From Laspinema olomoucense D3b (GTDB taxonomy: Bacteria > Cyanobacteriota > Cyanobacteriia > Cyanobacteriales > Laspinemataceae), in contig NZ_JAMXFA010000007.1 of assembly GCF_025370785.1 (NCBI RefSeq), positions 62,001-126,000 on the forward strand: 64,000 nucleotides of DNA, in the 5' to 3' direction. How positions within the stretch are numbered: the first letter of the stretch is position 1; each line of letters starts with the position of its first letter. The position numbers were made by a program, and so were the translations under genes. Positions 1 through 64,000 of this stretch are shown here, piece by piece. The notes below the pieces were generated by a model. The model did no database searches. It worked only from the letters and a program-made list of their open reading frames with translations, and was not told the origin of the DNA.

Positions 1-363
1 ATAATAATACCTTTTAAAATGCCGAAATCGTCTTAACTCATCCAGCAGGGTATAAGAGTCCCGAGATAAAACAGCCTTGCGAATACCAGGAACCTCAATC
101 CGCATTTTTCGCAACAACTCCTTATGCCATTGATGAGCATCTAAATGATTCTCAAACACCCTTGATATTCTGAACAAAATAGTTTCGACACAGGTGTAGG
201 TATTGCAAAAAATATCCGCCAACATCACCGCATCCCGGATATCTCGTTTCTGTTCATCCCGGAAATCCGGTTCGTATGCCGCATACAAACCCTGGATATT
301 ACCCAGTACAACCCTACTTTCGTGAATCTCGCCGACGAGCAGCAAGAGTTCATCCCTGTTCAT
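1..363 (-). CDS. HEPN-domain (HepT-like) toxin, 3' end cut by window edge
   Basis: Reading the minus strand from ATG at 361-363 gives an open frame of 121 codons that runs off the left edge. The protein starts MNRDELLLLVGEIHESR and is mostly helical. Near its visible end it has RRFRHFKRYYY, which resembles the Rx4-6H region of HEPN RNases. The start lies 14 bp inside the end of the upstream nucleotidyltransferase gene, so the two are probably translationally coupled. In MNT/HEPN toxin-antitoxin modules the HEPN protein is the RNase toxin, and the MNT partner neutralises it by adding AMP to a tyrosine near the active site. The residues after the motif are outside the window. The family call therefore rests on the partner gene, the helical content and the partial motif. 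Confidence 0.65.
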   Translation of the reverse strand, partial: MNRDELLLLVGEIHESRVVLGNIQGLYAAYEPDFRDEQKRDIRDAVMLADIFCNTYTCVETILFRISRVFENHLDAHQWHKELLRKMRIEVPGIRKAVLSRDSYTLLDELRRFRHFKRYYY

Positions 364-715
364 AAATAACTTGTCCTTTCATGAGAATAATTTTTTGAAA
401 AGAGGGATGAAGATCCTCCCATCGGATTAAGTCTAGGGGAAAATCAGTCAGGTCCTCAGCCTCTCCCACCAGATTCATAAATGATCTAAAATCTAATCCG
501 GCGATCGCCAAGTCAATATCCGAAGCCTCAGAAAAATGCTGAGGTGCCAAGACCGAACCCCACTGGATAATTCGTTGGGGAGCATATCGGTCGATAATCA
601 TTGTTATAATAGTTTGGGAATCTGCTCTAGCTTGCTGCCATAAGCCCAGCCGTTGAGCTTGTAATGCCTGTTGTTTGGCTTGCAAATATTGCCGCGCCGC
701 AGAATAATCAAACAT
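350..715 (-). CDS. MNT-type nucleotidyltransferase antitoxin (MNT/HEPN pair)
   Basis: A minimal nucleotidyltransferase. The glycine-serine motif (QWGSVLAP) is followed about 12 residues later by SDIDLAIAG, the two metal-binding aspartates of the Pol-beta superfamily. The frame is open to 784, but the ATG at 713-715 (MFDYSAARQYL) is preferred. It has a GGGGGAGAGG purine tract just upstream, and the extra N-terminal residues of the longer version are not family-like. This gives about 121 residues with an N-terminal helical extension. The HEPN-like gene begins before this gene ends, the usual antitoxin-then-toxin order. The predicted role is AMPylation of the HEPN toxin. Confidence 0.75.
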   Translation of the reverse strand: MFDYSAARQYLQAKQQALQAQRLGLWQQARADSQTIITMIIDRYAPQRIIQWGSVLAPQHFSEASDIDLAIAGLDFRSFMNLVGEAEDLTDFPLDLIRWEDLHPSFQKIILMKGQVIYEQG

Positions 716-880
716 CCTCTCCCCCCAGGTATCCATACAATTCATTATAGACAAGGAGAAGAAAGCGGGTATAGGGGGTATCATGGGGTTGCCAATCTCC
801 CTTCTAACTTTTCATGAAATTGCGATCGGCGCACACCTCAGATTTAATTCATGTTAGTTGGCCTGATTCTGGATAGAGGG

Positions 881-1032
881 TCAGAAACCAGACTTCTTAA
901 CCTCATCTGGGTGATTTGCCGCAATTTAGGACAGAAACCCGGTTTCTTGGTTTTGGGTCAAGGTTCAGAAACCGGGTTTCTTAACCTCATCTGGGTGATT
1001 TGCCGCAATTTAGGACAGAAACCCGGTTTTTT
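881..1032. repeat. Dispersed repeat family A, two tandem copies
   Basis: Two 68-bp copies at 881-948 and 965-1032 differ at only a few positions. Each begins with TCAGAAACC and ends with ACAGAAACCCGGTTT. The termini are short palindromes of the AGAAACC/GGTTTCT type around a core CTCATCTGGGTGATTTGC. The same family occurs at 18885-19041, 23404-23546 and, more diverged, near 11085-11275 and 33972-34098. The open frame across this stretch is a by-product of the repeat and is not called as a gene. Confidence 0.85.
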
Positions 1033-1064
1033 AGGGCATGAAGTGAGCGGGGGAATTAGGGGCT

Positions 1065-1478
1065 TTACTCTAACAAAAACTTAAGAATTCCAGGGGATGA
1101 AATCGTCAGGTGTTGTTGATGGCCCGAAGGCGATCGCAATTTAATCGTGACAGTATTGCTATTGGGGACACCTGAGATATTTTCAATCCTATACCCTTGC
1201 AGGTTGGGACATTTACCCGTTCCCGACTCAGAAAATTCCTGGGATTGTTTTTTGAGAAACTCGTTCCAAAACCGGGAGTCTTCATGTCCTATTAATCGAT
1301 ATTTACAAGCATTTCCTTTAATCCGTTCGGTTTCAATCAAATATCCCTTCTCCTTGGCTCGGTGCATCGTATCCCCAAAGCGATGGCTAACGGTTACTAG
1401 ATCACTCGGGTAGTGCCACTCCCCATCACTCATCAAAGCCAGCAGTAAATCAATTTTAGTAACTTTCGGTTCGGTCAT
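1065..1478 (-). CDS. Hypothetical protein with N-terminal winged-helix-like segment
   Basis: 137 residues with an ATG start preceded by GAGG at good spacing (GAGGCACAAG then ATG). The first 65 residues (TKIDLLLALMSDGEWHYPSD, then RAKEKGYLIETERI and CKYRLIG) look like a winged-helix fold: a helix, an SDGEWHYPSDL turn, then a strand pair with KYRL. The C-terminal half is polar, with no motif I recognise. No partner gene is evident. It is separated from the MNT/HEPN pair by the tandem family-A repeats. A DNA-binding role is only a fold-level guess. Confidence 0.55.
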   Translation of the reverse strand: MTEPKVTKIDLLLALMSDGEWHYPSDLVTVSHRFGDTMHRAKEKGYLIETERIKGNACKYRLIGHEDSRFWNEFLKKQSQEFSESGTGKCPNLQGYRIENISGVPNSNTVTIKLRSPSGHQQHLTISSPGILKFLLE

Positions 1479-1658
1479 CTTGTGCCTCGTTGCACCCAGG
1501 ACGTTTCTGGATCTAGTTTTATGTCAACTAGATTATCGGAACAGGGGTCATTTCAGTCGAGGGAAGAAAAGCGCTCACTCGTGCGTTATTAGGAAGCCCC
1601 TCATTTTGGATCTGCCAGAAGGAGCCAGATGAATTAAGTTTATTGACTGACGACGAAC

Positions 1659-1757
1659 ACCGGAGGGGATAACGACTGAAGTCGTTACTACGAAAACCGG
1701 AGGGGAACGACTGAAGTCGTTACTACGAAAACCGGAGGGGAACGACTGAAGTCGTTT
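1659..1757. repeat. Three direct copies of a palindromic 34-36-bp unit
   Basis: The unit ACCGGAGGGG-AACGACTGAAGTCGTT-ACTACGAAA is repeated nearly perfectly three times. The core ACGACT-GA-AGTCGT is a palindrome. The same palindrome in reverse orientation occurs alone at 53144-53160, so the element is dispersed. Confidence 0.85.
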
Positions 1758-1869
1758 AGGCGGGAATACCTAAGTCCTGATGTAGAACTAACGATGAGTG
1801 GGATGAGCCTGTGTCAAAGAGGCTCGGTTCTGATGGCTCCACCTCAGCGGGATAGGGTGCAGGCAAAAG

Positions 1870-1898
1870 TTCCCAACCTAGTAACAATCCCCTATAAT
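1870..1898 (+). promoter_or_regulatory. Candidate sigma70-type promoter for the exopolysaccharide genes
   Basis: A perfect -10 hexamer TATAAT at 1893-1898 lies 17 nt after TTCCCA (1870-1875), which matches four of six positions of TTGACA. It points at the epimerase gene starting about 110 nt downstream. It is a sequence match only. Confidence 0.4.
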
Positions 1899-2006
1899 CA
1901 ACAGAGTTTTAAAGATTTGTTGCAAATCGCCCCTTACCCCCACGTCTGGATCCGTTAATCGGGGATTGAGGGAACTCTCAGCAATCCGGGAAATTCATAG
2001 ATCTCT

Positions 2007-4130
2007 ATGAAAGTTGCTCTCAAATCCCACGGATCCCAGTCCAAGCATAACGAGCGTTATGGAATTTATACTGTTCCCATGACCCAAAACTGGCTGATAA
2101 ACAACCTAGGGACTGCCTTTCAGTCCGCCGCTGCTTCTCTCTCAAGGCCCCAGAAACGTCTGATCCTGTTGAGTCTGGATACAGCAGTCTTTCTGGTCGC
2201 CATTTATGGGGCATTTGGACTCCGATTCAGCGATCTGTTTCCTGTTCAACAAACCTGGCCCTATCTGTGGCTGATTCTGCTTCTAATCGTGATCAAGCCC
2301 TTGGTCTTCCTGGTGACGGGAATGTACCGCCCAGTGCTGCGGTATGCAGGCTTGGAATTTTTATTAACAGCTACCAAAGCGGTCCTGTTCAGTTCGGGAG
2401 CCTTTGTCCTGCTCGCCTATTTATTTGAGTTCCTACAACTCCCGAGATCGGTACTCCTCAACGATGCCCTACTCACCCTATTGTTGGTGGTTGGAGTGCG
2501 TCTGTCTCTCCGGTGGTTGGTGAATGCCCTTATCGGTCTACCTCGGCAAAATCAAACCCCGGAAAGGATTGTAATTTATGGCGCTGGTTCGGCTGGGTCG
2601 CAACTGGCTCAATCCCTCGCTCATCACCCCAGCTACCAACCCGTTGCTTTTGTGGATGATGACCCCTCTTTAGCCAATCAGAATATTCAGGGGCTCCCGG
2701 TTTACTCTCCCACCACATTACCAAGACTCCAACTCCAAAAGCCTTTTGATACTATTTTATTAGCAATGCCTTCGGTCGATCGCATCAGAAAGCGGCAAAT
2801 TTTAGAAGGCTTACAGTTTCTATCCCTGCCGGTCAAAACCGTTCCCTGTATTGGCGAAATTTTATCCGGTCAGGTCTCCATTAGTGAAATTAGAAATATT
2901 GATATAGCGGACCTCCTCGGGCGGGAAGAAGTCATCCCCGATCCAGAATTGCTGCGGATGAATATCACCGGCAAAACGGTTTTGGTCACTGGGGCTGGGG
3001 GGTCAATTGGCTCGGAATTGTGCCGTCAAATTGCTCAACAACAGCCGAAATGTTTGGTGCTTTATGAATTGGGCGAATTTGCCCTCTATAGCATTGATAT
3101 GGAATTAGCTGAAGCTTATCCTACCCTCAAGCGTGTGGCTTGGTTGGGTTCAGTCAATGATGAGAAGCGGCTGACTGGAGTGCTGACAAAATATCAGGTG
3201 GATACCATTTATCATGCAGCAGCCTATAAGCACGTTCCCTTAGTCGAAGCGAATCCTTCTCCGGGAATTATCAATAACGTGGTCGGGACCTGGACCACAG
3301 TTCGCTGTGCGATCGACTGTGGGGTCGCTAATTTTGTGTTGATTTCCACAGATAAAGCCGTTCGTCCCACTAATATCATGGGGGCCAGCAAACGCGTGGC
3401 GGAACTGATTGTCCAAGCTTTAGCGGAGCGATCGGGGATTTCCACCCGCTTTACCATCGTGAGGTTTGGCAACGTTCTCGATAGTAGTGGTTCAGTGGTT
3501 CCCCGATTCCGCAAGCAAATCGCTGAGGGTCAAGCCATCACCGTCACCCATCCGGAGATGACTCGTTATTTTATGTCTATCCCCGAAGCCGCCCGCTTAG
3601 TGATTCAGGCAGGAGCAATGGGAAAACGCGGGGAAATCTTCTTGTTAGATATGGGTGAACCTGTGCGGATTTATGATTTAGCCCTGCAGATGATTCAGTT
3701 GAGTGGGTTAGTCCCCGGAAAGGATATTGATATTAAAATTACCGGCTTAAGACCGGGAGAAAAACTACACGAAGAATTATTAGTCGATAGTGCTAAAGCC
3801 AGACCGACTCAACATCCTAAAATCTTCTGCGCCCAAGAAGCGAAAATTCACTGGGAATTTTTACAGCCCCTTTTAGAGGCCCTGGTGCAAAAAACTCGCA
3901 CCGATGATGTGGTAGCCATTCGCGCCGAATTGCAACGCTTAGTTCCCGAGTATCAGCCTTCCTCTCTAGCTTTTCGGTCTCCTCGGTTAACATCCCGCTC
4001 CCCTTTAGAAGAACCCAAGGGGATTGGCGCTTCCAAATTGAATGGCTCTGGCAAAAATGAAGCAACGGTGTTATCGAGTCTACCTGTAGACGGAAGAGGG
4101 GCTGGCAGTGATAGCGTTACTCTACCGTAA
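2007..4130 (+). CDS. Membrane CapD/FlaA1-type nucleotide-sugar 4,6-dehydratase/epimerase
   Basis: A 707-residue polysaccharide-biosynthesis dehydratase of the long membrane-bound type (WbpM/CapD/PglF). Residues about 45-170 contain four hydrophobic membrane segments. A first Rossmann-like domain has VIYGAGSAGSQ. The catalytic SDR domain has VTGAGGSIGSELCRQ as the NAD-binding glycine motif and STDKAVRPTNIMGASKR, where Met replaces the usual SDR Tyr (SMK triad), as is typical of this family. It probably converts UDP-N-acetyl sugars into 4-keto-6-deoxy forms for surface glycans. The start is uncertain: an in-frame ATG at 2079 (MTQNWLIN) is also plausible, and neither has a strong ribosome site. 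It is first of three co-directional exopolysaccharide genes. Confidence 0.88.
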   Translation: MKVALKSHGSQSKHNERYGIYTVPMTQNWLINNLGTAFQSAAASLSRPQKRLILLSLDTAVFLVAIYGAFGLRFSDLFPVQQTWPYLWLILLLIVIKPLVFLVTGMYRPVLRYAGLEFLLTATKAVLFSSGAFVLLAYLFEFLQLPRSVLLNDALLTLLLVVGVRLSLRWLVNALIGLPRQNQTPERIVIYGAGSAGSQLAQSLAHHPSYQPVAFVDDDPSLANQNIQGLPVYSPTTLPRLQLQKPFDTILLAMPSVDRIRKRQILEGLQFLSLPVKTVPCIGEILSGQVSISEIRNIDIADLLGREEVIPDPELLRMNITGKTVLVTGAGGSIGSELCRQIAQQQPKCLVLYELGEFALYSIDMELAEAYPTLKRVAWLGSVNDEKRLTGVLTKYQVDTIYHAAAYKHVPLVEANPSPGIINNVVGTWTTVRCAIDCGVANFVLISTDKAVRPTNIMGASKRVAELIVQALAERSGISTRFTIVRFGNVLDSSGSVVPRFRKQIAEGQAITVTHPEMTRYFMSIPEAARLVIQAGAMGKRGEIFLLDMGEPVRIYDLALQMIQLSGLVPGKDIDIKITGLRPGEKLHEELLVDSAKARPTQHPKIFCAQEAKIHWEFLQPLLEALVQKTRTDDVVAIRAELQRLVPEYQPSSLAFRSPRLTSRSPLEEPKGIGASKLNGSGKNEATVLSSLPVDGRGAGSDSVTLP

Positions 4131-4449
4131 CAGTCCTACAGGAATTACGCATCGTTTGAGAACCTATCTTCAAGCCTAGGCTTCAGGAGGGAAAAATCGT
4201 TGACTGTAGAATGGGATGAAACCGTCGATCTGGGTCAAATTAAGGGTGTTCAAGTCTGTGATACCGATCGCCCTGTGTTCCCCGGATTTGGCTATCCGAC
4301 CTCCCCCGGGTTGAGGTCACCCCATCGATTCCCCGAGTTAATTGCTCGGGCATGACCCCAGAAAACAGCAGGGGTTCTTATATCCCCCATCGTTGCTCAA
4401 TTCCGATTTCCCTACATAAATTCTTAAGCGACAATCCATTTTAAAAAAT
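4131..4449. other. 319-bp gap between epimerase and exporter genes, no feature recognised
   Basis: No coding sequence is supported. The length leaves room for a separate promoter for the exporter, but I see no convincing -35/-10 pair and no hairpin followed by a T-run. Confidence 0.4.
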
Positions 4450-7020
4450 ATGGTCAGTGCAGAGTCCTTTTCTACTCCATCTCATTCCCATCCCTGGTCT
4501 AGCACACAGGACCTCAGTCAGCCGATCGCCCACTCAATCTCCGGGTTGACCTTCTCAATGTTGATCGCCCTGACCACAGCACTCCCAGCGATTGCGCAGC
4601 CCTCCGTACCACTGGGACAAGAACCCCTACTCTTAGCCCAGGGAGGAGTCTTCCAAGAAGCTTATACCCTCGGTCCTGGCGATCGCATTCAAATTGATAT
4701 TTTTAACGTCCCCGAATACAGCGGAGAAAATGGTCAACACCAAGTCTTAGTCGATGGCACCTTAAATCTCCCCTTGGTCGGCAGAGTTTCAGTAGAAGGG
4801 CTAACCTTAGAGCAAGCAGCCAGTAGACTTAGAAACCTCTATGCCCCCTACCTGCAACGACCAGAGTTCCTGACTATCTCCGTAATGGAGCGTCGTCCTG
4901 TTCAAGTGGGAATTTCTGGAGAAGTCAGAAGACCTGGTTCCTATATCATCGGCCTAAATGAAGCCGGTAGCCCCAGGCCCACAATCACTACGGCGATTGA
5001 ACTGGCCGGAGGGATTACCTCCACCGCAAATATTCGCCAGGTGCAGCTTCTACGACGGACTAGAGGGGGGCCAAATCAACTCATTACCATCGACCTCACT
5101 ACCCTAGTCCAGTTGGGGGATCTCAGCCAAGATGTGACGATTCGTGATGGTGACACTATCTTTATTCCTCCGGATCCCAACATTAACGCCAACGATGCGC
5201 GTCAGCTTGCCGAGGCCAGCATTTCCGGGGATTCCTCTCAACCGATCAATATCGCCGTAGTCGGGGAAATTAATAAACCCGGTTCCTACACCGTAGCGGG
5301 AGACGCTGAAACCGGGGGACTCCTGACCCTAACCCGGGCCTTACAAACTGCTGGAGGGGTGACCCAATCGGCAGAGGTTGGTCAGATTCAGGTGCGACGA
5401 CAACCGAAATCTGGGCCCGCCCAAATCCTATCGGTGAACCTGTGGCAACTCCTAAATGGAGATATCAGCCAAGATATTATTCTCCAACAAGGGGATACGA
5501 TTTATGTACCCACAGGCAGTGGATTTAGCCCAGTCGAATCCTCGCGGTTAGCCCAGGCTAATTTTGCCGGGGACCCCACCCAACCTGTCAATATTGCTGT
5601 AGTCGGTGAAGTGAGCCGACCCGGTTCCTACACCGTCACCCGAATGGATGAGACAGGGGGACTGTTAACCGTAACCCGAGCTTTAGAAACTGCTGGTGGC
5701 GTTACACAATCAGCACAGCTAGGCGAAATTCAAGTTTTGAGGCAACCCCAGGCGGGTCCAGCACGACGGATCCCGGTCAACCTCTGGGCCTTGCTCCGGG
5801 AAGGAGATCTCAGTCAAGATATCATTCTCCAACAAGGGGATACCATTTATGTCCCTACGGGCACGGGCTTTAATGCTACAGAATCTACCCTATTAGCTGA
5901 AGCCAGTTTTGCAGGAAGTCCAAATCAACCTGTCAATATTGCAGTGTCCGGGGAAGTTGCTCGTCCAGGCTCCTACACTGTGACCCGAGTGGATGAGTCG
6001 GGTGGACTCCTCACCGTCACCCGTGCCTTGCAAACTGCCGGGGGAGTCACCTTATCCGCAGATATTCGCGAAATCCGAGTCAACCGTCGCCCAAAAGCTG
6101 GTTCTCCGCAAACGATTGTGGTGAATCTGTGGGAAATGCTCGATCGCGGGGATTTCAGTCAGGATATCATCCTCCAACAAGGGGATACCATTGAAGTGCC
6201 AACGGCGAGTAACCCCAATCAAATAGAAACCGTTCGCATCGCCACAGCTAACTTTGCCGCGAATACCTCTACCCCCCTGAATATTGCGATCGTTGGAGAG
6301 GTTAACCGTCCAGGAACTTATACAGTTTCAGGGGAAGATGTCAGCGCTACCGGAGAAGCGCAGAATTTGACTACAGCCAGTACGGGAGGTGCAATTGTAG
6401 GACTTCCTACGGTTACCCGAGCCATTAAAATTGCGGGAGGCATCACCCCAACTGCGGATATTCGGCGGATTCAAGTGCTGCGGCAACGCAACAATGGCAC
6501 CCAACAAATTATTGATGTCAATCTTTGGGAACTCTTGGAGAATGGTAATCTAAACCAAGATGTTCTTCTGCAACAAGGGGATACGATTGTAGTACAAACG
6601 GCCACGAATATTGATTTAGCAGAAGCCCCCAGAGTGGCGACAGCCAGTTTCTCGCCCAACCGGATTCAAGTCAATATGGTGGGTGAAATTCAGCAACCAG
6701 GGTTGGTGGAATTACCCCCGAATGCTTCCTTAAACCAAGCAATTTTGGTAGCGGGAGGATTTAATAATACCCGGGCAGCAAAAGATGAGGTGGAACTGAT
6801 TCGTTTAAACCCCAACGGCACCGTGTCTCGGCAAACCATTCCCATTGATTTTGCTCAGGGACTTGATGAAGCGACTAACCCCATCCTCCGAAATAATGAT
6901 GTGATTGTGGTTGGGCGTACCGGTTTAGCCAGATTCGGAGATAGAATCGGCCCCGTCGGGCAGGTGACCAATTCTGTATTTTCGCTGTTTGGAATCTTGC
7001 GATTTTTTAATCTGTTCTAG
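4450..7020 (+). CDS. Wza-type polysaccharide export protein with six SLBB-like units
   Basis: 856 residues, more than twice the length of classical Wza. An N-terminal hydrophobic stretch ending in a TALPAIAQ-type sequence suggests a signal peptide after an extended leader. The poly-export domain follows (LGPGDRIQIDIFNVPEYSG to about residue 145). It is followed by units each opening with the signature GE-x-x-x-PGSYTV: VRRPGSY, INKPGSY, VSRPGSY, VARPGSY, VNRPGTY and a degenerate IQQPGLV. The central units repeat at 342-345 bp, a sign of internal duplication. Export proteins of this family form outer-membrane or periplasmic channels for exopolysaccharide and pair with the Wzz/BY-kinase encoded next. 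The C terminus is hydrophobic (SVFSLFGILRFFNLF). Confidence 0.9.
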   Translation: MVSAESFSTPSHSHPWSSTQDLSQPIAHSISGLTFSMLIALTTALPAIAQPSVPLGQEPLLLAQGGVFQEAYTLGPGDRIQIDIFNVPEYSGENGQHQVLVDGTLNLPLVGRVSVEGLTLEQAASRLRNLYAPYLQRPEFLTISVMERRPVQVGISGEVRRPGSYIIGLNEAGSPRPTITTAIELAGGITSTANIRQVQLLRRTRGGPNQLITIDLTTLVQLGDLSQDVTIRDGDTIFIPPDPNINANDARQLAEASISGDSSQPINIAVVGEINKPGSYTVAGDAETGGLLTLTRALQTAGGVTQSAEVGQIQVRRQPKSGPAQILSVNLWQLLNGDISQDIILQQGDTIYVPTGSGFSPVESSRLAQANFAGDPTQPVNIAVVGEVSRPGSYTVTRMDETGGLLTVTRALETAGGVTQSAQLGEIQVLRQPQAGPARRIPVNLWALLREGDLSQDIILQQGDTIYVPTGTGFNATESTLLAEASFAGSPNQPVNIAVSGEVARPGSYTVTRVDESGGLLTVTRALQTAGGVTLSADIREIRVNRRPKAGSPQTIVVNLWEMLDRGDFSQDIILQQGDTIEVPTASNPNQIETVRIATANFAANTSTPLNIAIVGEVNRPGTYTVSGEDVSATGEAQNLTTASTGGAIVGLPTVTRAIKIAGGITPTADIRRIQVLRQRNNGTQQIIDVNLWELLENGNLNQDVLLQQGDTIVVQTATNIDLAEAPRVATASFSPNRIQVNMVGEIQQPGLVELPPNASLNQAILVAGGFNNTRAAKDEVELIRLNPNGTVSRQTIPIDFAQGLDEATNPILRNNDVIVVGRTGLARFGDRIGPVGQVTNSVFSLFGILRFFNLF

Positions 7021-7207
7021 GGAGTCGGGACGGTATTGGGACGACAAAGCGGGTTTTTTGACCAAATCTCTGCTAATCAGCAACCAATCGGATCAAGAAA
7101 CCCTATTTCGGGTCCCTTTTATCTCATCCCCTACAAGGGTTTTAGGAACTTTCAAGGGAGGGTTGAGTGCTGGCTCTCTCCAGTTCTCTAATAACCTATC
7201 CTGATTC

Positions 7208-9592
7208 ATGGCACAATCCTCTAACGGGACTGCTACGATACGAAGGAATACACCATCACCAGAGATTGACATGGAGAGCGCACCCAATCCTCAGCCGTTA
7301 ACTCTTCACCACCCAGGCAATCCGTCACAGTTCGTGCCGATGCCTTATATGGCTGAATACCAGGATCCAGATGAGGAAGAGTTGGACCTCGGTCAGCTAT
7401 TTGCCGTGATTCGTCGTCGAGCCTTTGTGATTCTGGGCGTTGCGACTCTCGTCACAGGTGGTGTTGCTGTCTGGACTGCTAACCAAACCCCAGAGTATGA
7501 AGGCAATTTCCAAATTCTAGTGGAGCCAGTCACCAGTCAGGATGATAATTTTTCTCGGATTTCATCTATGGTCGGGGGTCTGGGAGGACAGCTTGTCCAA
7601 GGGCAAGGTTCGGGCTTAGATTATGAGAGCCAACTAGCGGTTTTACAAAGTCCCAAGCTGATGGACCCCATCATTCAGCAGATCCAAGCTCGCTATCCCG
7701 AACTGGAGTATAACTCGATGATCGGTGGTGAAGGCTCGCCTCTATCGCTCGATCGCTTCAATAAAACTACTAAAATTCTCGAAGTCCGGTACCGAGATGC
7801 TGAACCGGAGAAAATTCAATTTGTCTTGGAAACGCTCCAAAATTCTTACCTGCGATACAGCTTAGAAGACCGCAAGAGCAATATTAGTCAGGGGATTCAA
7901 TTTATTGAAGACCAACTCCCGCAACTGCGGCAGCGGGTGGATACCCTGCAAGAACAACTCCAGAAATTTCGGCAGCAGTACAACCTTATTGAACCCGAGT
8001 TACAAGGGGAACAACTGGCTCAACAACTCACCAAACTAGACGACCAGCTTTTAGACGCCCAAGCTCAACTGGTTCAACAGCAACAACTCTATGAAACGTT
8101 GCGCCGACAAATCGGACTCGAACCCGGTACAGCGATCGCCGCTTCAGTTCTAAGTGAAGCTCCCACCTATCAAGCTCGACTCACTCGCCTCAAAGAACTC
8201 GAAAATCAAATTGCCACTGAATCAACGCGGTTTACCCCAAACTCACCCCAAGTTCAAGTTCTCTTAGAAGAGCGACGAACTATTGAGTTACTGTTAGGAC
8301 AGGAAGCTTCAGAAGTGTTAGGGAGTCAGTTACCAGGCGGCGTAGTGGGTAACCCCCAAGCTCCCTTCCAAAACTCGGTTCGCACGGGCTTGATTCAGGA
8401 AATGGTCAAAGCTGCCAGCCAAATTCAAGTCCTCCAAGTCCGAAATCAAGTGCTTGGGGAAGCAGCGAAAATGTTAAGCGAATACCGCGAACAATTTCCG
8501 ATTATTCTCCGCCAGTACACGGATTTGCAACGAGAGCTCCAAATTGCTAACACCACCCTCACCGAATTATTAGCCCGTAGGGAAGGGTTGCGGGTGGATG
8601 CAGCAGAACGAGAGGTCCCTTGGGAAGTGATTTCCCAACCGACGATTCCTCGGGATGCAGATGGAAATCCAGTACCCGTTTCTCCGAATATGCCCCGGAA
8701 CCTGGTTTTAGGGGCAATGTTGGGATTAATGTTGGGATTTGGGGCGGCATTATTAGCAGAGCGCTTGGATAATGTCTTCCATTCTCCTGAAGACTTAAAA
8801 GATGCGACGCGCTTGCCGATTTTAGGGCTGATACCTGCGAGCGATCGCTCCGTGGCCCTCCCCTCTGCTGATGCTCGTGGGGGTGCTGCCTTCCAAGATG
8901 TCCGCGATTTTGGTTTTTTAGAAGCATTCCGAGCATTGAATGCCAATATCCGCTTCTTGACTCCTGGTAAACCCCTGCGCTCAGTGGCGATCGCCTCTGC
9001 GATTCCCGCAGAAGGTAAATCCACGGTGGCAGTCAATCTCGCCGAAGCTGCTGCCTCAATGGGACAGCGGGTTTTACTGGTGGATGCAGACTTGCGCTGG
9101 CCCCAAGTCCACAAACGATTGGGATTACCCAACCGTCAAGGGTTAACCCATTTGATTGCTACGGAAATGGATATGAATGAGGCCATTCAGCGATCGCCTG
9201 TGGAACCCAATCTCTTCATCCTCACCGCCGGTGCTACACCCCCAGACCCCATCCGGTTGTTGTCCTCTGAAAAGATGCACAACCTGATGCAGCAATGGCA
9301 CAGTTTATTTGACCTGGTGATTTATGACACCCCACCGCTGCTGGGGGTCGTAGATGGTCGAGTGTTAGCCGCCTATACCGATGGAATCGGTTTAGTCGTC
9401 AGCATGGGTCAAACCGAAAAACCCGCCATCCAACAAGCGATCGCTGAACTGCAAACTGGCAATACTAGAGTCCTGGGGATTATTGCTAATGGTGTTCAAG
9501 GACAAAACAGCGCCTGGGACTATGGCAGGCACTACAATAATGGAGGCAGTCGGGAACTAGAAGCACCGGAAGAAGAGGCGATTTCTCTTTAA
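7208..9592 (+). CDS. Polysaccharide co-polymerase / BY-kinase (Wzz-CpsD fusion)
   Basis: 794 residues. The Wzz domain starts near residue 55 (DLGQLFAVIRRRAFVILGVA, first membrane helix). A long coiled-coil region lies at roughly 220-450, rich in Gln and Leu. The second membrane helix is NLVLGAMLGLMLGFGAALL near 500. The cytoplasmic kinase has Walker A IPAEGKSTVAVNLAEAA, Walker A' VLLVDADLRWP and Walker B LVIYDTPPLLG, the set specific to bacterial tyrosine kinases. Members control polymer length and export by cyclic autophosphorylation of a C-terminal Tyr cluster. Here the tail (WDYGRHYNNGG...) has only two closely placed Tyr. It follows the exporter by 187 bp on the same strand. Confidence 0.93.
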   Translation: MAQSSNGTATIRRNTPSPEIDMESAPNPQPLTLHHPGNPSQFVPMPYMAEYQDPDEEELDLGQLFAVIRRRAFVILGVATLVTGGVAVWTANQTPEYEGNFQILVEPVTSQDDNFSRISSMVGGLGGQLVQGQGSGLDYESQLAVLQSPKLMDPIIQQIQARYPELEYNSMIGGEGSPLSLDRFNKTTKILEVRYRDAEPEKIQFVLETLQNSYLRYSLEDRKSNISQGIQFIEDQLPQLRQRVDTLQEQLQKFRQQYNLIEPELQGEQLAQQLTKLDDQLLDAQAQLVQQQQLYETLRRQIGLEPGTAIAASVLSEAPTYQARLTRLKELENQIATESTRFTPNSPQVQVLLEERRTIELLLGQEASEVLGSQLPGGVVGNPQAPFQNSVRTGLIQEMVKAASQIQVLQVRNQVLGEAAKMLSEYREQFPIILRQYTDLQRELQIANTTLTELLARREGLRVDAAEREVPWEVISQPTIPRDADGNPVPVSPNMPRNLVLGAMLGLMLGFGAALLAERLDNVFHSPEDLKDATRLPILGLIPASDRSVALPSADARGGAAFQDVRDFGFLEAFRALNANIRFLTPGKPLRSVAIASAIPAEGKSTVAVNLAEAAASMGQRVLLVDADLRWPQVHKRLGLPNRQGLTHLIATEMDMNEAIQRSPVEPNLFILTAGATPPDPIRLLSSEKMHNLMQQWHSLFDLVIYDTPPLLGVVDGRVLAAYTDGIGLVVSMGQTEKPAIQQAIAELQTGNTRVLGIIANGVQGQNSAWDYGRHYNNGGSRELEAPEEEAISL

Positions 9593-9608
9593 TCCAAAAG
9601 GTGGTAGA

Positions 9609-9842
9609 GGGGAAGATGGGGGAGATGGGGGAGATATCCTCGTAGAAGAAAGCTGAAGCCGAGTCACGCCCCTTTGGAGGCTCGGCCTTCAGTCCCCCAA
9701 CCAGGCAGGCGCTTAAGCGGCAAATGGTCGGTGCTACGGCAGAGCCATGACATGAGAAGCACTTCTAGTCCCATCTTCCCCATCTTCCCCATCTCCCCCA
9801 TCTTCCCCATCCACCCCATCTTCCCCATCTTCCCCATCTTCC
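9609..9842. repeat. Low-complexity GGGGAGAT / CATCTTCCC inverted arrays
   Basis: A GGGGAAGATGGGGGAGAT-type purine array at 9609-9634 is mirrored by a longer pyrimidine array at about 9769-9842 made of CATCTTCCC, CATCTCCCC and CATCCACCC nonamers. The two could pair as a long imperfect hairpin with a 135-nt loop. The small open frame across the second array encodes only a Pro-Ile-Phe repeat and is not called. Confidence 0.7.
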
Positions 9843-9845
9843 AAA

Positions 9846-10265
9846 CTACCCATTAAACAACTCAAAAGTTTGCTGGCAAAAGGTTTTTAACTTGTCCTGG
9901 ACCTCGGCCACTGGCTCCGTGGCCCCTACAAAGCGCCAGTTTTCCACCGTTGAAAATCGCCATTGTTGTCCTTGATGGTCATAACCGGCTGATTCGACTC
10001 CGATCGCCCTGTGATCGCCATCCAAGGGGTCTTCATGGAAGCGAATCTGAACCAAAATACTTCGACTTTGCAATGAGCGACTCCACCCGGGAAAGTGAAA
10101 TCCAATATCAATGGAATCCGGATCCACCAGTTCTTGGGTATTGGGATCATTGACCCAGGGTTTCAAATCCGCCCGCACGTCAGGAAACTGTAACTTAAAA
10201 AGATTAACGACTGCCGCAATCTTGCTGGCGAGTTCAAAATTTTTAACCTGTTCTGCTGCATTCAC
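9846..10265 (-). CDS. Conserved-looking hypothetical protein
   Basis: About 139 residues. The start is ambiguous: GTG at 10263-10265 lies 10 nt after a GGAGG site, whereas TTG at 10269-10271 lies only 4 nt after it, so I chose GTG. The protein is acidic and soluble, with no signal peptide or membrane segment. It has the segments VDPDSIDIGFHFPGWSRS and SILVQIRFHEDPL and a C-terminal amphipathic helix (VQDKLKTFCQQTFELFNG). I do not recognise the family. The strong ribosome site supports a real gene. Confidence 0.6.
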   Translation of the reverse strand: MNAAEQVKNFELASKIAAVVNLFKLQFPDVRADLKPWVNDPNTQELVDPDSIDIGFHFPGWSRSLQSRSILVQIRFHEDPLDGDHRAIGVESAGYDHQGQQWRFSTVENWRFVGATEPVAEVQDKLKTFCQQTFELFNG

Positions 10266-10454
10266 GCCCAATCATCCTCCACTCACGAATAGATATCGAT
10301 GTTAAAACGGCTATATTGAGGGTCGTCTTTTACGACTTGGTAAAAATTTCATCGGTTTAAATGAACGGCACGGGGTGGCTTTAGGCCAAAATATTATGTT
10401 GATAACGGTATCGCAAGTCTTGACACCGTTTCCGAACGAGTAGGAATCACACCC

Positions 10455-10841
10455 ATGTCTATACCCTGTCAAATCGTTGTAGAAGGAAATCCGGCCATTA
10501 TCTATGCCAGTAGAAATGGAGCGCCGGAGAAAGTTCGACGCATTCTCAAACCGTTTCTGGGTAAATTTTGCCAAGAACGAGAGGCGGCTGGAGAATACCA
10601 CGATACACCGGAGTGCTTAGTAGCCCAGATTGTAGTTCGTTTCGGCTTTGAAATCTGTGAAGATGATTTCTCTAACCTCAAAGTCAGCATGACTTACGAC
10701 CCCAATGCAGAATACATCTACTCGGTAGGAGCTGATTTAACGGTCCATGTTTGGATTCCAGAAGAAGAGTATCGTCAAAATCCCGCTGTGGGATTGAAAG
10801 GTTGCCGTCTATTACCCGAGGAAGGTTGGAAAATCGACTAA
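10455..10841 (+). CDS. Hypothetical protein, 128 residues
   Basis: ATG start with AGGA about ten bases upstream. A small soluble protein with no membrane segment. The N-terminal half begins MSIPCQIVVEGNP and contains a basic helix (APEKVRRILKPFLGKF). The C-terminal half contains the strand-like stretches IVVRFGFEICEDDF and LTVHVWIPEEEY. No catalytic motif or known family is apparent. It stands alone on the plus strand between two minus-strand genes. Confidence 0.6.
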   Translation: MSIPCQIVVEGNPAIIYASRNGAPEKVRRILKPFLGKFCQEREAAGEYHDTPECLVAQIVVRFGFEICEDDFSNLKVSMTYDPNAEYIYSVGADLTVHVWIPEEEYRQNPAVGLKGCRLLPEEGWKID

Positions 10842-11325
10842 ATGTCAATCGCTCAGACTTGAGAGGAGCGTTACGGTTTACCCCCATCCTGAGGTTAGGA
10901 CTTCCGCACTCATCCTAGGGAGAGGGGGAACCCTGTGGGTCTCAACCCTTGATGCCTCATGGGTCATGGATGATTCTGTGTATGTTCGCTCTGGCACAAA
11001 TTCAAGGAGTCTGGGGGTAAGCTGTTCCATCTTTCCTCTGGATCTTTTCTGCCCTCCTAAATCATCAGTACAGTTTTAGATCCCAGGGACCAAAAACCCG
11101 GTTTTTGCTCTTTGATACCAAATCCGGTACTCGTAGGTTAAAGCAAAAACCCACAGGCTCAACCGGCGTTCTAGATCATCGGTACAGGGAGAGAAAGAGG
11201 ACCAGAAACCCGGGTTTTGGCCTCTATTTGTGGCGAAGGGGTCAAGAGAGGAGGAAGAAACCGGGTTGTTTTCCCTCTAGGGTGTCCAGAGGGGGGTGGA
11301 ATCGGGAACGGCGATCGCCATCCCC
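10842..11325. other. 484-bp intergenic stretch with diverged family-A repeats
   Basis: No gene is supported. From about 11085 to 11275 it carries several AAACCCGGTTTTT / AGAAACCCGGGTTTT motifs and a GGCCTCTATTTGTGGCG core matching the core of the repeat at 18885. Two copies of a TCATC(A/G)GTACAG motif, near 11062 and 11177, match the end of the element at 33972. Confidence 0.6.
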
Positions 11326-13728
11326 TCACTCACCCGGGGATAGGGAACCATTGAGTGCCAGATCCGGTAATGAATTCGGTGCAGGAAGAATACGAACCCG
11401 GGCGAATTTGAGGCCAGAGACTCCGGGTTGAGGTTCGACATTGCCAAAGTCAATCTTCTCGGCCACCCAACCTTCCCGGGCTAAATAGCGTAAATACTGT
11501 TCATATTCTTCCCATTCCTTGTTGGTTGCGTAGACTACGGTTAACATTCCCGGTTGGGTAATCCGATCGCCGGTTTGCACTTCTACTCCCTTGTCAATTC
11601 GTTTTTTGACAATTTCATACCGAGTATCCCGGGTTCCCCTAACATCAAAAAGTCTCTCTGTCTTTTCATCATGAAAAATATCCACAGTGCAATCTTGTAC
11701 CAAAACCAAATGAGTCACTTCCAGGGTCGTTTGGTAATCTGCTTGTATTCTCAAGGCCACCCGAGCACAATCACAAATTGCCCGAAGTTGTTCATAGCGT
11801 AAACTGTGCAAATGAAAGCGCGAAAAGGATGGATTAATCGCTGCTCCTGCATAAATCATGTGATCAATGCCATCGCTACACTCCACATCACAGTAATGAG
11901 GAATGATTTTCTGCATTTTCTCTTGCCAAATCTCCCAAGTATCTCGTAAGCGCGCATTAATTTGATTCACGGTCTCGTCATACCGCGATCGCGCCACATA
12001 AACGCACTCCTGTTCATTATCACAAGCGGCTCGATAGGTCGCCACGGCCTCGGCTGCTAATGGCGAACAGTTACAAAAATAGTCAAAATACCCTTCCAGA
12101 TGCTCTTTCAAATACTCGATCGCCGTGACTTCTCCATCCACGGTGACCCCACGTTGGATCGCCTCAATTCGTTCCAGCAGATCCAGCCTGAGTTGTTCAA
12201 CAAAACTCTGTTCCTCTGCGGCACAAACTGCTTCCACCACAGCTAAACCTAAGTGAAACTGCTCGATTAAATCCGCTTCAATCGCTCGGTTACGCTCGTC
12301 GGAGGAGCCGCGAATATCCGAGATGCCATACAAAGGATAAAGTTCGGCAAAGACGATCGCCTCCGGTGGTAATCCCCAGCTGCGCCGTTCTAACTCTTGA
12401 ATAAACCGCCATTCTACAGATGGATGAATGTTGGTAAATTGGGTCAACTGTTGTTGGACAATTTGTCGCAATGCCACCGTAAACGGCGCAATCAGTTCCT
12501 CTCCTCGGCGCATATCGATGGGATGGAAGTGATGGGGATGAGTCTTTGTTAACCCCACTAATCCCACCATTTGCTGAGATTGGGAAGGCGATCGCCGAGC
12601 TAATCCGGAATCATTGCCACTCACCTGCACCACCAGAGGAATCAATAATAAGGAACGCACCCCCGCCTCTACCAGTTGCTTTTCACAGGGACCGGTCCAA
12701 TCTGCACTTAAATCCGTGACATTCCATATCCGATTAGCTTCTGCGGCTTGGCGGAAGTGGGACCCTTGGAGGGAGTCCAGCGCATAACTGGTGACGCTCA
12801 AGTTTCTGGATTCGGTTTCTACAAAAAGGCGGACGGGATCTCGTTCGGTACTCAGGATAAAGCTGTTGTCACATCTAAACAGAGATTTGAGGTGCTGATT
12901 AATTTGCCGAAAGCGATCGGGACGTAAAATCGAGTGGGTACTAATCAGTAATCGGGAAATCTGCCGAATGCTCTCCCGAATGGTCACATCTATCCCTTCT
13001 AGCAGAAGTAATCCCTCGACTCGATAATTCTCCCAGCAGACTCGTTGTTCCAAGCTTTCTAGGGTAGAGAGGTTCGTCAAGCTTTCTGAATTTTCGGGTC
13101 GGGAGTGCTGTTCTAGGCGTAAATCTGCAAACTCGTCTTGATCGGGATCGAGGGGGATAATTTTGAGTCCTGCCGCATTCACCCAAAACTCGATCATTCT
13201 CGGTTCTGCGTAGTTGGGGCTATGAAAGCTGACGATCGCCGGTTCATCCCCTCCCACCTGAGTGTTGAGGTCAATTCCATAGCGATCGCGTAGAATTCGC
13301 AACCGCACCTGACGCCGATATAACTGTTCCAGGCCCTGGCGATCGCGTTCACTCAGACGCTCCTGTAGCAAGTGATGCAACAACATTTGGCGATCGCCCC
13401 GGCTGGGTTGATCCAGACTCGGCTGAATTCCCGCCAGTTCACATAACGCGGGGTTCCCATAACAGAGGGTGAAATTTTGGGGTTCAACCGCTGCGATTAA
13501 CAGTTTCGTCCCCCGCCCCCATCGGCTGAGACACTCTAAATTGTCCTTCCAAATTCTAATTTTTTCCCCTTCCGACGACGCCGGTAAATCCCCAAACAGG
13601 CTCTGCCACAGTGCATCCTCCTCGGACAGGGATTCCTGATTGGCAGTCGGAGAAATCTCACCTGAAAGCGGGTCTATCTCCCCATAGGAGTTTATACCTC
13701 TATTGAAGATTGACGTAGAATCATTCAT
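11326..13728 (-). CDS. GAF-domain protein, probable sensory/regulatory
   Basis: 800 residues, cytoplasmic, no membrane segment. Residues about 65-105 (SRWGRGTKLLIAAVEPQNF and CYGNPALCELAGI) look like the start of a PAS fold. A GAF-like domain spans roughly 265-410 (FRQINQHLKSLFRCDNSFIL, then GVRSLLLIPLVVQV and VGLVGLT). The remaining 390 residues are largely helical with several Cys-rich stretches (YFDYFCNCSPL, CDVECSDG) and no kinase, cyclase or HTH motif. It is therefore not a classical histidine kinase. The C-terminal part may mediate interactions. ATG start, no obvious operon partner; ubiD lies 490 bp upstream on the same strand. Confidence 0.65.
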   Translation of the reverse strand: MNDSTSIFNRGINSYGEIDPLSGEISPTANQESLSEEDALWQSLFGDLPASSEGEKIRIWKDNLECLSRWGRGTKLLIAAVEPQNFTLCYGNPALCELAGIQPSLDQPSRGDRQMLLHHLLQERLSERDRQGLEQLYRRQVRLRILRDRYGIDLNTQVGGDEPAIVSFHSPNYAEPRMIEFWVNAAGLKIIPLDPDQDEFADLRLEQHSRPENSESLTNLSTLESLEQRVCWENYRVEGLLLLEGIDVTIRESIRQISRLLISTHSILRPDRFRQINQHLKSLFRCDNSFILSTERDPVRLFVETESRNLSVTSYALDSLQGSHFRQAAEANRIWNVTDLSADWTGPCEKQLVEAGVRSLLLIPLVVQVSGNDSGLARRSPSQSQQMVGLVGLTKTHPHHFHPIDMRRGEELIAPFTVALRQIVQQQLTQFTNIHPSVEWRFIQELERRSWGLPPEAIVFAELYPLYGISDIRGSSDERNRAIEADLIEQFHLGLAVVEAVCAAEEQSFVEQLRLDLLERIEAIQRGVTVDGEVTAIEYLKEHLEGYFDYFCNCSPLAAEAVATYRAACDNEQECVYVARSRYDETVNQINARLRDTWEIWQEKMQKIIPHYCDVECSDGIDHMIYAGAAINPSFSRFHLHSLRYEQLRAICDCARVALRIQADYQTTLEVTHLVLVQDCTVDIFHDEKTERLFDVRGTRDTRYEIVKKRIDKGVEVQTGDRITQPGMLTVVYATNKEWEEYEQYLRYLAREGWVAEKIDFGNVEPQPGVSGLKFARVRILPAPNSLPDLALNGSLSPGE

Positions 13729-14217
13729 GATTTTGGGATAGATGCGGTTTGGGTCTGGTTGTCTTCACCCTAATGCTGTTGGCTGGACCTTAGTTATTTT
13801 TTAACCCTGTATTCCCCAGCTTGTGGAGAGACTCCCCTAGTTATTATTGGGTAACTCTGCTCCACCGAACCGGCGTTTAAATTAACCCTGACTTTAATTT
13901 ATTCTTCTTGACCCAATGCCATTTTCTCACCCAAGTGATATGACCAGCCCATTATATTTTCTTTCTAAGAATGATGATATCCGATTTCGAGGGAAGTGCC
14001 AAGGTAGGGTCTTCACTCTGTCGGTAGGGGTCCGCTAAAATTTTCCGGTTATTTCTATTTTGCCCATTTTATTAAGAATACTTGAGCAGCTTAATCCTCA
14101 ATCTAGCTGTAAAATATTTTTTTAATTAGCCCGCACAGGCGGGCCTTGTTTTTAAAGCTTACACTGTACAGAAGTCAGGCAAGTTTTCATCCTCCAATTT
14201 GGTTGAATTTTACACCA
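13729..14217. other. 489-bp intergenic stretch with GCCCGC hairpin
   Basis: No gene is supported. A GCCCGC-ACAG-GCGGGC hairpin at 14129-14144 is followed on the plus strand by CTTGTTTTT. It resembles the GCCCGC half of repeat family B and lies 74 bp beyond the ubiD stop, where it could act as a terminator-like structure. The rest is AT-rich, with no clear signal. Confidence 0.45.
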
Positions 14218-15726
14218 TTACTTAATTTCATATCCAAATAAGTTGGGATTAACTTCGGCCAATTTTAAATCGGCTAAACCATACTCGGCCCAACGGCGAT
14301 TAACCATTGCAGCGACCTCGGGATCTGACTCTAACGGTTCTCCCCATTCATGTTCTGTTTCGGGAGGAATTTTGGTAGTGGCATCGATACCCATGCGTCC
14401 GCCTAAGCCAATTTTTTCACTGGCAAAATCTAAACTATCAAAGGGAGTATTGGGTAAAATAAAGACATCGCGCACGGGGTCAACTTTAGAGGAAATGGCC
14501 CAAACCACTTGTCGGGGGTCACGAATATTAATATCTTTATCCACCACAATTACAAATTTGGTGTAAGTAAACTGGGGTAAGGCACTCCAAAAGGCTAAGG
14601 CGGCCCGTCTAGCTTGGCCCGGATAGGCTTTATCAATGGAAATAATCGCCGCTTTGTAACTCAAGGCTTCCATTGGTAGGAAAAAGTCTACAATTTCTGA
14701 GACTTGTTGTCGCAAAATTGGGGTATAAATGCGATTGAGGGCGATCGCCATCATGGCTTCTTCTTTGGGAGGACGTCCACTAAAGGTGGTTAGATAAACC
14801 GGATTTTGACGATGGGTCATACATTGAAAGCGGACCAGGGGGGAATCTTCAACCCCACCGTAATAGCCCATGTGGTCGCCAAAGGGTCCATCGGGGAGGA
14901 CTTCTCCCGGGGTAATGGTTCCCTCTAGGACAAATTCTGAGTCTGCTGGGACTTCTAAATCCACGGTTTTGCATTTAGCCAAAGCAACCCCAGAACCGCC
15001 ATAGAGTCCGGCAAATAGCCATTCGGAAAGGTCTACAGGAATGGGGGTGGCAGCGGCCATAATGATTAAGGGATCGACACCGAGGGCGATCGCAATTTCC
15101 AGTTTTTTACCCTGTTCGGCGGCTTTTCGCAAATGTCTGGCCCCACCGCGTACCGATAGCCAATGCACGGTCATTGTATTGTGAGATTGCAACTGTAAGC
15201 GATACACCCCGACATTAGGAGTTCCCGTCTCACAATCTTTGGTAATCACTAATCCCAAGGTGATGATTTTCCCCGCATCTTTGGAATAGGGACGAATTAA
15301 GGGCAACTGGTTTAAGTCTAAGTCATCCCCGTGAATGACAACTTGCTGACAGGCGGGGAAAAAGTCCCGTCCAGGTTTTGCTTTCAGGACGTCAAAGAGC
15401 ACTTTGCCAAACTCTACCGCCTGGGCAATTTTTTTCGGGGGTTTAGGCTGTTGTAAGAGGGCCAGTTTTCTGCCGAGTTCCTCTAATTCCAGGGGTTTTT
15501 CCATGTTCATCGCCCAACAAACCCGTTCCTCGGTCCCTAACAGGTTGATTGCTACGGGATGGGTCGATCCTTTAACATTCTCGAACAGGAGTGCTGGTCC
15601 TCCGGCTTGTAGCATCCGGTTGGAAATCTCGGCTATCTCTAAATCCGGGTCAACGCAGGAGGTAATCCGCCGGAGTTGTCCCCTATTTTCTAGGAGGTTC
15701 AGGAATTCCCGTAAATCTCGTGCCAT
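14218..15726 (-). CDS. ubiD: UbiD-family prenylated-FMN decarboxylase
   Basis: 502 residues, the normal length for UbiD (3-octaprenyl-4-hydroxybenzoate carboxy-lyase family). It starts MARDLREFLNLLENRGQLRR and contains the characteristic GPALLFENVKGS, GEVLPDGPFGDHMGYYGG and the C-terminal KIGLGGRMGIDATTK segments around the prFMN/metal site. In cyanobacteria this enzyme is thought to decarboxylate the prenylated 4-hydroxybenzoate precursor in plastoquinone synthesis; that assignment comes from family knowledge. No ubiX is in the window. The gene is divergent from the NYN-LOTUS gene across 68 bp, which must hold both promoters. Confidence 0.93.
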   Translation of the reverse strand: MARDLREFLNLLENRGQLRRITSCVDPDLEIAEISNRMLQAGGPALLFENVKGSTHPVAINLLGTEERVCWAMNMEKPLELEELGRKLALLQQPKPPKKIAQAVEFGKVLFDVLKAKPGRDFFPACQQVVIHGDDLDLNQLPLIRPYSKDAGKIITLGLVITKDCETGTPNVGVYRLQLQSHNTMTVHWLSVRGGARHLRKAAEQGKKLEIAIALGVDPLIIMAAATPIPVDLSEWLFAGLYGGSGVALAKCKTVDLEVPADSEFVLEGTITPGEVLPDGPFGDHMGYYGGVEDSPLVRFQCMTHRQNPVYLTTFSGRPPKEEAMMAIALNRIYTPILRQQVSEIVDFFLPMEALSYKAAIISIDKAYPGQARRAALAFWSALPQFTYTKFVIVVDKDINIRDPRQVVWAISSKVDPVRDVFILPNTPFDSLDFASEKIGLGGRMGIDATTKIPPETEHEWGEPLESDPEVAAMVNRRWAEYGLADLKLAEVNPNLFGYEIK

Positions 15727-15794
15727 GTTTATCCATCAATCGAGCTATCGTCTTTTATTATGATGGAATACTGTCACTTTCTACGGGAATCGCT

Positions 15795-17633
15795 ATGCGA
15801 GACGATTCGAGTTTGACTGATAATCAGGTATTAGAGGCGATCGCGCCATTAAGTCGTTTGATTTCTAAAACCCTTGTAATAGCCTATCAGCGCCATCCCG
15901 AATGGCTCAATGAAAAATTTAGAAATTACTCCTGGCATCGCCCCGAATTCCCAGCCAAGTTAGCCGAAAAAATTGCTATCCAACTCCACCACAATAATCA
16001 GAATATAGCAACTTTAGCTCATAAGTTCATGAAATTGTTAGAAGCTTTCATGAAGCCTCCATTTTTTGTATCTTATGAATTTTTAGAATTAATCCAAAAT
16101 TTTCAAACCTTACTTACATTGCCCGATTCAATCCCCCCTGCTGAATCAGCCCTTTCACCTGGGACTCTTACGGTTCAATCAGACCTTGAAACTCAAAGCT
16201 TGGAACAATTTGCCCTGCGCTTAGGCTTTAATCTGCCCGAAGCCCTGTCTTTGGGAATGGCTGCCCAATTTAATGCGCTCAACAACTGTGCGGTGGGGGG
16301 GATTGCTATTTTACTTTTAGATGCGGAAAATTTATCTTTAGATGAAGAAGCAGAAAAATTTTTAAAACAAGTTTGTCAATATGATTTGCAAATTAAAATT
16401 GCTTTTGCCAATTGGCAAAGAATGGGAAAAAAAGATATTCAACTCCACAAACGTCATTATGAGCTGATTCACGTTCCGCCTGGAAAAGATAGTGCAGATG
16501 TGAAAATGGCAACGGTGGGGTCATCTATTTTTGTTCACTATCCCAATGCAAAAGAGGTGTTGGTTTGTTCTTCGGATGGGGTAATGACTCATTTATGTAC
16601 GACGCTTCAAACCCATGGTTTAACGGTCTATTTAGTTCGCAAACAAGGGAAACTTTTAACGGTTTTAAACACGCAGACGGGTAAAACTCAGACTTATGGA
16701 ATGGAACACATTAGCCCGGTTCTTTCTGTAGAGGAATGCGTTAAAACGTTCAAGGGGATTCTCCAAGGGGAACAGAAAAGAAGTGGCAAACAGTGGATTA
16801 AATTTTCCCGGGTTTGTGCGGTGTTCGAGGACCGTTATCAAATCCCCTTGAGTCAAGTGGCGATCGCCTCGGAACCGGGGAAAAAAGCCCGGGATATCTT
16901 TTGCGATCGCCCGGATGATTTTGTCGTTCATCAAGTCCCGGGAGATCCCGAACTTTACATTGCGTTATTCGATTATTTAGAGTTCAAATCAAGTCCCGGA
17001 CTTGACTCTCAACCCATAAGTTTAAAAACCCCTACAATGCCACAGGGTTCCCTTCACAATGGGTTTAATGGCACAGAAGAAGTCGAACTGGCATTAGAAC
17101 GGGCGATCGCCTCCATGCACCAGAAATATCCCGGAATGGCTATTTCCACCGGAATGCTGGGTTCAGAATTTAAAGAACTCTACGGTCAAAATATCAATTG
17201 GATTATTAAAAAATTAGGACTCGGGGGAAATTTTAGTAAATTTTTACAGTCTAGTTCCAGATTTACCCTAACCCCATCTCCCCAGACGGGTGAAGTAATC
17301 ATCCGGGAAAAACACCCTCATACGCCTAAAGCGTTCTCCCTGACCCCGGGAATAACTTCTCCCTCTTCTTCGGTCATCAATACAGCGGCAGACTTAGAGC
17401 AATGTTTAATAGAGTTACTGGTCAGATTAACCCAAAATTCTCCAGGAAATTCTATTCCTCTGTCTTCCCTGGCGAGTGAATTTAATGCCCTCTATGGAAT
17501 TCCCATTACCCAGCTTATGAAACACTTGCAAATCAAGGGAAAATTAACCCATTTTATAGATTTATCTAAAGCATTTAAATTAAAAAAAATGGGAAAAGCA
17601 TATCAAGTCGCCCTACTGTCCAGAACGCCTTAA
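15795..17633 (+). CDS. NYN (PIN-like) domain protein with C-terminal LOTUS/OST-HTH domains
   Basis: 612 residues from ATG at 15795. An upstream in-frame ATG at 15720 would overlap the ubiD start and is disfavoured. A helical N-terminal region (1-150) precedes the NYN domain. That domain starts AILLLDAENLSLDEEAEKFL near residue 175 and continues with GKDSADVKMA and VCSSDGVMTHL, which supply the conserved acidic residues of PIN-like metal-dependent nucleases. Three LOTUS-like winged-helix segments follow, at about 318-395, 433-490 (MAISTGMLGSEFKELYG) and 534-605 (IPLSSLASEFNALYG). The family pattern predicts an RNA-binding nuclease or RNA-quality-control factor. hppD follows 72 bp later on the same strand. 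Confidence 0.82.
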   Translation: MRDDSSLTDNQVLEAIAPLSRLISKTLVIAYQRHPEWLNEKFRNYSWHRPEFPAKLAEKIAIQLHHNNQNIATLAHKFMKLLEAFMKPPFFVSYEFLELIQNFQTLLTLPDSIPPAESALSPGTLTVQSDLETQSLEQFALRLGFNLPEALSLGMAAQFNALNNCAVGGIAILLLDAENLSLDEEAEKFLKQVCQYDLQIKIAFANWQRMGKKDIQLHKRHYELIHVPPGKDSADVKMATVGSSIFVHYPNAKEVLVCSSDGVMTHLCTTLQTHGLTVYLVRKQGKLLTVLNTQTGKTQTYGMEHISPVLSVEECVKTFKGILQGEQKRSGKQWIKFSRVCAVFEDRYQIPLSQVAIASEPGKKARDIFCDRPDDFVVHQVPGDPELYIALFDYLEFKSSPGLDSQPISLKTPTMPQGSLHNGFNGTEEVELALERAIASMHQKYPGMAISTGMLGSEFKELYGQNINWIIKKLGLGGNFSKFLQSSSRFTLTPSPQTGEVIIREKHPHTPKAFSLTPGITSPSSSVINTAADLEQCLIELLVRLTQNSPGNSIPLSSLASEFNALYGIPITQLMKHLQIKGKLTHFIDLSKAFKLKKMGKAYQVALLSRTP

Positions 17634-17705
17634 TCCCTCCGTTTTTTGAGGAAACGAGTAAAATTAAAGGGCATTAAAGTCATTGAGGGCAGTGATATCG
17701 GATTC

Positions 17706-18848
17706 ATGGAAATCGAGCACATTCACTTTTACGTTAAAGATGCTACGGCACAACGGGACTGGTTCGTAGATTGCTTAGGATTTGAAGCGATCGCCAGTTT
17801 CACCCACAGCGACACTCACACAGAACTGATTCAAAGTGGTTTAGTCCGGTTTGCACTCTCTTCACCCTTGTCTGTTGCTTCTCCTGTGGCGCAATATCTC
17901 GATCGCCATCCTTCGGGAGTCGTGGATATTGCCTTTGCCGTTCAGGATTTAGCATTCTGCTTGGATCAAGCGACTGCTGCCGGTGCAAAAGTCTTACAAC
18001 CCATACAGGAACACCCCTTCTCTTTTCCGCCCTTAAAATGGGCAAAAATTGCCGGATGGGGAAAACTGAGTCATACCTTAATTCAACGGGGTAACTCCAA
18101 TGGGGCGATCGCTAGTCTTCCTCATGAGATTTATCCATTCTGGAACGAGGAAAACACGGAAGAGTCAATCTACTCTGATCCCCAAAATACCCTTCACCCT
18201 AACTCTCTCCCTATCCCACTCCATAATAGCCTCTATCTCCATATTGACCATTTTGTTTTAAATGTGGAACAAGGAGATTTAAAACCTGCTCTTTCCTGGT
18301 ATGAAAAGGTTCTCGGATTTCAAGGGAAGCAAACCTTTGATATCCAAACAAAGCGCTCTGGATTGCACTCTCAGGTAATGATTTCTCCCCAAAGTTCCCT
18401 GCAGTTTCCCATTAATGAACCCACTTCTAATACCTCTCAAGTCCAAGAATTTTTAGATCTCAATCGAGGCCCAGGAATTCAGCATATTGCCTTAAAAACC
18501 CATAATATTCTGGCAACAGTTACTCAGTTACAAAAAAATGGAGTTTCATTTATTGATGTGCCACCGACCTATTATGGAACCCTGCGCCAACGTCTTGGTT
18601 TTGATGAAAGATCCGCCGAGTGGCAGGACATTCAAAGGAAAAAAATTTTAGTCGATTGGCATCCTGAAACCCCAGATTCCTTATTACTGCAAACCTTTAC
18701 TCAACCGATTTTTGAACAACCCACTTTCTTTTTTGAAGTAATTGAGCGTCGAGAGGGGGCGGCAGGATTTGGAGAAGGAAATTTCCAAGCTTTATTTGAG
18801 GCGATCGAACGAGAACAACTGAAACGAGAGAAACAACATTCGGCCTAA
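17706..18848 (+). CDS. hppD: 4-Hydroxyphenylpyruvate dioxygenase
   Basis: 380 residues from ATG at 17706 (MEIEHIHFYVKDA). An upstream in-frame TTG at 17646 adds 20 residues that do not look like the family. Two vicinal-oxygen-chelate domains are visible. The three Fe(II) ligands fall in HIDHFVLNVEQ, GIQHIALKTHN and the C-terminal GFGEGNFQALFEAIEREQ (FGxGNFxxLFxxIE, with Glu as ligand). The enzyme converts 4-hydroxyphenylpyruvate to homogentisate, the head group of tocopherols in cyanobacteria. Several GCGATCGC octamers lie inside the gene. It may be co-transcribed with the NYN-LOTUS gene. Confidence 0.92.
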   Translation: MEIEHIHFYVKDATAQRDWFVDCLGFEAIASFTHSDTHTELIQSGLVRFALSSPLSVASPVAQYLDRHPSGVVDIAFAVQDLAFCLDQATAAGAKVLQPIQEHPFSFPPLKWAKIAGWGKLSHTLIQRGNSNGAIASLPHEIYPFWNEENTEESIYSDPQNTLHPNSLPIPLHNSLYLHIDHFVLNVEQGDLKPALSWYEKVLGFQGKQTFDIQTKRSGLHSQVMISPQSSLQFPINEPTSNTSQVQEFLDLNRGPGIQHIALKTHNILATVTQLQKNGVSFIDVPPTYYGTLRQRLGFDERSAEWQDIQRKKILVDWHPETPDSLLLQTFTQPIFEQPTFFFEVIERREGAAGFGEGNFQALFEAIEREQLKREKQHSA

Positions 18849-18884
18849 TCTCCCCCAGCGAACGAGGTTTAGATCCACCGTCCA

Positions 18885-19041
18885 AGAAACCGGGTTTTTG
18901 GCCTCAATTTGTGACCCATGGGCAAAGATGGGGGAAAAAACCCGGTTTCTAACCTAGATTGAGCTGCCCAGGAGAAGAAACGGGGTTTTTAGCCTAAATT
19001 TGGAAGGCATGGGCAAAGAGGGGGTAAAAAACTCGGTTTCT
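18885..19041. repeat. Dispersed repeat family A, two copies
   Basis: Copies at 18885-18950 and 18976-19041 follow the pattern AGAAACCGGGTTTTT-GGCCT-CAATTTG-...-CATGGGCAAAGA-GGGG-AAAAAACCCGGTTTCT. The outer ends are inverted repeats of each other. They fill the convergent gap between hppD and the caspase-like gene. Confidence 0.8.
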
Positions 19042-19050
19042 CACCCCCTG

Positions 19051-21318
19051 TTAAATCGCCCGGTAGATAAAGCTCAGAGTGGCCCAGTGATCTACATGAA
19101 GCGCCCAACGGTCGGGGGAAGTGCTGGCATTGGGGAGACTGGCAATGCTGGCGGTATGGAGGTCCTGTAAAATTGCTTGGGCGATCGCCAGGGAATTGGT
19201 TACTGGCATCAGGGGTTGGGCATCTCCCTGGGGACGCAGGACACCGGATAAGGCGGAAAAGGTTTTAGCAAAAGGACTGGATGAAAAAATCACCTGAGTT
19301 TCGGTTAATCCCGCTTGACCATGAACCACCCAGGATCCCGTACCCGAACCTGTAGGAATCGTCAGAGTTTCCCCGGGAAGCAGCAGATTTTGTTCTAAGC
19401 TGGGCTGAGTTTGTCCCGTAGTGGAACTGTTCACCTCATCAGAGGGATAGAGAACCACTGCATTACCACTGTTATCTAAGGAAAACAACAGGCAGTACAG
19501 GGGGCGATCGCTATAATTAAAAGCTCGATAGCGAATCCGACTCCCCAAAGGAATCCCTAACGGACTATTCCCATTGCGCGATCGGGGAACCGCAGATAAC
19601 TTGGGGGCTTCCCAGGGGGCGCGAGGGGTTTCCCTTTGCACGATCGCCTTCGCTTCGGGTCCCAGGGTTTCCAAGTTAACCCGCACTCCCAAGCGGGAAG
19701 ACCCTTCATTGGCCGTCAACCGCAATAATTTGTTGGCCAGTAACGTTTGTAGTTGCGGAACTAACCTTTGCGCAGAAGATTTAATCGCTTCTCCTTGTTC
19801 TCCCATTGTATTCAGCAGCAAGTTTTTTCCCAGGGAAAACAGCGCATAACTGCCGGGGGGAATGATGGGTAAAGCCGAACTGGGCAGTTGGGCAAACATC
19901 GCCTCTTGAGCTCGCCCAAATAAATAGTCGGCGGGTTGTTCGGCGGCAATCACAGTGGTCACTCGGGGAATTGCTGCAAAGGCACTGGTGGCGTCCACTC
20001 GTTCAATCCGTTGCAATCCTGCATCTAAGGCAATGGTCAAGTTGATGTTCCGGGCGATCGTCCGGACTTCTTCTTGAACGACTTGACCGACTTCTAGGGG
20101 TTGAGAAGACTCCGGTGTTGATTTCTCAATCCCTAAAAGTTGCGCTTTAACGGTTAATCCATCTCGCGATCGCACCTGCAAGCGGTAGGATGGCGCATCA
20201 GTTCCGCCTAAAGGAACCGGGGTTAAAATTGAACTGACTTCTAAGGATTCGATCGCCTGGATCGGAAGTCCTCCCAACCACAAAACTGCGGTTTGACCGT
20301 TGTCTTCTAGGGCAGTAATTGCACCCTCGGCACTGGGTTGATTAAAGGCAAAATCCGGTAAGGTTTCATCGGGAGGATTGTTCCTTTCCCCAGACGGTGG
20401 CGCTTCTAAGGTTTTTAAAAGTTGGGGTTGTTGCAGGGGAAAACCCGCAATCTGCTGGACCGTACCAGCGGCTTTCTGCAGGCTGGATTGCAGGGTATTA
20501 GCTGGGGTTGCTAACCACAATTGCTGAGTGAGGGCATAAGTAAAGACTCCGGCACTAAACCCATTCCATCGCCCTTCCGTGGCTAATTGATTAGCACCGG
20601 AGGCCGCTAAAACCACCCCTTTCAGGGAGGAGGGCGATCGCGGAAACAATAAGGTAGGTTTGGGGCTAATGCTTTCCAAAAAGGCGAGTTCGGCATCACT
20701 GGGATTGCCTGTGGGCACCCCTTGCTGGGAGCGAATTCGGAGATTTCCCTGAAGGTTGGTCCCCGGATAGCTGTAGCTGGTATCCAGGACGGCGATCGCC
20801 CGGTCGGTTTTGAGCGATCGCAACAGTTCCCAGAGGGTCGCCTCTAAAATGTCATTGGCCGGTTGTCCCCCACTTCCGCTTCCCCCATCCACAGGCATCA
20901 AACTCGTTTGCAATCCCGTGGTGGATTGGTCCCAATTAATCCGACGACCATATCCACTAAAGTGGAATACCACCAAATCCCCGTTCGTGGCTTGCTGTCC
21001 TAAGTGATTGACAAATGCCTCTTCAATATTGGCACGAGTGGCTTGTCCATCGGTGAGGGTGACGATATCCCGAGGATTAAACCCAAACCGATATATCAAA
21101 AGTTGCCGTTGCAGTTCCACATCGGTGACACAACCGGAAAGGGCATTTAAGCCCGGATAGGCGTTGATTCCCACTAACAACGCCAACTTGCCAGAGGTGG
21201 GTGCTGCCAAAGCTTGGTAATAGCGCTGGCTAGATTTCCCGATGATGGACTCACTAATTCCCAACCCGGCTAGGATGCCGCTTGCCCTGCGTAAAAATTC
21301 TCGTCGCTTCAGTCCCAT
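19051..21318 (-). CDS. Caspase-like (orthocaspase family) protein with substituted catalytic dyad, Tat signal, DUF4384-like C terminus
   Basis: 755 residues. The N terminus (GLKRREFLRRASGILAGLG) is a twin-arginine signal, so the protein should be exported folded. The p20-like fold starts KLALLVGINAYPGLNALSGC. The catalytic His motif HFSGHG reads HFSGYG here, and the Cys motif (DxCxSG type) reads LDTSYSYPG. Both His and Cys are thus replaced, by Tyr and Ser. YS-substituted members are known among cyanobacterial caspase homologues and are presumed non-proteolytic. The C-terminal part (GIPLGSRIRYRAFNYSDRPL, then YCLLFSLDNSGN) resembles DUF4384. The probable role is binding or scaffolding in the periplasm. 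Confidence 0.88.
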   Translation of the reverse strand: MGLKRREFLRRASGILAGLGISESIIGKSSQRYYQALAAPTSGKLALLVGINAYPGLNALSGCVTDVELQRQLLIYRFGFNPRDIVTLTDGQATRANIEEAFVNHLGQQATNGDLVVFHFSGYGRRINWDQSTTGLQTSLMPVDGGSGSGGQPANDILEATLWELLRSLKTDRAIAVLDTSYSYPGTNLQGNLRIRSQQGVPTGNPSDAELAFLESISPKPTLLFPRSPSSLKGVVLAASGANQLATEGRWNGFSAGVFTYALTQQLWLATPANTLQSSLQKAAGTVQQIAGFPLQQPQLLKTLEAPPSGERNNPPDETLPDFAFNQPSAEGAITALEDNGQTAVLWLGGLPIQAIESLEVSSILTPVPLGGTDAPSYRLQVRSRDGLTVKAQLLGIEKSTPESSQPLEVGQVVQEEVRTIARNINLTIALDAGLQRIERVDATSAFAAIPRVTTVIAAEQPADYLFGRAQEAMFAQLPSSALPIIPPGSYALFSLGKNLLLNTMGEQGEAIKSSAQRLVPQLQTLLANKLLRLTANEGSSRLGVRVNLETLGPEAKAIVQRETPRAPWEAPKLSAVPRSRNGNSPLGIPLGSRIRYRAFNYSDRPLYCLLFSLDNSGNAVVLYPSDEVNSSTTGQTQPSLEQNLLLPGETLTIPTGSGTGSWVVHGQAGLTETQVIFSSSPFAKTFSALSGVLRPQGDAQPLMPVTNSLAIAQAILQDLHTASIASLPNASTSPDRWALHVDHWATLSFIYRAI

Positions 21319-22012
21319 TCCCTAACTTGTCCTTCTTACCCTTATAACGCTTATTTTTAAACCGGAATTGACTTGTGGCAATCCGAGGAGCAGCTTTTTT
21401 GCGGGGGTGACTCATCCCGGTTGGATCTGGGTCTAATCCTGGGGAGTCCATTCCCGGAGTTAGGTCAGGAGAGGCCCTTGATACCGGGATCCGTTGCGAT
21501 CGCCCGTGGGGTCTTCCTTCCCGTCCTGTCTCTCCACCGCTCTAGGGTTCAGTGAGGTATATCCTCTCCGGGAACCCGAATTTTTTATATTCTGTTGTTA
21601 AGAGAGTCCCGCAAACAGAGCTAAACTTGGCATTTTCTATTGGGCAATTTTGCCCCTATCTTCTTGGCACTTGCCAGTTTTCTTCTAATATTTTCCGGAG
21701 GTTCTTTTGCTCTGTGTGTTCCTGCGGTTTCTGTCTCCCCATAAGAACCAAGCGGCCAAATTTTAGCGATTAGTTCGCCATTTTGATGGCGAAAATTATT
21801 TATTCTCTTTGTATATGATACCCGTTCCATCGCGCTCGGTCAAAACCACAAGGAGGAATTTTGCTGGCCCTTGCTCTAACTGCGGTTTCATGGTTCGGCG
21901 ATCGCCCCTGACGGTGAGGGGAGAACAAGGCAGCGCCTTGTCCCTAGGTCCGAGGACCAGAAACCCGGTGATTTTCCCCTCCCACCCCGGCGATTCCTCT
22001 AACCGGGCTTAC
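21319..22012. other. 694-bp intergenic stretch, no gene supported
   Basis: Several short open frames exist, but none has a ribosome site plus a protein-like composition. A small hairpin TTCGCCAT-TTTG-ATGGCGAA lies at 21774-21793. A fragment of a family-A end (CCAGAAACCCGGTGATTTT) lies at about 21957-21975. Confidence 0.45.
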
Positions 22013-23194
22013 TTAGTAAGACTCCACTGCCACCCGCATCGCCCGGGCGAGTTCAGCCGCCACTTCTGGACGGGAAAACTCCGGCGGAGGTAACTCCCCA
22101 TTCCGCAGCATCTCCCGCACCTTAGTTCCTGACAGGTGAATCCGCTGATCCGGGGTACTTGGACTCGTTTTTGTCGTTGCCATACTCTTGGTCAACTTAC
22201 AGAAGAAAGCGTGCTCAAACTTCATCGGCACGATTCCTAATTCCCCGGGTTCAAACTCATCAAAAATATATTGAGCATCATAGGTGCCGTAGTAATCTCC
22301 GACGCCCGCATGATCCCGACCCACAATAAAATGGGTACAGCCGTAATTTTTCCGTAACAAGGCGTGGAAAATCGCTTCTCTAGGTCCGGCATAGCGCATC
22401 GCTGCGGGGTTAATTGCCAAAATTACCCGGTCTTTGGGATAATATTTTTCCATGAGAATTTCATAACAGCGCATCCGGACATCGGCGGGAATATCATCCC
22501 CTTTGGTTACGCCGACTAAGGGATGTAGGAATAATGCATCCACACTTTCCAAGGCGCATTTTGTAATATATTCGTGGGCGCGGTGGATTGGGTTGCGGGT
22601 TTGGAAGGCAACGATGGATTTCCACCCTTTTTCCCGAAACAGTTCACGAGATTGAGCCGGGTCGATTTGGTAATTAGGAAATTGGGGATGCGCTTCGCGA
22701 TCGAGTAACCAAATCGGTCCTGCTAGATTGATAGGTCCTTGTTCGTAGAGGACTTTGACCCCGGGATGATTGTGATCCTCAGTGCGATAGACGTTAACTG
22801 CTTCTAAAGCCTTGTTGTAGCGATATTTTTGGGTGAGTTCCAAGACACCTACAAATTTGCCTTCAGTGTCATCTAAGCGCACCCAACTGCCTTCTTTCAA
22901 GGGTTCAGCGATTTCTTCGCTCACCGGCAGGGTGATGGGAACGGACCAGGGGAGACCATTCGCCAAGCGCATATCGGTGACGACGGGATCATAATCTTTT
23001 TGATCCATGAAGCCCGTCAGGGGGCTAAAACCACCAATAGCAATTAGGATAAGGTCACAGAGTGCGCGATCGCTCAGTTGCAGGCGAGGCATGGTCTCGG
23101 CTTGGGCGAGAAATTCCTGCTTTTGAGCGGCGCTGACGATCCGATTAATCAGGTGACCGCCGTGGGGGGCGATCGCATCTGGATGTTGAGTCAA
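22013..23194 (-). CDS. sat: Sulfate adenylyltransferase (ATP sulfurylase)
   Basis: 393 residues, the usual length of the monofunctional bacterial/cyanobacterial enzyme. Diagnostic motifs are [11 protein letters not shown] (ATP-phosphate binding), [29 protein letters not shown] and [12 protein letters not shown]. The start is TTG at 23192-23194 with AGAGGGA upstream. It activates sulfate to adenosine 5'-phosphosulfate, the first step of assimilatory sulfate reduction in the cytoplasm. No other cys genes are in the window. A strong hairpin lies 118 bp upstream of the start. Confidence 0.95.
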
Positions 23195-23311
23195 AACGAT
23201 CCCTCTTTTAAGATATAGTTCAATTCTTAAGCTTTGCTAATTTTTTATCATACTGGTATCTGGGACGTTTGACACGCCTCGATTCGGTGCGATCACCTTC
23301 ATCCCAAGATT

Positions 23312-23366
23312 GCCCTAATATCAATAACCCGGCTTTGTTGAAAAACCGGGTTATTGATATTAGGGC
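23312..23366 (+). terminator. Perfect 21-bp stem hairpin followed by TTTT
   Basis: Arms at 23312-23332 and 23346-23366 are perfect reverse complements around a 13-nt loop (CTTTGTTGAAAAA), with TTTTAAATTTTTG immediately after on the plus strand. The shape is that of an intrinsic terminator on the plus strand, yet no plus-strand gene precedes it. It may terminate an antisense or small RNA, or it may be a mobile palindrome. Confidence 0.5.
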
Positions 23367-23403
23367 TTTTAAATTTTTGATGCCACGAGTAGCAAGATGG
23401 GTT

Positions 23404-23546
23404 AGAAACCGAGTTTCTTCACCCCATCTGTGGCAATTTGCAGCAATTCTGGGCAGAAAGCCGGTTTGGTCCTTGGGGTTAGAAACCGGCTTTCTTCACC
23501 CTATCTGTGGCAATTTGCAGCAATTCTGGGCAGAAACCGGGTTTCT
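23404..23546. repeat. Dispersed repeat family A, two tandem copies
   Basis: Copies at about 23404-23467 and 23481-23546 share AGAAACC(G)..TTTCTTCACC, the core ATCTGTGGCAATTTGCAGCA and GGGCAGAAA-CCGGTTT. The core corresponds position by position to that of the 881-1032 pair (ATCTGGGTGATTTGCCGCAA), which defines one family across 22 kb. Confidence 0.85.
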
Positions 23547-23569
23547 GGTGCGATCGCCACAGGATTTTC

Positions 23570-24628
23570 CTAGGACAACTGTTCGATAATCCCGCCACCG
23601 AGGACGCGATCGCCGTCGTACCAAACCGCTGCTTGTCCGGGGGTTACCCCAAACTGCGGTTCATCAAAAACAATTTTGGCGCGATGTCCCCGATCTTCAG
23701 GAATCACCGTTACCGGAACTGGCGAGGTCCGATACCGAATCTGAACTTCTGCCCGAATCGGTGCAGTCGGAGGGGCGATCGAGACCCAATTCACCCGATC
23801 AACGGTGAAACTCGGTTCTGTCGCTGACTCGCGATCGCCGACAATCACCTGATTCTTCACCGCATCCAATGCCACCACATACAAGGGTTCCGCTGCTGCC
23901 ACCCCAATCCCTTTGCGCTGTCCAATGGTGTAGCGATGGATTCCGTCATGCTGTCCGAGGACCTTCCCCTGAACATCGACAATATCCCCTTTTTGGGGTT
24001 GAATGTACTGTTCCAAAAAGGTCTGCATTGACCCGTGGGCTTCCACCAAGCATAAATCTTGACTTTCCGGCTTTTCAGCCGTTTGCAGCCCATATTCCGC
24101 CGCAATCCGCCTGGTTTCTGTCTTGGTGATTTCACCCAAGGGAAACATACACCCCGCCAGCAATTTTTGCGTTAAGTCGTACAAAAAGTAGGATTGATCT
24201 TTATTGCGATCAATGGCCCGCAGTAATTCATATCGTCCGGTTTCTTCGTTATAGTTGACTCGGGCGTAGTGTCCCGTGGCAATTTTGTCAACCCCTAGCT
24301 CTTCGTGGGCATAACTTAACATGGGACCAAATTTTACAGCCCGATTGCACTGGGAACAGGGTAACGGGGTAAACCCGGCACTATATCCCGCCACTAAGTA
24401 ATCGACGATTTTTTCTTGAAATAACTGGCGAGTATCGACGATGTGATGAGGAATGTCCAACTCTTCACAAAGCGAAGCAGCATCGACCATCCCCTCAGAG
24501 CAGCATTGACCTTTCCCCTTCATTAACCATAGGGTAAGACCAATGACTTCATATCCTTGATGATGTAGGATGGCGGCTGCGGTAGAACTATCCACTCCGC
24601 CGGAGAGGCCAACGACGACTTTGCTCAT
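23570..24628 (-). CDS. mnmA: tRNA-specific 2-thiouridylase
   Basis: 352 residues. The N-terminal PP-loop [17 protein letters not shown] marks ATP-dependent activation of tRNA. The two catalytic cysteines are recognisable in [14 protein letters not shown] and PESQDLCLV, and GHYARVN and [11 protein letters not shown] are family signatures. It makes 2-thiouridine at wobble position 34 of tRNA Lys, Glu and Gln. ATG start, full length, intact. It is minus-strand, with the family-A repeats just beyond its stop. Confidence 0.95.
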
Positions 24629-24820
24629 AAAATCCTATAAAAGGCCGCTATCTACACAATTCGGCCAGACAATAATAATCTATTTCTAGGCTAACAGATC
24701 GCGTTTGAATTCATGGTCAAATTCCTGTAGATTTTTGGTGCTTTTGGAAAATGGCTTTAATTTCCTGTGCTACAGTGGCTAAAAACCTCATGATTGTGCT
24801 TGGTGAGTGGATATCCCTGT

Positions 24821-25624
24821 ATGGAAAATCTACGATTCGGTTCGTTCAGTTCTAGGAATCGTGAAAGGAGTTCGGCGCGATCGCCTTACGACTGGTTAGG
24901 AGCGATTTTAGGGCTGGGGTTAACGGTGGGAATCGCTGCTGAGGTGCTACTGCCCTCTAAAGGGGCGATCGCTCAATCACCCCTCCCCCAACTTCCCTCT
25001 GTTCAACAATTTCCACTACAACAGCCGCAACAATTCCTCCAACTTCCGGTTCCCGCGCAGCAACCCCCTTTCTCCCCGGGACCGATTCCCCCGTTTGATC
25101 TCCCTCCTGCCCCACCCCCGCTTCCTGCGCTACCCAGTTCTAAGCGTTATGTAGTCTATATCCCCACGAATAACCCGGTGGTACTCGCCCAAGTCCAGTT
25201 AATCGAACCGGAGGCATTTATCAAGGAGTGGGATGGAAAAGCGGTGATTCAAGCGGGGATGTTTCTGAATAACTCCAATGCCTATCGACGGGCGCGAGAA
25301 TTAGAGTTATTGGTGGGAATTCGCTCGGCGATCGCCACTATTGAGCCAATCTCTCCGGCGATCGCAACTGCTGTTAGTCCCGGTGACCCTTTGGGCATTT
25401 CTAATCCTTATTTTGTGGTAATTCCAGGTAACGCTAATGACTTTTCCCGTATTACTACTCAATTAACCACTGCCGGAATTGCCTTCCAAGAAATCTCTGT
25501 TCGGACAGATCCCTTTGGACCCCATTTGGCGATCGGACCTTACCCCAATCGCATCACGGCTCAACAAGAAAGCGGTTATATTCGTAATTTTGGCATTGAT
25601 GCTCGGGTTCATCAATATGATTGA
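24821..25624 (+). CDS. Exported Pro/Gln-rich protein with SPOR-like C terminus
   Basis: 267 residues from ATG at 24821 (MENLRFGSFSSRNRERS). The TTG at 24794 is a weaker alternative. A hydrophobic segment (WLGAILGLGLTVGIAAEVLL) acts as signal peptide or anchor, followed by an ~60-residue linker of Pro, Gln and Leu. The C-terminal half (KRYVVYIPTNNPVVLAQVQL, VIQAGMFLNNSNAYRRAREL, HLAIGPYPNRITAQ) has the paired pattern of SPOR-like repeats, which in other proteins bind denuded peptidoglycan at the septum. The SPOR assignment is structural inference. nnr follows after about 100 bp on the same strand. Confidence 0.65.
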   Translation: MENLRFGSFSSRNRERSSARSPYDWLGAILGLGLTVGIAAEVLLPSKGAIAQSPLPQLPSVQQFPLQQPQQFLQLPVPAQQPPFSPGPIPPFDLPPAPPPLPALPSSKRYVVYIPTNNPVVLAQVQLIEPEAFIKEWDGKAVIQAGMFLNNSNAYRRARELELLVGIRSAIATIEPISPAIATAVSPGDPLGISNPYFVVIPGNANDFSRITTQLTTAGIAFQEISVRTDPFGPHLAIGPYPNRITAQQESGYIRNFGIDARVHQYD

Positions 25625-25721
25625 TGGCAAGGCAAATTGGGAGCATCTGGCTCCCAATTTACCTTGAACCCCTAGCTTTCAAACATCCGGGAAGTTCCCC
25701 CTTCATTCACAAAATAGGACC

Positions 25722-27290
25722 GTGACCTCACAACAAAGCCGCCAAAATCAGCTTCATCAATTCATCGTGACTTCAGCGCAAATGAGCGCTATTGAAGGAC
25801 GACTCTTTGCAGCGGGAATGCCTGTAGCTGCTTTGATGGAAAAGGTGGCCCAAGCTATTTTTAAGCGGGTGATTGCCCTATATCCTCATCCCCGAGTCCG
25901 ACGAATTGGCGTTTTGGTGGGTCCGGGTCACAATGGCGGGGATGCTTTGGTGGTGGCCCGAGAGTTACATTTTGCTGGATATGAGGTGCTGATTTATCGA
26001 CCCCTTTCTAAAGGTAAGGAGTTAACGGGTCAGCATGGGGAATATGTGGCGAGTTTGGGGGTTAAATTTCATGACCAAATCGAACCGCTTCTGGATTGCG
26101 ATTTGATTGTCGATGGATTATTTGGATTCGGATTAGAACGGTCTATTTCTGGGGAGATAGCTGAGGGAATTAACCGATTAAATGCACAGTCTCAACCCGT
26201 GATTAGTATTGATTTACCCTCGGGGTTGCATACGGATACGGGAGCAGTTTTAGGAACGGCAATTCAGGCGAATCATACCTTATGCTTGGGGTTATGGAAG
26301 TTAGGTTTATTTCAGGATCAAGCGTTGGCTTATGTGGGAAAGGCGGAATTAATTGATTTTGATATCCCTTTGGCGGATATTCAGGCGGTGTTAGGCGATC
26401 GCCATCCCATCCACCGGATTACCTCAACGGTGGCGATCGCCCATCTCCCGCTTCCTCGTCCCCAATTGACCCATAAGTATAAAGAAGGACATCTCCTGGC
26501 AATTTGTGGTTCGCAACGATATATGGGTGCGGCCCTATTATGCGGGTTGGGTGCTAAGGCATCCGGTGTGGGAATGTTGACGATCGCCGTTCCCAACTCG
26601 CTCAAACCTTACATGAGTCAGCAATTAGCCGATGCCTTGGTTGTCGGATGTCCAGAAACGGCATCCGGGGCGATCGCTCATTTGCCCGATAGCATTGATT
26701 TGAGTTCCTTTGGGGCGATCGCCTGTGGCTGTGGCTTGACCCTGGATGGGATGGGAGTCGTCCAAGCGGTATTAGAAAGCGATCGGCCCTTGATTTTAGA
26801 TGCCGATGGATTAAATGCTTTGGCGCAATTGGGGACTATTCCCACCCTCTGCCAACGACAAGCTTTTACCCTGTTGACCCCCCATCCCGGAGAATTTAAG
26901 CGGCTGTTTCCCCCGGATCAGGATGAATCTGAGGATTTGGTGAGGGCCGTGCGTCGGGCTTCTGAGCAAACTGGCGCTGTGGTAATGCTCAAACAAGCTA
27001 GAACAGCGATCGGCTATCCCGATGGATCGGTTTGGATTAACCCCGAAAGCACCCCGGCATTAGCACGAGGTGGCAGTGGTGATGTTTTAACGGGGTTATC
27101 CAGTGGCTTAATCGCTCAGGCGATCGCCCGAAAAATTCCCGTAGAACCCCTCGTGCAAACCGCAGTATGGTGGCACGCCCAAGCTGCTATTTCTGCTGCC
27201 CTGGCTCGCACTGAGTTAGGGGTGGATGCGGTGACTTTAAGCGAGTTTTTACTCCAGGTATTGCCGCAGTTCACGCGATCGGGCAATTAG
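25722..27290 (+). CDS. nnr: Bifunctional NAD(P)H-hydrate epimerase / ADP-dependent dehydratase
   Basis: 522 residues, the fused YjeF_N + carbohydrate-kinase-like form. The start is GTG at 25722; the epimerase N-terminal signature IVTSAQMSAIEGRLFAAGM requires a start upstream of the internal Met. The N domain has GPGHNGGDALVVARELHFAG and DLIVDGLFGFGL. The C domain has ILDADGLNAL, LTPHPGEFKRLF and GGSGDVLTGLSSGL, the anion-hole and catalytic Asp motif. The enzyme repairs hydrated NADH and NADPH. Confidence 0.94.
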   Translation: MTSQQSRQNQLHQFIVTSAQMSAIEGRLFAAGMPVAALMEKVAQAIFKRVIALYPHPRVRRIGVLVGPGHNGGDALVVARELHFAGYEVLIYRPLSKGKELTGQHGEYVASLGVKFHDQIEPLLDCDLIVDGLFGFGLERSISGEIAEGINRLNAQSQPVISIDLPSGLHTDTGAVLGTAIQANHTLCLGLWKLGLFQDQALAYVGKAELIDFDIPLADIQAVLGDRHPIHRITSTVAIAHLPLPRPQLTHKYKEGHLLAICGSQRYMGAALLCGLGAKASGVGMLTIAVPNSLKPYMSQQLADALVVGCPETASGAIAHLPDSIDLSSFGAIACGCGLTLDGMGVVQAVLESDRPLILDADGLNALAQLGTIPTLCQRQAFTLLTPHPGEFKRLFPPDQDESEDLVRAVRRASEQTGAVVMLKQARTAIGYPDGSVWINPESTPALARGGSGDVLTGLSSGLIAQAIARKIPVEPLVQTAVWWHAQAAISAALARTELGVDAVTLSEFLLQVLPQFTRSGN

Positions 27291-27341
27291 GAATTTCACT
27301 CCAATTAAAAATCGGGTTTCCTGGCAACTAACATCCACACC

Positions 27342-27598
27342 AAACAACACCCAAGACTTACTCGCTGAGTGATTTCCTCTTTTTTGCAATGTTCGCAGTT
27401 TCCCTAACTTAAACAGTTTAGGATTATTTCTGCCGAGTCCACTATTTGAGGAAATATCAGCCCTTAGTTTGGGTGTTGTTCGGGTTTTGGTACGAGACAA
27501 ATGTTAGATTAAACAGCTTGAACCTCTTTAAGCTAATTTGAACTTGGCTGTTGTAATCTGCCAAGGAAGCTCTTTCCGCTTCCATATATTTAATTTAG
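27342..27598. repeat. Structured 255-bp repeat element, copy 1
   Basis: Non-coding and closely matched by a second copy at 27835-28100. A 12-bp outer stem AACAACACCCAA (27343-27354) pairs with TTGGGTGTTGTT (27469-27480). Inside are ATTTCCTC/GAGGAAAT and a CTAACTTAAACAGTTTAG hairpin. Downstream lie AGCTTGAACCTCTTTAAGCT and a GGAAGC-TCTTTCC-GCTTCC hairpin (27566-27584). No open frame is shared by both copies. It could be a structured RNA gene or a MITE-like element. Confidence 0.7.
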
Positions 27599-27834
27599 CA
27601 CGCTTTTGAGTAATGGCAAGGGAATGATATAAAACTTTACTTAATTTACCCGAGGCTGGGTTACCTCGTAAGTTTATCTGAATTCCGGGCAGAACATGGG
27701 ATGAATGCTTGTTTCCGGAGTAGATTCTGATTAGGGAGCAGCGCGCTCGCCACTTCTCCTATTCTTCACGAGACTCCATGCGATCGCCCCCAGAGGGATT
27801 TTAAAAATTGAGACTGACGGGCAACTGCCCGCCA

Positions 27835-28100
27835 AACAAAACAACACCCAAGACCGACTTGCTGAGTGATTTCCTCTCCATTTCAATGTTCGCAGGCTGC
27901 CTAACTTAAAAAGTTTAGGAGTATTGCTGCCGATTCCACGATTTGAGGAAATATCAGACTTTGGTTTGGGTGTTGTTCGGGTTTTGATACGACGAGACAG
28001 ATGTTAGATTAAACAGCTTGAACCTCTTTAAGCTAATTTGAACTTGTCTGCTGTTTTCTGCCAGGGAAGCTCTTTCGGCTTCATTTATTAATGTATCATC
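27835..28100. repeat. Structured 255-bp repeat element, copy 2
   Basis: Same architecture as copy 1, offset by about 495 bp. The outer stem at 27840-27851 and 27966-27977 is identical in sequence to copy 1. The GATTTCCTC/GAGGAAATATC inner pairing and the AGCTT...AAGCT and GGAAGC...GGCTTC hairpins are kept, while loop and linker bases differ. The 230 bp between the copies is unrelated to either. Confidence 0.7.
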
Positions 28101-28599
28101 ATTTTTCGGGAATGCAAGCCTTAGAAATAAAGGTTTACATAAATCTGAGCAAAGTATCTCCAAAGTATGAATTTAAGTAAACATTTCTTTCCCACCCGGG
28201 ATCACTCCTGTGCAAAAGGGTTGCGGCTACCGAGTTGGAGACCTTTCTCTAAAGTATTGGTGTATCAGATGCAAGGCACAGGAAATTGGGGTTCTGCCCT
28301 AAAATTTAGGAAGAATCAGCAGGGAGTTATCACCAACAAGGCTCCAGTGGGAGAAAACTGAGCACCCGGCCCCACTCCATTGCTCCAAACCACTCCAAAC
28401 CGCAGAAATATCAAATATCAGGGGACCCACTCCAGCTATCTACTTCTAAAGAAAGATGCGCTATCCCTGAATTTTTTCCTAGAGTAAGTCCACTTATTAT
28501 CAACGATCGCGCGGGTTAACTTTGAGAATGGGGATACCCGTGGCAACTTTGTTTTCAGGGTCAGATCAATTCTGACCGCTTTTATTTGGAGGTTTCACA
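28101..28599. other. 499-bp intergenic stretch before the lipoprotein gene
   Basis: No gene is supported. The last 100 bp should hold the promoter of the lipoprotein gene, but I do not see a clear -35/-10 pair. Its ribosome site GGAGG sits at 28588-28592. Confidence 0.4.
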
Positions 28600-29295
28600 A
28601 TGTTAAATAGATTTAATAAGACATCCCTTAACAAACGCAGCCCTCTGGTTCGCGGATCTTCCCTGTTTGGAAAGGTTAACGGTGCGATCGCCTTAGGACT
28701 GATGCTCCTGGTGCTGCCTGCTTGCGAGGCGGCGGATCAAACAACGACTACAACCACCACAGAAACCGGAACTGATGCCACCACAGAAACCGGAACTGAC
28801 ACCACCATGACTCCCGCGCCGGGAACTGACACCAGTATGACTCCTGCGCCGGGGACTGAGACCACCACAGCAGCGGGAACTGACACCACCATGACTCCTG
28901 GGTCGGGAACTACAACCACTCCCGGCATGGAGAGTACCGGAATGACTACGGAGCTAGAGGAAGTTTCAGACAATCCTGACCAGTTTATGGGTCAAACGGT
29001 GACTCTCAATGGTGAAGTCGCAGAAGTGCTTGGACCTAATGTTTTCCGGATCCAAGAAGATGAGGCTGTTGGGGGGAGTGATCTGATTGTAATTACTACT
29101 GATTCCCAAATGCCGGTGACGCAAGATAGCCAAGTCCAGGTGACGGGAGAAGTTCGGGAACTGGTGATGACTGAAATCGAACGCGATTACAAGCCGGGTT
29201 GGGATGATACGACTCGGACTCGCATAGAACGGGAATACACCGATCGCCCTGCAATTGTGGCTCAGTCTGTGGAGCAAGTGACGACTACTCCTTAA
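28600..29295 (+). CDS. Thr-rich putative lipoprotein with OB-fold-like C-terminal domain
   Basis: 231 residues, ATG with a strong GGAGG seven bases upstream. A long positively charged leader ends in a hydrophobic core and LPAC at Cys42, a lipobox, so the protein is probably anchored in a membrane by a lipidated Cys. Residues 47-115 are a low-complexity linker of Thr, Gly, Pro and Met built from imperfect repeats such as GTDTTMTPAPGTDTS, also visible as DNA repeats. The C-terminal domain (NPDQFMGQTVTLNGEVAEV and FRIQEDEA, then SQVQVTGEVREL) resembles small OB-fold stress or nucleic-acid-free binding domains. A function cannot be assigned. Confidence 0.75.
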   Translation: MLNRFNKTSLNKRSPLVRGSSLFGKVNGAIALGLMLLVLPACEAADQTTTTTTTETGTDATTETGTDTTMTPAPGTDTSMTPAPGTETTTAAGTDTTMTPGSGTTTTPGMESTGMTTELEEVSDNPDQFMGQTVTLNGEVAEVLGPNVFRIQEDEAVGGSDLIVITTDSQMPVTQDSQVQVTGEVRELVMTEIERDYKPGWDDTTRTRIEREYTDRPAIVAQSVEQVTTTP

Positions 29296-29296
29296 A

Positions 29297-29542
29297 TTAG
29301 GCTGAGGAGATCGCCTGCGGAGTCTCTAAATAAAAAGAGAAGAGAACCGGAGTTCTCTTCTCTTTTGTGTTGGTGGGGTTTTGGGATGGGTGGCGATCGC
29401 CGCATAAAGATTGCCCTTTTAATTTCTTCCGCAACATCTGCTGCTGCTTCTTGAGTTGTCGTTGCCTTGCACTGCCGCCTTTGCCCTTGGTATTTCTCCC
29501 CTGACTCCGAGGAGACTCCCAGCTTTTGAGCCGTTGAGCCAT
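29297..29542 (-). CDS. Small very basic hypothetical protein
   Basis: 81 residues starting MAQRLKSWESPRSQGRNT, with AAGGA seven or eight bases before the ATG. The first 50 residues are Lys/Arg/Gln-rich (KKQQQMLRKKLKGQ), suggesting nucleic-acid contact. The last 30 residues run through the 15-bp terminator hairpin at 29333-29366 and look like read-through of non-coding DNA, so the original stop codon may have been lost. The N-terminal part is the better supported portion. Confidence 0.5.
   Translation of the reverse strand: MAQRLKSWESPRSQGRNTKGKGGSARQRQLKKQQQMLRKKLKGQSLCGDRHPSQNPTNTKEKRTPVLFSFYLETPQAISSA
29333..29366. terminator. Bidirectional intrinsic terminator
   Basis: A perfect 15-bp stem AAAAGAGAAGAGAAC / GTTCTCTTCTCTTTT with a CGGA loop. 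The A- and T-rich outer ends give U-runs in both directions. It terminates the lipoprotein gene on the plus strand, and the small basic ORF overlaps it on the minus strand. Confidence 0.8.
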
Positions 29543-29693
29543 TGTCTTAGTCCTTCTGTATGTAATCTTGATTAATCAAACTATCTTACCATTTTAGCTT
29601 GGCTTTCCTCGGACTTGTCAAGTCCGCAGTTGAAAAATTGGAACAATCGGTGGTTCTGGAGTTCATACGCAATTCGGTTGTGACAGGTCTATC

Positions 29694-29778
29694 AAAACCC
29701 GCACCCTGAAGGGTCTGGCTCCAGGGACGTAGACGCGCTAGCGGCTTCGGTGAAGGGTAGCCTGCCTGCGCAGGCTAA
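29694..29778. repeat. Dispersed repeat family B copy
   Basis: AAAACCCGCACCCTGAAGGGTCTGG, GCTCC, and about 55 bp later GCCTGCCTGCGCAGGCTAA. It is a variant of the paired-hairpin element seen at 46051, 48042, 50920, 51151 and 51264, with an extra 25-bp insertion between the two halves. Confidence 0.7.
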
Positions 29779-29844
29779 AAGAGAAAATCGACTTCTACCA
29801 ACCGGATTTGGTATCAGGTCCCCACCCGCTTGCAGAAAACCACA

Positions 29845-29885
29845 AAAATAGGGGTTCCCAGCTTTTGACTAAGAACCCCTATTTT
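29845..29885 (-). terminator. Intrinsic terminator downstream of tRNA-Leu(CAA)
   Basis: 13-bp arms AAAATAGGGGTTC (29845-29857) and GAACCCCTATTTT (29873-29885) around a 15-nt loop. The U-rich end of the minus-strand transcript falls 20-60 nt after the tRNA 3' end. Confidence 0.75.
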
Positions 29886-29905
29886 ATTCTTCCGATTTTA
29901 GAGAG

Positions 29906-29987
29906 TGGGCGAGGCGAGAGTCGAACTCGCACGACCGAAGCCGCCACATTTTGAGTGTGGTGCGTCTACCAATTTCGCCACTCGCCC
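29906..29987 (-). tRNA. tRNA-Leu (anticodon CAA)
   Basis: 82 nt. Acceptor arms GGGCGAG / CTCGCCC with discriminator A; D-loop with AATTGGTAGA; anticodon stem CCACA / TGTGG around loop CTCAAAA (anticodon CAA); a class-II long variable arm (CGGCTTCGGTCG); and T-arm GCGAGTTCGACTCTCGC. The 3' CCA is not encoded. Its 5' end overlaps the 3' end of the M48 peptidase reading frame by 22 bp. Confidence 0.97.
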
Positions 29988-30841
29988 TTTTTCTCGGTTT
30001 CACTACTATAACACATTTTTCCCTTTTGCAACAAAGTTTCATAATCTTTGCTGCTGGCCCAGCGATCAATCTCTCTAGCCCTTAATACAGGCAGAGGATG
30101 GGTGAGTTGGCCGGTTTGGGCTTCCCTGAGCAGAAGGCCCAGTTCGGTACTGCTGCTCTCATCGTAAGCCCGCGCTTGGGCGAGAAAGGCATCCAAATTG
30201 AGTTGGGGAGCCAGAGTCGGGGAACCCCCGGCCAATTTCATTAGGACCGAGCTCACGACTCGCGAGTCCTGGGTTGCTAATAAGGCGGCGCGATCGCAGC
30301 TAAACTCGGCGCATCTGACCCACTGCAAAATTTGACTTTGGAGAGTTTGGGCAATCAAAGCCCCCACCGTCGAAAGTTGTCCTGCCGCTAACATGATCAG
30401 ATTCGCCAGGGTCAAATAAACCCCATGTTCGCATTTGAGATGTCCGAGCTCATGTCCGATCACCGCCTGGATTTCTGCCGGTGTCAGCAATTCAATCAGC
30501 GAGGTGTGAATCACCACAAAGGGTTTTTTGCCCCGCATCGCGAAGGTATAAGCATTCGGCATCGGATGTTGACGAACATAGAGTTCCGGGGTCTCCAAAT
30601 CCAAAACCTGGCAGGCTTCCTTGAGCAACTGATGCAACTCGGGCAACTGTTGCTCACTGACCAAAACGCTAGAAGCAATATTATCCAGGTAAAAAAATTG
30701 TTCCCCAATCGAACCAAGCAACTGGCGGACGATCAGGTCCAGTCCAGGGAGTTGCTTGAGGGATTGGGTTGCTTCTAGATCCAGAGGATGACGAAAGCCA
30801 TCTGCTTTGAGTCCGATCAGGGTTGTTTTTGGGAAAGCCAT
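29966..30841 (-). CDS. M48-family zinc metallopeptidase
   Basis: 291 residues. The active site is AVIGHELGHLKCEHG (HExxH, residues about 135-150), with a downstream Glu in CAEFSCDRAALLATQD, where the helix EFSCDR carries the third zinc ligand typical of M48. A hydrophobic stretch (TLANLIMLAAGQLSTVGALIAQ) follows the HExxH helix, so the protein is probably membrane-associated, as HtpX relatives are. The last codons (MCYSSETEKKGEWRNW and stop) run into the tRNA-Leu gene. murA lies 83 bp upstream on the same strand. Function in membrane-protein quality control is inferred from the family. Confidence 0.9.
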   Translation of the reverse strand: MAFPKTTLIGLKADGFRHPLDLEATQSLKQLPGLDLIVRQLLGSIGEQFFYLDNIASSVLVSEQQLPELHQLLKEACQVLDLETPELYVRQHPMPNAYTFAMRGKKPFVVIHTSLIELLTPAEIQAVIGHELGHLKCEHGVYLTLANLIMLAAGQLSTVGALIAQTLQSQILQWVRCAEFSCDRAALLATQDSRVVSSVLMKLAGGSPTLAPQLNLDAFLAQARAYDESSSTELGLLLREAQTGQLTHPLPVLRAREIDRWASSKDYETLLQKGKMCYSSETEKKGEWRNW

Positions 30842-30924
30842 ACCAGTTTAGGGACTAACGTCTGATGACAGAGAATTTAGAGGTTTTCTTGGCAGAAAAG
30901 AATTCCGGAAACCTCATTGCCCTT

Positions 30925-32316
30925 TCATTTTAGTGCGGATTGAGAAGATTGGATGGGGCTGGAGTTCCCTTCGCTCTCCGGAGGAGCCGGTTCGCGCTTG
31001 ATCCGAACTCCGAGCTGTTGGAGTTTGAGATCGAGGTTTTCGTAGCCGCGATCCAGGTGCTGCAACCCTTGAATGGTTGTTTTACCCTGAGCGGCTAAAG
31101 CGGCGATCGCCAAGGCTGCCGAGGCGCGAAGGTCTGTTGCCATAACCGGAGCACCTGTCAGATGGGGTACACCCCGAACGATCGCCGTATGGCCTTTAAC
31201 GCGAATATCGGCTCCCATGCGATTTAACTCAGCCACATGGCGCAGGCGATTTTCAAAGACGGTTTCGCTAATCAGGCTATCCCCATTACTCACCGTCAGC
31301 AAGGCCATAAATTGAGCCTGCATATCCGTGGGAAATCCCGGATAGGGCAAGGTTTCGATATCTGTTGCCTGAATGATATCTGGTCCAATTACCCGCAGGC
31401 GATCGGGGCCTTCGGCAATGATTTGCGCGCCGGTTTGCCGCAGCTTGGAAATCACCGGAGTCAGATGGTCGCTGATCACGGGATACAGACTGATATCCGA
31501 GCGAGAAATTGCTCCAGCGACTAAAAAAGTCCCGGCTTCAATGCGATCGGGAATGATGGGATAGTCAGCCGTATGCAGCCGGGGAACCCCTTCAATCACA
31601 ATGGTTTTAGTTCCGGCACCGCGAATTTTTGCGCCTAGAGCGTTACAGAAGTTAGCCAAATCGATGACTTCTGGCTCTTGGGCGACATTATCCAGGATGG
31701 TTTCTCCATCAGCGAGGGTTGCCGCCATCATCAGGGTTTCGGTGGCACCGACGCTGGGATAGTCGAGGTAAAATTTAGCGCCTTTTAAGCGGCGATCGCG
31801 TCCCGGGACGGACGCATGAACCATACCATGCTCGATATAAACATTGGCACCGAGGGCTTGTAGTCCGCGAACGTGGATATCCACAGGTCGGGCCCCGATC
31901 GCACAGCCCCCGGGAAGGGGAACATGGGCTTCTCCCAATCGGGCCAATATAGGTCCAATGGCAAAGAAACTGGCCCGCAGTTGGCTGACTAATTCGTAGG
32001 GGGCTTCTGAAGTCGTGATATCGCGAGCGTTGATATCCAGGACATCGCCATTCCATTGAAGATCGACGCCGAGGGCCGACAGCACTTGACCCATGCGAAT
32101 CGCATCGACCAGGGAGGGCACGTTCCGTAACCGACAGGGTTCCGGACAGAGCAGGGACCCCGCCATGATGACTAAGGCGGCATTTTTGGCCCCGCTAATT
32201 TTGACTTGTCCTTGCAGGGGATGGCCTCCCCAAATGTGCAGGACCGAGGGATCAGATTCGTGAGCGTTGGTGATGTTGAGCGAACCGAGAGAGGCAGTAA
32301 TAGGTCTATCCTCCAA
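30925..32316 (-). CDS. murA: UDP-N-acetylglucosamine 1-carboxyvinyltransferase
   Basis: 463 residues, the EPT/MurA fold. [15 protein letters not shown] is the N-terminal UDP-sugar site, [13 protein letters not shown] carries the catalytic Cys that binds PEP and fosfomycin, and [13 protein letters not shown] and [12 protein letters not shown] are further family blocks. It catalyses the first committed step of peptidoglycan precursor synthesis in the cytoplasm. The N-terminal 25 residues before [14 protein letters not shown] are an extension relative to E. coli MurA, and an internal start is possible. It is transcribed in the same direction as the M48 gene and tRNA-Leu(CAA). Confidence 0.95.
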
Positions 32317-32611
32317 AATCAGTGGATGTGGTACACCTTTCGATTTGGTTTTGATTCTACCGGAAATATTTTAGTTGTCCAGATTTATACCTAAAAAAAT
32401 CAATTCCGGTAATCCCTGATCCCAATAAAATCTTACCGTCAGCTATTTTGTGTCCAGTGATGCAGGTTTCACGGCGAGGAGCTCCTCACGGCCCGCATCA
32501 TTTTGGAGAACAATTTTAGTGGGTGTCTTCTGGTGTACCTTAACTGGACATTCCTCAAAAGTGTAGTAGGTAGATGACGTAATTGGGAAAAAACTTTTTT
32601 AAATTGACCCC
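32317..32611. other. Divergent intergenic region between murA and tRNA-Leu(CAG)
   Basis: No gene seen. It must hold the murA promoter on the minus strand. A perfect 12-bp palindrome GAGGAGCTCCTC lies within CACGGCGAGGAGCTCCTCAC near 32472-32490. Confidence 0.4.
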
Positions 32612-32640
32612 TTGACATCTAGGAGGAACTGAGGCACTAT
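32612..32640 (+). promoter_or_regulatory. Sigma70-type promoter of tRNA-Leu(CAG)
   Basis: A perfect -35 TTGACA at 32612-32617, a 17-nt spacer and -10 CACTAT at 32635-32640. The tRNA starts 30 bp beyond the -10, consistent with a short leader. Confidence 0.65.
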
Positions 32641-32669
32641 GGTAAATCGCAGTGCAAAACTGCTTTTTC

Positions 32670-32753
32670 GCGGAACTGGCGGAATTGGTAGACGCGCTAG
32701 ATTCAGGTTCTAGTGTCCGCAAGGACTTCCGGGTTCAAGTCCCGGGTTCCGCA
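32670..32753 (+). tRNA. tRNA-Leu (anticodon CAG)
   Basis: 84 nt. Acceptor GCGGAAC / GTTCCGC with discriminator A; D-loop AATTGGTAGA; anticodon stem CTAGA / TCTAG around TTCAGGT (anticodon CAG); long variable arm TGTCCGCAAGGACTT; T-arm CCGGGTTCAAGTCCCGG. CCA is not encoded. The TrmH-type methyltransferase gene follows 23 bp later and may share its transcript. Confidence 0.97.
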
Positions 32754-32776
32754 TCTACACTCCATTTAATAACCCA

Positions 32777-33574
32777 ATGTTGACGAGCCTTCAGAATCCT
32801 CTGGTCAAGCAGATGCGGAAGTTGCACGCCGCAAAGGAGCGCGATCGCCAGCAGATGTTTTTGTTGGAAGGGACGCACCTACTGGAGGAAGCCTGTGGGG
32901 TGGATTATCCCCTAGAGGTGGTCTGTTTTACCCCGGAGTGGCAAGGGCGGTATCCTGAATTATGGGAAACCGTGACCCAGCGATCGCCCCGGTGTGAACT
33001 CGTCAATGAAGCAGTCCTCAAAGCAATGGCGACTACAGTCCAACCCGATGGGGTCGTGGCAGTCGCCAAACGGCGCCAGTCGGCGGTCCCCTCGATTCCC
33101 CAATCCGGGTTGACCCTCGCCTTGGAAACCCTCCAAGACCCCGGTAATCTCGGCACCTTGATTAGAACCGCTGCTGCCACTGGAACTCAAGGCATTTGGC
33201 TGAGTGCTGATAGTGTGGATGCAGCATCTCCAAAAGTGTTACGCGCCTCTGCGGGACAATGGTTTCGCTTGCCGGTTTCCGTCAGTGCGGACTTGAAAAC
33301 CGATGTCATCCGCGCACAACAACAAGGGGTGCAGGTCATTTCTACCACCGCCGATGCACCCCTAACCTATTGGGAAATTGATTATCGTCAGCCCACTTTA
33401 GTCTTACTCGGCAATGAAGGCGCAGGATTATCCGCCGACTTACTCTCTACCGCTGATCATCAAGTTCGGATTCCCCTGCATTCTGGGGTGGAATCTTTAA
33501 ATGTAGCGATCGCAGCCGCCTTGATTTTATATGAAGCCCTGCGTCAAACCAGCCATTCGTCCTCGGTTTCTTAA
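32777..33574 (+). CDS. TrmH/SpoU-family RNA 2'-O-methyltransferase
   Basis: 265 residues with an N-terminal substrate-binding domain (VKQMRKLHAAKERDRQQMFL) and a C-terminal SPOUT knot. Its three motifs are LQDPGNLGTLIRTAAATG (catalytic Arg), LVLLGNEGAGLSADL and GVESLNVAIAAALILYEALR. Such enzymes methylate the 2'-OH of rRNA or tRNA riboses using S-adenosylmethionine. The exact target cannot be read from sequence; the 23S rRNA enzymes of the RlmB/TsnR type are the nearest guess. It starts just 23 bp after tRNA-Leu(CAG). Confidence 0.9.
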   Translation: MLTSLQNPLVKQMRKLHAAKERDRQQMFLLEGTHLLEEACGVDYPLEVVCFTPEWQGRYPELWETVTQRSPRCELVNEAVLKAMATTVQPDGVVAVAKRRQSAVPSIPQSGLTLALETLQDPGNLGTLIRTAAATGTQGIWLSADSVDAASPKVLRASAGQWFRLPVSVSADLKTDVIRAQQQGVQVISTTADAPLTYWEIDYRQPTLVLLGNEGAGLSADLLSTADHQVRIPLHSGVESLNVAIAAALILYEALRQTSHSSSVS

Positions 33575-33598
33575 ACTGAGGCGATCGGACTCAACATC

Positions 33599-33856
33599 CT
33601 AAATTGATGAATCTTCCGCTTCTGGTTTGTGCAATTCCTTAAAAAATTCATCAATATCAGCCACTGCCTCTTCCAGATCATGGAGGGTAAAAGTCGCCTT
33701 CTCTTCTTCTGCAGTCTTAATGGCTTGCCGTTCAGCTTCGCGAGCAGATGCCGCTTTCTGGTCCTCAACCAATTGCAAACGCTCTTGCAATGCATTTAGA
33801 GAATCTAAGAATGCTTTCTCCGCTGCCTCCCGGTCTTCGTGCTGATGGTTACTCAT
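33599..33856 (-). CDS. Small acidic coiled-coil protein
   Basis: 85 residues from ATG at 33854-33856 (MSNHQHEDREAAEKAFLDSL), with GGGAG about nine bases upstream. The frame is open to 33961, but that extension does not look like protein and lacks a ribosome site. The sequence is almost entirely helical, with heptad-like Leu, Ala and Glu (LNALQERLQLVEDQKAASAR) and a short acidic C-terminal segment. No known function. It converges with the methyltransferase gene. Confidence 0.65.
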   Translation of the reverse strand: MSNHQHEDREAAEKAFLDSLNALQERLQLVEDQKAASAREAERQAIKTAEEEKATFTLHDLEEAVADIDEFFKELHKPEAEDSSI

Positions 33857-34348
33857 AACAAATTGACTCCCAATTGAATATGCACCACCCCAATTACCTC
33901 CGATTCCGGAGATGGGGACGAGTCCAAATACTATGCCCTCGGTTGTACAGTGCAGATGCATCCCTAAATTTCTAGAGCATCGGTACAGTTTTAGAGAACA
34001 AAAGACAAGAAACCAAGGTTCTGGCCCTCATTTGTTGCTCTGAGGTAGAGAGTTTGTAAAAAACCTGGGTTCTAATCTCTACTGTACCGGCACTCTAGCA
34101 GGGTTGGGCAAATTGTTTTACCCCACTGTTGGGAATGTTGCCCTACCCATCTTCTCAAGCCTGATCTAATGATCCCCATTGGGTCCGATTCCGTTCCCCA
34201 AATCAAGCTGAGTTTATCGCTTTTTGAGAAAAGTGGTTATTTTGCGATTGCCATCAAGCTACAGTAAGTCGTTAAGCCGGATAGGTGGAGGAAGGTAAAA
34301 TATCCCTGGGGTAAAAACCACCGCCTCCCCTGGATGTCAGCAATGGGT
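33857..34348. other. 492-bp intergenic stretch with an inverted-repeat-bounded element
   Basis: No gene is supported. The main content is the 127-bp element at 33972-34098. The remainder, including the stretch before the msrP stop, shows no recognisable signal. Confidence 0.45.
33972..34098. repeat. 127-bp element with 17-bp terminal inverted repeats, family-A-like core
   Basis: The ends CTAGAGCATCGGTACAG (33972-33988) and CTGTACCGGCACTCTAG (34082-34098) pair at 14 of 17 positions. The interior has AAGAAACCAAGGTTCTGGCC and AAAAAACCTGGGTTCTAAT, diverged versions of the family-A ends. This copy shows an outer inverted repeat that other copies lack. TCATC-GTACAG motifs near 11062 and 11177 may be remnants of the same end. 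Confidence 0.7.
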
Positions 34349-35338
34349 TCAGGTTGAGTACAAGTTAGCCACCCATTCCCCATAGCCGTTATAAGGAAGG
34401 GTGGGCTGATGTTTCCAGGATAAAGCTGGTCCGCTGTCTACAATCCGTTCTGTTGCCTGGGACCAGCGCGGATGAGGCTTAGTTGGGTTAACATTCGCCT
34501 CAAAATCGTACTCGCTTGGCACTAAAGTATTCCAATAAGTCGCCGGTTGTTCTGCTAGAAATTCGATTTTAACAATAGATTTTGCCCCCTTAAACCCGTA
34601 TTTCCACGGGATTACCATCCGTAAAGGTGCTCCATGTTGTTTGGGAAGGGTCCGACCGTAAATTCCCGTAGCAAAAAAGGCCAGTTCATTGGCCATTTCT
34701 TCAATGCGTAAACTTTCGGTGTAAGGCCAAGGTAAAGTTCCTAAATGAAACCCGGGTCCGGGCGTGATTTCTGGATCATAAAATGAGGTAAATCGTACAA
34801 ATTTAGCAGTGCTGGTGGGTTCCACAGCTTCGATGAGACGCTTCATCGGGAATCCAATCCAGGGAACAACCATTGCCCAAGCTTCTACACATCGGAAGCG
34901 ATAAATGCGTTCTTCTAGGGGAAATTGGGTTTGAATTTCATCAATATCATAAATGCGGGGATTTTTAACCAGTCCACCGACTTCTATTTTCCAATTTTCC
35001 GTAGGCAAACTTTGGGCGGATTTCCAAATCGATTTGGTGCCGCCAAATTCATAAAAGTTATTGTAACGAGAGGCAAAGGATTGTTCGGTGATGGGCCGAT
35101 CGCCTTCTATGAAATTAGGGTTGCGCGAGATATTGGCTAAGGGAGTGGTATTTTGGATGAGTTCGCTTAGGGAATCGGAGTCCGTTTCACTTTTACAGCC
35201 AGCGATCGGTAAAACTGTCGCCCCGATACCAGCGGCGATGGCTGTCTTCAAAAAGCGCCGACGGGACAAAAAGGCGGTTTCTGGAGTGGTTTGGTGTTCG
35301 GGAATTTCCCAGGATTTGAGAATGCGGATGAGAACCAT
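34349..35338 (-). CDS. msrP: MsrP-type periplasmic methionine sulfoxide reductase, molybdoenzyme subunit
   Basis: 329 residues, sulfite-oxidase-fold YedY/MsrP. The Tat signal SRRRFLKTAIAAGIG is followed by VLPIAGC, which also fits a lipobox. The molybdenum-ligating Cys lies in YRFRCVEAWAMVVPWIGFP. YGRTLPKQHGAPLRMVIPWK, then YGFKGAKSIVKIEF, is the conserved C-terminal block. The enzyme reduces methionine sulfoxide in exported proteins. Its usual haem membrane partner MsrQ is not encoded in this window. If the Cys is lipidated the enzyme would be membrane-tethered, which is inference. Confidence 0.93.
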   Translation of the reverse strand: MVLIRILKSWEIPEHQTTPETAFLSRRRFLKTAIAAGIGATVLPIAGCKSETDSDSLSELIQNTTPLANISRNPNFIEGDRPITEQSFASRYNNFYEFGGTKSIWKSAQSLPTENWKIEVGGLVKNPRIYDIDEIQTQFPLEERIYRFRCVEAWAMVVPWIGFPMKRLIEAVEPTSTAKFVRFTSFYDPEITPGPGFHLGTLPWPYTESLRIEEMANELAFFATGIYGRTLPKQHGAPLRMVIPWKYGFKGAKSIVKIEFLAEQPATYWNTLVPSEYDFEANVNPTKPHPRWSQATERIVDSGPALSWKHQPTLPYNGYGEWVANLYST

Positions 35339-35422
35339 GATTGATAAAAGTGGCAGTTGCCTTTAGTGTTTTGGAGTTGAATTATCAAGAAAACATAGAA
35401 CAATTATAGGGTAAACTTAGCA

Positions 35423-35462
35423 GCCACTGGAGGTGCAATTGATGAATTATCCCTCCAGTGGC
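35423..35462. terminator. 11-bp stem-loop between RTX gene end and msrP start
   Basis: GCCACTGGAGG (35423-35433) pairs perfectly with CCTCCAGTGGC (35452-35462) around an 18-nt loop. It sits just past the RTX stop on the minus strand. There is no strong T-run, so termination is possible but not certain. Confidence 0.45.
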
Positions 35463-35513
35463 GCTCAACAGTGATTCTAAGGTAAAAGTTTAGGGCGATC
35501 GCAAGTCGGTGAG

Positions 35514-36644
35514 TTATCCGAGTAAATTAATCCCTAAATCTTCTGCACTGACTAATTGGACAGAATTCACCAAGTTAAACTGGGAAATATCCACATTCAT
35601 TACCACGCCCAAAACTCGATTATTAGAATCAATGATGGCAGTATCTCCAATCCCATCGCCATTGACATCTAATGCGCCCAGGGTAAGTTGAGCAATATCA
35701 GCAACGTTGACTAATTTAATGAGATCGCCTTCTGCGGCATTAAAATCTAAAAGGCGATCGGCAGTGGCAGCATTTTGATCCGAAACATCACCCCGCAGGA
35801 TAAAATCATCAGCATCAGCACCGCCGGAGAGAAAATCGGAACCCATATCCCCAATTAGAACATCTCGGCCCGCATCTCCAGATAAAATATCATTCCCTTG
35901 ACCTCCTCGGATCAAGTCATCTCCTGCGCCTCCTTGGACGGTATCATCTCCTAAATTGCCATTGAGGACATCATTTCCAATTCCTCCATCAATCACATCA
36001 TTTTCTCTGCCACCCCGGAGAAAATCATCGCCCTCTCCTCCAACTAGGGTGTCATTTCCTTGGTTTCCATTGGCGATATCCGAACCACTACTGCCGAGGA
36101 TGCGATCGTCCCCCGCCAGGGCCCGTAATCCTCCTTGCCAATTGATATCGTCTAGGGTCATCTCAATTATGTTATTGACGGAATCAGCATCAATAAATCG
36201 GCCTAATTGACTTCCCTGAGAGGCTAAATTAATTAATTGAGAAAATCCGGTTTGTAAAGCTCCATTTTGAATGAAGTTAGTATTGACAAAATCGGTAATT
36301 TGTGTAGGTGAAATTCGCGAGGTAATTTCGCTGCTGTTGATAAAGTTTTGAAGTTGTCCTGCAACGGAATTAATCAATTGAGTGGGATTGATGTCGGTGG
36401 GATTAGATTCAACTAATTGAGTAACTCGATTGAGGAGTTCTGAACCGACTTGGTTGATGTCAATATTATTCACTAACCGAGAAAATAGTGAACTGAGAAC
36501 AAACCCAGTGGGTCCTAGAGTGATAAATTTCGCTGTTTGGATGGCAATATCTCGGGCCGCCTGATTTTCTTCGTCATTATCTTCTCCGACTCCCGGTAGA
36601 AAATCCAAAAATCCGTTAGGAATAACGTTGTTCAAGAAATTCAT
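35514..36644 (-). CDS. RTX-type calcium-binding repeat protein
   Basis: 376 residues, ATG with AAGGAG nine bases upstream. The N-terminal 180 residues are helical and Asn/Ile/Gln-rich (NQVGSELLNRVTQLVESN), with no signal peptide. Residues about 190-285 hold roughly ten GGxGxDxLx nonapeptides (NDTLVGGEGDDFLRGG, NDVLNGNLGDDTVQGG, GNDILSGDAGRDVLIGD), the calcium-binding beta-roll. A C-terminal segment follows (ADRLLDFNAAEGDLIKLVNV). RTX proteins normally leave by type I secretion, guided by the C terminus. No type I secretion genes are in the window. There is no catalytic domain, so it may be a surface or matrix protein. Confidence 0.88.
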   Translation of the reverse strand: MNFLNNVIPNGFLDFLPGVGEDNDEENQAARDIAIQTAKFITLGPTGFVLSSLFSRLVNNIDINQVGSELLNRVTQLVESNPTDINPTQLINSVAGQLQNFINSSEITSRISPTQITDFVNTNFIQNGALQTGFSQLINLASQGSQLGRFIDADSVNNIIEMTLDDINWQGGLRALAGDDRILGSSGSDIANGNQGNDTLVGGEGDDFLRGGRENDVIDGGIGNDVLNGNLGDDTVQGGAGDDLIRGGQGNDILSGDAGRDVLIGDMGSDFLSGGADADDFILRGDVSDQNAATADRLLDFNAAEGDLIKLVNVADIAQLTLGALDVNGDGIGDTAIIDSNNRVLGVVMNVDISQFNLVNSVQLVSAEDLGINLLG

Positions 36645-36948
36645 TGCTATTCTCCTTGAATGGGGTGATTAAAACTATAGTATAGAACATTTTTAAAACC
36701 AGCCATCGGGACGATTTTACCTTTTTCTGCAATTTTTTCCTCTAAAGATTCACTCATCCCAGGCGATCGCCATCAATCAGTACCTGCCTTATTTTACATC
36801 CCCCTTTTTAGCTGGCTTAACTAGACTAGAACTCAGAGGGCATAACAAAGGGGGCGTTGCCTTTCGGTTTCCATCCCCCTTTTTTTACTCTGGATAAAGT
36901 CTAGTTAAAGAATGGGACAACCTCTATCCCTAGGTTCGGTGCGGGGTT
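36645..36948. other. 304-bp gap with an imperfect long inverted repeat
   Basis: TTAACTAGACT (36817-36827) and AGTCTAGTTAA (36898-36908) are perfect inverted repeats. Between them CCCCCTTTTT and AAAGGGGG tracts also oppose each other. This looks like a degenerate MITE-like palindrome. No gene is supported. Confidence 0.5.
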
Positions 36949-38331
36949 TTAGCGGACTGAGTTGACCAGAAGTCTCTCGACTTTAGTGCGATCGCCAACC
37001 TTGACCATTTTAATTCCTCCTGCCGGTGATAAAGTAACACCCCGGCGCTGGGGTTTTACGGGACTCTTTTCTTCCAATTTTAAATCATAGCCTGATAAAA
37101 TGGTGGCTAACACTAACTTCATTTCATAAGCTGCTAATACTGCTCCAATGCAGCGGCGTTTACCTCCACCAAAAGGCATAAATTCGTAGGGAGAAAATTG
37201 CCGTTCTAAAAACCGTTCTGGCTTAAATTGATAGGAATCGGGATATAAATCTTCCCGATGATGGAGTAGATAAATACAACCGACTAAATCCGTTCCCACT
37301 TCCAGTGAGTATCCTAATAAGTCTATCGGTTCTTCGACTCGCCGGGGAAAGGTTAACATACCCACCGGATAAAGTCGGAGCACTTCATTACAGACTGCGG
37401 TCAAATAAGGGAGACCAAAAATATCCATCGGTGCGGGATTATCTCCCAGAGTAGCCATTTCTTCCCGCAGACGGTTTTCTACTTCTGGAATAGCATGAAC
37501 CCAATATAGGGCCCAAGACATGGCACTGGCAGTGGTTTCGTACCCAGCAAACAGTAAGGTCAGCAATTCGTCCCGTAGTTCTTTATCGGTCATCGCTTCA
37601 CCTTCGGCATCCCGCGCTGAGATTAACAGGGAGAGAATATCAGAGCGATCGCTCAGGTCCTGTTGACGGCGATTAGAAATTTCTGCATAGAGTAATTTAT
37701 CAATTTTTTCTCGCATTCTGAGAAAATATCCCCAAGGACTCCATCGGCCTAAGTCTACTTGTAATTGCTTGAAAAACAAGAGACTGGAAGCAGCCGGAGT
37801 GTTAAAAACCTCTAACATTAACGTCATTAGCTTTTTTAGTTTATGATAATTTTCTCCGTTTAAATCTAATCCAAAAACGGTTTGTAGCATCACTTGTGAT
37901 GAAATTTGCGCCATCACTGAACGAGCAATAAAAGGCTGTGAGGTTGGCACTTGGCTCAGGACTGCTACAGCAATTTCGCGAATCATTTCGCCATAAGACT
38001 TCATGCGATCGCCATGAAACGGAGGCATCAATAATTGGCGCTGACGACGGTGGCGATCGCCTTCTAACATAATAACCGAATACTCTCCCACCAAAGGTTC
38101 CACAATTCCATTCACCTTCCCAGGGACGCTCAATTGCTTGTTTTCATGGGTTAAAATATATTGAATAGCTTGGGGATGAGAAACAAAGACAAGGCTATTC
38201 CCAAACCCAACAACCTCCGCCTGAAATAGGTCAGGATAACGTCGAGCATGGCTTTCCATATATCCAACCGGATTCATCACCCACTGTAATTTTTGCAACA
38301 AGCGGGGGGTCCCAAAATGAGGAAGTTTCAT
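36949..38331 (-). CDS. Cytochrome P450, CYP110-like
   Basis: 460 residues from ATG at 38329-38331 (MKLPHFGTPRLLQKLQWVMN), which has AGGAA upstream. The frame is open to 38418, but the longer start adds non-P450 residues. Motifs: I-helix LLFAGYETTASAMSW, K-helix EVLRLYP (ExxR), and the haem loop FGGGKRRCIGAVLA with Cys as thiolate ligand. The N-terminal LPHFGTPRLLQKLQW followed by NPVGYMESHARRYPDLF resembles the cyanobacterial CYP110 family, whose members oxidise fatty acids or terpenes. The family call is by remembered pattern. No redox partner lies alongside. There is no signal peptide, so it is cytoplasmic. Confidence 0.92.
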   Translation of the reverse strand: MKLPHFGTPRLLQKLQWVMNPVGYMESHARRYPDLFQAEVVGFGNSLVFVSHPQAIQYILTHENKQLSVPGKVNGIVEPLVGEYSVIMLEGDRHRRQRQLLMPPFHGDRMKSYGEMIREIAVAVLSQVPTSQPFIARSVMAQISSQVMLQTVFGLDLNGENYHKLKKLMTLMLEVFNTPAASSLLFFKQLQVDLGRWSPWGYFLRMREKIDKLLYAEISNRRQQDLSDRSDILSLLISARDAEGEAMTDKELRDELLTLLFAGYETTASAMSWALYWVHAIPEVENRLREEMATLGDNPAPMDIFGLPYLTAVCNEVLRLYPVGMLTFPRRVEEPIDLLGYSLEVGTDLVGCIYLLHHREDLYPDSYQFKPERFLERQFSPYEFMPFGGGKRRCIGAVLAAYEMKLVLATILSGYDLKLEEKSPVKPQRRGVTLSPAGGIKMVKVGDRTKVERLLVNSVR

Positions 38332-38459
38332 CGGTCGAGTTCCTGAACGAGTATTTCTATAAATTTTAAAGGATTTACTGAAAAAAGTGCCAATATTTAC
38401 GGATAACCTGATAATCAAACGTTAAATTTTAAAATTTTTAACTCCTGGAGAAAACGCCA

Positions 38460-38969
38460 ATGAGAGGTCCTCAAAAACAACCCGTTATCGAGGCGATCGC
38501 CTACTCCCCCCTAGAAATCATCCTAGAAATTACCGCCTTGCTGGGTGTGGTTGCCAGTCTGGCGATCGGTTTCTACTATTGGCACAGCCTTCCTGCTTCT
38601 GTTCCCCTGCACTTTGGCATCACAGGGGAACCCGACTTATGGGGACCTAAACTCACATTCTGGTTGATTCCCGGCATCGGCATCATCAGTTATCTAGCCA
38701 TGACCCTGACTAATTTTTTTCCCAATACCTTTAATTATCCCGTCCCCATCACCTCTGAAAACTTACAAAATCAGTATAAAATAGCCCGTAGAGTGTTGCT
38801 CTGGATGAAAGTTGAAGTGATGGGAATCCTACTCGGGATTGAATGGGGGATAATTCGAGTGTCCTTAGAAAAATCCCCTCGATTATCCGTAGTTTATCTG
38901 TTAGGAGCTTTAATTATGCTATTTCTAACCATCGGATTTTATTTAAGGCAAGCCTATCGCGATCGGTAG
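38460..38969 (+). CDS. DUF1648 membrane protein
   Basis: 169 residues, ATG with GGAG upstream. The first membrane segment (LEIILEITALLGVVASLAIG) is followed by HSLPASVPLHFGITGEPDLW, the signature of DUF1648. About three further hydrophobic segments follow (LIPGIGIISYLAMTLTNFF, MGILLGIEWGI, LLGALIMLFLTIGFYL). The function of DUF1648 is unknown; some relatives of SdpI type act as immunity proteins, but nothing here indicates that role. The gene is divergent from the P450 gene. Confidence 0.8.
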   Translation: MRGPQKQPVIEAIAYSPLEIILEITALLGVVASLAIGFYYWHSLPASVPLHFGITGEPDLWGPKLTFWLIPGIGIISYLAMTLTNFFPNTFNYPVPITSENLQNQYKIARRVLLWMKVEVMGILLGIEWGIIRVSLEKSPRLSVVYLLGALIMLFLTIGFYLRQAYRDR

Positions 38970-39020
38970 GAAGCCTGCTGTAGCGGAAAGTAGGGCGCTA
39001 AATCAGAGTAAGTGGGCCAG

Positions 39021-40388
39021 CTATTCTTTTTTAAGAATTTGTGATTTCATATACTCTTTAATTACGGGTGGAAGATTAAAGGTTGATCCTCCATTCCCCA
39101 AATTTTTGTTAACTAAAAAACGTCTGCATAAGGACTGCAAAGCCTCTAAAAAATCTGCATGAGATCCAGTAAAATCAGTGGGTTTGTTGGTAACATCTAA
39201 GGATTGCACCCTAGCCAAACAAAACATCACTGATTTTTCTAACTCTGACAAGCGCAGATAGGTTTCGCTCAAGATCGTTTTTAAATCTCCTAAGAATGGC
39301 ATTGGGCAAGATAAAAATTGAGTGACGCTGCCGTTAAACAAGTCCAGTATGGTCGTAGAAATTATATTTAACCAGTATGGGTTTCCATCGTAAAGAGTAA
39401 TGAGTTCCAACCATTTCTCTTCATCGGTTAATCCTCTGGTTTTAAAAATTTCCCCTGCCGAGTCTCCCAAGCCAGTCAGATTTAAGGTTCTACAGTAAAG
39501 GCTTTCTGCTTCTAATGTTGCCATACCTAGGGGTTTCTCTGAACTGATTAGGACGAAGCAACTGTTGTGGGACAATGCAGCTATTTTCTTGAGGAATTTA
39601 CCATAATTTTGGTAAGCTGGTAGATATTTTCCTGCTAATTCTCCCCGGGTAAAAATTTCTTGGAGATCATCAAGGATGATCAGGCAGCGATAGGAACGTA
39701 AATATTCAAGGATAGAGGTTAATTTAGGTTCTTGATATTGAGATAAAACCTCAAGTAAATTATTTTCTAAGGATATTTGCTGGAGAAATTGATTATGACT
39801 GCGCCAAATGACGATATCGAAGCGGTCTTTAATTTGTTCCAGAAGTTCCACTGCCAGCGCAGTTTTGCCAATTCCCGATAATCCTATAAGGTTAACAAGG
39901 CGAATATTTTCCTCTACTATCCATTGCTTGAGGGTGGTTAGTTCATCAGTGCGATCATAGAAGTGATCTCGTTCAGGGGCATCGGTTATATCGTAGTGTT
40001 TGTCTGTGCTAGTCTGGGAGGGCGATCGCTGGGGGGTCGTTTCCGCAGAATGCCAACTTTCCCCACAAAGGTTGATGTTACCGCCCACCAAATTACTCTG
40101 TACGAAATTACCCACACTTGAAACATTAGAGATATGATACCGTTCCATTGTGGCGCGAAGGTTGGATTTCGTCACTTGTTTGCCTAGTTCTTGGGATATC
40201 AGTTGTAATAAAGCCCCAGAAGCTTTTTTGACATTAGCTTCAGTACAGCGATAATTCTGTGCAATTTCCCTGTACTTTTGGTGATCCCACACCCCCAATA
40301 ATACCGCTTGTTGCAAATTGGTTAAGTGTTTTCCGGTTCTCTCGAAGACTAACTCATCCGCCCATTGCAGAACTTGTTGAACATCCAT
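39021..40388 (-). CDS. STAND (NB-ARC) ATPase with cyanobacterial vMAP-like N-terminal HTH
   Basis: 455 residues. The N-terminal 85 residues (ADELVFERTGKHLTNLQQAV, then WDHQKYREIAQNYRCTEANV) match the HTH domain seen at the start of many cyanobacterial NB-ARC and vWA-MoxR-associated proteins. A linker leads to the NTPase: Walker A LIGLSGIGKTALAVELLEQ, Walker B RCLIILDDLQEIF, then LVLISSEKPLG-type sensor and GNPYWLNIIS (GxP motif). A winged-helix (LSELEKSVMFCLARVQSL) ends the protein. There are no WD40, TPR or LRR sensor repeats and no effector domain, so it is a minimal STAND switch. It is divergent from the lipase gene across a 474-bp AT-rich region. Confidence 0.82.
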   Translation of the reverse strand: MDVQQVLQWADELVFERTGKHLTNLQQAVLLGVWDHQKYREIAQNYRCTEANVKKASGALLQLISQELGKQVTKSNLRATMERYHISNVSSVGNFVQSNLVGGNINLCGESWHSAETTPQRSPSQTSTDKHYDITDAPERDHFYDRTDELTTLKQWIVEENIRLVNLIGLSGIGKTALAVELLEQIKDRFDIVIWRSHNQFLQQISLENNLLEVLSQYQEPKLTSILEYLRSYRCLIILDDLQEIFTRGELAGKYLPAYQNYGKFLKKIAALSHNSCFVLISSEKPLGMATLEAESLYCRTLNLTGLGDSAGEIFKTRGLTDEEKWLELITLYDGNPYWLNIISTTILDLFNGSVTQFLSCPMPFLGDLKTILSETYLRLSELEKSVMFCLARVQSLDVTNKPTDFTGSHADFLEALQSLCRRFLVNKNLGNGGSTFNLPPVIKEYMKSQILKKE

Positions 40389-40862
40389 AGGGAACTCATT
40401 GATTAATTCTGGGAGGATTGTACTACTTTTTTAACCCTTTTTCAACCTTTGGGTCTTATTTTATACTTTTTAAGCTATTTCCGCTTAATTATTTTAATCA
40501 AAATGTGGCCTAATTTCTACGTTTTAAGACTGGACAAATATCGGTTTAATTCTCTACTATGTAGAGATAGAACTCTCCTAAATTAGTTATCTCACGAATC
40601 CAGGTTTCCAACCTGGTTAGTGCGGTAATCGTAGCTCTGCCGTCAGCTTTGCATCTTACTCGATAGTTTTTTACAAAGCATTTAGGATGGGCATACAGGA
40701 TAAATCAACAAAAAGACCAGACACTCCAGATTTTAAAACTGACTTTAATAGAATGCAAAACTTTCTTTAGCCTCAAATTTTATAAAATAGAAGGGATTAT
40801 AATTTCGTTCATATATTAGAATTTTCCAAATTACACAAACGCTCTTTAGGGGAAATATTGTT
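40389..40862. other. 474-bp AT-rich divergent promoter region
   Basis: It lies between two divergent genes and is more AT-rich than its surroundings. An imperfect palindrome AATCCAGGTTTCCAACCTGGTT lies near 40595. No ORF with a ribosome site is seen. Poly-T runs at about 40430-40480 are the main feature. Confidence 0.4.
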
Positions 40863-43196
40863 ATGGTGGACCTATCACAAATTTTTGATTCTGACTACTA
40901 TTCAGCTCTTTATCCAGACTTGGGATCCGCTGGATTAGTCAATCAAGAGCAATTGTTTAATCACTTTATTCAAAGTGGGATTGATGAGAATCGGAGCTTT
41001 TCTCCTCTAATTGAATTAAATTATTATCAATCAGTCAATCCAGACTTATCTATGGCTGGCCTCAACACCAATAGACAATTAATTGACCATATTATTAATT
41101 TTGGAATTAATGAAAAGCGTCGTTTCTCTCCCAATATCGATTTAAACTTTTATGCGAGCGCGAATCCAGACTTGATTGCTGCTGGTTTAAATAGTGGCGC
41201 TCAATTATTTGACCACCTAATTAATTTGGGGGTTCGAGAAGGGCGTCCGCTAGTTGCGCCTCCTGTTAGCTTACCTGAAGTGACTCCACCTCAACCACAA
41301 CTTCCGACAGATGATCCAGACCCAGGAATTCCGGACGTTCCAGATTTTCCTGAATTCCCAGACCTACTCGGGGGTTTTTTAACAACCCGGGCTTTTAATT
41401 CTGATTCTAGTAATCTTGCTTTGAACAATGGATTTAATAACGTTCCAGGATTAACTGGTTTGAACTCCGCTGTAACAGCGAGTTGGCAAATAGCGGTGAG
41501 TTATTTGCAAAAATTTTTAATAGATCCAGATTTTGCAACAAAAATAACTACAGCTTTTGGGCAAGACGCCAATTTTGATTTGGCAAAATCTTTTGTTGAA
41601 GATTTAATCGGCGGGCAAACAGCCCCCACAATTCATATTGTGTCCCTTGATGAACTAGCAGGTGCACAAGGCGCTTTTGACCTGGTAACCAATACGATCT
41701 ATCTTTCTCAAGAATTTATAGTTCAACACGCCACGACTCCAGAAAATATCGCCAGCGTTATCCTGGAAGAGGTGGGCCATTATATAGATGCTCAAATTAA
41801 TTCCGTTGATGCACCGGGCGATGAGGGCGCAATTTTTTCCGACTTGGTTCGTGGAATACACTTATCTGACGAAGCGCTCGGTCAATTAAAAAGCAATGAA
41901 GACTGGGGTACTCTTCAATTAGGAGACTTTACCATTCCCGTAGAGCGAAGTAAACGCTGGTCTTTGTGGACTTATGACTTGAATAATTTTCAAGGGTGGA
42001 ATCGGTTTGTCGGTTCAACGACAGTCAATTCAAATTCCACTGGCATCAATCTGGATTGGGGTTTTGATTCTGCTGATAAATTCAATTCGGTCTATTTGGG
42101 CAATCAAAAAGATAACTTTGTTGCTTTAGTTGGTACTTTTGCCCATTTTGAAGCGGGGAAAAGTTATACATTTAAGGCCAATGGGGATGATTCTTTATTC
42201 CTCATGGCTCAACCTCAATCTAATCGTAATAATTATTCCTGGATAACTCCTCAATGGGAAGTGTTTGATCATGGACAAGGTCGGCCCGCAGATAAAACTT
42301 ATAATTTCACAGCGAAAGAAAGTGGGTGGCATACAGTTTATGCAGGATTGATTGAAAAAGGAGGCAGGGCTTATATTGATGTAAACTGGCAACCTTCCGA
42401 CGGGCGCTGGACTATACAAGCCAATAAAAATGGAGAAAGAAGGCCTATTCACATTCAATCTATTGATGGTCAGCCTATTACCGACAAACCTACATGGCTG
42501 GTGATTCATGGAAATGCTAATAGTGCCAGTCATATGGAGAATTTAGCGAAAGCTATTAAAAGTAATCAACCGAATGCTCAAGTTCTAACTCTTGATTGGG
42601 GAAGTGCTGCAAATAATGTATCCTTCGGAGATGAAGTCAATCGGGCTCTTCAAAAATCCACAGAATGGATCCAGCCAGTTGCTCAAGCTGCCAAAAATCT
42701 TTTAACAGATTTTGGAATTTCTAATAAAAACATTAATCTTGTGGGTCATAGCCTGGGAACTTATGTTTCCTGGGAAATTTCTAAAAGTATTCCCCAAGGA
42801 GTCAACAAAATTATTGCCTTAGATCCAGCCACTCAAATACCTGGATGGTATAAAACCAAAAACATTAATTTTTCAGAATACTCAGATTGGTCTTGGGCAT
42901 TTAAGGGGAGTGCATTCGGAGATGATACAAAAGCTGGAACTGCTGATGAATTTTTCCAAATGGCTTTTCCGAGTTTGAATCCAGATACAAATCATAGATC
43001 GGTCCATGAAGCCTTTGCTGCTTTGCTTTACCAAAATAATTCTTTATGGAGTTTGAACCAAATGAAACCTTCCGGTAAGTTGTGGAATATTGATTATGGC
43101 CCTAAAGCAGAAGCTTTTATCTCTTTTTATAAGAATGGAAGCCAATGGCAAATTTCTCAATGGAGAGATGACAGAGGAGCTTTGATTGCTTCTTAA
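40863..43196 (+). CDS. Large modular exoprotein: three 50-residue repeats, PA14-like domain, C-terminal lipase-type alpha/beta hydrolase
   Basis: 777 residues, ATG with AGGGG upstream. Residues 6-135 hold three direct repeats of about 43 residues ending GINEKRRFSP or similar (DYYSALYPDLGSAGL, LNYYQSVNPDLSMAGL, LNFYASANPDLIAAGL). A Pro-rich linker follows. VILEEVGHYIDAQINSVDAP (about 300-320) resembles an inactive or variant zinc-protease helix (EExGHxxD). A PA14-like beta domain spans about 365-510. The hydrolase domain has TWLVIHGNANSASHM and NLVGHSLGTYVSWEIS, the nucleophile elbow GHSLG, and a DPATQIPG turn. There is no classical signal peptide. Base composition is noticeably AT-richer than its neighbours, suggesting transfer. 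Confidence 0.8.
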   Translation: MVDLSQIFDSDYYSALYPDLGSAGLVNQEQLFNHFIQSGIDENRSFSPLIELNYYQSVNPDLSMAGLNTNRQLIDHIINFGINEKRRFSPNIDLNFYASANPDLIAAGLNSGAQLFDHLINLGVREGRPLVAPPVSLPEVTPPQPQLPTDDPDPGIPDVPDFPEFPDLLGGFLTTRAFNSDSSNLALNNGFNNVPGLTGLNSAVTASWQIAVSYLQKFLIDPDFATKITTAFGQDANFDLAKSFVEDLIGGQTAPTIHIVSLDELAGAQGAFDLVTNTIYLSQEFIVQHATTPENIASVILEEVGHYIDAQINSVDAPGDEGAIFSDLVRGIHLSDEALGQLKSNEDWGTLQLGDFTIPVERSKRWSLWTYDLNNFQGWNRFVGSTTVNSNSTGINLDWGFDSADKFNSVYLGNQKDNFVALVGTFAHFEAGKSYTFKANGDDSLFLMAQPQSNRNNYSWITPQWEVFDHGQGRPADKTYNFTAKESGWHTVYAGLIEKGGRAYIDVNWQPSDGRWTIQANKNGERRPIHIQSIDGQPITDKPTWLVIHGNANSASHMENLAKAIKSNQPNAQVLTLDWGSAANNVSFGDEVNRALQKSTEWIQPVAQAAKNLLTDFGISNKNINLVGHSLGTYVSWEISKSIPQGVNKIIALDPATQIPGWYKTKNINFSEYSDWSWAFKGSAFGDDTKAGTADEFFQMAFPSLNPDTNHRSVHEAFAALLYQNNSLWSLNQMKPSGKLWNIDYGPKAEAFISFYKNGSQWQISQWRDDRGALIAS

Positions 43197-43490
43197 AAAA
43201 ATAATAGGTTTCATACTTTGTGGTTCGCTCATTTTTAAGCGGATTTATAAAATTTGAAAGTGCCTACGAGATCATAAGAGATACAAACTTCATGTTCTTC
43301 ACTTGACAAAATTACAGGGATATGTATGAAAAATCTATTATCTGTTTTCTTCTCGTTAGTCCGCTAAGTAGGATACCTACAGCGTTTTAAAATGTTAATG
43401 ATCCCTAAAAAAATGAGCAAACGATAAGTTATTTCTTCGGTAGATGCCAGGATTAATACCTAAAATCTAGCGATATCTAAGAGAGATGCA

Positions 43491-43808
43491 TTATCCTGCA
43501 ACATAAAAAACCTCCGCTGTTCCTAAAATTTCTTTGCGTCGAATCCAATTTGGACTTTGGGCGATCGCCTCCTTATCCACACAGTCCACTTCTCGGCCAA
43601 AAATGGTTTCTAATTCTTGCTCCATGCGGACAGAATCCAGTAAACTCCAATGAGCATCCGGTGCAAAGGTCACCAAGACATCAATATCGCTATCCGGTCG
43701 AAAATCCTCCCGTAAGACTGAACCAAATAAGGCAAATTCAGTGATTTTCCACCGTTGACAAAATGCCTCTATTTTCTCTTTGGGTAGTTCAACTTGAGTT
43801 CTGACCAT
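43491..43808 (-). CDS. MNT-type nucleotidyltransferase (MntA-like), no HEPN partner beside it
   Basis: 105 residues, start ATG with AAAGGAGGAAAG directly upstream. The catalytic signature is ALFGSVLREDFRPDSDIDVLV, where GS and the two Asp of DSDID bind nucleotide and metal. It is 10 bp downstream of the Uma2 gene and clearly in its operon. In MNT/HEPN pairs the toxin gene is adjacent, but the 294 bp beyond this stop contain no HEPN-like frame, so it is either solitary or paired with the Uma2 protein. Its role is undefined. Confidence 0.85.
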   Translation of the reverse strand: MVRTQVELPKEKIEAFCQRWKITEFALFGSVLREDFRPDSDIDVLVTFAPDAHWSLLDSVRMEQELETIFGREVDCVDKEAIAQSPNWIRRKEILGTAEVFYVAG

Positions 43809-43818
43809 CTTTCCTCCT

Positions 43819-44511
43819 TTATTCCTGATTTTGCAATTGCTCTTTTACCCATGTTCTAAAAGCTCGCAATGCTGCCATTTCTCCCATGTTGGGGCTTTTC
43901 TGAATAAATTCTGGAATCGCAGTCGTAACGGCAATCGGTGAGAAGGTGGGGCTGAAATCTCGCTGTAGGTATTCCTCACCCTGCAACTCAAATATTTCCA
44001 ACCCTCTGCGCCGGTAGCGCCAAATTTCGGGAATTTTCAAGGATTGATAAATTGGAAATTTATTTAGAGACCCACTGGTAATATCCACTTCAACGATTAA
44101 ATCTGGAGGCGGGTTTAAACTTAGGTCAATTTTGAGTTTATTTCTCACCCGAGGCTCATTCTGAATGTAGTAGCATTGATCCGGTTCTAATCCTCGCTGA
44201 ATATCTTCTTTTTTCAAGGTGGTAGAGCCTAACTGCCTTAAATTGAGGGCGAGTTCATCGGCTAAAATCACAATAAAATTGTGAATCGAGAGACTATACC
44301 CTTCGTGTTCTTCTGATGGAGCCATAATTTCTAACGTTCCTTGGTCATAGGTAACCCTCACCCTACCAGTATCTTTTAAGTCCAATAAGAGTGCTTCGTA
44401 GGTTTGCCAACGGATATTGGGTAAAATAAGGGAGGGGGTCCCCTCTGCATCGCCTAATTCCGGGGTGATTGTCAGGGTTTCTCCGGTCAGGTTTTGTGAA
44501 ATTCTTACCAT
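43819..44511 (-). CDS. Uma2-family (DUF820) putative endonuclease
   Basis: 230 residues, ATG with GGAGGAAAAAG upstream. The family core is visible: WQTYEALLLDLKDTGRVRVT, GTLEIMAPSEEHEGYS, then PPDLIVEVDITSGSLNKF (the PD-(D/E)xK-like VEV-D motif) and YQSLKIPEIWRYRR. Uma2 proteins are abundant in cyanobacteria and are often solitary or in toxin-antitoxin-like settings. The fold is a restriction-endonuclease type, and activity in vivo is poorly defined. Here it precedes an MNT-type nucleotidyltransferase by 10 bp. Confidence 0.88.
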   Translation of the reverse strand: MVRISQNLTGETLTITPELGDAEGTPSLILPNIRWQTYEALLLDLKDTGRVRVTYDQGTLEIMAPSEEHEGYSLSIHNFIVILADELALNLRQLGSTTLKKEDIQRGLEPDQCYYIQNEPRVRNKLKIDLSLNPPPDLIVEVDITSGSLNKFPIYQSLKIPEIWRYRRRGLEIFELQGEEYLQRDFSPTFSPIAVTTAIPEFIQKSPNMGEMAALRAFRTWVKEQLQNQE

Positions 44512-44563
44512 TCTTTTTCCTCCAGATATTCGGGTTGCGCCTGAATCGACTATTCTAATTATT

Positions 44564-45121
44564 ATGAGCCTTAGAATTTATGGTAATCGGTTACTGAAAA
44601 CTTTACCCGGTGAGCAAACTCGACCAACTGCGGCACGGGTGCGCGAAGCGGTGTTTAATGTTTGGCAAGGGAGTATTGCTGGCTGTCGCTGGTTGGATTT
44701 ATGTGCCGGTGCGGCTACGATGAGTGCAGAGGCGTTATGTCGAGGTGCTGTAGAAGTGGTGGCGATGGAACAGTCCCCTCGGGCACTGGCGATTATTCGG
44801 GAAAATTTGCAACGGGTGAAGCAGGCAGATCAAAGGGTGGAAATTCTGCGCGGGGATGTGATGGCGCGGTTGAAATCTTTGCAGGGTCGGCAATTTGACC
44901 GGATGTATTTCGATCCGCCTTATGCCAGCAGTCTCTATCAACCTGTGTTGGCGGCGATCGCCCAGTATGAGCTCCTGGCCCCTGATGGGGAAATTGCGGT
45001 AGAACATCGCAGCGATCGCCTCGCCATCGAACCCATTCCCACCCTGGAAATCCTTCGGGAACGGCGCTACAGCAATACTACCGTCACATTCATCGGGTTA
45101 TCCGATGAGTCATTCAATTAA
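44564..45121 (+). CDS. rsmD: 16S rRNA (guanine966-N2)-methyltransferase
   Basis: 185 residues from ATG at 44564 (MSLRIYGNRLLKTLPGEQTR). The frame is open upstream to 44417, but that part overlaps the Uma2 gene and lacks similarity. Motifs: RPTAARVREAVFNVW, LDLCAGAATMSAEALCRGA for S-adenosylmethionine, and RMYFDPPYASSLY (DPPY catalytic motif). It methylates G966 of 16S rRNA in the small-subunit decoding region. It is convergent with petG across a strong terminator. Confidence 0.92.
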   Translation: MSLRIYGNRLLKTLPGEQTRPTAARVREAVFNVWQGSIAGCRWLDLCAGAATMSAEALCRGAVEVVAMEQSPRALAIIRENLQRVKQADQRVEILRGDVMARLKSLQGRQFDRMYFDPPYASSLYQPVLAAIAQYELLAPDGEIAVEHRSDRLAIEPIPTLEILRERRYSNTTVTFIGLSDESFN

Positions 45122-45122
45122 A

Positions 45123-45173
45123 ACAGCGATCGCCTCTGGCGGGTTCAGGACCCGAAAGCGGCGATCGCTGTTG
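45123..45173. terminator. Stem-loop between rsmD and petG
   Basis: 13-bp arms AACAGCGATCGCC (45123-45135) and GGCGATCGCTGTT (45161-45173), each built on a HIP1 octamer, with an inner CGGGT/ACCCG stem and GTTTTAG following. It lies just after the rsmD stop and before the convergent petG stop, so it may serve both. Confidence 0.65.
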
Positions 45174-45198
45174 TTTTAGTCAGGAATTGGCGATGGGT

Positions 45199-45312
45199 TT
45201 ACAAACCCAAATCGCTCCCGCGCTTGTACTGCTGGTAAGCGGCGACAAACAAACCAGCTAGAGTCACCACAACCAAACCCAACACGATGCCAGACAGTAA
45301 CGGTTCAACCAC
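45199..45312 (-). CDS. petG: Cytochrome b6-f complex subunit V
   Basis: A 37-residue gene found by direct reading. On the minus strand a GTG start at 45310-45312 lies 10 nt after AAAGGAG. The product starts [19 protein letters not shown] (first residue Met in the cell), followed by [18 protein letters not shown]. One membrane helix spans about residues 5-28, followed by the basic AYQQYKRG tail on the stromal/cytoplasmic side. This matches PetG in length, order of charged residues and sequence. PetG is a single-helix subunit needed for assembly and stability of the b6-f complex in thylakoids. It is divergent from the cytM-type gene across 204 bp. Confidence 0.92.
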
Positions 45313-45516
45313 GTCTATGAATCTCCTTTGCAACTAGGGTTATATTTTAATATGTAAAGGTTTCTTGCAATTCTCTCATCTACAGATAGTCTGCATCAAA
45401 ATGGCCTGTCCAAGTTTCGCGACCCGCAGAGTTCCTGATCATGCCTTCTGTGCCAGTCGCCCAGGGCTCCCCAGAAATTGCCAATCCAGGCCCATTCTGA
45501 TCCGAAGTTTTAAGAT

Positions 45517-45975
45517 ATGTTAGAAAATAATACAATATTTGTACATCACCTGAAAACCCCCTTACCCTTGACTAACGATCTCGCCAAACCTAAAGCAGTA
45601 GAACCTTGTCCCCTCACAAGTGGGGCGATCGCCGTTGGTGCGCGAAGCGCAGTCATTGGATTTATTCTGGTGGGTATCGCCCTTGGGATGATTCTCGCCC
45701 TACAATTACAAGTTTCGGATCCTTATGTGAAAACCGTCCTAACCCTTGATGGAGACTCCCTGCGGGGTCATGCCATCTTCCAAATGAACTGTGCCGGTTG
45801 TCATGGTATCCAGAATGGACGGCAGGTGGGACCCAGCCTCACCGGGGTTTCTCAACGGAAATCCCCCGTCGGTATTATTAATCAGGTAACGGGGGGGAAA
45901 ACGCCGCCTATGCCGCAATTTCAACCCAATCCTCAAGATATGGCGGATTTATTAGAATATGTTCAAAGTCTTTGA
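45517..45975 (+). CDS. cytM: Membrane-anchored cytochrome c, CytM type
   Basis: 152 residues. A cytosolic N-terminal extension (about 40 residues) leads to one membrane helix (RSAVIGFILVGIALGMILAL). The haem domain follows: SDPYVKTVLTLDGDSLRGHA, haem-binding FQMNCAGCHGIQNG (CxxCH), and axial Met in KTPPMPQFQPNPQDMADLLE. This is the pattern of cyanobacterial cytochrome cM, a low-potential c-type cytochrome linked to respiration and stress. The match is from remembered family features, and an ordinary c6-like protein is the main alternative. No strong ribosome site precedes the ATG. Confidence 0.78.
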   Translation: MLENNTIFVHHLKTPLPLTNDLAKPKAVEPCPLTSGAIAVGARSAVIGFILVGIALGMILALQLQVSDPYVKTVLTLDGDSLRGHAIFQMNCAGCHGIQNGRQVGPSLTGVSQRKSPVGIINQVTGGKTPPMPQFQPNPQDMADLLEYVQSL

Positions 45976-45982
45976 ACGGAAC

Positions 45983-46015
45983 AACCCCCGAAGGTTTTAA
46001 ATCTTCGGGGGTTTT
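45983..46015 (+). terminator. Intrinsic terminator of the cytM-type gene
   Basis: An 11-bp stem AACCCCCGAAG / CTTCGGGGGTT with a 9-nt loop and TT after it, beginning 8 bp after the stop codon. Confidence 0.8.
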
Positions 46016-46050
46016 GAGTTAGGGAACTCCATAAAATAAAATATCCAAAA

Positions 46051-46106
46051 AACCCTCACCCTAAAGGGTGGGGCTATAAGGACGAAGCCCGCCTGCGCGG
46101 GCTAAT
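46051..46106. repeat. Dispersed repeat family B copy
   Basis: AACCCTCACCCTAAAGGGTG, GGGCTATAAGGACGAA, then GCCCGCCTGCGCGGGCTAA. It has both halves of the family: a CCCTAAAGGG palindrome and a GCCCGC/GCGGGC hairpin. Confidence 0.8.
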
Positions 46107-46163
46107 TGAGTCTTGTGGGGTGCTTAATTATCAGATTTGGATGATTTATTTGTAGGAATACCC

Positions 46164-47921
46164 TTATCCCCTCTCAAATTGTTGGGCGTAAAATTTCGCA
46201 TATTGTCCCTCTCGTTCCAACAGTTCCTGATGGTTTCCGGATTCGATAATTTGTCCCTTTTCCATGACTAAAATGCGATCGGCGCGACGCACCGTGCCCA
46301 GACGGTGAGCGATAATAAAAACTGTGCGATTTTGCATTAACCGTTCTAATGCTTCTTGGACTAACGCTTCCGATTCTGAATCTAAGGCTGAGGTTGCTTC
46401 ATCTAAGATGAGGATTCGGGGATTCAGAAGTACCGCGCGGGCGATCGCAATTCGTTGGCGTTGACCCCCGGATAAATTAACCCCTCTCTCTCCTACCCAA
46501 CTCTGATATCCATCAGGCAGTTTTTGAATAAACTCATCCGCATTAGCAATTTTTGCCGCTGCTTCAATCTCGTCTAAGCGATAATCCAGTTGTCCAAAAG
46601 CAATATTTTGAGCAATCGTTCCTGTAAATAAAATCGTTTCCTGGGGAACAATACCAATTTGACGGCGTAAACTGGAAAGGGTAACCTCCCGAATGTCAAT
46701 TCCATCAATCAGAATTTGTCCCGATTTCACATCATAAAACCGAGGCAAAAGATTGACTAACGTGGTTTTACCAGCACCAGAAGCACCCACGAGAGCGATC
46801 GCCTCTCCCGGTGATGCCAGTAAACTTAACCCCCGCAATACCGGCACTTCTTCTTGGTTTTTGGGGTTGAGAATTGGTTGAGTGGCGTAGGCAAAGGAAA
46901 CATTGCGATATTCCACCTTTCCCGTTACCGCAGGTAAGGCGACTGCACCGGGTTTTTCCACTACCGTTGCTTTCACCGCAAACAATTCAAAAATTCGGTC
47001 TACCGATGCCTCTGCCTGTTTAAATTCATTATAATTATTCGTCGTCAAGGCAATGGGATTAATCACCAATGCCACTGCCGCTACATAACTGACAAATTCC
47101 CCTCCCGTGAGATTGCCTTGGGAAATTTGCCATCCTCCTAGGAAAAATAGCAATAACACACTTAAGGCTTCTAAAAATCCCACCACTGGAAATTGAATCG
47201 CCTTTAATTTTTCCGCCCGATATTTCATCCGGCGATTATGTTCGGCTTCTTTAGAAAATCGCTCAATTTCATAGTCTTCAGCCGCAAAAGCTTGAACTAA
47301 GCGAATTCCACTAAAAACTTCAGAAATTAATGCTGATAAATTAGAAATTTGGTTTTGACTACGCCGGGAAACTTTTAATAATTTGTTACCAAACCAACTG
47401 ACAATAATAGCCATAAAAGGGGCGATTAACAGAGTGGCAAAGGTGAGTTGCCAATTCAAATAAATCATATATACCACCACCACCAGCAGTTGCAAAACGC
47501 AGGGGACAAATTGATGGAAAAATTTATTGACTACTTCTCCAATTCGGTCAATATCTTCCGTGAGGCGATAGGAAAGGTCGCCGGTTTTGGCGGTTTCAAA
47601 AAAGCCGAGATTGAGCTTATGGAGGTGGCTATAAATGGATTTGCGGAGGTCGAGAGCGATGGAGAGGGCGGCGGAAGCCATGAGGGAATCTTGACCATAT
47701 TGAACGATTCCTTGACCTAGGAAAATCAGCGCACCAATCCCCGCAAATCGGGCGATCGCCACCACATCCCCAGCCCCGATAAAATTAGCAATCCGGCCCG
47801 CTAACCAGGCTTGCAGAGGCCAAAAGATGGTAAAAATCAATGTACAAATCAGCGCCCGGATGATGGTTTTCCAGTGGGGACGCAGGTAAGGCAGCAGTAA
47901 CCAATAATGCGATCGAGACAA
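46164..47921 (-). CDS. ABC exporter, MsbA/multidrug-like half-transporter
   Basis: 585 residues with an N-terminal six-helix membrane domain and a C-terminal ATPase: Walker A VGASGAGKTTLVNLLPRFYD, Q-loop IGIVPQETILFTG, signature LSGGQRQRIAIARAVLLN, Walker B ILILDEATSALDSESE and H-loop FIIAHRLGTV. It has the fused half-transporter layout of lipid A flippases and multidrug exporters and acts as a homodimer in the inner membrane. The start codon TTG at 47919-47921 follows an in-frame stop closely and has no clear ribosome site. The substrate cannot be told from sequence. Confidence 0.93.
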   Translation of the reverse strand: MSRSHYWLLLPYLRPHWKTIIRALICTLIFTIFWPLQAWLAGRIANFIGAGDVVAIARFAGIGALIFLGQGIVQYGQDSLMASAALSIALDLRKSIYSHLHKLNLGFFETAKTGDLSYRLTEDIDRIGEVVNKFFHQFVPCVLQLLVVVVYMIYLNWQLTFATLLIAPFMAIIVSWFGNKLLKVSRRSQNQISNLSALISEVFSGIRLVQAFAAEDYEIERFSKEAEHNRRMKYRAEKLKAIQFPVVGFLEALSVLLLFFLGGWQISQGNLTGGEFVSYVAAVALVINPIALTTNNYNEFKQAEASVDRIFELFAVKATVVEKPGAVALPAVTGKVEYRNVSFAYATQPILNPKNQEEVPVLRGLSLLASPGEAIALVGASGAGKTTLVNLLPRFYDVKSGQILIDGIDIREVTLSSLRRQIGIVPQETILFTGTIAQNIAFGQLDYRLDEIEAAAKIANADEFIQKLPDGYQSWVGERGVNLSGGQRQRIAIARAVLLNPRILILDEATSALDSESEALVQEALERLMQNRTVFIIAHRLGTVRRADRILVMEKGQIIESGNHQELLEREGQYAKFYAQQFERG

Positions 47922-47977
47922 TTTTAGGCGTTAATATTGAGGGTTAATCTTACTTTACTCGATTGGCGTCGCTAAAA

Positions 47978-48097
47978 CCGATACCCTTAAAGGGATGCGG
48001 GTTTTGCAGACCCATAGTTACCGAATTGAGTATTATCCTCTTAGCCCGCGTAGGCGGGCTTCGTTCGTATAGCCCCACCCTTTAGGGTGCGGGTTTT
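47978..48097. repeat. Family B element, one full copy plus a half-copy
   Basis: The full reverse-oriented copy at 48042-48097 reads TTAGCCCGCGTAGGCGGGCT, TCGTTCGTATAG, CCCCACCCTTTAGGGTGCGGG. A half-copy with ACCCTTAAAGGGATGCGGG lies at about 47982-48001. Confidence 0.75.
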
Positions 48098-48889
48098 CTA
48101 TCGTTTCGCTGTAGCAACCGGGGATAATTCTAATTGATAGCGATAAAGGGCGATCGCCTTGCCTCCGGCAGCAAAGTAATCGGGGTCTTGGGGTGATAAA
48201 TAAATCGCCGTGATTTGATTAGCGGTAATTTTATCCGGGTCATCCTTCAACCGTTGATAGTGGGTAGTCGTTTCCACTTCATTGAGATAAATCTGCGGTT
48301 GGCGGCGAAAAATTTGCTGGGTGATTTCTGTGGCGATAAACTGATCCGGTGCCGGAATTTCGCTGCCTCTGCCCGTTACTAGGGATACCAGTTGCCGATC
48401 GCCCTTTAAAACCGTAATCTGCCGGTTCGGATCCCCTGGATCAACTTTCACTGATTCCACCGCCGGAGTGCCTAAATAAGCTTGGGCAATCTTTAACCCA
48501 TTAAAAGCGCGATCGGCAACCACCCCCGGATTCTGAGTAACCCCAATCGGGATTCCCCGCCATCCCCCCGGATTCAGTCCCGACCCCGCCACAAATCGCA
48601 CCTGAAATTGTACCGGCTGATTCAAATAGGCTTGATTTTTTTCAAATCCGGGTGTGACAAGACTTGGCGCGAGGGGGGCAATCTGTTCAATTAGGGTACT
48701 CGTCACATCCCAAGTCCCTTTAATCCACTCCGGGTACATCAAATCTCCCTCTGCCACAGAGACAGCAGGTTTACTCTGCCAATGAGGAAAGGCTTGCAAA
48801 CGGTCCGCCAGGGGTCCCGCTAGAGCATTTCCAGGGGTCAACAGCAGAATTATCACCATCAAACAGAGGGATATTCCCCTATTTATCAT
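48098..48889 (-). CDS. Secreted DUF6816-like cyanobacterial protein
   Basis: 263 residues from ATG at 48887-48889 (MINRGISLCLMVIILLLTPG), an evident signal peptide with cleavage after NALAG. The longer open frame to 48979 would lie deep in phoH. The mature protein has AEGDLMYPEWIKGTWDVTST, QPVQFQVRFVAGSGLNPGG and YLSPQDPDYFAAGGKAIALY. It looks like a beta-rich lumenal or periplasmic protein. The DUF number is from memory of the pattern and is tentative. It overlaps the phoH stop by 11 bp, so it is translationally coupled with it. Confidence 0.72.
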   Translation of the reverse strand: MINRGISLCLMVIILLLTPGNALAGPLADRLQAFPHWQSKPAVSVAEGDLMYPEWIKGTWDVTSTLIEQIAPLAPSLVTPGFEKNQAYLNQPVQFQVRFVAGSGLNPGGWRGIPIGVTQNPGVVADRAFNGLKIAQAYLGTPAVESVKVDPGDPNRQITVLKGDRQLVSLVTGRGSEIPAPDQFIATEITQQIFRRQPQIYLNEVETTTHYQRLKDDPDKITANQITAIYLSPQDPDYFAAGGKAIALYRYQLELSPVATAKR

Positions 48890-49832
48890 GGCTTTCGTAT
48901 GCGGCGACGATACGCTGAACCAGAGGATTGCGGACCACATCGGCTTGAGAGAGGTTGCAAAAGGCAATACCTTCGACATTTTGCAGGATATTTTTGGCGA
49001 CGTTTAAGCCAGACTGCTGATGGAAGGGTAAATCGGTTTGGGTGATGTCTCCGGTGACTACCATGCGGGATTTAAATCCGAGGCGGGTGAGGACCATTTT
49101 CATCTGGGCGGGGGTGGTGTTTTGCGCTTCATCGAGGATGACGAAAGAACGATTCAGGGTGCGTCCCCGCATATAGGCAAGGGGGGCAACTTCAATGATG
49201 CCGCGTTCCATGAGGTTTGCGATTTTTTCGGGTTCGATGACTTCATAGAGGGCATCGTAGAGGGGGCGCAGATAGGGATTAATTTTTTGCTGCAAGTCCC
49301 CGGGAAGGAAGCCGAGTTTTTCCCCCGCTTCTACCGCAGGGCGGGTTAAAATCAGGCGTTCATATTCATTGGCGAGGAGGGATTGGGCAGCGAGGATGGT
49401 AGCGAGGAAGGTTTTGCCGGTGCCTGCTGGACCGATGCAAAAGGTGAGATCATGGCTACGAATGGCTTTGATATAAGAACGCTGGCGAAAGGTTTTGGCG
49501 CGAATTTCTTCCCCCCGGCGGTTTTTGGCGAGGATGTCTTGGCGCATTTCGCTGAGTTCGTCTTGGCGTTGGGTATCCAGGGCCTGACGGGCGGTGAAGA
49601 TATCAACGCTGGTGATGGGTTTGCCGTGAATCCAGAGGTCCGAGAGCGATCGCACTAAGCGAGTGCACAGTTCAATTTGGTTGGGGGTACCTAGGATGAG
49701 TAAATCTTGTCCGCGCAGGACGACTCGGGCCCCGGTTTGTTTGGATAAGAGTTTGAGGTTTTCCTCGCGATCGCCACTGAGGGCTAAGGCGCTTTCTTGA
49801 GAAGGGAGTTCAATCGTGGTGTTTTCTTCCAT
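48879..49832 (-). CDS. phoH: PhoH-family ATPase
   Basis: 317 residues. An N-terminal KH-like region (GARVVLRGQDLLILGTPNQI) precedes the ATPase: Walker A CIGPAGTGKTFLATILAAQS, Walker B FVILDEAQNTTPAQMKMVLT and the sensor VVTGDITQTDLP. PhoH proteins are predicted RNA-associated ATPases often linked with YbeY and KhpA. Here the gene follows khpA and rpsP on the same strand, a neighbourhood conserved in cyanobacteria. A terminator-like hairpin separates it from khpA. Confidence 0.92.
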   Translation of the reverse strand: MEENTTIELPSQESALALSGDREENLKLLSKQTGARVVLRGQDLLILGTPNQIELCTRLVRSLSDLWIHGKPITSVDIFTARQALDTQRQDELSEMRQDILAKNRRGEEIRAKTFRQRSYIKAIRSHDLTFCIGPAGTGKTFLATILAAQSLLANEYERLILTRPAVEAGEKLGFLPGDLQQKINPYLRPLYDALYEVIEPEKIANLMERGIIEVAPLAYMRGRTLNRSFVILDEAQNTTPAQMKMVLTRLGFKSRMVVTGDITQTDLPFHQQSGLNVAKNILQNVEGIAFCNLSQADVVRNPLVQRIVAAYESHDK

Positions 49833-49861
49833 GCCATATCCATTACAGGTAAAGTTTTAAA

Positions 49862-49911
49862 AAATGCAAAAAGACGCCTTTTTTGCACATTGAGCTGCAA
49901 ACAGGCGTCTT
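49862..49911 (-). terminator. Nested hairpin plus T-run between khpA and phoH
   Basis: On the minus strand AAGACGCC (49911-49904) pairs with GGCGTCTT (49878-49871), with an inner TTTGCA/TGCAAA stem, followed by TTTTTGCATTTTTT. It is an intrinsic terminator or attenuator that would stop most rpsP-khpA transcripts before phoH. Confidence 0.75.
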
Positions 49912-50053
49912 GAAAGAGGACTCCGGCAATATCTTTGTTTGTTCAAGGGATAAATGTTGAGGAAGCGGGGCTGGAACAAGACTGCGATCGCCCCACTCCA
50001 GACTCCAGAAACTTGGGGCGATTTTCCCCAAAGATGCTGCGCGATCGCATCTC

Positions 50054-50491
50054 TTAAGAGCGATCGGCGCGTTTTGGTGCAGGACGAACCGGACCATTTT
50101 TTACCGCAGGACTCGTCGTGGTTTTAGACCCAGGTCCCTCGGATGACGAAGCGCGATCGCTCGGCCATCCCCCATAGATATCTAAATAAATCGCTTCCCC
50201 CGCATCCCTCGCCGCTGCTTCTAATATGGTTCGCACCGCGTGCATATTGCGTCCGCCACGCCCAAACACGCGCCCTTTTTCTGGATCCTCAAACGCCATG
50301 CGAATCCAGACTTTCGGTACGCCCACCAATAACTCGCAATCCACTCGTAAAGATTCCGGCGTTTCTAACAACGGTTCCACCAGAAAACGTACCAACCCGC
50401 CATAATCCGGCCTAGACGTTTTTTTCTCACCCGGCGACGCTTCTTGGGGAGTCAGTGGTTCGTTGATGGAATTAGGAAGGGGTTCTGGCAT
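50054..50491 (-). CDS. khpA: KH-domain RNA-binding protein KhpA
   Basis: 145 residues from ATG at 50489-50491 ([12 protein letters not shown]), which lies 20 bp inside the end of rpsP. The longer frame to 50521 is not needed. The family core is [40 protein letters not shown] and the KH GxxG-type loop in [20 protein letters not shown]. The last 45 residues are Ser/Pro/Lys-rich and disordered, a lineage-specific tail. KhpA binds RNA, usually with KhpB, and the rpsP-khpA gene pair is widely conserved. Confidence 0.9.
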
Positions 50492-50732
50492 TGACCTGTT
50501 CAAAGATATTAGCTTTCTCAAGAAGGTGACGCACCGTATCGGTAGGTTGAGCGCCCTGTTGCAGTCGCTTGACCAGCGCCTCTGTATTCAGCTTAATTTC
50601 GTCATTTCTGGGATTGTAGAATCCCAACTCTTCTAAAGGACGTCCATCCCGGCGAGTCGTGCTCTGCATCGCCACAATCCGATAGCTGACTTCTTTTTTC
50701 TTGCCGAATCTCTTCAATCGAATCTTGATCAT
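50472..50732 (-). CDS. rpsP: 30S ribosomal protein S16
   Basis: 86 residues, complete: [20 protein letters not shown], then [20 protein letters not shown] and [20 protein letters not shown]. All are diagnostic of bS16. It binds 16S rRNA in the body of the small subunit. It is followed by khpA with a 20-bp overlap. Confidence 0.97.
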
Positions 50733-50919
50733 CTTGCTCCTACTTCTTTTTCGTAACCATTCTAGGCCATCAAATTACAGCTTACCTGGTTCTGGGGGTA
50801 AGCACCTACAGCGTTCCATCTACAAAATTTCCGCTGCAAAGTCATTCATTATAGCACCTTGCAGGGCATCGCTACAACAGCAAATACGGTGTGGGGAAAA
50901 TTTTAGAAACAGCCCTAAC

Positions 50920-51318
50920 ACCCTAAAGGGTCTGGCTCCACGGACGAAGCCCGCCTGCGCGGGCTATGGAGAAAACTTTTCATACCCGGAGTTGGGATAA
51001 GACAGGGGTTAAAATCCCAGACTGTAGGGATAGGACTTACGCATTACCTCTAAATAATCTAGAGGCGAGAAAGAGAATCGCCTCTACATTTAGGGCAGGT
51101 TTTCAAAATATGCGAGGGATTTATTCCCCGCCGGTTGTTGCTTTATTCGTTCGCCCGCGCAGGCGGGCTAATTCCCTGGAGCCAGACCCTTTAAGGCGCG
51201 GGTTTTTACGACAAGTAACCGATTGCGAAGGATAAATCCCCCGCCAGTCGTTGCTTTATTCTTTAGCCCGCGCAGGCGGGCTTCGTCCGTAGAGCCAGAC
51301 CCTTGAGGGTGCGGGTTG
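50920..51318. repeat. Cluster of three family B elements
   Basis: Copies at 50920-50966 (forward), 51151-51208 (reverse) and 51264-51318 (reverse). The last two lie in a tandem duplication with a period of about 113 bp that includes flanking CCGCC(A/G)GT(C/T)GTTGCTTTATTC and ACGACAAGTAACC(A/G)ATT. The duplication sits between ffh and rpsP. Confidence 0.82.
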
Positions 51319-51342
51319 TGACGACAAGTAACCAATTAGGAA

Positions 51343-52773
51343 TTACAACTCCCCAAACCCCTTTTTCTTCTTGGCCTTCTTTTTCTTCTTGCCCGGACCC
51401 CCAGGATAGCCTCCTCGTCCCGGTTGTCCCCCACCGGGTCCGAACATTCCCCCCATTCCAGGCATCCCAGTCAAGTCCCCTTGACCCATGCGCTGCATCA
51501 TCATTCGCATTCGGGAGAAATCCCCCACCAGCTTAGTGACAGCCGCATCATCATGACCCGAACCCCGGGCCACCCGTTTGCGCCGGGAAGGAGAACCCGC
51601 CAACAAATCAGGATTTACCCGTTCCTGGGCCGTCATGGAATTAATCATCGCCTCAGCACTTTTAAGCTGAGACTCGCCCTTGGACAACTGCTCATCGGAG
51701 ATTTTCCCAACGCCGGGAATCATTTTCAGCAATCCACCCAACGACCCCATATTCTTCATCAAGCGCATCTGCTTGAGGAAGTCGTTAAAGTCAAATTGCG
51801 CCTGCAAGATTTTTTGCTGCATCTTTTCGGCATCGGCAAGGTCCACTTGCTCTGCCGCCCGTTCCACTAGGGTGAGGACGTCACCCATCCCCAGAATCCG
51901 AGATGCCATGCGATCGGGATAAAAGGGCTGTAGGGCCTCTACCTTTTCCCCGACCCCCACAAATTTAATCGGTTGTCCAGACAGTTGCCGGACCGATAGG
52001 GCAGCCCCCCCACGGGTATCCCCATCCAATTTGGTCAGAATTGCCCCAGTAATGCCAATTTCATCATTAAACGTCCGGGTGAGATTCGCCGCCTCCTGAC
52101 CCGTCATGGCATCCACCACTAACAGGGTTTCATGAGGTTGGATCGTCTCTTTAATCCGGGCCAACTCCGCCATCATATCTGCATCAATTTGCAGACGACC
52201 GGCAGTATCGACAATTACCGTATCCACCCCGATCGCCACGGCGTGTTGAATCCCCTGCCGTGCAATTTCCACCGGGTCCGCATCGGTCCCCAGTTCAAAC
52301 ACCGGGACATCAATCTGTTTCCCCAGGGTCAGCAACTGGTCGATCGCCGCTGGTCGATAAATATCCGTTGCCACCAGCAGGGTCGTGCGATTTTGCTTTC
52401 TTAAATGTAGGGCCAGTTTAGCCGTAGCGGTGGTTTTACCTGTCCCTTGCAATCCAGCCATCAACACAACCGTGGGGGCTGTCTCAGCTTGCGCTAGGGG
52501 AACGTTACTTTCCCCCATGACTTCCACCAGTTCATCGTAAACAATTTTGATGAACTGTTGGTCCGGTCGCACCCCAGAAACCACTTCCGCACCCAGCGCT
52601 TTCTCTTCAACGTCAGCAATAAAGGCTTTGACGACCTGAAGGTTGACATCGGCTTCTAAAAGGGCGCGCCGAACGTCCCGCAGGGCTTCTTGAATGTTGG
52701 ATTGGGAAATTTTGTCCTGCCCTCGAAGTTTCTTCCAGGCTCCTTCTAAGCGTTCAGCAAGCGCGTCAAACAT
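51343..52773 (-). CDS. ffh: Signal recognition particle protein Ffh
   Basis: 476 residues with the N, G and M domains. Helical N domain (FDALAERLEGAWKKLRGQDK), GTPase motifs MAGLQGTGKTTATAKLALHL, VDTAGRLQIDADM and TKLDGDTRGGAAL, then the Met-rich M domain (MRLMKNMGSLGGLLKMIPG, MINSMTAQERVNPDL) that binds signal peptides and 4.5S RNA. The C terminus is a Gly/Met- and Lys-rich tail. It is upstream of rpsP and khpA on the same strand. No 4.5S RNA gene is apparent in the window. Confidence 0.96.
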   Translation of the reverse strand: MFDALAERLEGAWKKLRGQDKISQSNIQEALRDVRRALLEADVNLQVVKAFIADVEEKALGAEVVSGVRPDQQFIKIVYDELVEVMGESNVPLAQAETAPTVVLMAGLQGTGKTTATAKLALHLRKQNRTTLLVATDIYRPAAIDQLLTLGKQIDVPVFELGTDADPVEIARQGIQHAVAIGVDTVIVDTAGRLQIDADMMAELARIKETIQPHETLLVVDAMTGQEAANLTRTFNDEIGITGAILTKLDGDTRGGAALSVRQLSGQPIKFVGVGEKVEALQPFYPDRMASRILGMGDVLTLVERAAEQVDLADAEKMQQKILQAQFDFNDFLKQMRLMKNMGSLGGLLKMIPGVGKISDEQLSKGESQLKSAEAMINSMTAQERVNPDLLAGSPSRRKRVARGSGHDDAAVTKLVGDFSRMRMMMQRMGQGDLTGMPGMGGMFGPGGGQPGRGGYPGGPGKKKKKAKKKKGFGEL

Positions 52774-53274
52774 GAATTTATGGTTACTCTCGAATGTGAC
52801 TAGGAAATCAGTTGTAGTTGTGTCCTGGCAAGGGATTGGTCCAGGTTCAGCCCCGCCTAGTTTAACATATTGCGGTCTTCTTTCGAGGATAAATTGACGG
52901 GGGGAAAACTCCCAGGTGTCAAGGACGTTGAACCCCCCTCTTCCCGTCAGGATGGGATGTTTACCCTTTACCTATCCGATAATTTTGATAACAATCTCTT
53001 GAATGGTGAGCTTTTTTTGAAAAATTAATTTAATATTTGTTTAAATTAATCAGATTAATTTTTGTTTTATTAAGCCCATTTAGCACCAATTTAAAATTGT
53101 TTTATAAGTTTTAAATAACCGTTTCATCCCTCATCGAAAAAAATACGACTTCAGTCGTTATCTCCTACGCCTACGGAATTGGTTACCAAAAGTGTAACCC
53201 TCTGACTATTTCTCGAAGTCTGTGCCATCCTAGAATCCATTCCATTTTCCAATCCTCCTCAAAATGAGGTTTCT
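52774..53274. other. 501-bp AT-rich divergent gap, includes one copy of the ACGACT palindrome
   Basis: From about 52980 to 53130 the sequence is strongly AT-rich with runs of T and A. TACGACTTCAGTCGTTA at 53144-53160 matches, inverted, the core of the triple repeat at 1659-1757. It lies about 115 bp before the VIT-protein start and could influence its transcription. No gene seen. Confidence 0.5.
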
Positions 53275-55713
53275 ATGAAATTACTCTATATTTTTCCAGC
53301 CTGTTTAGTCCTGGTGATGGCAGTGGGAACAGTCGCCCATTTAACCTTAGCCCAAAATTCGCGATCGCTCCCCAGTTCCACCCTCTCTCAGGGCAATCAT
53401 ACCCAGACTTCTTCGGACTCCCAAGATGTGGGGGGCTTGTATGTTTTATCCCCGGAAGGAGAAAAACAAGCCTTTACCCTCACCCATACCGATGTGAAAG
53501 CCCGGATTGATGGCAATGTCTCCCAAGTTGCGGTAACCCAACGGTTTCAAAACCCATTTGATGAGCCACTAGAAGCCATTTATGTCTTCCCGCTTCCCGA
53601 TGAAGCGGCGGTTTATGATATGGAAATTAAAATCGGCGATCGCATCATTAAAGGCGATATCAAACAACGGGAAGAAGCACAACAAATTTATGAAGAAGCA
53701 AGAGAACAAGGGCGCACAGCCGGATTATTAGAACAAGAACGGGATAATATCTTTACTCAATCCCTTGCCAATATCAAACCAGGTGAAGAAATTGAGGTCA
53801 CCATTCGCTACAGTGACAGTCTTTCCTTTGAAGGAGGAAACTATGAATTTGTCTTCCCAATGGTAGTCGGTCCGCGCTATATTTCCGGGACTCCAACTAA
53901 CCCCGGAACAACTAACACAGATGCAGTTCCTGATGCCTCACGGATTACGCCTCCCGTCCTTCGTCCTGGCACAAGGTCCGGTCATGATATTAGTGTTGCC
54001 GTTGAGATTAATGCCGGAGTTCCAATTTCCAATATCCAGTCACCCTCTCATAAAATTGTCACTTCTCAATCGGGAGAAATGGTTCGGATTGACTTAGCCA
54101 AAGCCGATTCTATCCCCAACAAAGATTTAATTCTGCGCTATCAGGTTTCAGGCGATCGCACCAAAGCAACGGTCCTCACCCACAGCGACGATCGCGGAGG
54201 ACATTTTGCCATTTACCTCATTCCCGCCTTAGATTACAACCGCAATGAAATTGTCCCCAAAGATGTCATCTTTTTAATGGATACCAGTGGGTCCCAATCC
54301 GGTGACCCCCTGATTAAATCCCAAGAATTGATGCGCCGCTTTATCAACGGCCTAAATCCTAATGACACCTTTACCATTATTGATTTTGCCAATACCGCGA
54401 CTGCCCTCTCTCCGCAACCGTTAGCCAATACTCCCGCTAATCGCAAAATGGCAATCGATTATATTAATCAATTGGACGCCAATGGGGGAACAGAGTTATT
54501 AAATGGAATTCAAACCGTTTTAAATTATCCTGCCGCTGAAAATGGCCGATTGCGGAGTATTGTCTTATTAACCGATGGCTATATTGGCAATGACATGGAA
54601 ATCATTGCTGAAGTCCAACAAAAGTTACAAGCAGGAAACCGTTTATATAGTTTTGGAGTGGGGAGTTCAGTGAATCGATTTGTCCTCGATCGCCTTGCCG
54701 AAGTGGGACGCGGAACTTCCCAAGTGATTCGTCAGGATGAACCGACAGAAGAGGTAGCGGAACGGTTTTTCCGACAGATTAATAATCCAGTTTTAACGAA
54801 TATTGAAGTGACTTGGGAAGGGGGTGGGGAACCGGCAGAAGTTTATCCTGGGTTACCGCCAGATTTGTTTGCGGAACAACCGTTAGTCTTGTTTGGACGG
54901 AAAGGCGATCGCGCTCGGGGACAGTTACGAGTTAAGGGAATTACTGCCAATGGCGATCGCTATGAAGAACTATTTCGGATGGCATTTGAGGAAGATGGCA
55001 ACCCGGCGATCGCGCAATTGTGGGCCCGCCATCGGATTAAAGATTTAATGACTCAAATGTATGCAGGAGAAACCACATCCGGGGTAACTGCCGTTACCAA
55101 TACCGCCCTCGCCTATCGGTTGCTGTCTGCTTACACCGCCTTTGTCGCCGTCAGCGAAGAAGTGCGAGTGGATCCCGATGGCACTACTCGCCGGGTCCAA
55201 GTTCCCGTGGAATTACCCCAAGGAGTCAGTTACGAAGGGATTTTTGGGGAAGAAAGCGAAGCAGATGCAGCAATAGGGATGCGGGGTCGGACTACCAGCG
55301 CATCTCCCCCACCGCCACCCTCTGCGGTACCTGTTCCCTTGTCTGGGGGTGCTCGTTCCGCTCCCGGTGGAGTCCAACCGCTGGATGAATCTTCCAACCA
55401 GGAAGGAGTTATGCCATTTCCCGAAGGTAGCGATCGCATTCAAGTGATGGATGCGGATCAATTAGATGCGGAAGCGACTACAGATTTAGAAGAATTATTC
55501 CAATATGTGTCCCTCTCCCCAGGAGTGACTGGGGAAGTGGTTTGGGAAATTGTAGTTCGTCAGGGTCAAATAGTGCGCGTGATGTTAGACGATCGCGCTT
55601 CTACCTTAACTGATCAAGGGGCGATCGATCTAATTCGTCAAACATTACAGACTTGGCAACCCCCTGAATCTCTCTCCGGAACCCTCCGGATTAAATTGCA
55701 AGTTCAGCCTTAA
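53275..55713 (+). CDS. VIT and von Willebrand A domain exported protein
   Basis: 812 residues with an N-terminal signal (LLYIFPACLVLVMAVGTVAH). The VIT domain (about 60-195) has VTQRFQNPFDEPLEAIYVFP, KGDIKQREEAQQIYEEAR and RDNIFTQSLANIKPGEEIEV. The vWA domain (about 345-505) has VIFLMDTSGSQSGDPLI (MIDAS DxSGS) and a Thr/Asp face. After a Pro-rich linker (SASPPPPPSAVPVPLSG) comes a C-terminal segment (GEVVWEIVVRQGQIVRVML) resembling a TonB-like fold. VIT-vWA proteins bind ligands or metal ions; the function in bacteria is not established. There is no protease domain. It is clearly exported or membrane-attached. Confidence 0.86.
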   Translation: MKLLYIFPACLVLVMAVGTVAHLTLAQNSRSLPSSTLSQGNHTQTSSDSQDVGGLYVLSPEGEKQAFTLTHTDVKARIDGNVSQVAVTQRFQNPFDEPLEAIYVFPLPDEAAVYDMEIKIGDRIIKGDIKQREEAQQIYEEAREQGRTAGLLEQERDNIFTQSLANIKPGEEIEVTIRYSDSLSFEGGNYEFVFPMVVGPRYISGTPTNPGTTNTDAVPDASRITPPVLRPGTRSGHDISVAVEINAGVPISNIQSPSHKIVTSQSGEMVRIDLAKADSIPNKDLILRYQVSGDRTKATVLTHSDDRGGHFAIYLIPALDYNRNEIVPKDVIFLMDTSGSQSGDPLIKSQELMRRFINGLNPNDTFTIIDFANTATALSPQPLANTPANRKMAIDYINQLDANGGTELLNGIQTVLNYPAAENGRLRSIVLLTDGYIGNDMEIIAEVQQKLQAGNRLYSFGVGSSVNRFVLDRLAEVGRGTSQVIRQDEPTEEVAERFFRQINNPVLTNIEVTWEGGGEPAEVYPGLPPDLFAEQPLVLFGRKGDRARGQLRVKGITANGDRYEELFRMAFEEDGNPAIAQLWARHRIKDLMTQMYAGETTSGVTAVTNTALAYRLLSAYTAFVAVSEEVRVDPDGTTRRVQVPVELPQGVSYEGIFGEESEADAAIGMRGRTTSASPPPPPSAVPVPLSGGARSAPGGVQPLDESSNQEGVMPFPEGSDRIQVMDADQLDAEATTDLEELFQYVSLSPGVTGEVVWEIVVRQGQIVRVMLDDRASTLTDQGAIDLIRQTLQTWQPPESLSGTLRIKLQVQP

Positions 55714-56076
55714 TTGATAATCCACTTAGGGAATTGAATCGTTAGGGAATATCCCCGGGAATGTCAAAGCCAGTGGTAACCTAATAGAGAGCGCATCTTG
55801 TAGAAAGTAAACTGTTCTTTTGGCAGTGGGACCATTTTTTGCCCCGTCAGCATTAGGCACTAAGATGTTCCCACGCCTTAAGGGTATTTCCAGGCTAATT
55901 TAGAGTCCCGATCGTTTTAATGAACCCTGGCTTTGACGCCCCTTACAGGTTGAGCAGTTCATGCTTAGATCTGACCCACCTTGCCCTAGGTCATTTGAAA
56001 ATGAATCAAATGTAAAACAGTAGAGACTCAGGGGGGAAAGAACCCAAACCAAGAAACCGCCTTAAAAAATTAAACA
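55714..56076. other. 363-bp gap, no gene supported
   Basis: It probably contains the promoter of the histidine kinase. A CATTTGAAAATGAATCAAATG inverted sequence lies near 55993-56013. I see no clear -35/-10 pair. Confidence 0.4.
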
Positions 56077-58281
56077 ATGAGTCATTTATTTAGGCAATCT
56101 ACCAAATCACTTCCCTTACAGCTTATCTTAATTGTTCCCTTTGTTTTACAAATTGCTGTTGCCGTTAGCTTGGTAGGCTATCTTTCTTTAAAAAATAGTC
56201 AGCAAGCCGTCAATGAACTCGCGAACCGCTTATTTTATAAAACAGCAACCATCGTTAATCAGCATTTAGATAGTTATTTGTCTGTTCCTCATAAAATTAT
56301 CCAAATGAATGCTGACGCCATTCAAATGGGAGTATTAGATGTGACCCAAAAAGATAAAATCGGTCATTATTTTTGGAAACAGATGCAAGCCTATGACTTA
56401 AGTTATATCGGTTATGGTTTAACTACCGGAGAAGGGGCGGGTGCAGCTCGGTATGATGGAAAAACAACCGTTATTGACGAGTGGACTGCTCAACTTCCTA
56501 ACAATACCCGCACTTATGCAACGGATGCCCTCGGAAATCGGACCCAATTACTTGCTCTATCCGATTATGATTTATTAAATCAATCCTGGTATGTAGACCC
56601 TTTGAAGGCGGGTAAACCAATTTGGTCTCAAATTTATATTTGGGATAATCCCATCAGCCCTTTTATCACCCTTTCTGCGGGCCGACCGATTTATGATTCA
56701 AATCAAACCCTGCTGGGGATGACAGGGGCTGATATTCACTTACTCAAACTGAGTGATTTTCTGGCTCATTCTAATCCGAGTCAGAGTGGAGTTATTCTGG
56801 TTGTAGAGCGCAATGGATTATTAATTGCTATTTCTGATGGGACAAAACCTTATAAGCAAGTGGATGGACTCACGAAACGGATTGCCGCCCGAGAAGTTGC
56901 CAATCCTTTGGTGCAAACTCTCTCTCAAAAAATTGAATCCTATTATCCGAATGGATTTAATTCTATCCAAGAAACTACTCGGTTAGAATTCATCATTCAA
57001 AAGAAAAAATACTTAGTTTATTTAACTCCTTGGACTGAAAAAAATGGCTTAGACTGGGTTGTAGTCATTAGCATTCCCGAACAAGAATTTATGGGTAAAA
57101 TAAATGCTAATAATCGGATCACTGCCTTGCTGTGCCTAGGGGCCGTTATTGTAGCCATAGCTCTGGGTATCTTTACCAGTCAATGGATTGCCCATCCCCT
57201 GCGCAAATTAAACCGGGCGAGTCAAGCAATGGCAAGCGGTAATTTAGAGCAAAGTGTTGAAACCAGCCCGATTTTTGAAGTTCAAGCTTTATCGCGATCG
57301 TTTAATACGATGGCAGAACAGTTACAAAATTATTTTTTAGCCTTACAACAAACCAATTTAGATTTAGAACATCGGGTAGAAGAACGGACCCTAGACCTCA
57401 AAAATACTTTAGAGGAGCTACAGCGTACCCAAGAACAAATTGTCCAATCTGAAAAAATGTCAAGTCTGGGTCAACTCGTGGCGGGGGTAGCCCATGAAAT
57501 TAATAATCCCGTTAATTTTATTCATGGAAATATTACTCATCTGGATACCTATACTCAAGATTTAATTAAAATACTCCAACTTTATCAAAATTTATATTCT
57601 CCCCCTGCCCCAGAGATTGCTGAGTTATCTGAAGACATTGAATTAGATTTTATTGTGGAAGATTTACCTAAAATGCTCAGTTCTATTCAAATCGGAACCG
57701 AGCGAATTCGGAAGATTGTACTGAGTTTAAGAAACTTTGCTCGCATGGATGAATCTCCCGTTAAAGATGTCAACCTTCATGAAGGGCTGAACAATACTGT
57801 GATGTTATTAGTCCATCGTTTAAAGTCAAATGATGAGTTGTCTCCGCCGATTAACCTGATTAAAGACTATGGAGAATTGCCTAAAGTTGAATGTTATGCA
57901 GGCCAAATTAATCAAGTTTTTATGAATGTCATTTCTAATGCGATTGATGCCATCGAAGAACGCTATGATTCTCAACGGGAAAACGGCCTGATTCCCGACG
58001 GGGGAACCATTAAAATTAAAACGTATTTGACTGAGGAGGAAATGATTAATATTTCTATTATTGATAATGGTAAAGGCGTTGATAAAGCTTTAATTAATCA
58101 GGTTTTTAATCCTTTTTTTACCACCAAACCTGTGGGCAAAGGTACAGGATTGGGTTTGTCGATTAGTTATTCAATTGTCCAAAAACATGGGGGAACTATT
58201 TTGGTGGATTCTGAACTGAATCAGGGAACTCAAATTACTATTTTGATTCCTCAAAAAATTAAAAGCCCCGTCAAAACTTAA
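56077..58281 (+). CDS. Membrane sensor histidine kinase, Cache-HAMP-HisKA-HATPase
   Basis: 734 residues. Membrane helix 1 (LQLILIVPFVLQIAVAVSLVG), an extracytoplasmic ~300-residue sensor with the dCache pattern (WYVDPLKAGKPIWSQIYIW, LGMTGADIHLLKLSDFL), and helix 2 (ITALLCLGAVIVAIALGIF). HAMP follows (HPLRKLNRASQAMASGNLEQ), then a coiled coil, HisKA with the phospho-accepting His in LVAGVAHEINNPVNFIHGN, and HATPase with N box QVFMNVISNAIDAIEE and G boxes IIDNGKGVDK and GKGTGLGLSISYSIV. There is no receiver or regulator gene next to it, so its partner is elsewhere. The Cache domain probably binds a small solute outside the cytoplasmic membrane. Confidence 0.93.
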   Translation: MSHLFRQSTKSLPLQLILIVPFVLQIAVAVSLVGYLSLKNSQQAVNELANRLFYKTATIVNQHLDSYLSVPHKIIQMNADAIQMGVLDVTQKDKIGHYFWKQMQAYDLSYIGYGLTTGEGAGAARYDGKTTVIDEWTAQLPNNTRTYATDALGNRTQLLALSDYDLLNQSWYVDPLKAGKPIWSQIYIWDNPISPFITLSAGRPIYDSNQTLLGMTGADIHLLKLSDFLAHSNPSQSGVILVVERNGLLIAISDGTKPYKQVDGLTKRIAAREVANPLVQTLSQKIESYYPNGFNSIQETTRLEFIIQKKKYLVYLTPWTEKNGLDWVVVISIPEQEFMGKINANNRITALLCLGAVIVAIALGIFTSQWIAHPLRKLNRASQAMASGNLEQSVETSPIFEVQALSRSFNTMAEQLQNYFLALQQTNLDLEHRVEERTLDLKNTLEELQRTQEQIVQSEKMSSLGQLVAGVAHEINNPVNFIHGNITHLDTYTQDLIKILQLYQNLYSPPAPEIAELSEDIELDFIVEDLPKMLSSIQIGTERIRKIVLSLRNFARMDESPVKDVNLHEGLNNTVMLLVHRLKSNDELSPPINLIKDYGELPKVECYAGQINQVFMNVISNAIDAIEERYDSQRENGLIPDGGTIKIKTYLTEEEMINISIIDNGKGVDKALINQVFNPFFTTKPVGKGTGLGLSISYSIVQKHGGTILVDSELNQGTQITILIPQKIKSPVKT

Positions 58282-58555
58282 GAAAGTTCAGTTCTTGAAT
58301 TCTTGGACACTAAGTTTTCATGCCTATTTCAAGGGGTGCATCCCGCTTTTCCAGTGGTCCTTGGTCGGGGAAACGCTATAAATGTGTTTGGGAACCGTTC
58401 TAATCAAGTCAGGGGTAGGAGAATGTTAGGTTTAGCAAGGTCTTGGTCTTTTGAGGAATTGATGCACTCAACGCAAACCTGACGATTTAATAATTGATCT
58501 ACATTTTACGGCTCGAATTAATTTACTTGATACAAAAACCACCAATTTTCGTGAT
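58282..58555. other. Gap between convergent genes, no gene supported
   Basis: AT-rich. No terminator hairpin with a T-run is evident on either strand. Confidence 0.35.
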
Positions 58556-58696
58556 TTAATTGGCAATGGTAACATTTATCCAGTCTTCTTTACCCATTTC
58601 GATCCATTGATCTAATTTGGCAAGATATTCACGAGATTGTTGATTCATTTCTGGCTCTTTAATTTTTAGTACCCAGTTGGAATCTTGTGAGCACAT
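58556..58696 (-). CDS. 46-residue ORF directly downstream of the adenylation-acyltransferase gene
   Basis: A small frame found by direct reading: ATG at 58694-58696, 6 bp past the stop of the adenylation gene, with GTGGAG about ten bases upstream inside that gene's end. It encodes MCSQDSNWVLKIKEPEMNQQ, then SREYLAKLDQWIEMGKEDWI and NVTIAN. It is Glu/Lys/Trp-rich and predicted helical, with no signal peptide or membrane segment. I do not recognise the family. The position and ribosome site suggest co-translation with the upstream gene and perhaps a partner role, similar to small MbtH-like helpers only in position, not in sequence. Confidence 0.55.
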   Translation of the reverse strand: MCSQDSNWVLKIKEPEMNQQSREYLAKLDQWIEMGKEDWINVTIAN

Positions 58697-58702
58697 GATC
58701 TA

Positions 58703-61525
58703 TTACTCCACAGCTAACTTAATTTTTGAGGCGATCGCTCTATTTAAGAATTTCTGGATAATTTTAATTCCCCACCACAGGATCACTCCGACTACTAACG
58801 CAAAGATAATATGCAACAAAAGACTACCTATATTGTCAGTTTTGTCAATTCCTGTGACATTCTTGAGGAGAATAAAGGCAGCCATATGGGTCACGTAGAT
58901 AGAATAGGATGCAGAACTAATCAGTTGTATCGGCTGTTTTAATATCTGCGGTACAGAAACATATTGTTTCCATAGAACAATCATCCCTCCCACTAATATC
59001 CATAACTGAATTGACAACTGTTGCTCTGGCCACATAAATACGGGGAGCGGCAATATGATGCTAGTAACCACCTTTTGATACTTAGATTTGGCAAAATGGG
59101 CAGACCAACCGAGCGCAAAAAGCCACAGTAACATATAGGGCAAACAAAGGTTAGTGTAATAACTTACTGGTTGGTCAGGCGCAGGCATCCAGAAATAGGG
59201 CACTATCTGATTAGTAAATACACCCACCCCGAAAATCATCAAGCCAAATTTCCACGGGGATAAGTTGGCCAGATTGCGAATTTGTGGAATAGAAAATAGT
59301 AGTAAGAATATCACAATCAACTGGGCAAGCACCTGAATAAACCAAACAAAAAACACTGAGCCTTTTCCTGGAGCTAAAAAGTTACTTACCAATAGCAGAA
59401 CTGGAAAATTCCAGTAACCATACTCTGGATGATTTAATATTTGAGCATATACCTGAAAAACCCACACTATAGACACATAAGGAATTATTATGTTGCTTAA
59501 AAGTGAATTGAAGGGTTGCATTAACCGACCGGCGAGCAAACTGGCACCATTAAATCTCGCTAAGTTTTTTCCAGCAATTAACAGCATTAGATAAGCTCCA
59601 CCTTTAAGGTAAATACTCGTCAAACTCGCGTGAAAAATTACTACTGCACAAATTGCTAAAGTCCTCAACAAAATGCTAGTTTCAATCGTCCTATTTTTTC
59701 GCTCCTCTGGTTCTTGTTTCTCTAGCTGACTAACAGTCATTTCTTCCCAAACTGGAGGTAGATATCCCAAATAGCGCTCAAGTTTCATGGAAAATTGAAT
59801 ATAAGATAGGGAATTACCTCCCAAGGAAATAAAAGTATCCTGAGGCTGAACTTGACGCAGATTTAAGGCTTCACAAAATAGCTTTTTAATTTCTGTGTCA
59901 GCAGAATACTCACCGTCCCCGGGTTGATTGTCCAGAAAGCTAGGTTTTGGTAAAGCAAGACGATCTAATTTTCCATTAGGAGTCCGAGGAAATACCGCCA
60001 TTTCCATGAACACAGCCGGTAGCATATAATCAGGGAGTTTTTGAATTAAAAACTCTCGCAATTTATGATGCAATGTAGACTGATCGCGATAACTTTCAGC
60101 CGGTTCGGGGATGATATAAGCCACCAGGATATTTTCTCCTGATGGTTTTTGGTGGGCGACAACTGTGGCTTGTCTAACGGTGTGATGTTCTTCTAAGATT
60201 GTGGCAATTTCATCGAGTTCTACCCGCATACCGCGAATTTTTACTTGAAAGTCAGTGCGACCCAGCACTTCGATACTTCCATCGGGTAATTGCCGCACCA
60301 CATCTCCGGTTTTAAACAGTTTGGGCAGAGGGCGATCGCTGGTAGAATCTCGTTCAGCCCAAGGGTTAGGAATAAATTTTTCTGCGGTCAGGTCATCCCG
60401 ATTCAAATAACCCCGACAAACACAACCTCCAGCCATCATTAGTTCACCCACTTCTCCCGTTGGGATTGGGTTGAGATTTTCATCTAAAATGTAGCAATGA
60501 TTGTGAGGATAAGGATAACCCACTGGAAAATGTCCTTCCTGACCCTCGAAGTCTGGAGGCATTTCGTAGGCTAAGTTGCCAATGGTTTCACTTTGTCCAT
60601 ATACATTGAAAAAGCGGATCTGTTTGCCCAGAAAATGTTTAATTTTTTGGACTAAAGCACAGGTGGTATTTTCTCCTGATAGCACCACAAATCTGAGACG
60701 GAGTTTTGACGGATAAAATCCCTGTTTCTCTTCCTCAGCTAAGATTTCTAAAATTGACCGCCAAATCGAACAAACTCCATCAGATATCGTGACTTGCTCT
60801 TGACCCATTAGGTTCAGTAATTCCCAAGGATTTTTGGTTTGTTCTCGCGTGGCGATTAGCACTTTGGCTCCCTGAGACAGTGGCAGCATTAATTGTCTAA
60901 TGGAAGAAGAAAACGAGAAGGATGCAACGTGCAGATAAATATCCTCCGGCTGGACTGTCACCACCTGACTTAATGCCTGAATGTATCGGACTATATTAAT
61001 ATAGGGCATCTGTACCCCTTTTGGCTGTCCAGTGGAGCCAGATGTGTACATAATGTAGGCTAAGTTTTCCGGTAATATTTCTGTGGGTAAATTCTCCCGA
61101 CTATACTGAGCAATGGTATCCCAGTTAGAGTCTATATAAGATATTTTCGCCGAGGATGGAGGCAGGCGATCGCACAAATGTTTTTGCGTCAACAATAGAG
61201 AAAATTGTGTTTCCTGGGCGATATATGTTAATCGTTCCTGCGGATATCCTGGATCTAGGGGAACATAAGCTGCTCCGGCTTTAAAAATCCCCAGAATTGT
61301 CACAACGATTTCGATGGATCGCTCCATGAATATCCCAATTAATTGCTCACAACCCACTCCCAAATCTTTCAGATAATGGGCGAGTTGGTTCGCTCTTTGA
61401 TTGAGTTCTGAATAAGTTAATTGCTGACCGTTACAAACAACTGCGCTCGCCTCTGGAGTCTTTTGGACTTGGCTCTCAAAGATTTGATGAAAGCTCGTCA
61501 GATGTTGAGTGTTTCTTTTCTCCAT
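58703..61525 (-). CDS. NRPS-like fusion: adenylation domain, carrier protein, membrane acyltransferase (OafA type)
   Basis: 940 residues, ATG with AGGAGAG upstream. Adenylation domain 1-520: A2 LTYSELNQRANQLAHYL, A3 LAYIMYTSGSTGQPKGV, A5 FFNVYGQSETIGNL, A7 LFKTGDVVRQLPDG, A8 GRTDFQVKIRGMRVELDEIA and A10 PNGKLDRLALPK. At A4 the usual FDAS is SFSFSSSIRQ, so the Asp that anchors an amino-acid amine appears to be Ser. Carrier domain near 545-600: FISLGGNSLSYIQF, phosphopantetheine Ser about residue 571. The last 310 residues are a polytopic acyltransferase-3 domain starting SILLRTLAICAVVIFHASL (Arg and His as in OafA). There is no condensation or thioesterase domain. It probably activates an acid, loads it on the carrier and transfers it to an acceptor at the membrane. 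Confidence 0.9.
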   Translation of the reverse strand: MEKRNTQHLTSFHQIFESQVQKTPEASAVVCNGQQLTYSELNQRANQLAHYLKDLGVGCEQLIGIFMERSIEIVVTILGIFKAGAAYVPLDPGYPQERLTYIAQETQFSLLLTQKHLCDRLPPSSAKISYIDSNWDTIAQYSRENLPTEILPENLAYIMYTSGSTGQPKGVQMPYINIVRYIQALSQVVTVQPEDIYLHVASFSFSSSIRQLMLPLSQGAKVLIATREQTKNPWELLNLMGQEQVTISDGVCSIWRSILEILAEEEKQGFYPSKLRLRFVVLSGENTTCALVQKIKHFLGKQIRFFNVYGQSETIGNLAYEMPPDFEGQEGHFPVGYPYPHNHCYILDENLNPIPTGEVGELMMAGGCVCRGYLNRDDLTAEKFIPNPWAERDSTSDRPLPKLFKTGDVVRQLPDGSIEVLGRTDFQVKIRGMRVELDEIATILEEHHTVRQATVVAHQKPSGENILVAYIIPEPAESYRDQSTLHHKLREFLIQKLPDYMLPAVFMEMAVFPRTPNGKLDRLALPKPSFLDNQPGDGEYSADTEIKKLFCEALNLRQVQPQDTFISLGGNSLSYIQFSMKLERYLGYLPPVWEEMTVSQLEKQEPEERKNRTIETSILLRTLAICAVVIFHASLTSIYLKGGAYLMLLIAGKNLARFNGASLLAGRLMQPFNSLLSNIIIPYVSIVWVFQVYAQILNHPEYGYWNFPVLLLVSNFLAPGKGSVFFVWFIQVLAQLIVIFLLLFSIPQIRNLANLSPWKFGLMIFGVGVFTNQIVPYFWMPAPDQPVSYYTNLCLPYMLLWLFALGWSAHFAKSKYQKVVTSIILPLPVFMWPEQQLSIQLWILVGGMIVLWKQYVSVPQILKQPIQLISSASYSIYVTHMAAFILLKNVTGIDKTDNIGSLLLHIIFALVVGVILWWGIKIIQKFLNRAIASKIKLAVE

Positions 61526-61643
61526 CTTTTATGCTCTCCTGGGAGTAATTATTTTTTAAGAATTGTCCAGCAGCACCCAATTTTTTTCAATTGTAACCTA
61601 CATTCCGCAGGTAAAATAGGAGAGGATGGAATATTGTAAAACC

Positions 61644-62199
61644 ATGACAGACATAGCATTCAGCCTTATTTTACAGGATATTGACCACTGTGGCATAGTA
61701 AGAAAGCATCATTGATGAGATCGGGCTTGTCGAGCTGATTAACCGGGAACTATCGCCCCACCCCAAACCCCCTTGTGAGTCCAGGAATCATCGTCAAAGC
61801 GATAATTCTCATTAGACTTGGTGAGCGCCCCGTTGTATTTATTTTCCCAATTCTTTGTCGGCAAAGCCACAGAACATTTGCGTTGGATTAGGTATAACAC
61901 CACAACACCTCAATGATGACGTTGTAGGTTGAGTCCTAGATTAACTCTATGAAGCAGGCATCACTGAGCTATTTGTCAAAATTGCCTTGGCTGCCGCCCA
62001 CAGGTCTAGAGTAAATACCCAAAGCCTACACCTCGATTCAACATCGTTTCCTGTTCATGGACAATATCTTCGGGAACCTAAGCCAACCGTCGAACCCGTT
62101 TCGATTGAGATCAATTATGGATACTCAAGAGAGCACCGTCCTGACTTAAAGCAATTTATCATGGACTTGATTTGTAGTTCAGACGGCGATGTTCCGTTA
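61644..62199 (+). pseudogene. Decayed DUF4277 / IS1634-like transposase
   Basis: From ATG at 61644 the sequence encodes MTDIAFSLILQDIDHCGIV, the typical start of DUF4277 transposases. After a frameshift come SIIDEIGLVELINRELSPH, a further shift to SPGIIVKAIIL, and another to LFSQFFVGKATEHL. Then GITPQHLNDDVVG follows with in-frame stops, then LYEAGITELFVKIALAAAH, VNTQSLHLDSTSFPVHGQYL and EINYGYSREHRPDLKQFIM, ending at LICSSDGDVPL. At least three frameshifts and several stops make it non-functional. Its last part is antisense to the 3' end of thiD. No intact terminal inverted repeats were recognised. Confidence 0.88.
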
Positions 62200-63019
62200 A
62201 ATAAGGGAAAAAGTGTCCGACTGGACCAGGACCTTGCCCAATCTCTAAGGCAAATTGTAGAGCTTCGGTGACATAGTTCTTGGCATTTTTGACCGATGTC
62301 AGGGGGTCTTGACCTAATGCTAAATTGGCAGCGATCGCTGCTGACAACGTACATCCAGTCCCATGAGTATTGCGTGTTTCTACCGTTACGGTTCTCAAGG
62401 TTTCTAGGCAGTCCCCATCAAACCAGACATCTACCCCGCGCAATTCTCCCGCCATGCCGCCTCCTTTGACCAAGACGCCAGAAACTCCACATTTATGGAT
62501 TCTCTGAGCAGCAGCGCGCATATCATCCAAGGTATTAATTTGTAACCCGCTCAGAATTTGGGCCTCATAACGATTGGGGGTGACGATCGCCCCTAACGGC
62601 ACTAAAACATCCCGCAATAATGTCACCGCTTCATCATCAATCAGTTGTGCCCCCGTCCGAGACACCATCACCGGATCCACAACTAAATTCCGGAGGTTGA
62701 GGGACTGCACCCGTTCCACCACCGCTGCAATAATCTCGCGATTGAGCAGCATCCCAGTTTTGACCGCCTGCACCCTCATATCCTGGACCACGGCATCAAT
62801 CTGAGCGGCGATCGCCTCCACCGGCAACCCATCCACCCGCGTTACCCCCATCGTACTTTGAGCCGTAATGCAGGTGAGGGCGCTGGTGCCATGCACCCCA
62901 TGAAACGCAAACGTTTTCAAATCCGCTTGAATCCCGGCCCCCCCACCACTATCGGAACCGGCGATCGTCAAGGCGACTGGGACTATCGGCGAGAGGGAAA
63001 TTGCTTGTAGATCAGACAT
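62159..63019 (-). CDS. thiD: Hydroxymethylpyrimidine/phosphomethylpyrimidine kinase
   Basis: 286 residues, ribokinase fold. ALTIAGSDSGGGAGIQADLK is the substrate and ATP signature, GVHGTSALTCITAQ and VVDPVMVSRTGAQLIDDEA follow, and NTHGTGCTLSAAIAANLALG is the catalytic anion-hole motif. It phosphorylates HMP to HMP-PP for thiamine synthesis. The last dozen residues (TEHRRLNYKSSP) are read from the opposite strand of the transposase remnant, so the natural C terminus has been replaced. Catalytic residues lie well before this and are intact. ftsZ is upstream on the same strand but has its own terminator. Confidence 0.93.
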   Translation of the reverse strand: MSDLQAISLSPIVPVALTIAGSDSGGGAGIQADLKTFAFHGVHGTSALTCITAQSTMGVTRVDGLPVEAIAAQIDAVVQDMRVQAVKTGMLLNREIIAAVVERVQSLNLRNLVVDPVMVSRTGAQLIDDEAVTLLRDVLVPLGAIVTPNRYEAQILSGLQINTLDDMRAAAQRIHKCGVSGVLVKGGGMAGELRGVDVWFDGDCLETLRTVTVETRNTHGTGCTLSAAIAANLALGQDPLTSVKNAKNYVTEALQFALEIGQGPGPVGHFFPYLTEHRRLNYKSSP

Positions 63020-63048
63020 CGTTCAACCCTAAACCCTTAACATTGCTC

Positions 63049-63086
63049 AAAAAAATCAACTGCTCACCCAGTCGAAGGGTCAGCAG
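63049..63086 (-). terminator. Intrinsic terminator of ftsZ
   Basis: On the minus strand CTGCTGACCC and GGGTGAGCAG form a stem with one mismatch around TTCGACT, followed by TTGATTTTTTTGAG. It lies 32 bp after the ftsZ stop and before the thiD start, separating the two genes. Confidence 0.8.
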
Positions 63087-63117
63087 TGATCAATCCCAAT
63101 TCATTAATCCTGGCTAT

Positions 63118-64000
63118 TTATCGCGGAGGGCGACGCTTTTGCAGGAAATCAGGAATATCTAATCCCGGTGGTTTACCACCACGGGAAGGATCCGGAGTCG
63201 GAGGCGGTGGGGGGGATGCGGCGGGAGGCTTAGGAATGAACCGTTGGGGTTGCACTTGAGGAACCACCCGGGCAACCTGGGTTCCAGGTTGGGGGGGGTC
63301 TGAGGAAAAGCCAGTGGCAATCACGGTGATGCGAATTTCTCCTTGGAGGCGTTCGTCAATCACGGCACCAAAAATAATATTGGCATTGGGATCAACCACT
63401 TCGTAGACCGTTTCCGCTGCTGCATTCACCTCATGCAACGTCAAATCCGTGCCGCCGGTAATATTCAAGACAACGCCCTTGGCCCCTTCAATCGAGGATT
63501 CGAGTAAAGGAGAAGAAATAGCACTCAAGGCCGCTTCTCTGGCCCGGGATTTACCTGAACCGACACCAATTCCCATTAACGCCGACCCGGCATCGGCCAT
63601 CACCGCTCGCACATCGGCAAAGTCCACATTCACCAGACCTGGAATCGTAATAATATCTGAAATCCCCTGAACCCCTTGGCGGAGGATATCATCAGCCACT
63701 CGAAACGCTTCCTGTACCGGAGTTTGTTCCGAAATCACCGAGAGCAACTTATCGTTGGGGATCACGATTAGGGTATCGACCCGACTTTGGAGGGCAGCGA
63801 TGCCTTCTTCCGCTTGGTTCGTGCGCCGACGGCCCTCGAATATAAACGGACGGGTGACAACCCCTACAGTCAGCGCCCCAACTTCCTTGGCCGCTTCGGC
63901 GACGATGGGGGCAGCCCCGGTGCCGGTCCCACCCCCCATACCTGCGGTAATGAACACGAGGTCAGAATGTTCTAAGGCATGAGCAATCTCATCGCGAGAC
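63118..64000 (-). CDS. ftsZ: Cell division GTPase FtsZ, 5' end beyond window
   Basis: At least 294 residues, running off the right edge. It begins here at [20 protein letters not shown], then the tubulin signature [19 protein letters not shown]. The T7 loop is [19 protein letters not shown], followed by [11 protein letters not shown]-type residues ([20 protein letters not shown]). A Pro-rich linker ([20 protein letters not shown]) leads to the conserved C-terminal peptide [13 protein letters not shown], which binds membrane-tether and regulator proteins. It polymerises into the Z ring at the septum. Nothing looks damaged in the visible part. Confidence 0.97.

Follow-up and report, generated by a model that had tools for sequence, protein, structure and literature searches.

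In the window, the 64,000-nucleotide stretch of contig NZ_JAMXFA010000007.1 from Laspinema olomoucense D3b that we analysed, two minus-strand ORFs encoding 940 and 46 aa lie 6 bp apart (58697-58702), as the preliminary description had it; both start with ATG, and a GGAG was read by eye 5' of the small ATG (Table 1). A Pfam search of the 940-aa protein, reported at E <= 0.1, returned AMP-binding (residues 16-374, E 1.7e-80), AMP-binding_C (439-519), PP-binding (545-587, E 2.4e-6) and Acyl_transf_3 (619-918, E 2.3e-4). There was no other match at this threshold and therefore no condensation, thioesterase or reductase domain, in agreement with the earlier claim that condensation and release domains are absent. 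The joining of adenylation, carrier and membrane acyltransferase functions in one polypeptide was likewise borne out by the Pfam domains, the motifs in place and purifying selection.

Table 1. Features of the A-PCP-AT3 locus, in positions of the window.
Feature	Position	Strand	Evidence
A-PCP-AT3 three-domain protein, 940 aa	58703..61525	(-)	ORF with ATG, Pfam domains, homologues
Adenylation (A) domain, residues 1-530, A10 Lys519, Ser206 at the alpha-amino-acid Asp place	59936..61525	(-)	Pfam, alignment
A-core segment, residues 99-400, ancestry at odds with the rest	60326..61231	(-)	Segment identities, trees
Carrier (PCP) domain, residues 545-587, Ser572 in GGNSL	59765..59893	(-)	Pfam, alignment
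AT3-like membrane acyltransferase, residues 605-940	58703..59713	(-)	Pfam, motifs, AlphaFold
46-codon ORF, read as insertion-junction ORF	58556..58696	(-)	Comparison with homologue loci
Clearest RimM-like part of the small ORF, codons 17-36	58589..58648	(-)	Likeness to RimM N-terminus of G013
26-codon 5' stub (ACG for ATG) of truncated GmrSD-type gene	58508..58585	(+)	Comparison with G001, G002, G003, G006

The AT3 match (PF01757) scored 20.8 bits, below the Pfam gathering cut-off of 31, and spanned nearly the whole profile. Residues 605-940 contain Arg621-x10-His632, SxxxY (Ser873/Tyr877) and His880, and no RxxR. In the AlphaFold model of this part (pLDDT 89.6, pTM 0.88) the helices reach the C-terminus, and dN/dS against the G004 homologue, calculated with a pairwise script, was 0.18 for AT3 and 0.26 overall (0.16-0.37 by domain). 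The model and dN/dS together ruled out a truncated AT3 part, a case that the preliminary description had allowed for. The genome carries one phosphopantetheinyl-transferase gene. No partner genes were found beside the A-PCP-AT3 gene of the window, no RNA elements reached the gathering score in 58000-62500, promoter and terminator scans were at chance level (9 found against 8.9 expected; 4 against 3.3), and an initial scan of genome contigs with the window protein as the only query gave no match.

The three-domain family is present in rhizobia, roseobacters and Actinomycetota, and the window protein is a rare cyanobacterial member; the architecture as such is not rare, being frequent among rhizobia and Actinomycetota. 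Our survey kept 80 loci out of at least 586 confirmed stretches, and in 71 of the 80 there is an ORF of 830 aa or longer. The rhizobial, roseobacter and actinomycete proteins (L068-L147), mostly annotated 'AMP-binding protein' and on plasmids, are ~23-27% identical to the window protein over the full length and share its domain order, GGxSLxY carrier, Arg-x10-His and missing RxxR. In type, their A domain ('PLHYSYGLS') differs from that of the window protein, and some of their loci, unlike the window, adjoin an iron transporter. Across 55 aligned members (alignment A2), K519 (A10), S572 (carrier), R621, H632, W728, Y877 and H880 are invariant, while position 731 is Glu in 54 and Gln in the window protein; it is also Gln in G004 and G013, and Ser in G638. 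At E <= 0.01, AMP-binding was matched in 55 of these members, PP-binding in 47 and Acyl_transf_3 in 42, and an AMP-binding_C match was found in a single one, the window protein itself. In a 13-member set outside A2, both His632 and His880 are missing from G638, and His880 from R. fascians. Occurrence in cyanobacteria is patchy (3/386 genomes in a phylum sample and 3/14 in the family, own genome counted). The PCP-AT3 cores of G004, G013 and G638 group with that of the window (support 95/90) at 93%, 55% and 44% identity, respectively. The A-core of G013 differs from the window's, and G638, whose gene is surrounded by five glycosyltransferase genes, has a distant A domain and no Acyl_transf_3 match at E <= 0.001. 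The family is widespread but seemingly unstudied: no description of the architecture was found in open-licence literature, which is the sense of 'undescribed' here, and in the available part of PMC554113 the A, PCP and AT3 terms occur apart.

The A domain scored 386 bits with the NRPS adenylation model TIGR01733 (cut-off 317) and retains the catalytic A10 Lys519. Ser206 aligned to the Asp of LgrA, a place that we take to be Asp235 in GrsA numbering; Asp235 of NRPS A domains holds the alpha-amino group of the substrate. The column is Ser in 30 and Cys in 25 of the 55 members, and the window protein does not have the alpha-amino-acid Asp. Because Ser206 replaces this Asp, a non-amino acid would be a likelier substrate than a Dlt-like amino acid. 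Residues 99-400 are 45% identical to G013 and 73% to the lone A domain L006, whereas residues 1-98 and 401-434 are 80% and 79% identical to G013. The A tree and the PCP-AT3 tree conflict with strong support, and the segment identities agree; judged from these sequences, the A domain is an exchanged one on a conserved PCP-AT3 core. The lone cyanobacterial proteins L006, L007 and L009 have A domains 67, 53 and 48% identical to the window's, with the FSFSSS motif in common. Unlike the window protein they are without AT3: L006 ends after the A domain, and L007 and L009 are A-PCP-TE proteins, their last part being thioesterase-like by eye.

Published accounts of ordinary AT3 proteins, in the parts available, describe acyl-CoA as donor, RxxR in TMH3 and Phe in TMH2, propose that the TMH1 Arg also binds CoA, and name fusions to SGNH and racemase domains. 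With OafA/OafB/OatA and other AT3 (TmAT) proteins the window protein shares a predicted membrane bundle, the Arg-x10-His of TMH1 and the SxxxY of TMH9. Those proteins use acyl-CoA, and they have the RxxR that it lacks. Among 30 ordinary cyanobacterial AT3 ORFs, counting as a miss L175, which was probably mis-picked, RxxR occurred in 28, the loose TMH2 Phe pattern F..SG in 25, and Arg-x10-His by pattern in 18, the last compared with 55/55 family members. At the matching columns, RxxR was present in 0/55 family members (columns set by one own-genome AT3) and the TMH2 Phe in 0/55, in keeping with a fused carrier that provides the donor arm. Not all CoA contacts are lost: the family retains the TMH1 Arg, the second RxxR column is Arg in 30/55, and position -4 relative to the TMH1 Arg is Asp in 24/55. 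The label 'OafA-like' stands at superfamily level only and fails on the RxxR. With regard to the ten-helix TmAT fold, the AT3 model is confidently helical; among the 50 PDB matches listed for it, HGSNAT entries had the highest probability (0.72) without significance (TMq 0.40-0.44, E at least 0.48), and the first row by E-value was an unrelated transporter; one viral model was another fold match (TMq 0.62, E 8e-5). A PDB sequence search with the AT3 part matched designed repeat proteins alone, which we took as spurious.

The 46-codon ORF, initially noted as adjacent to the large gene, is absent beside the 93% homologue in G004 and beside the G013 homologue, where rimM comes next instead; such a lack of conservation is what the preliminary description had named as refuting. 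It had no Pfam or NCBIfam match, by which MbtH-like and DltX-like identities were rejected, and gave two weak matches in 18 relatives (E 0.57 and 0.64; G013 not included). Codons 3-36 resemble the start of rimM: by tblastn in 14 kb they aligned to the N-terminus of the G013 RimM with E 2e-5, and the alignment score of 65 was reached by 0/2000 shuffles, of which the highest was 49. Codons 38-46 overlap, on the opposite strand, the stub of a truncated gene, GmrSD-type by Pfam on the G003 copy, which encodes 567 aa in G002, G003 and G006 and 418 aa up to a contig end in G001. The ORF is very probably not a gene, and an insertion junction is the best reading of it. Its ATG, the GGAG ahead of it and the 6-bp distance from the large gene would speak for a genuine small partner of the DltX kind, but its absence beside both homologues, the antisense codons and the lack of a family match make this extremely improbable. 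The gap to rimM is ~340 bp in G013, compared with ~50 bp to the rimM-like stretch here, and given this difference we did not retain as established that the window block descends directly from a G013-like donor with rimM.

Activation, loading and transfer at the membrane, as the preliminary description proposed, would be the natural reading of the domains, the motifs in place and purifying selection. We think it reasonably probable that the 940-aa protein works by itself as a carrier-fed membrane acyltransferase encoded by a mobile single gene, with the small ORF as insertion debris. With ATP, the A domain would activate a carboxylic acid that has no alpha-amino group, presumably a hydroxy, keto or aryl acid; the acid would be loaded on the phosphopantetheine arm at Ser572, where the carrier motif is present; and the arm, not acyl-CoA, would reach from the cytosol into the AT3 pore. 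There, Arg621/His632 and Tyr877/His880 would assist the transfer. The acceptor would lie at or across the membrane and is most likely the hydroxyl of a glycan or glycolipid, as suggested by AT3 proteins in general and by the G638 homologue among glycosyltransferase genes. As a mobile single-gene trait, the core may have been acquired at a variable chromosomal slot, the substrate-binding A-core exchanged on it, and the 46-codon ORF left by its insertion.

For this reading as a whole we counted the domains, invariant residues, missing RxxR and Phe, AT3 model, dN/dS, phosphopantetheinyl-transferase gene, tree conflict with the agreeing segment identities, G638 glycosyltransferase context and insertion anatomy. 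Counted against were the AT3 score below the Pfam cut-off, the Acyl_transf_3 match in 42/55 members, the non-significant PDB fold match, Gln731, the partial CoA-contact loss, the His losses in G638 and R. fascians, and the absence of partner genes beside the window gene.

The Dlt system (DltA, DltC, DltB, DltX) shares the logic of activating, loading on a carrier and transferring at the membrane, with separate proteins, an MBOAT transferase and an amino-acid substrate, unlike the single chain here. AlmEFG of Vibrio cholerae and the Pls/PosA polyamino-acid synthetases also couple A domain and carrier to a membrane reaction; they have a different transferase or tandem C-like domains. If the A domain instead activated an amino acid with which AT3 esterified a surface polymer, giving positive charge as in Dlt or Alm, the same order of steps would be kept, and the A domain does give an alignment to DltA models (253 bits with TIGR01734). 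This score is, however, far below the 560-bit equivalog cut-off, the alpha-amino Asp is Ser206 in a Ser-or-Cys column, and Pfam found no MBOAT or DltX match; membership of the Dlt system itself was ruled out on the scores and the missing DltB and DltX, and we judge the Dlt-like or Alm-like role improbable. It is very unlikely that the A-domain exchange left a decaying chimera without a working substrate-acceptor match: Gln at 731, the patchy occurrence and the chimeric ancestry would suit decay, but the frame of the large gene is open in three genomes, dN/dS is low across domains, and the other invariant residues are retained.

Alternatively, the protein could make a small iron ligand, either set free or kept at the membrane: AT3 would release the loaded acid as an ester or amide able to bind ferric iron, for uptake by an FbpABC-type transporter. 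A permease of this type was found in 15/80 family loci and an SBP in 14, the nearest transporter gene lying within ~254 bp (alignment ends) in 15/15 loci (8 same strand, 6 divergent, 1 convergent); the genes overlap by 4 bp in R. fascians, and the full transporter set is present in 3/8 further records, which supplied the queries. Twelve chosen actinomycete genomes contain 13 such SBPs, so chance adjacency is ~0.3% per locus by our own arithmetic, a figure from one SBP query, whereas the family loci were searched with three. Against an iron ligand, 65/80 family loci have no permease match, no such transporter lies in 14-15 kb around four cyanobacterial homologues, the window clade's A domain is of another type, and the link could instead concern substrate uptake. 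We consider the iron ligand unlikely, and with no transporter within the window at E 1e-15, a tie of the window gene itself to iron uptake was rejected.

In the current view, AT3 proteins take acyl groups from acyl-CoA and carry them across membranes. If carrier feeding is correct, the fused activation-carrier-transfer family, with several CoA contacts missing, would show that a tethered arm is able to feed the AT3 pore. It would also offer a single-gene system for studying donor loading and transfer together, and a case from nature in which A-core exchange alters the group that is added. A wider proposal, which we advance tentatively and with some doubt, is a broad undescribed class of CoA-independent AT3 proteins, each with an A domain and a carrier of its own. 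The phosphopantetheine arm of the carrier would thread the pore and bring a non-amino acid across the membrane; in Actinomycetota and some rhizobia this would serve ferric-iron capture next to FbpABC, and in cyanobacteria the core would be reprogrammed by A-core exchange. The link to an iron transporter opens a function to testing in laboratory rhizobia.

Neighbour clustering of the 80 loci recovered the family ORF in 75 and, beyond it, mainly Sinorhizobium synteny; the largest neighbour cluster comprised ABC ATPases in 32/80 loci, ABC-F by eye and annotation.

The 940-codon ORF encodes a protein with AMP-binding at residues 16-374, AMP-binding_C at 439-519 and PP-binding at 545-587 (Pfam), and an Acyl_transf_3 match at residues 619-918 that is weak and under its Pfam cut-off; Pfam detected neither condensation nor thioesterase domains in the 940-aa protein. 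The adenylation (A) domain scores above the cut-off of the NRPS adenylation model TIGR01733. The core insight of the preliminary description, that activation, carrier and membrane transfer lie within one chain, is borne out by the presence of A, carrier (PCP) and acyltransferase (AT3) domains. The protein is real, intact, motif-conserved, under selection and a member of a widespread family, of which no description was found in the open-licence literature searched.

Features of the A-PCP-AT3 region in the window
Feature	Position	Strand	Remark
940-codon ORF (A-PCP-AT3)	58703-61525	minus	ORF reading
46-codon small ORF	58556-58696	minus	6 bp downstream of large ORF
Stub of GmrSD-type gene, first 26 codons, ACG replacing ATG	58508-58585	antisense to small ORF	PADLOC HEC-06-like

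A profile search of genome contigs with a 13-member alignment returned at least 592 stretches, of which 586 proved to be related through one part or another of the query; two patterns were used, so one place may have been counted twice. The best 80 of at least 586 confirmed stretches, chosen by score and not at random, formed the locus set; they came from Hyphomicrobiales, Rhodobacterales, Actinomycetota and a few other groups, and a family ORF was detected in 75, with 71 of these at least 830 aa long. Rhizobial records contained full-length matches at ~26% identity, and the PCP-AT3 part was matched in 87 plasmid records, at least 80% of the query being covered in 44. Cyanobacterial occurrence is rare: with the own genome included, 2 of 8 genomes in the genus, 3 of 14 in the family and 4 of 388 in the order have the gene, as do 3 of 386 in a phylum sample searched under a stricter limit. 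In an alignment of 55 members (A2; the window protein and 54 of the 71 ORFs), K519, S572, R621, H632, W728, F729, Y877 and H880 are invariant, and position 731 is Glu in 54 members and Gln in the window. In a separate 13-member set, R621 and the carrier Ser were found in 13/13, His632 in 12 (Gln in G638, another cyanobacterium) and His880 in 11 (missing in G638 and R. fascians).

The A4 motif of the window A domain is FSFSSS, and Ser206 aligns opposite an Asp of LgrA; in A domains that Asp holds the alpha-amino group of the substrate. Because Ser (30/55) or Cys (25/55) replaces it throughout A2, an amino acid is a less likely substrate than a hydroxy, keto or aryl acid, and the amino-acid analogy with the Dlt system drawn earlier did not hold. 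The unusual FSFSSS motif, without the alpha-amino-acid Asp, also occurs in L007 and L009, lone cyanobacterial A-PCP-TE-like proteins whose TE was read by eye. The A domain and the remainder of the protein have conflicting trees. In the PCP-AT3 tree, the window protein clusters with those of G004 (same genus), G013 (same family) and G638 (95/90), whereas in the A tree L006, a lone A domain, is the partner of the window and G004 (99/99), the G013 domain joins that of L009, an A-PCP-TE protein (100/97), and G638 is distant on a very long branch of unsure placement. Identity between the window and G013 is 80% at residues 1-98, 45% at 99-400, 79% at 401-434, 57% at 435-530, 79% at 531-600 and 50% at 601-940; for L006 it is 73% at 99-400 and 40% at 435-530. 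The dip alone proves little, since the AT3 part too is only 50% identical to G013. The case rests on the tree conflict, which would be expected if the A-core had been exchanged while the carrier-transferase core stayed constant. Such A-core exchange is known for NRPSs. L006 (1426-3051, genome G010) is a 542-codon frame with no carrier, 67% identical to the window A domain.

Passages of two papers (PMC9833829, PMC12423673) describe Arg-x10-His in TMH1 and RxxR in TMH3 as features of AT3 proteins, with arginines of both helices as possible CoA binders; according to them, acetyl-CoA binding reorients the TMH3 Arg and the TMH2 Phe in HGSNAT, and most conserved AT3 residues touch the adenosine and 4-phosphopantothenic part of CoA; further AT3 passages are found in PMC9558356 and PMC7448272. 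The family retains R-x10-H and mostly SxxxY (Ser in 39/55). At the TMH3 columns matching RxxR, which were set with a single AT3 of the own genome, the motif was found in 0/55 A2 members, and all 55 have Met or Leu where the TMH2 Phe would stand. Of 30 ordinary AT3 ORFs of cyanobacteria, 28 have RxxR with a Pro after it and 25 have F..SG. As judged from the alignment, the loss of CoA contacts is only partial, since a plain pattern search found RxxR..P in 28/55 family AT3 parts at columns other than the RxxR site, 30/55 have Arg at the second RxxR column, Asp lies at -4, not -3, of the TMH1 Arg in 24/55, and the TMH1 Arg itself is retained. The missing contacts are read as a putative adaptation to a tethered phosphopantetheine arm. 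Ordinary AT3 proteins of the genus (L001, L163-L167, L172, L174) have Arg-x9-His in TMH1, not Arg-x10-His.

The predicted model of the full protein (mean pLDDT 79.8, pTM 0.60) matches NRPS A domains in Foldseek, and that of the AT3 part alone reached pLDDT 89.6 and pTM 0.88. Against the PDB, the AT3 model had no entry at E 0.001; among the 50 matches listed, HGSNAT entries ranked first by probability (0.72, TMq 0.40-0.44, E >= 0.48) and an unrelated transporter by E-value. One viral predicted model without a name matched at E 8e-5 (TMq 0.62).

An FbpABC-type permease lies beside the family gene in 15 of the best 80 loci, and an SBP in 14. The nearest transporter gene is within ~254 bp (alignment ends; at L146 the match start was taken as the gene start), on the same strand in 8, divergent in 6 and convergent in 1. 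Thirteen of the 15 are among 31 actinomycete loci, as counted from record titles, and two are Rhizobium. Chance adjacency of SBP and family gene would be ~0.3% per locus, because 12 of the 31 actinomycete genomes, hand-picked and including five linked ones, hold 13 FbpABC-type SBPs in total. No FbpABC-type transporter was found in the regions of the window, G004, G013, G119 and G638, and five glycosyltransferase genes surround the G638 gene. The acceptors suggested by the two contexts differ: a predicted glycan or glycolipid is favoured for the cyanobacterial proteins, and an iron role is a strong lead for non-cyanobacterial members. The G638 relative (L060, 6703-9120) has a distant A domain, lacks the two AT3 His residues and lies in the glycosyltransferase cluster.

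The small ORF that the preliminary description noted beside the large gene did not stand. In G004, whose copy of the large gene is 93% identical, DNA likeness ends just past the stop codon and the small ORF has no match, either beside the homologue or elsewhere. Its codons 38-46 and stop (58556-58585) overlie the GmrSD-type stub in antisense, with codon 37 as the junction, and homology to the GmrSD-type gene stops at base 58585. Codons 3-36 resemble the N-terminus of the product of rimM, the next gene after the G013 homologue (56% identity), with a tblastn E of 2e-5 in 14 kb; the alignment score to RimM was 65 against a best of 49 in 2000 shuffles, and a smaller run, 200 shuffles with two loci, peaked at 53. 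The window's genome has an intact rimM at another place. From the absence in G004, the antisense overlap and the rimM-like first part, we conclude that the small ORF is very probably an insertion junction; in this argument the G004 absence and the stub weigh more than the rimM origin.

Seven of eight genomes of the genus, counting that of the window, share the gene order ftsZ, thiD, variable slot, VIT/VWA gene; in the remaining one, G001, a contig end interrupts the slot region. Slot content differs between genomes: the window and G004 carry the A-PCP-AT3 gene there, the window also has a histidine kinase, as does G007, and G005 has UPF0175 and DUF3368 genes. A 567-aa gene fills the slot in G002, G003 (GmrSD-type in Pfam, HEC-06-like in PADLOC) and G006, with its first 418 aa in G001. 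In the window the slot spans 55714-62193, from the VIT/VWA gene to thiD (counterparts L057, L062-L067). A second VIT/VWA gene of the own genome (G000:C44:90945-92819) is 67% identical to the copy at 53275-55713.
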